Below, piece by piece: positions 1 through 41,503 of a DNA stretch of 41,503 nucleotides (position 1 is the first letter of the stretch; every line of letters begins with the position of its first letter). The position numbers and the translations under genes are program-made. Location of the stretch: positions 1 through 41,503 of the forward strand of contig CALPVV020000010.1 in the NCBI GenBank assembly GCA_943327105.2. Reading direction: 5' to 3'. Source of the DNA: Nitrosovibrio sp. Nv4 (lineage in GTDB: Bacteria; Bdellovibrionota; UBA1018; CAIMNF01). The notes beneath the pieces were generated by a model that saw nothing but the letters and a program-made list of their open reading frames with translations, had not been told where the DNA came from and made no database searches.

Positions 1-3000
1 ACCATTACCAATAGTCACAGTCGGAGTCGTATTATTTGAAGGCGATACACCAGTTAAAGTACTGGGTGCTGGGTAATAAGCAACGGTGAGGCTTGCTGCA
101 GCATTGTTGGTATTGCCCGAGCCATCAGTTGCAACACTTGCTGACACTGACAACACCATGTTCGTTTGTGCAGTAGTTGAACTTGGCGCTAGATCAAAAG
201 TATATGTAGTTCCACTTCCTGCAAAATTGGTGAGCGTCCCGTTCGTCACCGTGAGTTCATTAGATGCAAAACCTGTCACTGATTTCGAGAAGGTTACCGT
301 AACCGGAATCGCACTTGATTTAACGGTTGGGTTTTTAGGTGTAGTAATCGTTACTGTTGGTGCAGTGTTGTCGTAAACATATGCAAAACTATTTGTTGAA
401 CATGCCGAAGTATTCGTGCCATCACTGAAGTTAGCGTAATACGTAGTATTGGCACTCACCACACTTGATGTAATCGCAGCTGTTGTACCGCTCATCGCAA
501 CGGTACCCTTTGAAGTGGTACAAGATGCATCAGAAAAAAGATTTGCAGTTAATCCGGTAGCACCACTACCAACAGTCACCAACGGTGTAGTGTTATTTGA
601 AGGCGATACACCGGTCAAAGTGCTCGGCGCTGGGTAATACGCAACCGTGAGGTTTGTTGCAGCAGTATTCGTATTGCCCGAGCCATCAATTGCAACACCA
701 GCCGCTACTGACAACACCATGTTCGTTTGCGCAGTAGTTGAACTTGGCGCTAGATCAAAAGTATAAGTAGTGCCACTTCCTGCAAAATTAGTGATAGTAC
801 CGTTCGTTACCGTAAGTTCATTCGCTGCAAAACCCGTTACTGTTTTTGAGAAAGTTACGGAAATTGGAATGGCACTCGTTTTAACCGTTGGATTTAGAGA
901 AGTCGCAATCGTAACCGTTGGTGCTACATTATCGTAAATATATGCAAAACTAGCGGTTGAACAATCAGAGTAATTCGTTCCATCATAGAACTTTGCGTAG
1001 TAGTTCGAACTTGAAGAAATCGTATTTGAAGTCACTCCCACAGTCGAGCCAGTCATCACTTGTGAACCCATCACCGATGGCAATGAACAAGATGAATCTG
1101 AATAAAGATAAGCCGTTAAAGTTGCCGCACCATTACCAACCGTCACTACCGGTGTTGTATTATTTGAAGGTGAAATACCAGTTAATGTACTTGGTGCCGG
1201 GTAATAAGCAACGGTCAGGTTTGAAGCGGAAGTGTTGCTGTTTCCAGAACCATCGACAGCCACTCCGGCGGCGACTGACAATACCATATTCGTCTGACTA
1301 CCTGGACTAGTTGGTGAAAGATTAACTGTATAAATCGAACTACTAACCGCGGTAAACCCGGAAAATGAACCACTACCACTCAACGTGATTTTTGTAACAT
1401 CAAAACCTGTTACCGGTTTTGAAAAAGTTACGGTAATTGGAATTCCACTGGATCTGACTGTTGGATTAACAGGAGTAGTAATCGAAACCGAAGGTAATAA
1501 ACTGTCTAAAGAATATGAAAAACTGGCTGATGAACAAGCCGAGTAATCGGTTCCATCATAAAATTTCGCGTAGTAATTGGTACTGGTAGAAATTGCACTC
1601 GAAGTAATACCCACCGTTGAGCCAGACATTACCTGTGACCCCATTACTGATGGCAATGAACAAGATGAATCAGAGTAGAGATATGCGGTTAAACCAGTAG
1701 CACCATTACCAACAGTCACCACCGGTGTTGTATTATTGGAAGGCGATATTCCGGTCAAAGTACTTGGTGCCGGATAATAATCAACCGTGAGATTGGTTGC
1801 AGCAGTATTAGTGTTACCTGCACTATCACTTGCAACACCGGCCGCTACTGACAACACCATGTCCGTTTGAGCAGTGGTTGAAGTTGGTGCAAGATCGAAA
1901 GTATAAGTAGTTCCAGTCCCTGCAAAATTAGTAAGCGTACCGTTCGTTACGGTAAGTTCATTAGAGGCAAAGCCTGTAACTGATTTCGAGAATGTCACCG
2001 TAACCGGAATGCTACTTGATTTAACGGTTGGGTTTTTAGTCGTCGTGATCGTCACTGTTGGCGCCGTATTATCATAAACATATGCGAAACTAGCGGACGA
2101 ACATGCAGAGTAGTTTAAACCATCATCAAATGTCGCATAGTAAGTGGTACTAGCCGAAATCAGGCTTGATGAAACCCCCGCCGAAGCACCGGCCATCGGC
2201 GCCGAACCTTTTAAAGTAGTACAACTTGAATCAGAATAAATTTTTGCACTTAAACCTGATGCTCCATTGCCGATGGTTACCGTCGGTGTTGTACTGTTCG
2301 ATGGTGATACGCCAGTCAATGAACTTGGAGCTGGGTAATAAGCAACCGTGAGATCTGTTGCTACAGTATTGGCATTACCCGAGCCATCAGTTGCGACACC
2401 TGCAGCCACTGACAACAACATGTTCGTTTGAGCCGTCGCATCTGTCGGAGCAAGATCAAAAGTATAAGTCGTGCCGCTTCCTGCAAAATTGGTGAGCGTG
2501 CCGTTCGTTACCGTGAGTCCATTAGAAGCAAAACCAGTGACTGATTTAGAGAAAGTGACCGTTATTGGAATGTTACTTGATTTAACGGTTGGGTTTTTAG
2601 GTGTAGAGATCGTCACCGTAGGTGCGGTGTTATCATAAACATATGCAAAATTTGCGATAGAACAAGCTGAAGTATTGGTGCCATCACTGAAGTTTGCGTA
2701 ATACGTAGTATTGGCACTCACTGTAGTTGAGGTGATCGCAGCAGTCGCCCCACTCATCGCTGCAGTACCCTTTGAAATGGTACAAATTGCATCAGAATAA
2801 AGATTTGCAGTTAAACCAACGGCGCCATTACCAACCGTCACAACCGGTGTTGCAATATTCGAAGGTGATGTACCAGTCAGAGTGCTTGGCGCCGGGTAAT
2901 AAGCAACCGTGAGATCGGTTGCGGCAGTATTGGAATTACCAGCACTATCGTTTGCAATACCAGCTGCCAGTGACAACACCATGTTCGTTTGGGCGGTGGT

Positions 3001-6000
3001 TGAACTTGGTGCAAGATCAAAAGTATAAGTAGTGCCGCTTCCAATAAAATTAGAGAGTGAACCGTTTGTTACCGTCAATTCACTTGAGGTAAAACCTGTT
3101 ACCGATTTTGAAAAAGTTACTGTAATCGGAATCGAAGAAACCTTAACGGTTGGATTGATCGTCGTTGTAATGAGAGCCGTTGGCTGAACATTATCAAGGT
3201 TGTAATTAAAATTAGTGCTCGAACACGCTGAAGTATTGGTGCCGTCACTGAAATTTGCATAATACGTGGTATTGGTACTGACAGCACTCGAAGTTACAGC
3301 AACTGTTGCACCGGTCATTACCTGAGAACCCTTCAGTGCTGGTATCGAACAGGTCGAATCAGTATAAAGATAAGCCGTTAAACCGATTGCACCGTCACCA
3401 ACAGTAATCGTAGGTGTTGTATTATTGGATGGTGAAGTTCCTGTTAAGGAAGTTGGAGCCGGATAAAACCGAACCACTAGATTCGTGGCTGCGATACTTC
3501 CATTAGCAGAAGCATCATTAGCCACTCCTGACGCAATCGAAACTGTCATATCAGTTTGGGTGAGCGTTGAGTTCGGTGCGAGGTTAAATGTATAATTTGA
3601 ACCGGTTCCTGAAAAACTTGAAACAGTACCATTCGTGACACCAATATCACTCGCATCAAAACCCGTTACTGACTCAGAAAAAGTAACCGTGATCGGTATT
3701 GCAGATGATTTGACGGTAGGGTTTATAGGCGTAGCGATCGTCACCGTCGGTGAAACCGTATCAGACCCATTATTCATTGTGTAAGTCAAACCTGTGGTGG
3801 CACATGAAGTAGCATTGCCAGCCTGATCGGCAATTTTGTAATAAAAGGTATAATTTCCAGCGGCAAGAGCGCTTGTCGTCAGGGTAAACGAATTGTCTGA
3901 ATTAGGGTTTGAGTTTCCGCTTCCTGGAATCATTGTTGTGCCAACCGATGCGGAACAAACAGAATCAGAAAATAAATTTACGGTCGCAGCACCTTCACCT
4001 ACTCCGCTTACGATTGGCGTGGTAATTGATGAAACCGAACCGCTTGCCGGAGTCATCGACCATGAAGTCACACTCAATGGCACCACATTGTCATACTGGT
4101 AAGTCGCTGTCCCGACGCAGTTTGAAGAAACCCCGCTGATATAATCATATTTAGCGTAATAATTTTTAGATGAAGTCTGATTGCTTAATGCAATTGGTAA
4201 CTGAATGGTAGTACTGGTTGCACCAAGAGTTACCGGCGAGGAAGCCACCACAGCTCCGCTGCAGGCTACATCATTATATAGACTGACGGTTGAAACATAA
4301 GCAGGAATCGCATTTCCGGTGACTGCAAAAGTCGGCTGACTGACATTACCGATAGAACCTACCGGATTACTCAAAACAATTGATAAAGGGGTTGCATTCA
4401 AGTTCGGATTCATCGTGTAAAGCAACCCGGTCGACAAACAAGAAGACACATTTCCAGCAATGTCAGTAATGCGGTAATAAAAGCCATAACTTCCTGCACT
4501 GAGTGAGGAAGTAGATAGAGAGAATGTAGCATTTGCATTCGGGTTTAAATTACCTGAACCCGTAATCACTTTTGACCCGATCAATGTCGAACAAAACGAA
4601 TTGGTATAAAGTTGTACAGTCGCAGCCCCTTCGCCTGAGCCGGTGATTTGTACATTGGAAAGATTCGAGGTTGACCCGCTCACCGGGTTCATCGTCCAAC
4701 TGACTACATTTGCAGCAGGACTGTTGTCGTAGAGATAGGTAGCTGAACCGGTACAGGCTGAATAATTTCCTGCCGTATCTTTGAAGTTTGCAAAGTATGG
4801 AATACCAATCGTCTGATTCGGTAATGCATTAGTGAGTTGCACCGAAGTAGTTGTTGAACCAGCAACCGTTGGTGAACTGCCGACAAGACTTGCACTTCCA
4901 CATGCAGAATCACTATAAACAGAAGCCAAGATCACATTCGCGGGCAATGAAGCGCTATTTACAGAGAAAGTCGGACGGGCAAAATTTCCATACTGACTGG
5001 AAGGGGTTTTCAACGTGATCGACGTCGGAGCAATTGGAGCAACAAGATTCAAACTATAACTCAGTCCCGTTGAAGCACAACTCTTCACATTCCCGGCAAC
5101 GTCGGTGACTTTGTAAAAGAAGGCGTAATTTCCTGTGGTCAAGCCACTTAATGTTTTACTGAAAGTCGTAAATGCATTCGGATTGTTATCACCTGAACCA
5201 CTGATCACCACAGAGCCAAGCGAAGCCGAACAAGAAGAGTTACTAAACAGTTCGACAGTCGCAGCACCTTCACCTGAACCGGTAATGATTGGGTTTGCGA
5301 CATTCGAAGTTGAACCAGAAGCCGGCGTCATTGTCCAATTGGTCACTGCAGTCGGAACCTTGCTGTCGTATTGATAAGCCGCTCCGCCTACACAAGCAGA
5401 ATAATTGCCCGCACTGTCTTTCAGGTTTGCGTAGTAATTGGAGCTGACAGTTGAATCGGTCAATGCAGCTGCAACTTGTATGTTTGTCGCCACTGAACCG
5501 GTAACAGCGACAGTGCTTCCCACTGAAGTACCCGCAGCACAAGTTGCATCACGATAGAGGTAGACCATCGAGACATTCGAGGCAAGTGCTGCGGTATTCA
5601 CCCGGAAGACCGGTTGAGAAAGATTGTTCGGTGAAATAGCTGGAGACTGAAGCGTTATGGATGAAGGTGCGGATGGCCCGGTGGTATTCAACGTATAACT
5701 CAAGCCAGTGCTAAGGCACGACGATGAATTGCCTGCAATGTCGGTGATTTTATAATAAAACCCATGTACACCATCGGCAAGCACACTAGTCACCTTGGTA
5801 AACGAGGCATTTGCATTCGGATTCAAATCACCCGCACCAGAAATGACAACCGACCCAACTGAAGTCAAACAAGAAGAATCATCAAACAACTGAACCGTTG
5901 ATGCACCTTCTGCAGAAGCCGTCAAAGTGGGAGTTGCCACATTCGAGGTTGAGCCATTCGCAGGAACCATCAACCAACCTGTGGCAGCAACAGGCACTAG

Positions 6001-7068
6001 TCCATCATACTGATAAGAAGCTGAACCGGCACAGGTAGAGGCATTGCCAGCAGCATCTTTGAATTGAGCGTAATAAGAAGTTGCAACCGTAGCATTTGAT
6101 AGTGCATTCGTGATTTGCACAGACGTCGAGGTGGAACCAACCACTGGAATAGCAGTTCCAACAGAAGCACCCGAACAAGATGGGTTATTGAACAGATTCA
6201 CCTGTGCAACACCTGCAGGCAAGGCAGCGCTCGTCACCACAAATGTTGGCTTGCTGTTGTTGCCCGGCGAAATCGTAGGAACACTCAGCGCAACTGAGGT
6301 AGGAGCAGCCGGCGGAGTAACATCAACCGTATACGACAAGCCGGTCGAAGCGCATGCGCGCATGTTTCCGGCAATATCGGTGATTGAATAGGAGAAAGAA
6401 TGAAGCCCTTCACTCAAACTTGAAGTCTGCACAGTAAAAGCAGCAAGCGGATTCGGATTTAAATTCCCTGAACCAGCCACCACCTTGGTTGCAATCAAAT
6501 TGGCAGCACTACAACTCGTACCATCATAAATTCGAATGGTCGAAGCACCTTCAGCGATTCCTGAAATGCTAGGAGTTTTCAAATAGGAAGAAGAACCACT
6601 TGCAGGGTTCATGATCCAACCTGTGGTAGCCGGTGATTGGGCCGTATCTTTAATCACCTGTGATAAAGCCGTTGTTGCGGAATGACCCAGATTATCTTGA
6701 TGATCGGCAGAAATGGCGATAGGGCCATCATCAAGGGAAGAAAGATCAACCGTTGTTGACCATAATCCGCCATTGCATGAAACGGTACTAGTGAGCGTTG
6801 AACTACCAGCGACGGTTATCAATGCAGCCTGACCATTTTCACTGCATGCCCCACCCACTTGAACTGAACTGGCATTCGTTGTGTTCACGTAAGATGCATC
6901 AACCGGAACCAAAATTGAAATGAATGGTGAACTAGTTTGATTGGGACTACTGGATCCGGGTGATTGCAATAGTAATGCGTCAGGTGCATCGCGCATGTAT
7001 AAGCGCATCTGATTGCACCCAACCAAAAAGTTGGACAATATTACGAAACCCACCAATAATTTTTTCAC
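1..7068 (-). CDS. Giant Ig-repeat lipoprotein, N-terminal part (3' end outside window)
   Basis: A reading frame starts at a GTG at 7068 and stays open to base 1 in every line I checked, giving at least 2356 codons. The GTG is chosen because it follows an AGGTAG Shine-Dalgarno-like stretch and opens a lipoprotein signal: KK, a hydrophobic run, then the lipobox LVGC (Cys about residue 20). After a Ser-rich linker come two tandem repeat series: about five units of 212-213 residues (nearest the N terminus), then seven units of 187-191 residues. The second series carries the pattern FSKxVTGF, ELTVTNGT, SVAAGVATD, SGNTN, which resembles bacterial Ig-like domains of the Big_12 type found in large adhesins. 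Likely an outer-membrane-anchored surface or adhesion protein; the ligand is unknown. It lies 109 bp downstream of the yej operon but has its own promoter. No ATG start was found in this frame near the signal peptide. Confidence 0.85.
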   Translation of the reverse strand, partial: MKKLLVGFVILSNFLVGCNQMRLYMRDAPDALLLQSPGSSSPNQTSSPFISILVPVDASYVNTTNASSVQVGGACSENGQAALITVAGSSTLTSTVSCNGGLWSTTVDLSSLDDGPIAISADHQDNLGHSATTALSQVIKDTAQSPATTGWIMNPASGSSSYLKTPSISGIAEGASTIRIYDGTSCSAANLIATKVVAGSGNLNPNPLAAFTVQTSSLSEGLHSFSYSITDIAGNMRACASTGLSYTVDVTPPAAPTSVALSVPTISPGNNSKPTFVVTSAALPAGVAQVNLFNNPSCSGASVGTAIPVVGSTSTSVQITNALSNATVATSYYAQFKDAAGNASTCAGSASYQYDGLVPVAATGWLMVPANGSTSNVATPTLTASAEGASTVQLFDDSSCLTSVGSVVISGAGDLNPNANASFTKVTSVLADGVHGFYYKITDIAGNSSSCLSTGLSYTLNTTGPSAPSSITLQSPAISPNNLSQPVFRVNTAALASNVSMVYLYRDATCAAGTSVGSTVAVTGSVATNIQVAAALTDSTVSSNYYANLKDSAGNYSACVGGAAYQYDSKVPTAVTNWTMTPASGSTSNVANPIITGSGEGAATVELFSNSSCSASLGSVVISGSGDNNPNAFTTFSKTLSGLTTGNYAFFYKVTDVAGNVKSCASTGLSYSLNLVAPIAPTSITLKTPSSQYGNFARPTFSVNSASLPANVILASVYSDSACGSASLVGSSPTVAGSTTTSVQLTNALPNQTIGIPYFANFKDTAGNYSACTGSATYLYDNSPAANVVSWTMNPVSGSTSNLSNVQITGSGEGAATVQLYTNSFCSTLIGSKVITGSGNLNPNANATFSLSTSSLSAGSYGFYYRITDIAGNVSSCLSTGLLYTMNPNLNATPLSIVLSNPVGSIGNVSQPTFAVTGNAIPAYVSTVSLYNDVACSGAVVASSPVTLGATSTTIQLPIALSNQTSSKNYYAKYDYISGVSSNCVGTATYQYDNVVPLSVTSWSMTPASGSVSSITTPIVSGVGEGAATVNLFSDSVCSASVGTTMIPGSGNSNPNSDNSFTLTTSALAAGNYTFYYKIADQAGNATSCATTGLTYTMNNGSDTVSPTVTIATPINPTVKSSAIPITVTFSESVTGFDASDIGVTNGTVSSFSGTGSNYTFNLAPNSTLTQTDMTVSIASGVANDASANGSIAATNLVVRFYPAPTSLTGTSPSNNTTPTITVGDGAIGLTAYLYTDSTCSIPALKGSQVMTGATVAVTSSAVSTNTTYYANFSDGTNTSACSSTNFNYNLDNVQPTALITTTINPTVKVSSIPITVTFSKSVTGFTSSELTVTNGSLSNFIGSGTTYTFDLAPSSTTAQTNMVLSLAAGIANDSAGNSNTAATDLTVAYYPAPSTLTGTSPSNIATPVVTVGNGAVGLTANLYSDAICTISKGTAAMSGATAAITSTTVSANTTYYANFSDGTNTSACSIANFAYVYDNTAPTVTISTPKNPTVKSSNIPITVTFSKSVTGFASNGLTVTNGTLTNFAGSGTTYTFDLAPTDATAQTNMLLSVAAGVATDGSGNANTVATDLTVAYYPAPSSLTGVSPSNSTTPTVTIGNGASGLSAKIYSDSSCTTLKGSAPMAGASAGVSSSLISASTTYYATFDDGLNYSACSSASFAYVYDNTAPTVTITTTKNPTVKSSSIPVTVTFSKSVTGFASNELTVTNGTLTNFAGTGTTYTFDLAPTSTTAQTDMVLSVAAGVASDSAGNTNTAATNLTVDYYPAPSTLTGISPSNNTTPVVTVGNGATGLTAYLYSDSSCSLPSVMGSQVMSGSTVGITSSAISTSTNYYAKFYDGTDYSACSSASFSYSLDSLLPSVSITTPVNPTVRSSGIPITVTFSKPVTGFDVTKITLSGSGSFSGFTAVSSSIYTVNLSPTSPGSQTNMVLSVAAGVAVDGSGNSNTSASNLTVAYYPAPSTLTGISPSNNTTPVVTVGNGAATLTAYLYSDSSCSLPSVMGSQVMTGSTVGVTSNTISSSSNYYAKFYDGTNYSDCSTASFAYIYDNVAPTVTIATSLNPTVKTSAIPISVTFSKTVTGFAANELTVTNGTITNFAGSGTTYTFDLAPSSTTAQTNMVLSVAAGVAIDGSGNTNTAATNLTVAYYPAPSTLTGVSPSNNTTPLVTVGSGATGLTANLFSDASCTTSKGTVAMSGTTAAITSSVVSANTTYYANFSDGTNTSACSTNSFAYVYDNTAPTVTITTPKNPTVKSSAIPVTVTFSKSVTGFASNELTVTNGTLTNFAGSGTTYTFDLAPSSTTAQTNMVLSVSASVATDGSGNTNNAAASLTVAYYPAPSTLTGVSPSNNTTPTVTIGNG
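140..3760 (-). repeat. Seven tandem units of 561-573 bp (Ig-like, series A)
   Basis: A conserved block (GACAACACCAT and variants on the plus strand) recurs at 149, 710, 1277, 1850, 2411, 2972 and 3539. The spacings are 561, 567, 573, 561, 561 and 567 bp, all multiples of three, so the frame is kept. Each unit encodes one Ig-like module plus a partner module with a Cys near SDSSC and another near YSDC. Near-identical DNA between neighbouring units makes unequal recombination plausible. The array may continue beyond base 1. Confidence 0.85.
3770..6640 (-). repeat. Five tandem units of 636-639 bp (Ig-like, series B)
   Basis: A block encoding YFYKxTDxAGN recurs with one Tyr codon at 3838, 4474, 5113, 5752 and 6388, that is, spacings of 636, 639, 639 and 636 bp, all in frame. 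Each unit holds two sub-modules, the second beginning with a YxYD-like stretch. The units are more diverged from one another than series A and differ from it in sequence, so the protein was built from two separate duplication histories. Confidence 0.8.
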
Positions 7069-7083
7069 AGTCTACCTGTATAA

Positions 7084-7130
7084 ATTATCGGTTGTTTTGG
7101 AATTTTCCGTAATGTGTCCAACCCGACACA
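7084..7130 (-). promoter_or_regulatory. Promoter with GTGTC-N6-GACAC palindrome for giant lipoprotein
   Basis: The palindrome TGTGTC-N6-GACACA occupies 7113-7130. On the minus strand it is followed after exactly 23 bp by a GATAAT -10 hexamer (7089-7084). Predicted transcription starts near 7077, leaving a leader of only about 9 nt before the GTG at 7068. The same arrangement lies upstream of 22705 and 41372. The palindrome centre would be near -44, typical of a class II activator site. Confidence 0.6.
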
Positions 7131-7177
7131 TACACATTAGTTATGTAATGGCATTTTTAGCTGAAACCGTCAAAAAA

Positions 7178-8215
7178 CTACTTCCTAGGGTCAAAAGCTT
7201 CTCGAAGGGATTCACCAATCAAGTTGATTGAGATCAGCATCCAGGAAAGGGCAATCGTCGGCGTAATCAACAGCCATACCGCATTTTGAATGTAAGTACG
7301 CCCTTGCTGAAGCAATTCACCAAGCGATGGAGTTGGCGGTGACAAACCAAACCCCAGATAATCAAGCACTGCGAGAGTTGCGATACCACCTGAAACCGTA
7401 AACGGAGTCAACGTGAGTATCGGAGTGATGCCATTTGGCAGAATATGTTTGAAGATGATTCGCGCATGGCTGGCACCTGCCGCACGAGCAGCATCACAAA
7501 ACTCGAGCTTACGAAGACTCAAGAACTGGGCACGCAACTGGGACGCGACACCAGACCACGAGAACCCCACCACCACTGCAAGTGTCACCCAGAACGAATC
7601 CGATTTCATCAGACCATTGACCAAGATCACCACGGATAGAAATGGTAGAATCTCAATCAATTCCTTCAGCCGCTCAATATAAAAGTCGGTATTTCCAGCA
7701 AAATAGCCCTGTATTGAACCAATTGTGACTCCGATCAAAAAACACATCGCCCAGAAAATCAATCCATACGCAAGCGAGACCCGAAGTCCGTAAAGCAATC
7801 GCGCAGTCACATCGCGACCAAGGGAATCGGTTCCAATCCAGTGTGACTTTGAAGGCGGAGCCATCACATCAGAGGTTTGCTCAAGCGGGTCCCACTGATT
7901 GACAGGGAATAATGCCCAAGTTGACTTTCCTTCTTCTTGTTCTTTTTTAACCATTTCACGGTAATCAATTACGAATGTATCGGTGATTCCGAATTCAGCT
8001 GCAGTATAGGAAATGAGCGCGGGAAAATAAGTATGCCCATCCCGCTTGAGGATCAGTGGCTTGCTGTTAGACCAGATCTCGGCAAACATGGAAAAGAAAA
8101 AGACGGTCATAAAACCGATCAACCCGATCCACGCGCGCTTTTGCCTGAAAAAACCGTTCCATCGTCTTTTAGTCAGTGGACTCAACTTTGATGTGATGCT
8201 GTTCATGATTCCCAT
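7178..8215 (-). CDS. yejE: ABC transporter permease, YejE/OppC type
   Basis: This 345-residue inner-membrane permease forms half of the channel of an oligopeptide-type ABC importer. It has one N-terminal membrane segment (about 27-46), then a long periplasmic insertion (about 50-120, FPALISY to PVNQW), which is characteristic of YejE rather than of ordinary OppC. The permease core follows from GTDSLGRDV onward, with an EAA-type cytoplasmic loop at AARAAGASHARIIFKHILPN. It ends in EAFDPRK, as OppC-family proteins do. The start is only 11 bp from the yejB-like stop, so the two are co-transcribed; a second Met at residue 4 is an alternative start. In enterobacteria Yej takes up peptides and microcin C; substrate here is inferred only as peptide. 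Confidence 0.85.
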   Translation of the reverse strand: MGIMNSITSKLSPLTKRRWNGFFRQKRAWIGLIGFMTVFFFSMFAEIWSNSKPLILKRDGHTYFPALISYTAAEFGITDTFVIDYREMVKKEQEEGKSTWALFPVNQWDPLEQTSDVMAPPSKSHWIGTDSLGRDVTARLLYGLRVSLAYGLIFWAMCFLIGVTIGSIQGYFAGNTDFYIERLKELIEILPFLSVVILVNGLMKSDSFWVTLAVVVGFSWSGVASQLRAQFLSLRKLEFCDAARAAGASHARIIFKHILPNGITPILTLTPFTVSGGIATLAVLDYLGFGLSPPTPSLGELLQQGRTYIQNAVWLLITPTIALSWMLISINLIGESLREAFDPRK

Positions 8216-8226
8216 ACACTGGATTC

Positions 8227-9258
8227 CTATCTACCGTTGAAATCAATACGAGGGTCGACCAAAACATAGGCGACATCACTGAGCAGCTGGCCGAACATCA
8301 CCACGCCTGACTGAATTACCGCCACTCCCATGAGTACGTTGTAGTCACGTGAATTCAAACTCTCGATCATCAGGCGCCCCATTCCAGGCAGACCAAAAAC
8401 CGTCTCAATCACGATTGAACCAGCAACAAAAGCTGAAAGAAACCCACCTATACCGACCATCAGGGGAAGAATCGCATTTCGAAGCGCATGCTTGTAAATC
8501 ACTTTTGACTCGCTCAAGCCCTTTGCTCTTGCCGTACGAATGAAGTCACTGCTTAAAACATCAAGCAAAGAGTTTTTCATGAGCATCGTCAGAAAAGTAA
8601 AACCACCGAGCAATGAAGCCGCCACCGGCAAAAACATGTGCTGAACATAATCAATGCATTGCTGGGCAAAAGTCATGGTGTCCCAGTTGTCTGATCGAGC
8701 ACCGCCGAGTGGGAATATCGCTCCACCGGGGAGAATTCGATCAGTACAAAAAACAAGCAAAAACACGACTGAAACAACCAGTGGTGGAATACTATAAATG
8801 ACGAACAAGAAGATCGAACTACTGATGTCGAGCTTCGAACCGTCTTTCAAAGCCTTGATCATTCCCATGAAGATACAAACAATGTAGGTAAGAAAAAAAC
8901 CGGGAACACCAAAACCAATGGAAATCGGAACGCGCTCAGCGATGGTCTTCAAAGCAGGTTCGCGCGTGGTAGTCGAGTCACCAAAATCAAGAACGACAAT
9001 TTTTTTTAGCCAGTTCCAATAGCGAACGGGTACCGGTTTATCCAGTCCGTATTGTTTTTCGAGTTCAGCTCTGAGCTTAGCGATGTCTTCAATGTTCATG
9101 GTTCGACCGGAACCCTCTCCTCCGCCGTATTGAATCTTGCTCAAAACTTCCTGAACCGGACCACCGGGAAGATAATTTTGAACGGCGAAATAAACAGCCG
9201 TCATCAAAAAGAACATCGGAATCATGGTGAGGAGACGACGCACGAGGTACCTGAACAT
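8227..9258 (-). CDS. yejB: ABC transporter permease, YejB/OppB type
   Basis: A 343-residue inner-membrane permease, partner of the downstream YejE-like protein. Family features visible: N-terminal MFRYLVRRLL with the first membrane helix, LPGGP, a soluble insert with GLDKPVPVRYWNW and FGDS, six membrane segments, the EAA loop ARAKGLSESKVIYKHALRN, and the terminal DPRIDFNGR. That ending is very close to the YejB ending and supports YejB over generic DppB. The gene sits 54 bp after the binding-protein gene in the same direction. No ATPase gene (yejF) follows; it must be encoded elsewhere if the importer works. Confidence 0.87.
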   Translation of the reverse strand: MFRYLVRRLLTMIPMFFLMTAVYFAVQNYLPGGPVQEVLSKIQYGGGEGSGRTMNIEDIAKLRAELEKQYGLDKPVPVRYWNWLKKIVVLDFGDSTTTREPALKTIAERVPISIGFGVPGFFLTYIVCIFMGMIKALKDGSKLDISSSIFLFVIYSIPPLVVSVVFLLVFCTDRILPGGAIFPLGGARSDNWDTMTFAQQCIDYVQHMFLPVAASLLGGFTFLTMLMKNSLLDVLSSDFIRTARAKGLSESKVIYKHALRNAILPLMVGIGGFLSAFVAGSIVIETVFGLPGMGRLMIESLNSRDYNVLMGVAVIQSGVVMFGQLLSDVAYVLVDPRIDFNGR

Positions 9259-9312
9259 ATCATTCAGTCTAACCGATCACCCACAAATGTCTATACGGTT
9301 ATGCCGCATCTG

Positions 9313-11001
9313 CTATTCGATTGAATATTGCTGAAGCGCCGGTTCATCCTGAAAACGGAATGCCCACTTCTTGGCCTTGATTTTCGAGTGAACACCCATC
9401 ATGAAGCCCGGCAACTCGACCAGGAAAAGATAGGGCTGATCATCATAGATGATGCTTCCCATTTTTTGCATGATCTTGACCCGCTTCTTCACATCCAACT
9501 CTTTCATCGAATCGGCAATCAGGGTATCGACTTCAGGGTTGCTATAGGCAACATAGTTCGACCCTTTGTTCAAAAATGATTTGGAATTCCAGATTTGATT
9601 CGCATCCGGGTGAAAGCTTCCTTTTGCCCATCCACTGACGACCGCATCAAAATTACGGTTTTCAATTTCGGCAATCAGGGTATTCCATTCCATCGCCTGA
9701 ACATTGACCATGATGCCTGCTTTTTTGAATTGTTCTTTCACAATCTGAGAAACTTTTGCGCGTATCGGATTTTCCGAATTATAGCGAAGGGCGAATTCAA
9801 ATTTTGTTTTTTTACCGTTAATGACCTTATCTAGCACATTGTCGCCATCGGTATCAGCCCAACCGTCAGCCTTCAGCATTTCGATTGCTTTTTTAGGATT
9901 GAAACCAAATGACTTGGTTTTTTGATCCGGTGCCGTGTTCGGTGTCAATGAACCAAACGGCGAATAACAACGAACAACCGTGTTGTAATAAACCTTTTCC
10001 ATCAGCATGTCGTAATCAACCAAGTGAGCAAGAGCCTGACGTGTTTTTTTACCAGCAAAAATAGGGTTTTTAAGGTTCCAACCGATATAATAATAAGAAG
10101 CTGGCGCTTCGGTACGGAAGTTTTTTGCCCATACCGACTTATTTGTTCCAGGCTCAAGCCCGAACTTGTCTTTGTCAGCACCCTTGACCCGATTCCCAAA
10201 CATTTCGGCATTCATCTCAATCAGGTTGATTTCACCCTTCATGAATTTTTCATACGCAAGTGTCGTATCAGGAATAATCCGGTAAACAATGGAATCAAAA
10301 TTATAAAGATTTTTGAATGCAGGCAAAGACTCGCCCCACCACCCCTTTACTCTTTCCAATTCAAGTTTCTGATCTCGTGAAAAAGCTTTCACCCGATAAG
10401 GCCCACTTCCAACCGGATTAATAATCGCCTTAGCCTTGTTGAAGTCAGGCTCGTTCAGATATTGTTTTTTCTGAATGATCGTAAAATCGTCTTGAATATT
10501 GGCAAGTGTATTCACGTTGGGGTTTTCAACCGTAAGTTTGAATGTCGACGAATCGACTTTATCAAATTTGAACTCACCCAGATAAGCACGCTTCGAAGAG
10601 GCTTCGACCTTAGGGTCAAACAGCTTCTGATACGTAAATTCAGCATCATCGGTGGTAATCGGTGTTCCGTCTTGCCAGACAGCATTCTTACGAATGGTAT
10701 AAGTCATTGTCTTGCGGTCTTTTGATACATCCAGCTTTTCCGCCAATGCCGGGAAGTATTCGCCCGTCTCATGGTCATAAGCCATGAGAGGCATAAAGAT
10801 CAGCTGATTGATTCCTGAAACAGCGGCGTCATGATTCAACATCGGGCTCAACGTTTTCGGATTGCTCAACAAGTGCAAATATAGGGTTCCGGCTTTTTTG
10901 GCTGTTGGCATTTTTTCATAAACTTCACCCGCCTTTTTTGAATACGGATAGAACGCGAACGCTTGTGAAGCCATCAGTAATGCCAATATCAGAAATTTCA
11001 T
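9313..11001 (-). CDS. yejA: Periplasmic peptide-binding protein (SBP_bac_5, YejA-like)
   Basis: A 562-residue extracellular solute-binding protein. The signal peptide MKFLILALLMASQAFA is cleaved before FYPY and lacks a lipobox Cys, so the protein is likely free in the periplasm. SBP_bac_5 features include LAEKLDVSKDRKTMTYTIRK, WQDGTPITTDDAEFT, and the C-terminal region with RVKIMQKMGSIIYDDQPY. It would deliver peptides to the permeases encoded just downstream. The ATG is preceded by AGGGGG at about 8 nt. First gene of the operon, divergent from the gld-like operon across 182 bp. Assignment to YejA rather than another peptide binder rests mainly on the neighbours. Confidence 0.83.
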   Translation of the reverse strand: MKFLILALLMASQAFAFYPYSKKAGEVYEKMPTAKKAGTLYLHLLSNPKTLSPMLNHDAAVSGINQLIFMPLMAYDHETGEYFPALAEKLDVSKDRKTMTYTIRKNAVWQDGTPITTDDAEFTYQKLFDPKVEASSKRAYLGEFKFDKVDSSTFKLTVENPNVNTLANIQDDFTIIQKKQYLNEPDFNKAKAIINPVGSGPYRVKAFSRDQKLELERVKGWWGESLPAFKNLYNFDSIVYRIIPDTTLAYEKFMKGEINLIEMNAEMFGNRVKGADKDKFGLEPGTNKSVWAKNFRTEAPASYYYIGWNLKNPIFAGKKTRQALAHLVDYDMLMEKVYYNTVVRCYSPFGSLTPNTAPDQKTKSFGFNPKKAIEMLKADGWADTDGDNVLDKVINGKKTKFEFALRYNSENPIRAKVSQIVKEQFKKAGIMVNVQAMEWNTLIAEIENRNFDAVVSGWAKGSFHPDANQIWNSKSFLNKGSNYVAYSNPEVDTLIADSMKELDVKKRVKIMQKMGSIIYDDQPYLFLVELPGFMMGVHSKIKAKKWAFRFQDEPALQQYSIE

Positions 11002-11101
11002 TTGAACCCCCTTGATTTAACCGAGCAGAAACCTTCAATAAAGCTTACATACTCTGTTAACACACGCAAGGCTCTTGCACCGCGCAACCACCGGAGAGCT
11101 C

Positions 11102-11129
11102 TTGACAATTTCAAGTGTCGAACCATAAT
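11102..11129 (+). promoter_or_regulatory. Sigma70-type promoter for gld-like operon
   Basis: TTGACA at 11102-11107, a 16 bp spacer, then CATAAT at 11124-11129. Predicted transcription start is near 11136, with a leader of roughly 48 nt and AAGGA about 10 nt before the ATG at 11184. Confidence 0.6.
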
Positions 11130-11183
11130 GGAAGATCAATAAACAATCCCATTTTTTGGATGATTTGAGAAAGGAACATCTCG

Positions 11184-12125
11184 ATGATCGAAGTATCAGG
11201 ACTCACCAAAATCTATGGCCAGCGTACGGCCATTGATCATCTTGATTTCACCGTGAACAAAGGTGAAATCGTAGGCTTCCTCGGGCCAAACGGCGCGGGT
11301 AAAAGTACAACCATGAAAATTCTCACCGGTTTCATGCCTGCAAGTTTCGGAACCGCCAAAGTTGCGGGCTATGACGTTTTCGATGAGGCCATCGAAGTCA
11401 AGCGCAACGTCGGCTACCTTCCTGAAAACCCACCGGTCTATTTTGACATGGTTGTTGAAGATTACTTGAAGTTCGCAGCGAAGCTTCACGACATTTCAAA
11501 AGCAAAACTCAAACCCGCCGTTGATACGGCCCTTGAAAAAACAGGACTCACTCATGTGCGCAATCGCATCATCGGAAATCTTTCAAAAGGTTACCGTCAA
11601 CGCGTTGGTCTTGCACAAGCGTTGGTTCATGATCCACAAGTGTTGATCCTGGACGAACCAACAGTAGGCCTTGACCCGGTACAGATCATTGAGATTCGTC
11701 AGTTGATCAAATCACTGGGCGGAGCACATACGGTGATCCTGAGCTCACACATTCTTCCAGAGGTGACTGCCACCTGTGAACGAATCATCGTGATCAACAA
11801 GGGCAAAATCGTCGCACAAGACAACATTGAACGCCTCACCACCCGCATGAATCAGGGACTCACTTTCCAAATGAAAGTGAAGAGTGTCAGCAATAACGGC
11901 ATTCAAGCGATTCAAGCGATTTCCGGCGTCAAATCAGTAAACCTTCACGACGGAGCTCTTGCCATCGAAATCAATCCATCTCAAGACGACATTCGTGACC
12001 GCATTGTAGAAGCGGCCGTAATGGAAAAAATGGGTGTACTTGAATTCGGCGCAGACAAACTCAGCCTTGAAGAAGTGTTTTTATCCCTTACCACCCAAGA
12101 AACCACCGAAGGAGTTCAATCATGA
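11184..12125 (+). CDS. gldA: ABC transporter ATPase, GldA-like
   Basis: A 313-residue cytoplasmic ATPase of the ABC-2 export class. Walker A is GPNGAGKST (about 35-43), the signature is LSKGYRQRVGLAQAL, Walker B is VLILDEPTVGLDP and the switch His lies in SSHILPEV. The roughly 90 residues after the ATPase core match the extended C terminus of gliding-associated and multidrug ABC-2 ATPases. Its stop overlaps the following permease start in ATGA, so they are translationally coupled. In Bacteroidetes GldA works with GldF and GldG in gliding; in Proteobacteria the homologous set is common but its cargo is unknown. The symbol denotes similarity, not demonstrated gliding. Confidence 0.85.
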   Translation: MIEVSGLTKIYGQRTAIDHLDFTVNKGEIVGFLGPNGAGKSTTMKILTGFMPASFGTAKVAGYDVFDEAIEVKRNVGYLPENPPVYFDMVVEDYLKFAAKLHDISKAKLKPAVDTALEKTGLTHVRNRIIGNLSKGYRQRVGLAQALVHDPQVLILDEPTVGLDPVQIIEIRQLIKSLGGAHTVILSSHILPEVTATCERIIVINKGKIVAQDNIERLTTRMNQGLTFQMKVKSVSNNGIQAIQAISGVKSVNLHDGALAIEINPSQDDIRDRIVEAAVMEKMGVLEFGADKLSLEEVFLSLTTQETTEGVQS

Positions 12126-12898
12126 AATTCAATCTGAAAAAATCATGGACCATTGCTTCGAAGGACTACCGCACCTACTTCACTTCGCCGATCGCCTACA
12201 TCGTGATCGCCGGCTTCTTACTCATCATGGGCTGGATGTTCTTCTTTAACGTTTCACACTTCAACCTTCAAGCCATGCAGTACAAGCAATTTGGTGGCAA
12301 AAGCGGAAGCATCACCGATGGCGTGATTCGTCCACTTTATGGAAACATGAACGTGATATTTCTGTTCCTGGTTCCTTTCATCACCATGCGTTTGTTTGCG
12401 GAAGAACGTAAAATGCAAACCATCCAGCTGTTGATGACTTCACCGATCACTTTGGGTGAGATGATTGTCGGCAAGTTCCTTTCAGCAGCGATGCTGGTTG
12501 GAACCATGCTCGCATTGACCGTTTTTTACCCGGTGATTTTGTTTGTTTACGGTAACCCTGATCTAGGCCCGATTGTATCAAGCTACCTTGGAACGTTCTT
12601 GCTTACCTGTTGTTATGTTTCCAGTGGCGTCTTCTTCTCATCGATGACCGAGAACCAAATTGTGGCAGGTGCACTCACTTTCGCCGCAGGCTTGTTCTTC
12701 TGGCTCATCAACTGGGCTGCTCAATCGGCAGGTCCGGTATTCAGTGATGTTCTTGATTACCTTTCGTTGATCCAGCACTACAATAACTTCAGCCAGGGCA
12801 TCATCGACACCACAGACATCGTTTTTTATCTTTCATTCATCGGACTCGGCTTGTTTTTCACTCACCGTGTTCTTGATTCATATCGTTGGAGATCATAA
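12122..12898 (+). CDS. gldF: ABC-2 type permease, GldF-like
   Basis: A 258-residue integral membrane protein with about six hydrophobic helices. The N-terminal stretch (IASKDYRTYFTSPIAYIV) and the middle stretch (RLFAEERKMQTIQLLMTSP) are the hallmark of ABC-2 permeases that pair with GldG-type proteins. The gene overlaps the ATPase gene by 4 bp and is followed after 2 bp by the GldG-like gene. It is expected to form the membrane channel for the ATPase at 11184. Transported substrate unknown. Confidence 0.83.
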   Translation: MKFNLKKSWTIASKDYRTYFTSPIAYIVIAGFLLIMGWMFFFNVSHFNLQAMQYKQFGGKSGSITDGVIRPLYGNMNVIFLFLVPFITMRLFAEERKMQTIQLLMTSPITLGEMIVGKFLSAAMLVGTMLALTVFYPVILFVYGNPDLGPIVSSYLGTFLLTCCYVSSGVFFSSMTENQIVAGALTFAAGLFFWLINWAAQSAGPVFSDVLDYLSLIQHYNNFSQGIIDTTDIVFYLSFIGLGLFFTHRVLDSYRWRS

Positions 12899-12900
12899 TC

Positions 12901-14289
12901 ATGTCATCAAAAAAAGAACTGACCAAGCGTTCGCTCTCTTTTGGGGCCAACTCACTATTCATCACCATCCTGATTATCGGGATTGTCGGCGTAATCAACT
13001 TCCTGTCTTCCCAGTATCCGAAGAAACTCGACCTGACGAAGAACAAGCTCCATACTTTCGCAGATCAATCTGAAAAAGTAATGAAGGGCTTGAAAAGCGA
13101 ACTCAAAGCCGAATTTTTCGCCGATATCGGTTCAAAAGAAAAATATCGTCCGTTGTTCGACAACTACAGAAAGCTTTCGAATAAATTCAAATTCGAACTC
13201 GTTGATCCGAACAAGGAACCTTTGCGGGTAAAGAATGCCGGAATCAAAAAAGCCGAAACCCTGATGTTGTCTTACAATGGCAAGGTCACGAAGGTTGAAG
13301 AGATCACCGAAGAAAAAGTCACCAACGCCGTGATCAAACTCACGAAAGACACGAAGGTCACCGTTTGTACGATCATCGGTCATGGTGAAAACAGCATCAC
13401 CGCTCAAGATCAAAACGGACTGCAAGGATTCAAAAAGGGTCTTGAAACCCAGGCATATGACATAAAAGAAATCACACTTTCCCAAGAGAGCGCGATTCCC
13501 GCCGACTGCAGTGCGATAGTCATGATTGGTCCGAACAAGGCTCTTTTCCCAAGTGAAATCAAAGCAATTGGCGATTACCTGGATCTAGGCGGCCGCGCAG
13601 TGATTGCATTTGAATCTTCTCTTTCTCAAACCGATCAAACCAAAGAACTTCGTGAATTGCTGAAGACCTGGGGTGTTGATGTGAAAATCGGATTGATCAT
13701 CGACCCGATCTCCCGTCAACTGGGCGTGGATGCTTCTGTTCCGATCATCGTTCAATTCAACCCTGATCAGGCAATCACTAAAGACTTCAAACAGCAGTGT
13801 TATTTTCCGTTCTCTAGACCGGTTGACCCGATCTCTCCAGAACCGGTTGGAATCAAGACTGCTTGGCTATCAAAATCAACTCCTAAAGCCTGGGGTGAAA
13901 CCGACATAGCGTCGATCAATAAAGGCGCTGTTCAGTACAATCCAGGCTCAGACCTTGCCGGCCCTCTCAATACGGCAATGGTGGCGAGCGGTAAAAAAGT
14001 CGATTCGAAAGCGACGCGAGATACCCGTCTTGTGGTCTTTGGTTCAAGCCAATTCGCAAACAACCAATATTCCCGTTTCGGCGGCAACCTTGATTTTCTT
14101 TTAAATGCGGTCAGCTGGACACTCGAAGACGAGAGCATGATTTCAATTCGCGGAAAAGAAGATGAAGCTGGAAAGATCGAGCTTTCACAGAATGAAGGAA
14201 CCCTGATTTTCTGGCTGAGCGTGATCTTGATTCCACTGATGATTGCCATTCTCGGAATCGTGATTTGGGTCAGAAGAAAGAAGCTTTAA
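12901..14289 (+). CDS. gldG: GldG-like ABC accessory protein (ABC_transp_aux)
   Basis: A 462-residue protein with an N-terminal membrane helix (about 20-38), a large periplasmic part and a C-terminal helix ending in RRKKL. The segment PKKLDLTKNKLHTFADQSEKVM is the start of the family that accompanies ABC-2 exporters (Pfam ABC_transp_aux, GldG). A central region (VCTIIGHGEN to GPNKALFPSEIKAI) looks like the family's degenerate Rossmann-type domain. The ATG at 12901 is preferred over an in-frame TTG at 12886 because GGAG lies about 11 nt upstream and the earlier start would overlap the permease gene. Confidence 0.8.
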   Translation: MSSKKELTKRSLSFGANSLFITILIIGIVGVINFLSSQYPKKLDLTKNKLHTFADQSEKVMKGLKSELKAEFFADIGSKEKYRPLFDNYRKLSNKFKFELVDPNKEPLRVKNAGIKKAETLMLSYNGKVTKVEEITEEKVTNAVIKLTKDTKVTVCTIIGHGENSITAQDQNGLQGFKKGLETQAYDIKEITLSQESAIPADCSAIVMIGPNKALFPSEIKAIGDYLDLGGRAVIAFESSLSQTDQTKELRELLKTWGVDVKIGLIIDPISRQLGVDASVPIIVQFNPDQAITKDFKQQCYFPFSRPVDPISPEPVGIKTAWLSKSTPKAWGETDIASINKGAVQYNPGSDLAGPLNTAMVASGKKVDSKATRDTRLVVFGSSQFANNQYSRFGGNLDFLLNAVSWTLEDESMISIRGKEDEAGKIELSQNEGTLIFWLSVILIPLMIAILGIVIWVRRKKL

Positions 14290-14310
14290 TTTTTAGGAGC
14301 ATTCATCGTC

Positions 14311-15810
14311 ATGAAACAACCTAACTGGAAAACACCACTGATCCTTTCGGCTACGCTTTTTGGTGTGGGTACTTTCGCCTATTGGCTTCAGTACTCTCAC
14401 AAGCCAAAAAAAGACAAGGCCGACACCGAAACCAAAAAGCCGATCTCTTTACCGGCTGATGACACTCAAATTGCAATGATCAGAGTCAAAAGCACTCGCG
14501 GCTTGATCGAACTCAAATGCGAAAGTCTGAGCGATAAAAAGTGTAATGGCTTGACCGACGGAAAATGGATTCTCACTAATCCGATGGGACCGAACGGGAT
14601 TCCTTATCCGGCCGACTTGATGACCGTGAAAGAAGTATTGAACGGCACCAACAATGCGGTAGCGCCAGAGTTGATTGATTTAACGGAAGAAACACCCGAA
14701 AAACGAAAATCACTCATGAATGACTACGGTTTGAGCGATGAGAAGCGCACTACGATTGAAACCCAATTCATCGAATTTGTTACCGCTGATGCTCAAGGAA
14801 AACCTGGGAAACGGTATACCGCATGGTTTGGTGTAGAACACCCGATCGGTGACAAGACCTTTGTCGGGTCTGCTGTTGAAGGGGCTGTGAACGACAAAAC
14901 TGTTTTCTTGATTTCAAATTCATTCAAGAACTCGACTTTTGGCAAAACGGTCACCAACTTCCGGGAAAAGGCATTGTTCAACTTCGATCGGAATTCGGTT
15001 GACGAAATCACGAGCAATAAATTCAAAGCTAAAAAAACAAATGGAATCTGGACCATCAATGGCTTTGAAGGCAGTAATGACCGGATCGGTACGGTCTTAT
15101 CTGCGATTTCTAATTCAAAGGCCAGTGAGTTTGTCGATGAATCGATGATTAAAGGGTTGAAGCCGGTCATCAGCTACACGGTGAAGTCAGGCAACCAAAC
15201 CCATTCCATCGAGCTATTCGAGAAAATTCTTCCGGCAAAAGCGATTCCAGGAAGCAAAGAAAAACTTTCTGCTGAAAAGCATTACTATGCTCGCACTTCA
15301 GGCATCAAAGAAATCGTCGAAGTTGAATCAATCTTACGTAACAACATCGACAAAAAACTTTCTGAATTGCGCAACACCCTGATCTTGACCGATGCCGAAA
15401 AGATCACCGCGACCAAAATCAAGGCCGAGGCACCTTCCTATTCAGCTGCACCGGAATTCGAATATGCAAATGGCAACTGGAAGTCAAAAGACGCCGCTAA
15501 AAACTGGGATGCAAATATCGGCTCAAAACTGCTCAATCTTTTGGCCATGACCCGCATTCAAGATTTCGTGAGTCCGGTACCAAGCGGAAAAGAAATCGTG
15601 AAGTTGACCATTGGTGATGATAAGAATCCGGCAAAATTCAAGATGTCCTTCTTCACCGCCAAAGACAAACTATACGCCCGCAATCTGAATGATAAAAACA
15701 ATGAGGCGTACCTCATGGAAGAATCCATGAAATCAGCGCTTCCGAAAACGGAAAATGAATGGAAACTCCAGAATCCAACAACCAACAATCCAGCACCAGC
15801 GAAGAAATGA
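14311..15810 (+). CDS. DUF4340 membrane-anchored periplasmic protein
   Basis: A 499-residue protein with one N-terminal membrane helix (about 9-26, SATLFGVGTFAYW) followed by a long soluble domain rich in Lys and Asp, so most of it is probably periplasmic. Its length, the single anchor and its position directly after a GldG-like gene match the DUF4340 family, which is usually encoded with GldA/F/G-like exporters. A GGAGC element stands 12 nt before the ATG. The C-terminal residues are Pro/Asn/Ala-rich. Probably an extracytoplasmic partner of the exporter; the mechanism is unknown. Confidence 0.75.
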   Translation: MKQPNWKTPLILSATLFGVGTFAYWLQYSHKPKKDKADTETKKPISLPADDTQIAMIRVKSTRGLIELKCESLSDKKCNGLTDGKWILTNPMGPNGIPYPADLMTVKEVLNGTNNAVAPELIDLTEETPEKRKSLMNDYGLSDEKRTTIETQFIEFVTADAQGKPGKRYTAWFGVEHPIGDKTFVGSAVEGAVNDKTVFLISNSFKNSTFGKTVTNFREKALFNFDRNSVDEITSNKFKAKKTNGIWTINGFEGSNDRIGTVLSAISNSKASEFVDESMIKGLKPVISYTVKSGNQTHSIELFEKILPAKAIPGSKEKLSAEKHYYARTSGIKEIVEVESILRNNIDKKLSELRNTLILTDAEKITATKIKAEAPSYSAAPEFEYANGNWKSKDAAKNWDANIGSKLLNLLAMTRIQDFVSPVPSGKEIVKLTIGDDKNPAKFKMSFFTAKDKLYARNLNDKNNEAYLMEESMKSALPKTENEWKLQNPTTNNPAPAKK

Positions 15811-16541
15811 ATCAGACAGGGCCGGTTGAAAATACCGGCCTAGTCAAACAACTTTTGCAAGATGGCTACTCGGTCTTGACCGAACCCACCACTTTTTTCA
15901 AAACGCGTTATGAAAAAGCTTCGTTCAATCAATCCCTGGCACTAGGTCTGGCAGCAACCTGGATTGCCGCCTTTTTGGATTGGGTCACCCGATCCATCAA
16001 ACACGAATCCTTGATGGACAGTTTTCATCGAATTAAGTCCCAATTAAAGTCGCTTCCGATCTGGAAAGATCTGCCTGACGACATTTGGGCTCAAGGTGAT
16101 CAAGCAAGTCAGAACTTCTTGCCCACTTGGGGTATGGAAGGGCTGAAAATGCTGTTGACTCCCTTCAATTCAATTTTTTTGATTTTCATCAATGCACTGA
16201 TTTTCTGGGCAGCCGCTTTGATCTTGGTCGATAAAAACAACCCTGCAAGAAAATCAGTAACTCTCAATGAACTCATCAAAATCACCGCTATTGCCTATAC
16301 CTCTGCTTTGGTGGGCTCGATTTTCGGGTTTCTACCTCTTTCTTTGGGCAGCATGATTGGCTGGGTTTACCATATTGCCCTCTTGGTCATTGGTTTCTCC
16401 ATTCGCTTCAACATTTCCCGTTTACGTGGGCTGGTCATGGTGTTTTTACCAACCATCGCCCTGATCATGATTGCGGGTTGCTTTATCGGTTTCTTATTTG
16501 CAATTGTCGGAGCGATTGTTTCATCGCTTTTTCACTCATAA
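15807..16541 (+). CDS. Yip1-like integral membrane protein
   Basis: A 244-residue protein with a soluble N-terminal 40 residues (LLQDGYSVLTEPTTFFK) and about five hydrophobic helices, a layout typical of the bacterial Yip1/YIF1-like family. I place the start at 15807, where ATGA overlaps the stop of the DUF4340 gene. An upstream in-frame ATG at 15759 would add 16 low-complexity residues inside the previous gene and is less likely. It appears to belong to the same operon as the gld-like genes and precedes metG by 17 bp. Function unknown; a membrane accessory role for the exporter is a guess from position. Confidence 0.65.
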   Translation: MNQTGPVENTGLVKQLLQDGYSVLTEPTTFFKTRYEKASFNQSLALGLAATWIAAFLDWVTRSIKHESLMDSFHRIKSQLKSLPIWKDLPDDIWAQGDQASQNFLPTWGMEGLKMLLTPFNSIFLIFINALIFWAAALILVDKNNPARKSVTLNELIKITAIAYTSALVGSIFGFLPLSLGSMIGWVYHIALLVIGFSIRFNISRLRGLVMVFLPTIALIMIAGCFIGFLFAIVGAIVSSLFHS

Positions 16542-16558
16542 AGGTTTAAAGATTCACT

Positions 16559-18088
16559 ATGTCTAAAGAAAAATACAGCATTACGACGGCTATTGATTAT
16601 CCAAACGGCGCTCCACACCTCGGGCATGCCTATGAAAAGATTGTGACCGATGCTTATGCCCGTTGGCACCGACTGCTTGGTCATGAAGTGTTTTTCCTGA
16701 CCGGCACCGATGAAAACGGCCAGAAGCTGGTGAAGACTGCCGAATCTCTAGGTAAAGACACACAAGCTTTTGTCGATGAGAACGTGGTTCGCTTCAAAGA
16801 ACTCTGCGCTAAACTCAATATTTCTTACGATGACTTCATTCGCACTACCGAAGAACGTCATGTAAAAGCCGTACAGGACTTTTGGAAGAAGCTCGAAGCA
16901 AAGGGTGACATCTACTTCAGCAGCTATGAAGGCAAATATTGTCTGAACTGTGAAGCTTACTATACCGAACTTCAAGCGCCAGAAGGCAAATGCCCTGAGC
17001 ATCACACCCCGCTTGATCTTGTGAAAGAAGAAGGTTACTTCTTCAAAACTAGTCAGTATCAATCCTGGATCATCGAGCACATCAAAATCCAAGAAAATTT
17101 TGTTTCTCCTGATCTTTCGAAAAAAGAAATTTTGGCTCGCTTGGAAAGCGAACCCATGCGCGATCTTTCGATCACCCGCCCGAACAAAGGATGGGGTATC
17201 CCTGTTCCAGGCAAACCTGAATATGTGATCTACACCTGGTTTGATGCACTCATCAACTATTACACTGCAAGCGAACCAAAAGGCTTTTGGCCGAACAATC
17301 TTCACGTCATCGGGCGCGACATTTTGTGGTTCCATGCCGTGATTTGGCCAATGATGCTTCACTCGGCGGGCATTCCTCTTCCAAAACAAGTTTACGTTCA
17401 CGGAATGGTACTCGCCGCTGACGGGAAAAAAATGTCAAAGTCGCTCAATAACGGTGTTGATCCGTTTGATGCGGTGTCGGTTGTTCCGGTCGATTCATTC
17501 CGTTATTACATTCTTCGTGCCATCCCTTCAAACGGCAACGGAGCTTTCATCATGGAAGACATGTTGAAACGTCATCAATCCGAACTCGGCAACGATTACG
17601 GAAACCTTTTGATGCGTGTGGTGAAACTTGCCCGCAAACGCGTGGGCGACGATTTCCCGAATGCCAACTACAAGCCTGCATTTGATTTTGCGCCGATCAT
17701 CAATGAAGTAAAAGACCTGATGACCAAACACGAACATCACCGTGCACTCGACCGTATTTGGCATGAAGTAAATGTCGTGAACGGTTACATCAATGATCAA
17801 GCACCTTGGTCATTGAAAGACGATCAACCTGAACAACGCGAGAAGTTTCTTGAAGTGATGTATAACGGTCTTTACGGAATCGATATTGTGACCCAATTGC
17901 TGGCGGCATTCATTCCAGACACTGCAGCCAAAGCACTTGGCTCAATTGGTAAAACAGTGGGCGTACTGGATTCAGGCGCTAAGAATTATACCTTGAGTGA
18001 TCCGCCCGTGTTGTTCCCGCGCATTGAACCTGCTCCGGGCGCGGCACCAGCGGCTGCAGCGAAGCCACAAAAGCAGAAGCAAAAGTAA
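16559..18088 (+). CDS. metG: Methionyl-tRNA synthetase
   Basis: A 509-residue class I aminoacyl-tRNA synthetase that charges tRNA-Met with methionine in the cytoplasm. The HIGH motif appears as HLGH (20-23) in YPNGAPHLGHAYEK and the KMSKS loop lies at about 290. A single zinc knuckle (YCLNC then GKCPEHH) lies near 125-150. The protein ends shortly after the anticodon-binding domain with an Ala/Pro/Lys-rich tail and has no C-terminal tRNA-binding (EMAP-like) domain, so it is the short form. It is the last gene of the plus-strand block and converges with the large lipoprotein gene 6 bp away. Confidence 0.95.
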   Translation: MSKEKYSITTAIDYPNGAPHLGHAYEKIVTDAYARWHRLLGHEVFFLTGTDENGQKLVKTAESLGKDTQAFVDENVVRFKELCAKLNISYDDFIRTTEERHVKAVQDFWKKLEAKGDIYFSSYEGKYCLNCEAYYTELQAPEGKCPEHHTPLDLVKEEGYFFKTSQYQSWIIEHIKIQENFVSPDLSKKEILARLESEPMRDLSITRPNKGWGIPVPGKPEYVIYTWFDALINYYTASEPKGFWPNNLHVIGRDILWFHAVIWPMMLHSAGIPLPKQVYVHGMVLAADGKKMSKSLNNGVDPFDAVSVVPVDSFRYYILRAIPSNGNGAFIMEDMLKRHQSELGNDYGNLLMRVVKLARKRVGDDFPNANYKPAFDFAPIINEVKDLMTKHEHHRALDRIWHEVNVVNGYINDQAPWSLKDDQPEQREKFLEVMYNGLYGIDIVTQLLAAFIPDTAAKALGSIGKTVGVLDSGAKNYTLSDPPVLFPRIEPAPGAAPAAAAKPQKQKQK

Positions 18089-18094
18089 ATCTTT

Positions 18095-21000
18095 TTACGG
18101 ATTCAAGTATTCAGCCACACCCGCAAGACTGTTCTGAAGATAAGGGAACAAAAGCCTACGGTCACTTGGTGAATTCTCGTAGTACACCATCGATCGACCG
18201 TTGCATTTCATTGTCGAGATCGGCCAATCGAGTACCGAATCGATACCGGTGACAATATTCTTTTTGTGAATCTTGTAATCGACTGTACTGCAATAATAAG
18301 CAACATGACTCGAAGCTGTGTGCACATACGCAAATGACGATGCATTATCATTAAAAGTCGTGATGGTACTGACCAATCCTCCAGTACCTTCTTCCATTCC
18401 TCGAAGGGCATTGGTGCCTGGTTTCATCACTGCCCACCTAGCTGGCGAAGTGAAGGTATCATAAGTAGATCGATTATAACGTGGCGATCCGGTGGCTTGC
18501 GGCACCACACAGTTTACAGTGAGTGTTCCATCTGAACAAAAATAATAAGTAGGTGTGACCGAGTTCAAATCAGCCGCCAAATGCGTTTGCAGTCCGTTCG
18601 TGATTGCATATTTCTTAAGATATCCGTAATGCATGTTTAAAGTGGTTTCGCTGGTATAACCCCCAATCGCCGCTAAAATGTTATTGCCATCAAACCCAAT
18701 TACTTTCGGAGCCTCCCGACTTGAACCAACAATCAAACTTCCAATCAAATTATCGGCCTGCGAGTAATAAGTTGAACCACCCCCCATCAAATCAACCCAC
18801 TTTCCAGTAATACGGTCAAGCTTGGCAATATTGCCAAATCGGGCATAAAACACGTCTCCGCTTGCTGGATTAATCACGAAGTCGTCAAAATTAGCTCCCC
18901 AACCATTCAATACTTGAATCGGCTGAGTTGTGGCCAGCGATGAAGTGTTTTGGCCTCCATTCAAGCCGGTACCTGCGATGGTTGAAACGATTCCAGATGG
19001 TGAAATAGATCTGAACTTATATTCATTCACATCTAGAACCACGAGCTCACCCGAGGTTGCTCGGTCAAAGTTATTAATCAGATTGAAACGTGCCGACAAT
19101 GCATTACCGCCGTCACCATATGAAAGATTTTGTCCCAGGATTGTCCTAACCTGATTCGATACCTTATCGACGATTCTGATTACACCGCGGTCCATGAAGT
19201 AAATGTTTTCTTGTTCGTCCACAAATAAATCATTGATGTCGATTTTACAAAGTAGTGCGTCTGTACCATCCGCACAACTTCCAACTCCCGCACCTGCACC
19301 AAGAACGGGAGTCCAATCATTGATCGTATTATTGTATTTCCAGGCACGGCCAGTCCATCGATTCATGGTATAAACTTCTCCGTTTCTGGCAGAAACTCGA
19401 TAATTATACCCGGCTTCAGTAGGTGCATTGGGTATTCGAGTCGACATTGAAACGCCACTAGGATCAAGCGTAGCCAAGCCACTTAAATCACAAGCACTCG
19501 TCGCACTAGAATTCGAATCCTGAATGAGAATCATGAAACGGTCTATCACTGAGTTGGCCGGATTAAACCTGACACCACCCACGCTGAAATAGCAATCGGC
19601 GATATTTTGGGTCAAATACCCATTGATCCCGATACCACTTGGAACAATATTTCGAATCACATTATTGACAGAATCATAACGACTGATTTTTCCGCCCGAT
19701 GCACCCGCGGAAGGATTCGCTTGCCAGGCATTATTTGTAAAATACAAATCACCATTCGGAACTGGAACAAGCCAAGGCATTTTCGAACCATTTGAATTGA
19801 TATTCCCAGGATAGATGAGCTGATAATTCAATGGTAAGGTATTATCCGAACTCTGAGATCCACCACCGATGATGGTTTCGACAGTCATCGGATTCAATTG
19901 GGTGTTGATACGGCGAATTTTGTTATAATCCCAAACCAATATACGGTCTTGATAATCAAGAGCGATTTTCAATGGCTCTTTCAGAGTTGCTGAAGAAATT
20001 GATCCATCAGTCATCGTACCCGTAGTTCGAATCAAGAGCGTTTGACGATTTCCATCACCCGGACTCACCATGATAATTCCCCTGGTTAGGTCACGATGAT
20101 AGATCACTCCATTTTTGGCGACTACCAAACTTCCAGCATCAGCATAGTAAGACTGTGATTGTGACGGATAAAACACAGCAGACTTCGCGCTTGAACCCAG
20201 ACCTGAATCCGTATTACCCGCTACAAACTTGAAGATCCCAGAGGTATTGATTGCTTGAGAACTAGAAAAAGAAGTGATGTTGTCAGAGTCCTTAACGGAT
20301 ACACGAATTCGAAAATAACCAGCCGTCGGTGAACCATTGGTCCAAGCGTAACATCCGGTATCATTGTCATCTGCAGTCGTAGCAGCATTATTGATGGAAC
20401 AAGTTCCGTTCACTCCATTACTAAGATTGTTTGCGAATTCGGTAAAAATCGAATCATCGGTAGTATAAGAAAGAGTAACCGGGGTTGACGGCAAGGAATC
20501 ATCCTGAATCTTCCACTTGATGATCACACTACTTCCCGCCCCAATCGTTAGCTGGCTTGCCGAAGGTGGCGAACTGGGTGCATCCGTATTCGTTGCGAAA
20601 ATATCGGTGATGACGGGTGCGGTACCCGGTATGATGGTGATCGTGGCCTTGTCTGTGGCAACTGTTCCTGTTCCTGAATTGGTCAGTGACGAGATGTTAC
20701 CAGCAGCATCCATGACCCACGCGTAAACAGTGTACGAAGAGGGCAAAAAACCTACTGCGTAATTAAAATCAACAAGGTTCAAATTTTTAGAAAGTGTCAA
20801 CCCCGGCGACGGGGCATTCACTGAAATCCAACAATTTGAAGAAGCTGATGGCGCTACATTGCTCACGTAATTGAGACAAAACTTAGAAACATTCGAAGTC
20901 AGATCTGTAGCCTGAAGAGAGAGATTCAAATAGTTGTTACCTGTTGAAGCTGCCCCACCGTTCAACAACATTGAAGATGCCGTCATCACCGGTGCTACGG

Positions 21001-22705
21001 TATCAATCAACATCGATGAAGAACAAGCTGATACCGAAGTATTGCTAGCGGTATCGGTCGAAGTGATGCGATAGCTATAAGTGACGGCGTTAGTACCACT
21101 GAAAGACTGAGTCTGTACCGAATTCGATAAACTGATTAAAGAACCGGCCTCTGTACCAACAGCACAACTTGAACTGGCAAAGAATTGAATTTTTTGCGTA
21201 CTTAAATCAGTTGAAACTGACTTAACCCATGCTGCAGTCACCGAATTTGCATTGAATGGCGATGACTGTGACCACCCCAGTGTTGCAGGTATGGCTGGCG
21301 GAGTAACATCAACCGCAATCAACGATGAACATGCGCTTGAGGTGTTGCCTGCATGATCAATCGAAATCAACTGATATGAATAGCCTTCACCATCAACTCC
21401 GATCAAATTCTGACTTTGCTGCGTGTTTAAAAGACTGACCAGTCCGCCTTTTTCGCTACCGGCATTACAACCACTTCCATTATAAAATTGTATTTTTTGA
21501 CTTCCTAAATCACTGGATGAAGATTTCACCCAAGTTGCATTTACCGATAATGAATTAGCTGGCGATGAATTCGCCCATGATACCGATGTCGCAGCACTTG
21601 GCACCATTACATCCCGAGTGATGCTCACCGCTGTTGAAGTCGTTGAATTTCCAGCAGCATCTGAAATGGTCGCAGCCAAAGAATGACTGGCTTGAGTCAA
21701 TACGGTTGAATTGATCGTTCCACTAAAGAGCACTCCCGTACAAGTCGCTGTTCCAACGATCGTACCATCTGACTTGATGGTAACCGTTCTTCCAGCCTCA
21801 CTACAACTCCCCATCACCTGAAAGGCTGTTGAATCATTTGCAAGATTTACCCAAGAACCAACTCCAGGTGAAGAAATTACAATAACTGGTGCAGTAGTAT
21901 CAACCACCATGGCATTCGAACAGGATGAATCCACTTCGTTTCCCGCCTGATCGATCGAAGTTAATTTGAATGAATAAGTGCTGCCATCAACAACATTCAA
22001 TGCTTTAGAAGTTAAAACAGTAGAAGCAAGGTCAATCGAAGCACCTGAAGAGATGCCGCAAACCGCATCAGAATAAAACTGAATTTTTTGATTCGTCAAA
22101 TCACTTGCGATTGACTTAGCCCATGAAGCCGTAATGCTGGTGCCTGAATACGGTGTAGTCTCCAGCCATGAAATGCCTGAAGCTGCAGCAGGTAAAACTG
22201 TATCGAGAGAAATCAGATTTGCAAATCCAGTCGCCCCACTCAGTGAATTGCCTCCGTCAACATCAGGCAATACGGTGATTGCCTCTGTCCCTGAAACACT
22301 TTTTATTTTTCCTGAATTCAAATCAAGTGCCGAGCTGGAAGCATAGTCAAGCTTTGAAGTGGCATCGGTCGTCCCCACCGTATAATCAAACGTAATTTCA
22401 CTGGTGCCTGAACCACTCGAGTAATCGATTGTTTTTTGGGGAGTCACATTCAATTCAAGCTTAGGGACACCAATGACCACTACCGGTTCTGAAAAATTAA
22501 GAGTGATTGGAATCACGGTGCCGGCCTTATAGATTCCGCTCGCTTTCGTGGTTGTCACTCTGTTCACTTTTGGGATCGTAATTTTTTTTGCTCGAACCAT
22601 CCCAACAATGTTGGGAGAACAGCCTGCCAACACCGTACTCAATGCGGCTAAGTAAAAAAAACAGCAGTAAGTATTTACTGATTTAAATACCTTTGAGCAG
22701 AACAC
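18095..22705 (-). CDS. Large lipoprotein with Ig/FN3-like modules and NHL-type propeller
   Basis: A 1536-residue protein from a GTG at 22705. The GTG is chosen because a GGGGGG stretch precedes it, it begins a lipoprotein signal ending in the lipobox LAGC, and an upstream in-frame ATG at 22738 lies before the -10 box. The N-terminal half has a domain starting FSEPVVVIGVPKLELNV, then several FN3/Ig-like modules of the form SWxxSSPxNxxSVTAxWxKSxSxDLxxQKIQFY, each ending in SIDxAGN and a Cys-Ser motif. From about residue 825 to the end there are NHL-like blades (YPSQSQSYYADAGSLVVAKNG, GDGGNALSARF, VSTIAGTGLNGG). A surface-exposed outer-membrane lipoprotein is likely. Shares its promoter layout with the giant lipoprotein at 7068. 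Confidence 0.83.
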   Translation of the reverse strand: MFCSKVFKSVNTYCCFFYLAALSTVLAGCSPNIVGMVRAKKITIPKVNRVTTTKASGIYKAGTVIPITLNFSEPVVVIGVPKLELNVTPQKTIDYSSGSGTSEITFDYTVGTTDATSKLDYASSSALDLNSGKIKSVSGTEAITVLPDVDGGNSLSGATGFANLISLDTVLPAAASGISWLETTPYSGTSITASWAKSIASDLTNQKIQFYSDAVCGISSGASIDLASTVLTSKALNVVDGSTYSFKLTSIDQAGNEVDSSCSNAMVVDTTAPVIVISSPGVGSWVNLANDSTAFQVMGSCSEAGRTVTIKSDGTIVGTATCTGVLFSGTINSTVLTQASHSLAATISDAAGNSTTSTAVSITRDVMVPSAATSVSWANSSPANSLSVNATWVKSSSSDLGSQKIQFYNGSGCNAGSEKGGLVSLLNTQQSQNLIGVDGEGYSYQLISIDHAGNTSSACSSLIAVDVTPPAIPATLGWSQSSPFNANSVTAAWVKSVSTDLSTQKIQFFASSSCAVGTEAGSLISLSNSVQTQSFSGTNAVTYSYRITSTDTASNTSVSACSSSMLIDTVAPVMTASSMLLNGGAASTGNNYLNLSLQATDLTSNVSKFCLNYVSNVAPSASSNCWISVNAPSPGLTLSKNLNLVDFNYAVGFLPSSYTVYAWVMDAAGNISSLTNSGTGTVATDKATITIIPGTAPVITDIFATNTDAPSSPPSASQLTIGAGSSVIIKWKIQDDSLPSTPVTLSYTTDDSIFTEFANNLSNGVNGTCSINNAATTADDNDTGCYAWTNGSPTAGYFRIRVSVKDSDNITSFSSSQAINTSGIFKFVAGNTDSGLGSSAKSAVFYPSQSQSYYADAGSLVVAKNGVIYHRDLTRGIIMVSPGDGNRQTLLIRTTGTMTDGSISSATLKEPLKIALDYQDRILVWDYNKIRRINTQLNPMTVETIIGGGSQSSDNTLPLNYQLIYPGNINSNGSKMPWLVPVPNGDLYFTNNAWQANPSAGASGGKISRYDSVNNVIRNIVPSGIGINGYLTQNIADCYFSVGGVRFNPANSVIDRFMILIQDSNSSATSACDLSGLATLDPSGVSMSTRIPNAPTEAGYNYRVSARNGEVYTMNRWTGRAWKYNNTINDWTPVLGAGAGVGSCADGTDALLCKIDINDLFVDEQENIYFMDRGVIRIVDKVSNQVRTILGQNLSYGDGGNALSARFNLINNFDRATSGELVVLDVNEYKFRSISPSGIVSTIAGTGLNGGQNTSSLATTQPIQVLNGWGANFDDFVINPASGDVFYARFGNIAKLDRITGKWVDLMGGGSTYYSQADNLIGSLIVGSSREAPKVIGFDGNNILAAIGGYTSETTLNMHYGYLKKYAITNGLQTHLAADLNSVTPTYYFCSDGTLTVNCVVPQATGSPRYNRSTYDTFTSPARWAVMKPGTNALRGMEEGTGGLVSTITTFNDNASSFAYVHTASSHVAYYCSTVDYKIHKKNIVTGIDSVLDWPISTMKCNGRSMVYYENSPSDRRLLFPYLQNSLAGVAEYLNP

Positions 22706-22727
22706 AATGATCCCCCCTCTAATATAT

Positions 22728-22773
22728 ATTATCGGCAAGAGTCATACTTTTGTGAATGTGTCCGGAATGACAC
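22728..22773 (-). promoter_or_regulatory. Promoter with GTGTC-N6-GACAC palindrome for large lipoprotein
   Basis: The palindrome GTGTC-N6-GACAC lies at 22758-22773. On the minus strand GACACATT is followed, 23 bp after GACACA, by a GATAAT hexamer (22733-22728) in the context CCGATAATxTATA, as at the 7068 promoter. The site overlaps the stop codon of the upstream gene (22773-22775). Predicted transcription begins near 22721, 16 nt before the GTG start. Confidence 0.62.
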
Positions 22774-23960
22774 TATTTCAGCGCATCTACAACAAGTGCG
22801 GTCTCATGAATCACACGCTGGGAAATAATCGGGTCTTTTCCGAAATAACCGAATGCTCTCATGCGATCGGTTTGAAAAGGGTTGACCGAACGGTTGCTTA
22901 AATCAATTCCGCCAGCAACGCCTGATGATTGAATTCCAAAGCGGTCACTTGAAAATTCTCGTGCCCAATCCCAATTCGGATAATTTTTTTCACCCCAAAG
23001 CCTTACCGTCTGGGCAAGGTGACAGCTAACGCAATCAGCGGTACCCGGATTATGAATGCGCGGATTTTCAAGTTGAATTGCACGACGAATGATCGATTTG
23101 ATTGCAGGCTCCTGTTCTAGTTCTCGATAGCGAGCAGAATCGGAAGTCAATCGCATGAACGGTCTTTCGTTTTTCGGTAGATAACTGATACCGCCATTGA
23201 ACTCTTCGAGGTTTTGCAATCCTTCCGGCTGAAGAAAAAAAGATTGTGACGTCAGCTTCGGTTCAAGATCAAGTGTTGGGATTTTAATCATCGACCATCC
23301 GGTTGCCGTGCGATCAAGACCCATGAAATGCCAGACCCGGTCCATCCGAACGGTCATCGCTGTAACTCTGATCAAATTCTGTTCACCACAATAGCGAAGC
23401 AACAATGTGCTGAGGGTCTTCCAATAGTTTCCGCGATAACCTTCAGCGCGAAGATTCGGTTGTACATCAAGCGCTGAACCAAGCGAGTAGCTAATGCCGT
23501 TTTTCAACGCTGATTTCAATTCAGAAACAATCATCGTCCATTCGGCATCATTGAATTCATGAAAGGTATGAATCGCAGTATCGAGAGACGTGACGTGATC
23601 CCCCACCACCACCAGAGGTTGCCAAACAAAACGAATTTGAGGACGGCATCGTCCCGGGGTGACACCTTCACCGAAACACGGATCAAATCGCACGCCGATG
23701 ATTTTAAGATTATAGCGATAAAGCTGTTCCTGATCGGCACGATCTGAAAGCAGTGGTAAAAAGCGAAATACCGAATAAGGCATCAGTTCACCTTTTGTAC
23801 CTGACGAAATCGGCGACAAGAGCTGGTTGAATTCCTGAGGTGAAGGTAGTGGCAAGAGCTGGGAAACTTCATTCATACCCAGGCCTGAAGCAAAACCAAC
23901 CGAACCGATCATGAATGCAGAGAGAAAAAGAATGAAGAAAACCCGAGAAAAACAAATCAT
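22773..23960 (-). CDS. Secreted protein with single c-type haem motif
   Basis: A 395-residue protein with an N-terminal signal peptide (VFFILFLSAFMIGSVGFA) and one CVSCH haem c binding motif at residues 310-314, so a periplasmic or surface c-type cytochrome is plausible. I do not recognise the family of the rest; other conserved-looking features are paired Cys (FDPCFGEGVTPGRC), a central WHFMGLDRT stretch and a C-terminal GYFGKDP. The ATG is preceded by GGGAG and by a 21 bp palindrome that fits a Fur box. The CVSCH motif is the firmest functional clue; an electron-transfer or peroxidase-like role is possible but unsupported by more motifs. Confidence 0.7.
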   Translation of the reverse strand: MICFSRVFFILFLSAFMIGSVGFASGLGMNEVSQLLPLPSPQEFNQLLSPISSGTKGELMPYSVFRFLPLLSDRADQEQLYRYNLKIIGVRFDPCFGEGVTPGRCRPQIRFVWQPLVVVGDHVTSLDTAIHTFHEFNDAEWTMIVSELKSALKNGISYSLGSALDVQPNLRAEGYRGNYWKTLSTLLLRYCGEQNLIRVTAMTVRMDRVWHFMGLDRTATGWSMIKIPTLDLEPKLTSQSFFLQPEGLQNLEEFNGGISYLPKNERPFMRLTSDSARYRELEQEPAIKSIIRRAIQLENPRIHNPGTADCVSCHLAQTVRLWGEKNYPNWDWAREFSSDRFGIQSSGVAGGIDLSNRSVNPFQTDRMRAFGYFGKDPIISQRVIHETALVVDALK

Positions 23961-23976
23961 GAAGCTCCCATCTTGC

Positions 23977-23997
23977 TATTGATAACCATTATCAATA
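23977..23997. promoter_or_regulatory. Fur-box-like palindrome
   Basis: A perfect inverted repeat TATTGATAA-CCA-TTATCAATA. Its core TGATAAC-C-ATTATCA matches the Fur 7-1-7 consensus TGATAAT-N-ATTATCA at 14 of 15 positions. It lies 17-37 bp upstream of the ATG of the haem-motif protein at 23960, where a bound repressor would block transcription or an overlapping promoter. The tdk gene on the other side starts 134 bp away and is less likely to be controlled by it. Confidence 0.7.
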
Positions 23998-24095
23998 ACA
24001 AAACCACCCACCTCTGTCAAATGGTGAATGATTCAGACCACATGGACGAGCCATTCCATTAGCACAAAAACGCATCGCGTTACATTACCCCAACC

Positions 24096-24122
24096 TTGAC
24101 GAATTAACCCCTGACCGATAAC
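24096..24122 (+). promoter_or_regulatory. Possible tdk promoter, nearly leaderless
   Basis: TTGACG at 24096-24101 and GATAAC at 24117-24122 with a 15 bp spacer, slightly short. Transcription would begin at about 24129-24131, at or next to the tdk ATG, and no Shine-Dalgarno sequence precedes that ATG. Confidence 0.4.
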
Positions 24123-24130
24123 CCTACTGC

Positions 24131-24760
24131 ATGGCATTTTTACAACAGTCAGTGGGTTGCATCGAAGTGGTTTGCGGGAGCATGTTCAGCGGTAAAACTG
24201 AAGAACTCATGCGCCGTTTAAAGCGTGCACAATACGGCCGTCTCAAGATCCAGGTTTTCAAACCCATCATCGACCAACGCTACAGTGTTGATCACGTTCA
24301 AAGTCACGATGCCAATCGCATTCTTTCCATTCCAGTCAACACTGCCCGTGAAATTTTAGACCGCGTTGACGACAACACTCGCATCGTCGGCATTGATGAA
24401 GCTCAGTTTTTTGATGACTCCATTGTCGATGTCGCCCAAAAACTCGCCTATCGCGGCACCCGCGTGATCTGTGCCGGTCTCGATATGGATTTCAAAGGTC
24501 AACCCTTCGGTCCAATGCCAAAACTTCTGGCCGTTGCTGAAAGCGTAACCAAACTATCAGCGGTATGCATGGTTTGTGGTGCTCCCGCAACTCGATCTCA
24601 ACGCCTGGTTCCAGCACAAGTTGAACCAAGTCACGAAACCACTGACAATCAGGTTTTGGTCGGAGCGCATGACTTCTACGAAGCTCGTTGCCGCTTTTGC
24701 CATGAACCTGAAACGATTGTCATCGCTCAAGCCGGACTCTTCAATAAATCACTCAGATAA
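24131..24760 (+). CDS. tdk: Thymidine kinase (type II)
   Basis: A 209-residue cytoplasmic enzyme that phosphorylates thymidine to dTMP with ATP. The P-loop is GSMFSGKT (16-23), the Walker B / catalytic region is DEAQFF (Glu90 the likely general base), and two CxxC pairs (CMVC, CRFC) form the structural zinc site. The N terminus (QSVGCIEVVCGSMFSGK) matches the length of other type II kinases, which supports this start although there is no ribosome-binding site. The next gene, 10 bp on, is a uracil phosphoribosyltransferase-like gene, so the two make a pyrimidine salvage pair. Confidence 0.95.
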   Translation: MAFLQQSVGCIEVVCGSMFSGKTEELMRRLKRAQYGRLKIQVFKPIIDQRYSVDHVQSHDANRILSIPVNTAREILDRVDDNTRIVGIDEAQFFDDSIVDVAQKLAYRGTRVICAGLDMDFKGQPFGPMPKLLAVAESVTKLSAVCMVCGAPATRSQRLVPAQVEPSHETTDNQVLVGAHDFYEARCRFCHEPETIVIAQAGLFNKSLR

Positions 24761-24770
24761 GAAGGCCATC

Positions 24771-25583
24771 ATGGATTCTCAATACACTCAACAACGCGGA
24801 CACCAATTATCCGAGCGTGAGCATCATTACGGCAAAAATGTGCATCTTTTGAATGATCCTTTTTTGCACACCCAACTCGCAAAACTTTGCTCCATCACCA
24901 CCGAACAGCCCCTGATCAATGAATTGGTAAATAGCATTTATTCTTCATTGATTCGCACCGTGGTGAATCATGAATTTCCACAAAAAATGGCAACCACGCG
25001 TTCGCGAATGAGTGAATACCACCCGATTGAAGGCGTATTTGAGAGCCCGATCATTGATCCTGAAACCAAAGTGGTGAGCGTGAATCTGGCCCGCGCCGGA
25101 ACCTACCCTTCACACCTTTGCTATCAAACCTTGAATTACCTGATGAACCCAAAACAGGTTCGCCAAGATCACATCAGCATCGCTCGCCAAGTCGGTGAAT
25201 CGCATCACGTAACCGGAAGTCAGGTCTCAGGCCACAAAATTGGTGGAAAAATCGATGATTCAATCGTTTTGATTCCTGACCCGATGGGCGCAACCGGCGG
25301 AACCGTAGTGGAAACACTAGAGCTGTACCGCCAATTCGGCACTGCAAAGAAATTCATCGCCATTCACTGTATCGTGACTCCTGAATACCTGAAAAAAGTG
25401 GCTAAAAACCATCCTGAAGTCACCGTTTATGCCATTCGTCTTGATCGAGGGCTTTCTAACGATAAAGTTTTGAATTCGGTACCGGGAACTTTCTGGGATG
25501 AAGAAAAAGGCCTGAACGATAACGACTACATCGTACCCGGCGGTGGCGGATTCGGCGAAATCATGAACAACGCATTTGTATGA
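24771..25583 (+). CDS. upp: Uracil phosphoribosyltransferase-like protein
   Basis: A 270-residue PRTase-fold protein. The PRPP loop is DPMGATGGT (170-178), close to the DPMLATGGT of Upp, and the uracil-binding C terminus appears as DNDYIVPGGGGFGE. NLARAGTYPS matches the region that reads LRAGLG in Upp. It is about 60 residues longer than a typical Upp (near 210), with an extra N-terminal segment and an insertion near 130-160, so it may be a divergent subfamily with altered base preference. ATG at 24771 has AAGG 6 nt upstream; a frame extension into tdk is not a real start. Role: salvage of uracil to UMP. Confidence 0.8.
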   Translation: MDSQYTQQRGHQLSEREHHYGKNVHLLNDPFLHTQLAKLCSITTEQPLINELVNSIYSSLIRTVVNHEFPQKMATTRSRMSEYHPIEGVFESPIIDPETKVVSVNLARAGTYPSHLCYQTLNYLMNPKQVRQDHISIARQVGESHHVTGSQVSGHKIGGKIDDSIVLIPDPMGATGGTVVETLELYRQFGTAKKFIAIHCIVTPEYLKKVAKNHPEVTVYAIRLDRGLSNDKVLNSVPGTFWDEEKGLNDNDYIVPGGGGFGEIMNNAFV

Positions 25584-25626
25584 AATTTGAGTATTGCTCT
25601 CGTTTTTGATACGCTCGACTCAACTT

Positions 25627-26703
25627 ATGAGCACAGAAAAAGTTACTATTGAATCGATCGCGCCAGTACGCGTTGACCTTGCTGGTGGAACCGTTGACAT
25701 CTGGCCTCTTTACCTTTTGTTGAACCAACCCAAGACCATCAACTTCGGCATCAGCCTGTTTGCAAGAACAGCGATTGAAGCTCAGCCTTCTTCAACCCCA
25801 CAAGTGAAACTCGAATCTCTTGATCAAAAAAAATCAAGTGTGTTCACCTGGGCTCAAATTCTGGATGAGAACTTCGAAGCCATTCCCGAACTGACCCTTT
25901 TGGTTCGCCTGCTTCGTTACTTTGCGAAACAACATCCGAATCCACAATCCTTGAACTTCACACTTCAAACAGAAGCAAAGAGTCCTGCAGGCGCGGGCTT
26001 GGGTGGTTCATCCGCACTTTCAATCTCGATCATCGGCGCACTCTGGAAGTGGACTCATCCTCGTGAACAACTCGACCTTGAAAAAGACGGCGAGTTCCTG
26101 ATTTCACTCGTTCGCGATGTCGAGAGCCAGGTTCTCTACGGACCAGCCGGCCTTCAAGATTATTACGGAGCCGCTTTCGGCGGTCTTCAACTCTTGAGCT
26201 GGAAGATTGCAAAAAATGAGCGCGAGTCTTTTCCACTTTCAACCTTGAAAGAGCTTGAAGCACGCACGCTTCTTTTTTATTCAGGCAAGTCACGCAATTC
26301 AGGCATCAACAACTGGCAGCTCTTCAAGGGGTTGATCGACAAAAACCCGGATGTAGAACAAAAGTTCAAAGCCATCTGTGAAGCTACTCGCGATCTTGAA
26401 CAGGCCCTGTTGAAACAGGACTTTCAAGCGGTCGTTAAATCAGTTCAAAAAGAATGGGAAACCCGCAAGACACTTGCACCGGGCATCAGCACCCCTGAAA
26501 TGGATCAAGCCCATCTTCGCGCTAAAAAAGTCTGCGACATCGCATTCAAAGTTTGTGGCGCCGGCGGCGGTGGCTGCTTCTTCATTCTACTTCCTGAAAA
26601 AAATGAAGTATTGAAAGAGGCTGTAAAAAAGGCGGTTCTTGAGTCAGCTGAAATTCAACTGCTTCCATTCGAAGCGGTTCCACACGGATTGACCATCAAG
26701 TGA
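25627..26703 (+). CDS. GHMP-family sugar kinase
   Basis: A 358-residue GHMP kinase. The three family motifs are present: motif 1 APVRVDLAGGTVD (12-24), the ATP-binding motif PAGAGLGGSSA (120-130) and the C-terminal CGAGGGGCFF (310-319). These patterns are closest to D-glycero-D-manno-heptose 7-phosphate kinases and fucokinase-like enzymes, so a heptose- or sugar-phosphate substrate is likely but not certain. I use the ATG at 25627; a TTG at 25594 in frame is a weaker alternative and neither has a clear ribosome-binding site. Its stop overlaps the next start (GTGA), so it is coupled to the DUF429-like gene. Confidence 0.82.
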   Translation: MSTEKVTIESIAPVRVDLAGGTVDIWPLYLLLNQPKTINFGISLFARTAIEAQPSSTPQVKLESLDQKKSSVFTWAQILDENFEAIPELTLLVRLLRYFAKQHPNPQSLNFTLQTEAKSPAGAGLGGSSALSISIIGALWKWTHPREQLDLEKDGEFLISLVRDVESQVLYGPAGLQDYYGAAFGGLQLLSWKIAKNERESFPLSTLKELEARTLLFYSGKSRNSGINNWQLFKGLIDKNPDVEQKFKAICEATRDLEQALLKQDFQAVVKSVQKEWETRKTLAPGISTPEMDQAHLRAKKVCDIAFKVCGAGGGGCFFILLPEKNEVLKEAVKKAVLESAEIQLLPFEAVPHGLTIK

Positions 26704-27626
26704 GCACCAAAGGGCAAACCAACCAGAAACGCTACCTCGGGCTTGAACTCTCGGGTGCGAAAAATGCCAAAACCACCTTGGCAACTCTGGAGTATTACCC
26801 TAAAGAACAAAAAGTCTTTCTTCTCGATGTTCATGCAGGCATTGGTGCCGATTCAAATAAAGACTCTGATGAAGTGTTGATCGAGACGCTTCATGACCAT
26901 GCCGATGGCCACCCTGATTTCAAAATCGGGGTGAACGTTCCACTGACATTGCCACCTTGTTTCACTTGCACGCGTAAAGCCTGTGCCGCCGAAGGTTGCT
27001 CTTCACCCGATGTGAAGTGGATGCGCACGATGCCTCTGGCAAAGAAACCTGTTTCAAAGAAAACAGCTAAACTGAAAAACTTCTTCACACCCTACACCCA
27101 GCGCCCGATCGAACTCTGGCTCAAGCACGAAGTGATCACTCACCTTCCTGAAAAAGCACGTTTTGAAATCGATGAAACCTTGGGCGGCAACAAGGCCCCA
27201 CTGACTGCGCGAATGCATTATCTTCATCGACATCTTCGCGGTATGGAAATACACGAAGTACTGCCAAAGCTGACGGTCGCGCTGTTGATGCCACAATTGA
27301 AGATCACGCTCAAACAAATTCAAAACTATCGCAAAATGGAAGAAGGCGCTGAAGCCCGTCAGGTCATTCTTGAAAAGATGTGTGAGCAGCTCGACATCTT
27401 CATCTATGACCGTGACATGAAAAAGCTCACGCAGAACCTCGGCGCATTCGATGCATTCCTGTGCGCTTACACCATTCTTCTTTACGACCGCAATCAATGC
27501 GTAAACCCACCACGAAATTTTCCCGTCAATTCCGGCTGGATTCGCTATCCGCGCTCTCCGCTTCTTGACCCCACCATGGCATTAACTCACTACGATGATG
27601 AAGACGAAGAGGAAGACGACGAATGA
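26700..27626 (+). CDS. DUF429-like protein with acidic tail
   Basis: A 308-residue protein. Its start (RYLGLELSGAKNAKTTLA), the central NVPLTLP and the late LGAFDAFLCAYTILLYD match the RNase H-like fold pattern of DUF429 proteins, whose biochemical role is unproven. Distinctive are a Cys cluster (CFTCTRKACAAEGCSS, about 81-96), which may bind a metal, and a run of acidic residues at the C terminus (DDEDEEEDDE). The GTG start overlaps the kinase stop by 4 bp and its own stop overlaps the OppB-like start in ATGA. No alternative ATG lies nearby. Confidence 0.6.
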   Translation: MSTKGQTNQKRYLGLELSGAKNAKTTLATLEYYPKEQKVFLLDVHAGIGADSNKDSDEVLIETLHDHADGHPDFKIGVNVPLTLPPCFTCTRKACAAEGCSSPDVKWMRTMPLAKKPVSKKTAKLKNFFTPYTQRPIELWLKHEVITHLPEKARFEIDETLGGNKAPLTARMHYLHRHLRGMEIHEVLPKLTVALLMPQLKITLKQIQNYRKMEEGAEARQVILEKMCEQLDIFIYDRDMKKLTQNLGAFDAFLCAYTILLYDRNQCVNPPRNFPVNSGWIRYPRSPLLDPTMALTHYDDEDEEEDDE

Positions 27627-28549
27627 TACAGTTCTTCCTGAAGCGCCTTACTCAAGCCATCGTCACGCTTTCCATTCTGGCGACGATTACTTTCTTCTTG
27701 CTGCGCTTGGCACCAGGCGGACCATTCGATGGCGACAAGATCTGGCCTGCTGAAATTCAGGCCAACATCAACGCCAAATACGGCCTCGACAAGCCACTTC
27801 AAACCCAATTCTTCACTTGGGTGAGTGATGTTCTTCACGGTGATTTACGTGAATCGTTTCACTACATCGGTACTCCTGTTACTGAAATCATCGGCGATGC
27901 TGTCGTACCGTCACTTCAACTCGGCTTCCTGGCACTTCTTCTTTCCGTTGTGTTCGGACTCTTATTCGGCATTCTTGCCGCTTGGAAACGCGGCTCAATC
28001 TGGGATTTCTCGGCCATGTTCATGGCCATTACCGGTATCACACTGCCTTCGTATCTGGTCGGCACGCTCTTGGTTCTTTTCTTTTCGAACTATCTAGGAA
28101 TCTTACCGCCAGCACTTTGGGAAGATAAGTCTTCGATGATCTTGCCGGTTCTGACACTTTCCCTTCGACCACTGGCGATCATCGCGCGCATGACCCGCAC
28201 CACACTTTTAGAGATCATGCACTCTGACTACATTCGTACGGCGTACAGCAAGGGGCTTGATGATTCAACCGTTCTCTTCAAACACGCACTTCGCAACGCC
28301 CTCATTCCGGTCGTGACTTTACTTGGCCCAATCGCCGCATCACTCATCACCGGAAGCTACGTTGTTGAAACCGTGTTTCAGATTCCTGGCCTTGGCCAAT
28401 ACTTCATTACTTCCGTGATCAATCGCGATTATCCGTTGGTCATGGGCATGACCCTGATGTTTGGGATCATTCTGATCATTTGCAATTTTGTCGTTGATCT
28501 TGCCTATAGCTGGATCGATCCACGCATTCGCCTCGAGGCAAAAGACTAA
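27623..28549 (+). CDS. oppB: Oligopeptide ABC transporter permease, OppB/DppB type
   Basis: A 308-residue inner-membrane permease with six helices. Family signs include LAPGGPFDGD, KYGLDKPLQTQFFTW, the DxxGDLRES stretch, the EAA loop AYSKGLDDSTVLFKHALRNA and the terminal DLAYSWIDPRIRL. It overlaps the DUF429-like gene by 4 bp and is followed by an OppC-type permease after 2 bp. The operon has neither a binding protein nor ATPases, so those must be shared or encoded elsewhere. It differs from the YejB-like permease at 8227 by lacking that family's longer inserts. Confidence 0.9.
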   Translation: MIQFFLKRLTQAIVTLSILATITFFLLRLAPGGPFDGDKIWPAEIQANINAKYGLDKPLQTQFFTWVSDVLHGDLRESFHYIGTPVTEIIGDAVVPSLQLGFLALLLSVVFGLLFGILAAWKRGSIWDFSAMFMAITGITLPSYLVGTLLVLFFSNYLGILPPALWEDKSSMILPVLTLSLRPLAIIARMTRTTLLEIMHSDYIRTAYSKGLDDSTVLFKHALRNALIPVVTLLGPIAASLITGSYVVETVFQIPGLGQYFITSVINRDYPLVMGMTLMFGIILIICNFVVDLAYSWIDPRIRLEAKD

Positions 28550-28551
28550 TC

Positions 28552-29394
28552 ATGAACAGTCGTAAACTTTTGAAAAACAAACTATTCGTGATCAGCAGCG
28601 CGGTTCTGCTTATTCTTTGCATTCTTGCGCTCTTGGCTCCGTTGATTGCGCCTTATGAATATGATGCAGTTTCGGTTGGCCCGAACCTGAGCCCGCCAAT
28701 CAAGGGTTTCATCATGGGTACTGATGTTCTTGGCCGTGACCTATTCAGCCGCATTCTCTATGGTGCTCGCCTGTCACTTGCGGTTGGTTTTTGTACTGCC
28801 ATTTTTGCTCTCGTACTCGGCACTGCGACCGGTGCGATCGCCGGTTATTTTGGCGGTAAGTGGGATAAAATCCTGATGTCGATCGTCGACATCTTTTACA
28901 TTTTACCGATGTTGCTTTTGGCAATCTTGTTCACGCTGATCTTTGGACGTGGCTTCTTTGGAATTTTTCTCGCCATCGGTGCCACTACGTGGGTTACCCA
29001 GGCTCGTTTGGTCCGCGCACTCGTCATGCAGGCTCGGGGCCTACCTTATGTTGAAGCCGGTCGCGCAATTGGTCTCACGCACATGAGCATCATCTTCAAA
29101 CACATCTTGCCCAATCTGATTGGCCCGATGGTGGTTTCACTCACGTTTCAAATTCCAAACAACATTCTGACTGAAAGTTTTCTCTCGTTCGTCGGTCTTG
29201 GACTTCAACCGCCCTATTCAAGCTGGGGAACACTCGCAAACGAAGGTTTTCGTGGCGTTTTGAGTTACCCGCATTTGATGATTTTTCCAGGCCTCGCCCT
29301 TTTCATCACCATGCTTGCATTCAATTTTCTGGGTGATTCACTTCGCGACATACTCGACCCGAAAAGCTCGGTGGGTTCGAGTATTGGTAGTTAA
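28552..29394 (+). CDS. oppC: Oligopeptide ABC transporter permease, OppC/DppC type
   Basis: A 280-residue permease, partner of the OppB-type protein. It shows LLAPLIAPYEYDA, GTDVLGRDLFSRILYGARLSLAVG, the EAA loop EAGRAIGLTHMSIIFKHILPN, FVGLGLQPPYSSWG and the ending LGDSLRDILDP, all standard OppC features. It lacks the long periplasmic insertion seen in the YejE-like protein at 7178, so the window holds two different importers. It converges with the cyclase-family gene 9 bp away. Confidence 0.92.
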   Translation: MNSRKLLKNKLFVISSAVLLILCILALLAPLIAPYEYDAVSVGPNLSPPIKGFIMGTDVLGRDLFSRILYGARLSLAVGFCTAIFALVLGTATGAIAGYFGGKWDKILMSIVDIFYILPMLLLAILFTLIFGRGFFGIFLAIGATTWVTQARLVRALVMQARGLPYVEAGRAIGLTHMSIIFKHILPNLIGPMVVSLTFQIPNNILTESFLSFVGLGLQPPYSSWGTLANEGFRGVLSYPHLMIFPGLALFITMLAFNFLGDSLRDILDPKSSVGSSIGS

Positions 29395-29403
29395 TTCCTT
29401 AAC

Positions 29404-30144
29404 CTAATCGTTCGACAGATCTTTCCATTCCTGTTCTGTCAGCAGTACAGGACAAACCGGTGACTCCGTTGCACCATCCAAGGGCAATGGGAACGCAAAC
29501 CAATAATAAATCCCCTCTGGCACGCTCTTCATATCAAGACATTCAAAAATAGCGGCGCCATGATTGAAGATGATTTTGTGAATGGGGCGTTCTTTTGAGT
29601 TCGGTTGAAAATCGGTAGATTTCCAAGAAGTTCCATAAAGACAAAATTTTGGGTTTGCCTCAATCAACCAATTCGCCGCAGATTCGGTCAATACCAATGC
29701 CTTAGTTGAGTCGTGATTACCGTTATCATCTTCTGGATATTCTTCTGAAGTCAGCAGTATACGGCTCGGTGCTTTTGAACTAATTCTTAAAACAGCTTCT
29801 TTTAATTCAGACTGACTCACTCGCCAGACAGAAAGAGCAGGGTTCGATTCCAGCGCTTGGTATTTATTTCCTTTAAGCCTGACAACGGTGACTTTGCCAT
29901 AGAACGCAGAAAAGTTTTTTTCTCTGAAATACGAGTCGACCGTTTTTCCGTTTTCAAAAATATGCCCAGGAGCATCCAAATGTGGCAAACTGTGTGGTTT
30001 TAGAGTGTGAGACTCATAGTGGATGGGCGGTGATTTTTCAGACTGCTGATGAATGTCATAGATCACGGAAGATTCGTAGGGGCAACCTTCACCCCACAAA
30101 CCTTTAAATGATTTACTCACAATGGGCGACAAAATATATGGCAT
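29404..30144 (-). CDS. Cyclase-family (kynurenine formamidase-like) hydrolase
   Basis: A 246-residue cytoplasmic protein of the metal-dependent cyclase / kynurenine formamidase family. The metal motif HxLPHLDAPGH is clear at about residues 51-61. Also present are ESAANWLIE with LYGTSWKSTDF and the ending FECLDMKSVPEGIYYWFAFPLPLDG, which follow the family layout. The usual HxGTHxDxPxH has Leu-Pro in place of Gly-Thr, so substrate preference may differ. It stands 16 bp after the ferredoxin gene in the same direction and may be read through from it. True substrate unknown. Confidence 0.8.
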   Translation of the reverse strand: MPYILSPIVSKSFKGLWGEGCPYESSVIYDIHQQSEKSPPIHYESHTLKPHSLPHLDAPGHIFENGKTVDSYFREKNFSAFYGKVTVVRLKGNKYQALESNPALSVWRVSQSELKEAVLRISSKAPSRILLTSEEYPEDDNGNHDSTKALVLTESAANWLIEANPKFCLYGTSWKSTDFQPNSKERPIHKIIFNHGAAIFECLDMKSVPEGIYYWFAFPLPLDGATESPVCPVLLTEQEWKDLSND

Positions 30145-30160
30145 ACAATAAGAGTATTAA

Positions 30161-30454
30161 TTACTCTTCATTCACAACACGAACAACAACGTCGCCTTTT
30201 ACTTTTGCCTGGCAACCAAGACGTGAGGTTGGAGTCGGGTCATCCAGCACACTCAAACGCTCTTGTTCATCGCTATCTGGCGCTTCAAGGTTAGAAGCGC
30301 CTTCAATGATCTCGCAGTGACAAGTCGTACATGCACAGAATCCACCACATGCATGCTGAATCGGCACACCGTGAGAAAGAGCGATATCAAGAATCGACTC
30401 ACCTGCTTTGACTTCACACTCAACACCGCTTGGTAAAAATTTAACTTTAGGCAT
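30161..30454 (-). CDS. fdx: 2Fe-2S ferredoxin (ISC / adrenodoxin type)
   Basis: A 97-residue ferredoxin. The cluster ligands follow C-x5-C-x2-C (CGGFCACTTC) and a fourth Cys in LGCQ after about 36 residues, the spacing of adrenodoxin-type ISC ferredoxins that supply electrons for Fe-S assembly. KFLPSGVECEVKAGESILD is the beta-grasp N terminus. It follows the IscA-type gene by 5 bp, in one unit with iscS. Extra Cys and His lie beside the ligands (CHCEI). Confidence 0.93.
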   Translation of the reverse strand: MPKVKFLPSGVECEVKAGESILDIALSHGVPIQHACGGFCACTTCHCEIIEGASNLEAPDSDEQERLSVLDDPTPTSRLGCQAKVKGDVVVRVVNEE

Positions 30455-30459
30455 GACTA

Positions 30460-30789
30460 TTAGGTACTAAAACTGGAACCACATCCGCAAGTTCTTTTCG
30501 CGTTCGGGTTATTGAAAACAAAGCCCTTGCCGTTCAAGCCATCAGAAAAATCAAGCTCGGTGCCCGACAGAAAAAGGAACGATTTGGTATCGATAATCAA
30601 TGCCACACCGTCACGCTCGAAAGTCTTATCCTTTTCGGTTGCCGGTTCGTTCTCAAACCCGAGCTTATAGCTCATGCCAGAACATCCGCCACCCACCACC
30701 TGAACACGCAGTGGTTTTCCTTGGGTCTCGGCATCCGCTGCCTGTAGTCTTTTGATTTCAATTACGGCTTTATCAGTCATGGTAATCAT
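30460..30789 (-). CDS. A-type Fe-S carrier protein (IscA/ErpA)
   Basis: A 109-residue A-type carrier that receives and passes Fe-S clusters. The three conserved Cys are visible: one in GGGCSGMSYKLGFE and two in the C-terminal CGCGSSF. Its start overlaps the iscS stop (ATGA), giving translational coupling; AGGAG lies about 11 nt upstream. A second Met at residue 4 is an alternative start. It could be called IscA or ErpA; the sequence does not settle which. In ISC operons IscU normally stands between iscS and this gene, but there is no room for it here. Confidence 0.92.
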   Translation of the reverse strand: MITMTDKAVIEIKRLQAADAETQGKPLRVQVVGGGCSGMSYKLGFENEPATEKDKTFERDGVALIIDTKSFLFLSGTELDFSDGLNGKGFVFNNPNAKRTCGCGSSFST

Positions 30790-31967
30790 AAATTTGATTC
30801 TCCTGTTTGAGCTGCAAATTCGCGCTCGATCTTTAATAATTCTTTTACGACGGCAATAACCTCGGACGCTGCGGCTTTGATTTCATCTGCAGTATTGTAG
30901 CGGCCAATTCCAAAACGAAGCGTTGCTTTGGCAAGCTCGGGCTCAACGCCCAATACCGTCAACACTTGAGAATAATCCTGAACACCACTAACGCAAGCAG
31001 AAGCATTCGATACGGCAACATTTTTCAAACGACCGTAAAGGGCTGCCCCATCAATCCCTTTGATGCTGACATTGAGGTTGTTGGGAAGGGCATGTTCTAG
31101 CGACCCGTTTCGAATCATTTCAAAGTGGCCTTTTAATTCATTCCAAAGAAGGTCACGAAGTTCGGCCATTCGTTTTGATTCCTGTTCAAAATTTTTGGTC
31201 ACTAGCTCGACCGCCTTACCGAAACCGACAATTGCGGGAACGTTCGGCGTTCCAGGGCGAAGTCCGCGTTCTTGAGTGCCGCCCCAAAAAAGCGGCTCAA
31301 GCTCAACTCGCGGGTTCTTGCGGCGAATGTAAAGTGCGCCGATTCCTTTTGGGCCATAAATCTTATGTGCACTCAAGGTGAGCAAATCGATGCCATCAGC
31401 ATTCACATCGATCTTCAATTTACCTGCAGCCTGAACCGCATCGCAGTGAAAATAAGCGCCTGCTTCATGTACCAATCTTGAAATGGCTTTGATTTCTTGA
31501 ATCGTCCCGATCTCATGGTTTGCGTAAGCAATCGATACCAAGCCTACGTCACTGGTCAAGCGAGCCTTCAGATCGGCAAGGTCAACGCGACCGTCTTTTT
31601 GAATGGTGATGAACTCAATGACAAAACCCTTGTCTTTCATTTGTTCGAGCGCACCCAGAACTGAAGAGTGCTCGATTTCGATCGATAGAATTTTTCTACG
31701 CTGTAGAGACTCAAGCTGAGTCGCCATTCCCAAGATCGCCAACTGATTGCTTTCGGTAGCACCGCTGGTGAAGATGATTTCTTTTTCATGCGCGCCGATC
31801 AATTGCGCCACTTGCGAGCGGGCATTTTCGACTGCGGCTTCGGCTTCCCAATTCATGCGATGAACTCCATGAGATGCATTCCCGTACTTTTCTAGAAAGT
31901 AAGGTTTCATCGCTTCAAACACAGCCAGGTCGACCGGCGTTGTGGAGTGGTGATCGAGATAAATCAT
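30786..31967 (-). CDS. iscS: Cysteine desulfurase (NifS/IscS group)
   Basis: A 393-residue PLP enzyme that takes sulfur from cysteine for Fe-S clusters. The start MIYLDHHSTTPVD at 31967 is the standard family N terminus and has AAGGAA 7 nt upstream; 15 upstream residues in the same frame are not used. Present are the PLP lysine in SAHKIYGPKG, CDAVQAAGK, the GTQERGLRPGTPN block and the mobile-loop Cys in NASACVSGVQ. The SACVSG variant replaces the common SACTSG. First gene of an iscS-iscA-fdx unit with its own sigma70-type promoter. Confidence 0.93.
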   Translation of the reverse strand: MIYLDHHSTTPVDLAVFEAMKPYFLEKYGNASHGVHRMNWEAEAAVENARSQVAQLIGAHEKEIIFTSGATESNQLAILGMATQLESLQRRKILSIEIEHSSVLGALEQMKDKGFVIEFITIQKDGRVDLADLKARLTSDVGLVSIAYANHEIGTIQEIKAISRLVHEAGAYFHCDAVQAAGKLKIDVNADGIDLLTLSAHKIYGPKGIGALYIRRKNPRVELEPLFWGGTQERGLRPGTPNVPAIVGFGKAVELVTKNFEQESKRMAELRDLLWNELKGHFEMIRNGSLEHALPNNLNVSIKGIDGAALYGRLKNVAVSNASACVSGVQDYSQVLTVLGVEPELAKATLRFGIGRYNTADEIKAAASEVIAVVKELLKIEREFAAQTGESNL

Positions 31968-31983
31968 GGAATTCCTTGAACTT

Positions 31984-32012
31984 AATATACTACAAAAAAG
32001 TATGGATTTCAA
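31984..32012 (-). promoter_or_regulatory. Sigma70-type promoter for iscS operon
   Basis: On the minus strand TTGAAA (32012-32007), a 17 bp spacer and TATATT (31989-31984) precede the iscS ATG at 31967. This leaves about a 10 nt leader that still contains AAGGAA. The octamer repeat array ends 46 bp upstream of the -35 box. No IscR-type site was recognised. Confidence 0.6.
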
Positions 32013-32058
32013 TTTTTGAACATTTGATCAATAATTTCAATTATTTGTAATAAAGTAC

Positions 32059-32122
32059 TTTGCTCCTTTGCTCCTTTGCTCCTTTGCTCCTTTGCTCCTT
32101 TGCTCCTTTGCTCCTTTGCTCC
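32059..32122. repeat. Tandem octamer array, 8 perfect copies of TTTGCTCC
   Basis: Eight uninterrupted copies of an 8 bp unit fill 64 bp between the divergent iscS and small secreted protein genes, in a gap of about 300 bp that otherwise shows only promoter-like AT-rich DNA. Perfect identity of all units suggests recent or ongoing slippage. The array is far from the -10/-35 boxes of both genes but could change spacing to an upstream activator site. Confidence 0.95.
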
Positions 32123-32266
32123 TAGGTGCAATTTAAATAAATGAATAGCAACAACCATAAATGAAAATCTTAACTGCAATCAAAATTGACACACTTTTTT
32201 GGCTAAAAAAAAAGACTTATTCTATACGAAGTATTGATCATTTATTTAGGGGGGGGGATTTCTCAT

Positions 32267-32539
32267 ATGAAAACGTTGTTACTAATGATTACGCTGTCTG
32301 TAGGAAATATCGCTTTTGCCGCACCTAAAGGTTACAAAGATTGTTCTTGCCCCGGAAAAACAGAGAGATGCGTGAAAACAGTAAAATGTAATGACTGCTG
32401 CAAAGGGGCGAGCGGATCAGGAACTAAAGTATTCGGAGAAGCTTTTGATTCTGATGATTTTAAAACTCAAAACCCTACTCCAAACATGGGTCCTATCCAC
32501 AATTCTGCTGACTCAAATAAATTCAAGTCAAACGACTGA
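32267..32539 (+). CDS. Small Cys-rich secreted protein
   Basis: A 90-residue precursor. The signal peptide MKTLLLMITLSVGNIAFA ends in an AFA cleavage site, leaving about 72 residues. The mature N-terminal part has six Cys in DCSCPGKTERC, KC and DCC, and the rest is hydrophilic (Asp, Asn, Ser, Lys). I do not recognise the family. ATG at 32267 is chosen because it opens the signal peptide; an earlier in-frame ATG at 32234 lies before the G-rich ribosome-binding region. That region is a run of nine G at 32249-32257. The gene converges with the PBP gene 3 bp away. Confidence 0.7.
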   Translation: MKTLLLMITLSVGNIAFAAPKGYKDCSCPGKTERCVKTVKCNDCCKGASGSGTKVFGEAFDSDDFKTQNPTPNMGPIHNSADSNKFKSND

Positions 32540-32542
32540 TTC

Positions 32543-33820
32543 TTAGTTCACAGAATTCAAACGAGAGCGCTTCATTGCGACTTTTTTCTGAGAAAAAGCG
32601 GTCTCGATTGCTCGACGAGCAAGGTAGGAAGACTTCACCGTCCAGTATTTCTTGTTTACCGTGAGAACGGAAACAGAAATCTTGCGGCCATTGGCTTGAG
32701 CGAAGCCGACAAACCAATCGACTTTTGCGTTTAGATTTTTATCCGTAAGTGAACCGGTCTTTCCGCCCACTTCAAGTTCGCGGAAAGGCCCACGGAAAAA
32801 TCCGCGGAAACTTTTTTTCGAAGTCCCCTTGGTCACCGTTTCGTGCATCAGGGTGCGAAGCTCAAAAGCGGTTTCCGGTGAAACCACTTTTGCCAGAACC
32901 TGTGGTTCTGAACGATAAATCGGTTTGCCTGATTTCAGATAAGCGGCATTCAGAAAATAAGGTTCCATCATCTGACCATCATTGGCAATCGCTGCGCCGA
33001 TCATCGCGCCGTGAAGCGCGGTCATCGTGTTGTCTTGAGTGAAACCTGAAGCCATTTCAGCCAATTCGAAATCATTCGCAGGGTCAGCAGACTTTGAAAG
33101 TGCAACCGGGAACTCACTCGGAATGGATTCATTGAACCAAAAACGCTTTGAGAAATCCTTCATCGGCTCTTTACCAATCGAAAACACACCAATTCTTCCA
33201 AACACGGTGTTGATTGATTTAGCAAAAGCCTCTTTCAAAGTCGCAATACGTTTCCATCCGGTAACGCGTTCTTTGATCTGTGATTTGTAAAGGGTATGGT
33301 TTCGGCCAGCATACGGAATACGCGAATTCGGGTCTTTATCTTTTTCAAGCGCCGCAGCTGCCGTGATCACCTTGAAAACCGAAGCTGAAGGGTAAGTGAT
33401 ATCGAGTACCGGGTTACCCTTGATCTGAGGGAAAGAATTATTTCTCGAAGACATGGCTAGAATGCGACCGGTTGAAGCATCCATGGCAACCATCAAACCA
33501 AGATCTGGTTTGTACTGATCAAGAAGATCATCGGCGACATTTTGAATGGCAGGGTCGAACGCGAAATCAAGAATCACCGGCTCATCATAATCAGGAACGA
33601 TAATTTCATTTTTACGGAATGCGCAGACCTCTTTAAGATCACAACGGGCCAATTTTTCTTGAAGGGCTTTTTTAGCAAGATAAGGACTTAAAAAACCAGT
33701 GTAGGCATCAGTCGGTTTAAAATTTCCGCGAAGACCGAAATACCAGCCCACTACGAACATCAGTAAGAGCATGGAAGAAAAAAAAGCCAATTTTCCGGTT
33801 CTAAATTTCCGCAAACGCAT
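32543..33820 (-). CDS. Penicillin-binding protein transpeptidase
   Basis: A 425-residue membrane-anchored PBP transpeptidase that cross-links peptidoglycan in the periplasm. After one N-terminal helix (about 11-30) comes the transpeptidase domain with SVFK (147-150, catalytic Ser147), SIN (202-204) and KTG (354-356). There is no PASTA or large dimerisation domain, so it is short and resembles the transpeptidase half of bifunctional PBPs. A glycosyltransferase gene stands directly upstream, so together they could act as a split bifunctional enzyme. ATG at 33820 is preferred to a TTG at 33844 that overlaps the previous stop. Confidence 0.83.
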   Translation of the reverse strand: MRLRKFRTGKLAFFSSMLLLMFVVGWYFGLRGNFKPTDAYTGFLSPYLAKKALQEKLARCDLKEVCAFRKNEIIVPDYDEPVILDFAFDPAIQNVADDLLDQYKPDLGLMVAMDASTGRILAMSSRNNSFPQIKGNPVLDITYPSASVFKVITAAAALEKDKDPNSRIPYAGRNHTLYKSQIKERVTGWKRIATLKEAFAKSINTVFGRIGVFSIGKEPMKDFSKRFWFNESIPSEFPVALSKSADPANDFELAEMASGFTQDNTMTALHGAMIGAAIANDGQMMEPYFLNAAYLKSGKPIYRSEPQVLAKVVSPETAFELRTLMHETVTKGTSKKSFRGFFRGPFRELEVGGKTGSLTDKNLNAKVDWFVGFAQANGRKISVSVLTVNKKYWTVKSSYLARRAIETAFSQKKVAMKRSRLNSVN

Positions 33821-33840
33821 TCGATAAGTATGGCAAAAGA

Positions 33841-34671
33841 TCAATCAGAGGGCAAATCATCTTCTTCATCATCAACCGTGTCTTTTGCAGGGTCGGGTGC
33901 GTTTGCCGCTTGTGTTACCTCAAAAGATAAAGGTGTATTCCATTCAACCTGCTTTTGCTCATAGGTCAAGACATTGGCACTGACAAGTTTGTTCAAGATT
34001 GAATTCACCGTTTTGCGAGCGTAACGCGTAAGCTCTTTTTTACGGAATGAGATGGAATATTTTTTCGGCGAAGGCAATAACATGGCTAAAAAAGCGCCTT
34101 CTTTTGCAGTTAATTCAGAAGCCGATTTATGGAAGTAGTGTTGAGATGCCCGTCCAATACCGAAAATCCCCTCGCCCCATTCGGCGATGTTGAGATAAAT
34201 TTCGAGAATCTTTTTCTTGCCGAGAACCTTTTCGACCTTGGTCGCCAGCCATAATTCTCTCGCCTTGCGGATCAAACTTTTTTCTTGGGAAAGAAAAACA
34301 TTTTTCACCATTTGCTGCGTAATAGTGCTGGCACCGCGCTTCAATTTTCCAGACTCAATGCTTTCTTCAATCGCCTCACGAATCTGTTTTTCATCGTAGC
34401 CGGGATGAGAGTAAAAAGCCCAATCTTCAGAAATCAAAATAGCCATCTGCGCTGATCTTGATACCTGACTGAGTGAAACCCAGTTTTCAGGTCTTGATTT
34501 GCGGATTTCAACATCAAATGGCTCTTTCGGGCCACGATAGATGACATGCGGGTACTTGGTCTTCAGATCTTTAATGCCAGAGCCGCAACCCGATTCAGGG
34601 CCAAAGCATGCACTAAAAAACAAGATTAACGCCCCACTAAGCAGGTAGGTTTTGAGCTTTGCGAATCGCAT
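33841..34671 (-). CDS. mtgA: Monofunctional peptidoglycan glycosyltransferase (GT51), lipoprotein-like
   Basis: A 276-residue GT51 enzyme that polymerises lipid II into glycan strands. Visible motifs: ISEDWAFYSHPGYD with the catalytic Glu (about 82), RGASTITQQMVKN, RKARELWLATKVE, KKKILEIYLNIAEWG and GIGRASQHYF. The N terminus is odd: instead of a plain membrane anchor it ends in FFSAC with Cys22, which could be a lipobox. ATG at 34671, preceded by GGGAA, lies within the kdsC end (35 bp overlap); a longer start at 34701 would break the signal. The C-terminal tail is acidic (DDEEDDLPSD). Confidence 0.85.
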   Translation of the reverse strand: MRFAKLKTYLLSGALILFFSACFGPESGCGSGIKDLKTKYPHVIYRGPKEPFDVEIRKSRPENWVSLSQVSRSAQMAILISEDWAFYSHPGYDEKQIREAIEESIESGKLKRGASTITQQMVKNVFLSQEKSLIRKARELWLATKVEKVLGKKKILEIYLNIAEWGEGIFGIGRASQHYFHKSASELTAKEGAFLAMLLPSPKKYSISFRKKELTRYARKTVNSILNKLVSANVLTYEQKQVEWNTPLSFEVTQAANAPDPAKDTVDDEEDDLPSD

Positions 34672-35161
34672 CGATGATTTCCCGGACAGCGCCGTTGCCA
34701 CCTGTTTTATGGGTGATCCAGTTCACTTCATTTTTCACTTCTTCAACCGCACCCGGTACGGTGATCGAAAGCCCCACCGCCCTGAGCGCAGGCAAATCAA
34801 AAAGTTCGTCACCCATGAAGGCGATGCAATCAAATGGAATATTCAATTTTTCAGAGATTGTCTTTGCCGAAGTCAGCTTGTCTTCACTGCCAAGAACGAA
34901 ATGCTCGATTCCTAGTACCTTGATGCGTTCTTGCAAGTCTTTTGCTTTGCCGCCACTGATGATACCAACCGGGAAACCGGCTTTTTGCAAAAGCTTGATG
35001 CCGTAACCGTCATACATATTGAAGGTTCGAACAAAACCGCTGCCCTCGACATAGAAAGTTCGAGCATCGGTCAAAATGCCATCCACATCGAGAAGCAATA
35101 GCTTCAATTTTTTTAAACGTGATTGAAACTCTTCTGCCGAGATCAACTTTCCACCGCTCAT
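34637..35161 (-). CDS. kdsC: 3-deoxy-D-manno-octulosonate 8-phosphate phosphatase
   Basis: A 174-residue HAD-family phosphatase that releases Kdo from Kdo-8-phosphate. Motif 1 is DVDGILTD (nucleophile and acid Asp), motif 2 lies in IISGGK, the conserved Lys is in SEDK, and motif 4 is GDELFDLPAL, where many KdsC have GDDxxDLP. The size is typical of the tetrameric, capless KdsC. It overlaps kdsA by 4 bp (ATGA), so Kdo synthesis and dephosphorylation are coupled. Confidence 0.92.
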   Translation of the reverse strand: MSGGKLISAEEFQSRLKKLKLLLLDVDGILTDARTFYVEGSGFVRTFNMYDGYGIKLLQKAGFPVGIISGGKAKDLQERIKVLGIEHFVLGSEDKLTSAKTISEKLNIPFDCIAFMGDELFDLPALRAVGLSITVPGAVEEVKNEVNWITHKTGGNGAVREIIDAIRKAQNLPA

Positions 35162-36030
35162 CGATTCGCCTCAGGTAACAATTTAGGAAAAGTCTGAGAC
35201 AGTCGACGGAACTCAAGAATCTGCTTCACAAATGCACCGACGTGTTCAAGATAGAACGCGTTCGGTCCATCACTTTTAGCAAGCTCAGGACGCGGGTGAC
35301 ATTCCATAAAGAGGCCGTCCGCACCTGCCGCAAAAGCAGCACGCGCCAGCACTTCCAGATATTCACGTTTACCACCGGTCGACTTACCGCCTGCACCGCC
35401 GCCTGGAACCTGAATCGAATGAGTGGCGTCGTAAATGGTCGGCACACCGAATTTTTGCATAATCTGAAATGAAGTCATATCAACCACGAGCGCATTGTAA
35501 CCAAAGCTACTTCCACGTTCAGTCAGATGAAGATCGATTTTTCTACCACCGAACTTTGAAGCATGAAGTGCTTCAACCGCACGCACTTTATCGACAATGT
35601 TTTTAGTGTCCCATGGAGCCAAAAACTGGCCTTTTTTCACGTTTAATTTTCGATTCCACTTGAGCGCTGCTTCAGCAACAGAAACGATCAGGTCAGTCTG
35701 ACGACATAAGAAAGCCGGGATCTGCAAGAAATCAACAACCTTTGCCACCTCTTCAGCCTGCTCTGGAAGGTGAATATCAGTCACCACCGGTAATCCGAGT
35801 TTATCTTTCACCTTTGAAAGAATCTTCAGACCTTCGGTCATACCAGGCCCACGAAAGCCTTCAATTGAAGAACGGTTGGCCTTATCAAATGATGCCTTGA
35901 AAAAAAACTGTACACCGACACCGGCAAGTTGTTGCTTGAGTTCGGTGGCGATTTCCATCACCAGGCCTTCATCTTCAATCACACAGGGGCCTGCGATCAA
36001 AGTCATTGGCGTGAGCAAAGAGTTGTTCAT
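35158..36030 (-). CDS. kdsA: Kdo-8-phosphate synthase
   Basis: A 290-residue enzyme that condenses phosphoenolpyruvate with arabinose 5-phosphate. It shows AGPCVIE, FKASFDKANRSS, the metal- and substrate-binding DATHSIQVPGG and the terminal MECHPRPELAKSDGPNAF. The early Cys in GPCVIE at the metal position suggests the metal-dependent class. The gene lies 1 bp after pyrG and overlaps kdsC. Confidence 0.95.
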   Translation of the reverse strand: MNNSLLTPMTLIAGPCVIEDEGLVMEIATELKQQLAGVGVQFFFKASFDKANRSSIEGFRGPGMTEGLKILSKVKDKLGLPVVTDIHLPEQAEEVAKVVDFLQIPAFLCRQTDLIVSVAEAALKWNRKLNVKKGQFLAPWDTKNIVDKVRAVEALHASKFGGRKIDLHLTERGSSFGYNALVVDMTSFQIMQKFGVPTIYDATHSIQVPGGGAGGKSTGGKREYLEVLARAAFAAGADGLFMECHPRPELAKSDGPNAFYLEHVGAFVKQILEFRRLSQTFPKLLPEANR

Positions 36031-36031
36031 C

Positions 36032-37690
36032 TTAGCTGATCCCTTTCAAACGGGTTTGTTTCTTACCAGAATCAAGTGATGCCTTGATGAACTGAACAAA
36101 TAACGGATGCGGATCAAGTGGACGACTCATCAATTCCGGGTGGAACTGACAACCCAGGAACCAAGGGTGATCGGCTAGCTCTACCATCTCAACCAGCTCA
36201 ACGCCTTTTTCAGCGTCGACGTTCTTTCCTGAAACAACCAGACCGCTCTCTTCAAGTCGAGGGCGGAACTTGTTAGACACTTCGAAACGGTGACGGTGAC
36301 GTTCAGAAATTTTTTCTTTCCCGTATGCACCAAAAGCATTGGTGTTCTTGCCGTTGTGCTTGTGCGTGACCAAACAGTTGTAAGCACCCAGTCTCATCGT
36401 ACCGCCAAGATCTTTCACTTCTTTCTGTGAATCCATGAGGTCGATCACATTCTGATCATTCCCCGGCTTGAATTCAGCCGAGTTTGCATGATCAAGTCCT
36501 GCGACATTACGGGCAAATTCAATGACCGCAAGCTGCATCCCAAGACAGATTCCGAAGAAAGGCAGTTTTTCGGTACGCGCGTATTCGATGGCTTTGATTT
36601 TTCCTTCGATACCACGTTCACCAAAACCACCGGGAACCAGAATTCCGTTTACATCTTCGAGTTTTGACAAGTTACCTTTTTCAAGTTCTTCACTGTCGAT
36701 ATAAACCGGCACCACGCGTGCGCTGTTGGCAACACCACCGTGAACCAACGACTCAGAGATAGACTTGTAACTGTCTTTCCAGTCTACGTACTTGCCGACG
36801 ATCCCGATCTTCACTTCTTTTTTCGGGTGATGAATCACATCGACCATCGCCTTCCATTTTGAAAGATCAGGTCGACCAGTCCAGATTCCAAGTTTTTCAG
36901 CGATTCGGTCATCCAGACCTTCTTCAGCAAAGAACAGTGGCACATCGTAAATGCTCTCGGCATCACGGGCACTGAATACGCAGTCAGCCGGAAGGTTACA
37001 GAAAAGACCGATTTTTTCTTTCACATCTTTCTCAATGACTCGGTCGGTTCGGCAGATGAGAACATCTGGCTGAATTCCGATTTCACGAAGTTCTTTTACG
37101 CTGTGCTGAGTGGGTTTCGTTTTCAATTCACCCGCAGTCGCAATGTACGGAAGAAGAGTGAGATGCGCAAACAACACGTTCTCAGCACCTTCTTGGTGCT
37201 TCATCTGACGAATGGCTTCGAAAAACGGCAAACCTTCAATGTCACCGACTGTTCCGCCCACTTCAATGATGGCAAGATCGGCGTCTTCAACTGCGGCTTT
37301 GATGTTGTCTTTGATTTGATCAGTGACGTGTGGAATGACTTGTACAGTTTTACCCAGGTACCCGCCCGCGCGTTCTCTTTTCAATACGGCTTCATAAACA
37401 CGGCCAGCAGTGAAGCTGTTCTTCTTGTTGAATTTCGCGTGTTGGGTGAACCGTTGATAGTGGCCAAGATCGAGATCGGTTTCAGTACCGTCATCCAACA
37501 CAAACACTTCACCGTGCTGAAACGGACTCATCGTGCCTGGGTCGAGATTCAAGTACGGATCCATCTTCACCATCGTGACCTTGATTCCGCGTTGCTCAAG
37601 AAGCATTCCAAGCGATGCGGCCGTAATGCCCTTACCGATACTGGAAAGGACTCCACCTGTTACGAAAATGTATTTTTTCTGTTTAGCCAC
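36032..37690 (-). CDS. pyrG: CTP synthase
   Basis: A 552-residue cytoplasmic enzyme that makes CTP from UTP with glutamine. The synthetase domain begins [16 protein letters not shown] (P-loop) with [26 protein letters not shown]. The class I amidotransferase domain shows the [12 protein letters not shown] oxyanion region, the nucleophile Cys in GICLGMQ and the His/Glu of FHPE. It overlaps kdsB by 8 bp and precedes kdsA by 1 bp. Its place between kdsB and kdsA fits the CTP requirement of KdsB. Confidence 0.97.
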
Positions 37691-38420
37691 GACTTAAAAT
37701 TCTCCTTACTTTTTCCAAATCTTCAGGCGTATCCACGCCGATTGAATCAAAATCTGTTTCAAAAACTCCGATGGCGATTCCAGCCTTCAGTGCGCGCAAT
37801 TGTTCAAGGCTTTCGGCCTTCTCCAGATCAGTGACCGGCAATGCACTCACCTTCAAAAGTGTTTCCTTGCGATAGACATAAATACCGACATGCTTTGAGC
37901 ATAGATACGGTGGCTTTGCCTGCGCCGGTTCGACCCTTGAATACGGAATCGGATAACGGGAAAAATAAAGCGCACGATTGAAATCATCGACGATCACCTT
38001 CACCACGTTCTTGTTCAATAAATCTTCAGTTGATTGGATCGGTACTCGCAGAGACGCAAGGTCAAATGATCCTTCCATCACCGGACGAATCGCCGCATCG
38101 ATCGTCGCTCCATCAATCAAAGGTTCATCACCCTGAACATTGACAAAGACGTCACCATCGATCATTCCCGCCACCACAGCCATTCGATCAGTGCCGCTTT
38201 GAATGGCTTCGGAAGTCATCACGACTTCACCACCAAAACCACGCACAACAACAGCAACCCGTTCATCGTCCGTAGCGACGACAACGCGATTACAGAGTTT
38301 CGACTGTTTGGTTTTTTCGTACACCCATTGAATCATGGGTTTGCCACAGATGTCTGCGAGCGGTTTTGCTGGCAGACGTGTGGATCCATAACGAGCGGGG
38401 ATTACTGCCACAATCATCAT
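37683..38420 (-). CDS. kdsB: CMP-Kdo synthetase
   Basis: A 245-residue nucleotidyltransferase that activates Kdo with CTP for lipopolysaccharide core assembly. The signature [17 protein letters not shown] stands at residues 4-20, followed by [10 protein letters not shown], the metal-binding VNVQGDEPL and [12 protein letters not shown]. The start is set at 38420 (Met-Met pair; 38417 is equally possible), since upstream in-frame residues do not belong to the family. There is no clear ribosome-binding site. The gene begins 16 bp after the coiled-coil gene stop. Confidence 0.95.
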
Positions 38421-38436
38421 GTAGACTGAGTTTAGT

Positions 38437-39960
38437 CTAGTTCTCTTGATCGAGCAAGCCGCCAGCACGTTTCACAGCACCTGCAGCCTCTTTTAATTTC
38501 AGGCGAAGCTGCTCAGAGACGTTGCGCTCCTTGTTATACTGCTCTTGAACGAGCTCCATATTGAATTCAATCAAATCAATTTTACGTTTGAGCTCTAAAA
38601 TCTTCTCATCTCGGGCCATTAAGAGGGCGGTCGAGTCTTTTTTCAAGATTTCCAGTTGATTTTCAAGTTCTTTTTCCCGAACCCGAATGCGGCGAATGTC
38701 GAGACGAACCCGCTCCTTCACCTTCTCTACCTCATCGGTCGTGATCTTGAGCTTGGTCTCAATCGCACGCGCCTTATCGGTACGCTCACGCAGCTGGTGA
38801 TTGAGATCTTCAACTTGATTAAATAACACTTCAAACTCGACTTGCTTATCACGCTCAAAGCTCTTGATTTGCTGTTCTTGTTTTTGAACGGTCTGGGTAA
38901 GCTCGGCGCTGCGGTTTCGCTCGACCTTCAATAAGGCCTCGAGCTGATGAACCCGCTCTTGTGTAGAGCGCATTTGCCCTGTGAGAAGCGCAACATCTTG
39001 CTCACGAAGAGCAAGATAACTCTTCATGGTTTCAAGGTCTTTTCCAGGCTTCATGTATGTTTCTTCAGCTGGCGCCGCAACGACAACTTCTGACACATAG
39101 TCATCTGCGACTTCTTCTACCTCTTCGACTTCTTCAACTTCTTGTACATCATCAAAAGAATAACCGACTACATCTTCAACTTTAGTTGCATCGACTGCTT
39201 CGACGGGTTTTGCCAATGGCTCGCCACCCAGCTCAACCACCGCAGCTGACAACATCTCATTTGGAACCAGATTGTCGTCATCATCAGTCATGTCAATCAG
39301 TGCTGATGCATCAAAAATTCGAGTTGCATTATCATCGCTTGCAACCGGCCCTTCAACAGCCAAACTGACTGGTACTTCCTCTTCGTGATGAATTTCTTCA
39401 TGCTGAACTTCAGGCTGCTGCACCTTCGGTTCTGGCTTTTTAAGCGAAGTGCTTTCAATGACCGCAGCCTGATTTGAGTAAAGATCAAGCTGAATCACCA
39501 CGCCTTCGTGCTGATCGTTAGCCGATTCAGAAGGCGCCGCCACCGATTCAATTGGCGCAAGCATCGAACTCGGAGTGCTGATGAAATCAGTGCCGGTTGA
39601 TTTTAAATTCTTTTTAGCCACTTTGTTTTTTGAATCTTGAATGGCTTGCTTTAAAAGTTCGATATTCGTATCAAAATCAAGGTAAGCAACCGCCGGAGTA
39701 GCAGCTCCATTTTGGTGCTTCATGACCTGAACATCTTTCCAGGTCGTTTTCAAAACAATGTAGGGAATGTTCCATTTCGAAGCCCACTCTGCATTTGCTT
39801 CTGAAACCACCAGGGCTGACAGACTGTCGCCGTGAAACTCGAATACTTTTTCAGCGTCGCTGGAACTGCGGGTACGCACCACGCCCCACCCTTCACCACG
39901 AAGCGGCTCAATCCATTTTTCCTGCAAGCTGGCATGATCATCGACAAATAGAATCTTCAC
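38437..39960 (-). CDS. Pseudo-receiver plus coiled-coil protein (FrzS/AglZ-like layout)
   Basis: A 507-residue cytoplasmic protein from a GTG at 39960. Residues 1-115 look like a response-regulator receiver (KILFVDDHASLQEKW with Asp7-Asp8). At the phosphoacceptor position LVV is followed by Ser53-Glu54 instead of Asp, and the beta5 Lys is replaced (AYLDFD), so phosphorylation is unlikely. Residues 120-305 are a low-complexity, acidic linker with VEEVEEVEEVADD. Residues 308-507 form one long heptad-rich coiled coil. This order and length resemble Myxococcus FrzS (and AglZ), which organise cell polarity and motility; that relation is an inference from architecture. An upstream ATG at 40083 would run through the divergent gene and is rejected. 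First gene of the kds/pyrG operon. Confidence 0.75.
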   Translation of the reverse strand: MKILFVDDHASLQEKWIEPLRGEGWGVVRTRSSSDAEKVFEFHGDSLSALVVSEANAEWASKWNIPYIVLKTTWKDVQVMKHQNGAATPAVAYLDFDTNIELLKQAIQDSKNKVAKKNLKSTGTDFISTPSSMLAPIESVAAPSESANDQHEGVVIQLDLYSNQAAVIESTSLKKPEPKVQQPEVQHEEIHHEEEVPVSLAVEGPVASDDNATRIFDASALIDMTDDDDNLVPNEMLSAAVVELGGEPLAKPVEAVDATKVEDVVGYSFDDVQEVEEVEEVEEVADDYVSEVVVAAPAEETYMKPGKDLETMKSYLALREQDVALLTGQMRSTQERVHQLEALLKVERNRSAELTQTVQKQEQQIKSFERDKQVEFEVLFNQVEDLNHQLRERTDKARAIETKLKITTDEVEKVKERVRLDIRRIRVREKELENQLEILKKDSTALLMARDEKILELKRKIDLIEFNMELVQEQYNKERNVSEQLRLKLKEAAGAVKRAGGLLDQEN

Positions 39961-40017
39961 GTTCAACTGTTCGGAAAGATGGAGCGAAATCTTGATGTTT
40001 GTAGTATTCTGGCGGAA

Positions 40018-40761
40018 ATGAATGCCGATCACGCAAACAAAAAAACGAATTCCGACAAAGTACTGACGGTTCAAGTTCATCATCAGAACCTCGATCCGCG
40101 AACCTTCAAGGTTCCAGTCAAATGGATCTACCGCTCGTCACTGTTGGCGTGGCTTCTGATCGTCATCACTTTGACATCCGCCTTCTTTGCCGCAAAAACC
40201 TATCGCATGAAGACCCGCGAGCAAGTCCTGGTGACAAGCGAAGCGCCACCAGCAACACCATCGACATCAACCACTGGCAACGAAGAAGACACTCGCGCCA
40301 GTGACAACAAGCCTGAAGCAGAAGCTGGCCAGCCTCTTGAGGCGAAAGATGCCCTTTGGTCAGGACTTGCACCAAACATCGTAGCACCACCAAAAGGTTT
40401 TGTTCCAAACATCGACCTTGGTGAAGTGAAGATCAATTGGCAGGGTAAATTCGCAACGATCAGTGGTGTAGTCGCTTACCGAGAGCAAGGTAAAGGCAGC
40501 CAACAAGGTCACATCGTGGTTCTTGCTCGTGGTAAAGATCGCATTTACGCACACCCTGAGACGGTGCTGAACACAGCCAATAGTGCTCATTTGTTCAATG
40601 CAGAAAATGGTGAATACTTTTCCGTATCGCGCTTTCGTCTTTTAAAAACCAAGCTCGGGCCGTTTGAAAACCAATCACAGCTTGAACAAGTTCAAATTTT
40701 TATTTTTGATCTCGAAAACAAACTCATTCTTACCCAGAGCTTTCAACATGGAAAAAAATAA
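40018..40761 (+). CDS. Single-pass membrane protein, unknown function
   Basis: A 247-residue protein that I do not recognise. Residues 1-33 are cytoplasmic, one hydrophobic helix follows (about 36-57, SSLLAWLLIVITLTSAFFAA), and then a Pro/Ser/Thr/Glu-rich linker leads to a globular periplasmic domain (about 125-247) with GEVKINWQGKFATISGVVAY and LEQVQIFIFDLENKLI. The ATG at 40018 is preferred over one at 39979, which would overlap the divergent gene. It overlaps the bactofilin gene by 14 bp, so the two are probably produced together and may interact across the membrane. Confidence 0.65.
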   Translation: MNADHANKKTNSDKVLTVQVHHQNLDPRTFKVPVKWIYRSSLLAWLLIVITLTSAFFAAKTYRMKTREQVLVTSEAPPATPSTSTTGNEEDTRASDNKPEAEAGQPLEAKDALWSGLAPNIVAPPKGFVPNIDLGEVKINWQGKFATISGVVAYREQGKGSQQGHIVVLARGKDRIYAHPETVLNTANSAHLFNAENGEYFSVSRFRLLKTKLGPFENQSQLEQVQIFIFDLENKLILTQSFQHGKK

Positions 40762-41089
40762 CCTCCCCGAATCTTCCCTCACCGTAATTTCTCAAAAGAC
40801 GAAAATCGTCGGCACACTCGAAGTGCAAGACGAAGTTCATTTTTTCGGTCATGTCATGGGCGAAATCAAGGGCGCACCTCAGAGTGAAATTCATCTCAAA
40901 GAAGACTCATTGGTTGAAGGTAAAGTCTGGGGCGATACCATCATCATCGAAGGCTTTGTTAAAGGTGAAGTCGTTGCTCAGAAAAAAATCTGGGTGACCG
41001 CTCTTGGCAAAGTATTTGGCACCATCAAAGCGCCAAGCATTCAAATCGACCCAGGCGCTTACTTTGAAGCAAAAGGGTTGACTGCTTAA
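40748..41089 (+). CDS. Bactofilin
   Basis: A 113-residue bactofilin, a cytoskeletal protein that polymerises without nucleotide into filaments at the inner membrane. The central beta-helix region appears as repeats with a small-Gly pattern: KIVGTLEVQDEVHFFGHVMGEI, HLKEDSLVEGKVWGDTIIIEG, FVKGEVVAQKKIWV, GKVFGTIKAPSIQIDPGA. The N terminus is short and contains no membrane helix. An in-frame start at 40664 inside the previous gene is discarded. Followed by a likely terminator at 41211. Confidence 0.9.
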   Translation: MEKNNLPESSLTVISQKTKIVGTLEVQDEVHFFGHVMGEIKGAPQSEIHLKEDSLVEGKVWGDTIIIEGFVKGEVVAQKKIWVTALGKVFGTIKAPSIQIDPGAYFEAKGLTA

Positions 41090-41210
41090 GAAACATCAAC
41101 TGTTTCGGTCTTCAGCTAAAAATATTTTTCGCCTCTAGAACAGTAGTCTACAGAGTGCGTCCTTAAATCATCCTCAGAAAAAACTCATCAATTCATAGTT
41201 TTATATAGCC

Positions 41211-41235
41211 GCACCTCATGAGTTAAGGTGCTTTT
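41211..41235 (+). terminator. Hairpin plus T-tract after bactofilin
   Basis: A 6 bp stem GCACCT / AGGTGC with a 9 nt loop is followed directly by TTTT. It is a modest Rho-independent terminator candidate for the bactofilin operon, located 122 bp past the stop. The remainder of 41090-41210 shows no coding frame or other structure that I can support. Confidence 0.5.
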
Positions 41236-41275
41236 CCCTCAACTGAATGAGTAAAAATCAATTTGAATCAGCTCA

Positions 41276-41321
41276 ATGTCAGAAGTGACACAATTGAAAA
41301 TAAAATATGCTGAATTAGAAT
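41276..41321 (+). promoter_or_regulatory. Third GTGTC-N6-GACAC-type promoter, before small secreted protein
   Basis: ATGTC-N6-GACACA lies at 41276-41292, one mismatch from the palindrome at the two lipoprotein promoters. A TAGAAT hexamer begins 23 bp after GACACA (41316-41321), the same spacing as the other two. The predicted transcript starts near 41328, leaving about 44 nt before the ATG. Confidence 0.5.
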
Positions 41322-41371
41322 TTCTTTATAAGCGGTTCAATTTTGAAACGCTTTGATTAAAGGGGATTAAG

Positions 41372-41503
41372 ATGAGAGCGATTTTTTTCATGATGTCATT
41401 GTCGATGTTTATTGCGAGTTCAACTTTTGCAGTTCAAGAGAATGGGGGTTCAGTATCCAAAGGAGAATGTAAGGGAGACGGCTCCTACCCAAAAACCAAC
41501 CAA
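41372..41503 (+). CDS. Small secreted protein, partial (3' end outside window)
   Basis: 44 codons are visible. AGGGGA precedes the ATG by about 9 nt. The residues MRAIFFMMSLSMFIASSTFA form a signal peptide with a likely SPase I site before VQENGG. The start of the mature part is hydrophilic, rich in Gly, Ser and Lys, with one Cys (KGECKGDGSYP). No family is recognised. It resembles the protein at 32267 only in being small, exported and hydrophilic. Confidence 0.7.
   Translation, partial: MRAIFFMMSLSMFIASSTFAVQENGGSVSKGECKGDGSYPKTNQ

Follow-up and report, generated by a model that had tools for sequence, protein, structure and literature searches.

A palindromic promoter element associated with lipoprotein genes in an order that appears to include Bdellovibrio

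Three genes for exported proteins within a 41,503-nt stretch of DNA (hereafter the window) begin downstream of similar palindromes, each followed by a -10-like hexamer, which raises the question of whether they represent a common promoter class, what this class controls, and which kind of protein reads it. The three palindromes described in the initial annotation were all found where it had placed them, and the gap of 23 bp that it had measured from GACACA to the hexamer was the same in sites 1, 2, and 3 (GATAAT, GATAAT, and TAGAAT, respectively). The sequence over and after the -10 that it had assigned to sites 1 and 2 only, CCGATAAT-N-TATA, was also present in both, and the genes following these two sites (1-7068 and 18095-22705) do encode giant lipoproteins, as it had claimed. 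The sites and their parts are:

7113..7130, minus strand: site 1, TGTGTC-N6-GACACA, 0 mismatches, putative dimer-binding site at about -53 to -36
7107..7112, minus strand: -35 position of site 1, TTACGG, 17 bp from the -10
7084..7089, minus strand: -10 of site 1, GATAAT after CC, 23 bp past GACACA
1..7068, minus strand: giant lipoprotein gene of at least 2356 aa that extends past the contig edge, with lipobox VGC and Big_12 repeats
22757..22774, minus strand: site 2, AGTGTC-N6-GACACA, 1 mismatch
22728..22733, minus strand: -10 of site 2, GATAAT, 23 bp past GACACA
18095..22705, minus strand: giant lipoprotein gene, 1536 aa from the GTG at 22705, lipobox LAGC
41275..41292, plus strand: site 3, AATGTC-N6-GACACA, a weaker palindrome
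41316..41321, plus strand: -10 of site 3, TAGAAT, 23 bp past GACACA
41372..41503, plus strand: gene start with an N-terminal signal-peptide-like stretch (by eye), truncated where the contig ends

At site 2, the palindrome overlaps the end of gene 22773-23960, which lies upstream, and the Big_13 match of the gene at 18095-22705 lies below the Pfam cut-off. Site 3 is a weak match with 4 mismatches (hand count) to the combined palindrome + N23 + GATAAT pattern, and was therefore missed by the genome-wide search with that pattern. Counted in the window only, the palindrome was not in excess at ≤2 mismatches (14 found, 15.7 expected), and no Rfam match was obtained.

The picture is different for the assembly as a whole (2,308,231 bases in 137 contigs, 92% complete), in which TGTGTC-N6-GACACA with ≤1 mismatch occurs 16 times, while the control, the same pattern read backwards, was not found at all. 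The palindrome + N23 + GATAAT pattern (≤3 mismatches) gave 12 sites in this genome and 0 in the controls. Among the 16 palindrome sites, which were selected with no condition on the -10, GATAAT starts 23 bp past GACACA in nine and 24 bp past it in one; when both directions of every site were read (32 directions), GATAAT was absent from all other offsets between 6 and 43, with one further occurrence at offset 4. The comparison set for GATAAT as an ordinary -10 consisted of 72 palindrome-free upstream regions, some of them picked by the sigma28 pattern. No tRNA was found in the 15 stretches scanned.

The consensus of the 12 combined-pattern sites is TGTGTC-N6-GACaCA-TT-N20-C-GATAAT-NT, in which the TT and the C before GATAAT lie outside the search pattern. 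The two bases of the TT are conserved in 12/12 and 11/12 sites, respectively, and coincide with positions 1 and 2 of a -35 hexamer that would be separated from the -10 by 17 bp; these are the only strongly conserved bases of the -35 position in the sites of this genome. Assuming a transcription start 7 bp beyond the -10, the palindrome would extend from -53 to -36 and be centred at about -44.5, in agreement with the earlier estimate of near -44. The layout resembles the class II type, at a fixed distance and directly against the -35 and -10. In six genomes of the same genus (60 of the 67 listed sites covered: G010, 17/17; G003, 7/7; G009, 14/14; G011, 14/14; G004, 6/9; G006, 2/6), the hexamer is of the sigma70 type, TANNNT, and was counted 15, 12, and 8 times at offsets 23, 24, and 25 over 120 directions, against a mean of 2.8 per offset and a next highest count of 7, at offset 19. 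The spacing peak is therefore clear in the genus, and it is thin outside the family, where the 26 directions of 13 exact sites gave TANNNT 2 times at 23, 0 times at 24, and 4 times at 25.

Downstream genes were classified by a lipobox or signal peptide in ORFs starting 20-170 bp from the site in either direction, and were compared with pseudo-sites placed 50 bp upstream of gene starts in this genome (window included) and in relatives across the order. Lipoprotein genes follow 9/16 sites of this genome vs 2/59 intergenic gene-start controls (Fisher p 4e-6), and 21/60 same-genus sites vs 9/117 intergenic controls (Fisher p 1e-5), although the sites of sister species are not independent because they are partly orthologous. 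For exported proteins of either kind, the corresponding figures are 12/16 vs 24/59 (Fisher p 0.02) and 40/60 vs 32/117 (Fisher p 8e-7), and random points gave 176/1500. With all gene starts as the control, exported genes amounted to 48/139 and 56/246 and lipoprotein genes to 9/139 and 16/246. Judging from these comparisons, in this genome the lipoprotein signal is strong and the general-export signal is modest; the signal-peptide rule is crude, as 24 of the 59 intergenic controls of this genome were themselves called exported, and the target rule overlooks some lipoproteins. The targets are richer in lipoprotein genes than gene starts are, and the chance comparison that the initial annotation had called for, run here as exported genes downstream against random points and gene starts, left its proposal standing. 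No exported gene was found downstream by the rule at 4/16 sites of this genome and 20/60 same-genus sites. Outside the family, an ORF with a lipobox or signal peptide follows 10 of 13 exact sites, a figure that has no separate control.

More than half of the sites in this genome precede giant lipoprotein genes: giant genes follow 9/16 sites, with products of 1365, 1387, 1389, 1397, 1432, 1536, 1875, at least 2265, and at least 2356 aa. Ig-like or propeller domains (Big_6, Big_7, Big_12, Big_13, DUF5122, TEN_NHL, or Rax2) were found above the Pfam cut-offs in six of the nine giants, the other three showing weaker matches only. Two other sites precede genes of 164 and 240 aa, and an extra site with 2 mismatches (C28) precedes a gene of 681 aa. 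The putative regulon consists largely of exported proteins, which would presumably face outwards, and it is larger and wider than could be seen from the window in which a surface-protein regulon was proposed.

Several loci deserve mention in their own right. Two paralogous giant lipoproteins of 1397 and 1389 aa with near-identical N-termini are encoded near each other at L231 (G000:C29, 688-9261), each behind a palindrome promoter of its own. One site of this genome, L013 (G000:C74:9148-9165), is followed by a dksA/traR-family gene, and such a gene is preceded in four same-genus genomes (L013, L247, L281, and L293) by a conserved, one-sided form of the site, TGTGTC-N6-AACACA, with the TGTA-type hexamer at a distance of 23 bp; Pfam zf-dskA_traR was tested in this genome only. 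At L226 (G000:C48, 534-551), L237, L256, L258, and L287, the site has as its neighbour a short conserved gene (without a Pfam match in this genome) near fliA, which is about 0.5 kb off in four genomes and about 3 kb off in G010. In four of these five cases a small gene judged by eye to be Flp-type-pilin-like starts on the other side, and a similar gene was seen at L011 in this genome. In another family, a GGDEF gene (cyclic-di-GMP synthase type) has its start 130 bp away from an exact palindrome at L110 (G020) and 112 bp away at L112 (G024). At L260 (G009:C16:4526, minus direction), an ORF of 97 aa, ArsR-like by eye, begins on the opposite side of a palindrome that precedes a lipoprotein gene. 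A further GACACAC-YCC element, perhaps an extra half-site, occurs just before the -10 at several sites of G002, G008, and G011 (e.g., GACACACCCCTTATAGGAT), and 3/8 of the listed sites of G047 have GCGTTGACTCAAAAAGAAT before and over the -10 position.

The palindrome was counted in 58 genomes, namely 55 of the order, 13 of which belong to the family of the window, and three from other families of the class. At ≤1 mismatch it occurs 674 times in the order vs 69 for the backward-read control, and 156 vs 13 times in the family. Family f3 showed no enrichment in the four genomes counted (9 vs 2 in total; 1, 3, 3, 2 vs 0, 2, 0, 0), these being small numbers, and neither did the order members G022 (2 vs 5), G033 (2 vs 2), and G042 (6 vs 5) or the three genomes taken from other families of the class (6 vs 3 in total; 2, 1, 3 vs 1, 1, 1). 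A metagenome-assembled genome (MAG) labelled Bdellovibrio sp. ZAP7 has a contig that includes a 2,145-base stretch of G046, and we therefore take the order to be Bdellovibrionales; the order thus appears to include the predator Bdellovibrio, with the name resting on one label. An exact scan of named genomes, from which this genome was possibly left out, gave three matches vs about two expected by our estimate, one in a Bdellovibrio sp. ZAP7 MAG; the other two, in MAGs with the labels Bacteroidales and Bacteroidetes, we take as chance.

We consider it fairly probable that a dimeric activator reads the 18-bp palindrome against the -35 of a sigma70-type promoter and controls a regulon made up largely of exported proteins. 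The putative dimer would bind TGTGTC-N6-GACACA directly abutting the -35 position, and, because the palindrome adjoins this position, a dimer centred at about -44.5 could touch RNA polymerase, probably its sigma subunit. Such a contact would assist the polymerase, in the class II manner, at promoters whose -35 is poor. The promoter architecture is of a known kind, that of a class-II-like activator promoter. Accounts of what the initial annotation had proposed must be divided at this point, as its promoter layout and surface regulon were upheld, while its reader, a protein of the CRP/FNR family, was not.

Could the same site be a repressor operator that lies against the -35 and silences the surface lipoproteins until they are needed? 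A palindrome abutting a promoter is indeed in the usual location of an operator, but a repressor needs no exact distance to the -10, whereas nine of the ten GATAAT sites of this genome are at 23 bp and the same-genus spacing peaks at 23-25; a fixed distance is needed for polymerase contact and not by a repressor, which favours an activator and leaves repression unlikely. Slightly less likely again is that the sites are sigma28 (FliA) promoters with the -10 box CCGATAA and an additional upstream activator site, a weak rival that is compatible with the activator and would change the sigma factor only. Bdellovibrio attack-phase promoters carry TTAAG-N16-CCGATA (PMC3627812), and the GATAAT of this genome resembles their CCGATA box: C precedes GATAAT in 9/12 sites and CC in 5/12, and among 69 other entries from the family CC precedes the hexamer in 5/18 with GATA vs 6/51 without. 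FliA is also encoded, with a family match above the cut-off in 54/58 genomes including this one (C48, 266 bits). Nevertheless, this genome shows no excess of TTAAG-N16-CCGATA (37 matches with ≤1 mismatch vs 51 for the backward control, 3 of the 37 being palindrome sites), so that this promoter class was not detectable there, and the same-genus genomes have a sigma70-like TANNNT at the same place. The final T of the hexamer is invariant in the 12 sites, although the search pattern favours T. The promoter would probably be read by a sigma70-type factor.

As for the protein reading the palindrome, CRP half-sites are TGTGA-N6-TCACA, FNR half-sites are TTGAT-N4-ATCAA, and the class II centre is at -41.5. 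The class-II-like geometry and the one HTH_Crp_2 protein encoded in this genome (C18, 228 aa) speak for a CRP/FNR-family reader, as does MrpC, the CRP relative of Myxococcus xanthus, which reads a similar half-site in TGTYN8RAC (PMC4320627). Nevertheless, we find such a reader improbable. The gap between TGTC and GACA is N6 rather than N8, and the consensus of this genome does not have the half-site and gap of known CRP-family proteins. Close orthologues of C18 are confined to the genus (9 of 11 other genomes, 64-81% identity), with one more at 39% identity in G029; G003 has only a 23% match, and none was found in G006 or in G012, which represents the other genus of the family. HTH_Crp_2 exceeds the cut-off in 26/58 genomes and is thus not present wherever the site is enriched: G016 (22 sites, 4 contigs, 96% complete), G018 (14 sites), G020 (17), G036 (18), and G051 (21) have no match above the cut-off, and neither do the less complete G037 (16), G046 (21), and G050 (23). 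Conversely, the outgroup G055, unenriched for sites, has one. Because matches below the cut-off (E ≤ 0.01) occur in most genomes, with some match in 53/58, a very divergent CRP-like HTH is conceivable. A LuxR/FixJ-type response regulator such as GacA, whose box TGTAAG-N6-CTTACA has the same overall 6-6-6 plan, is hardly credible, since no GerE domain was found in this genome at E ≤ 0.001, which refutes it as far as a 92%-complete assembly allows, and GerE is present in only 23/58 genomes. Clustering of 394 ORFs from site loci brought out no regulator gene recurring beside the sites; apart from CRP, its two largest clusters consisted of repeat lipoproteins and of genes accompanying the CRP loci. 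A Pfam scan covered 90 of 111 flanking ORFs. The 21 left out by hand were for the most part large repeat lipoproteins, short ORFs, and ORFs nearly identical to others, plus one permease and the second of the GGDEF genes. In the 25 families listed out of 67, the scan gave no DNA-binding regulator except the sigma factor gene rpoD beside L001. No regulator was present among the 27 window ORFs scanned. The palindrome is probably read by a protein that is neither CRP/FNR- nor LuxR/GacA-like.

The promoters described here resemble the class II CRP and FNR promoters of Escherichia coli in having a dimer palindrome that overlaps or abuts the -35 at a fixed distance from the -10, but differ from them in the half-site (TGTGTC, not TGTGA or TTGAT), in the centre (about -44.5, not -41.5), and in that many site-bearing genomes have no CRP/FNR HTH above the cut-off. 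The nearest published site that we encountered is that of MrpC, a dimer site with TGTC-like half-sites that is bound at hundreds of promoters (PMC4320627). It has a gap of 8 instead of 6, and MrpC is a CRP-family protein, whereas CRP-family proteins are not conserved with the sites here. The site of DigR from Myxococcus, TAATC-N14-GATTA (PMC3509222), does not fit the palindrome. The FliA attack-phase promoters of Bdellovibrio bacteriovorus share the CCGATA -10 with some sites of this genome and include cell-surface proteins among their targets, but the sites here lack the conserved TTAAG and have the extra palindrome (PMC3627812). For the non-FliA attack-phase promoters of B. bacteriovorus, that paper reports no strong motif, and its motif figure covers 50 bases upstream of the starts, so that a palindrome like the present one would be cut (PMC3627812). 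Among the matches listed in the open-licence literature, we found no report of the motif, the regulon, or the order-wide spread.

Promoter control outside sigma28 is little mapped in the order that seems to include Bdellovibrio (PMC3627812). We regard it as evenly poised whether the surface lipoproteome of predatory and related bacteria is governed, through TGTGTC-N6-GACACA, by an unrecognised master activator that predates the families of the order. In this reading, lineages would continue to bring new giant adhesin-like lipoproteins under its control, in places also cyclic-di-GMP, pilin-like, and dksA-family genes, and f3 would have lost the system or never had it. The search for the regulator is thereby made concrete, as its gene would be expected in the site-rich families and be absent or changed in f3. 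With the palindrome as a simple signature in the DNA, surface proteins that are possibly turned on as a group can be sought.
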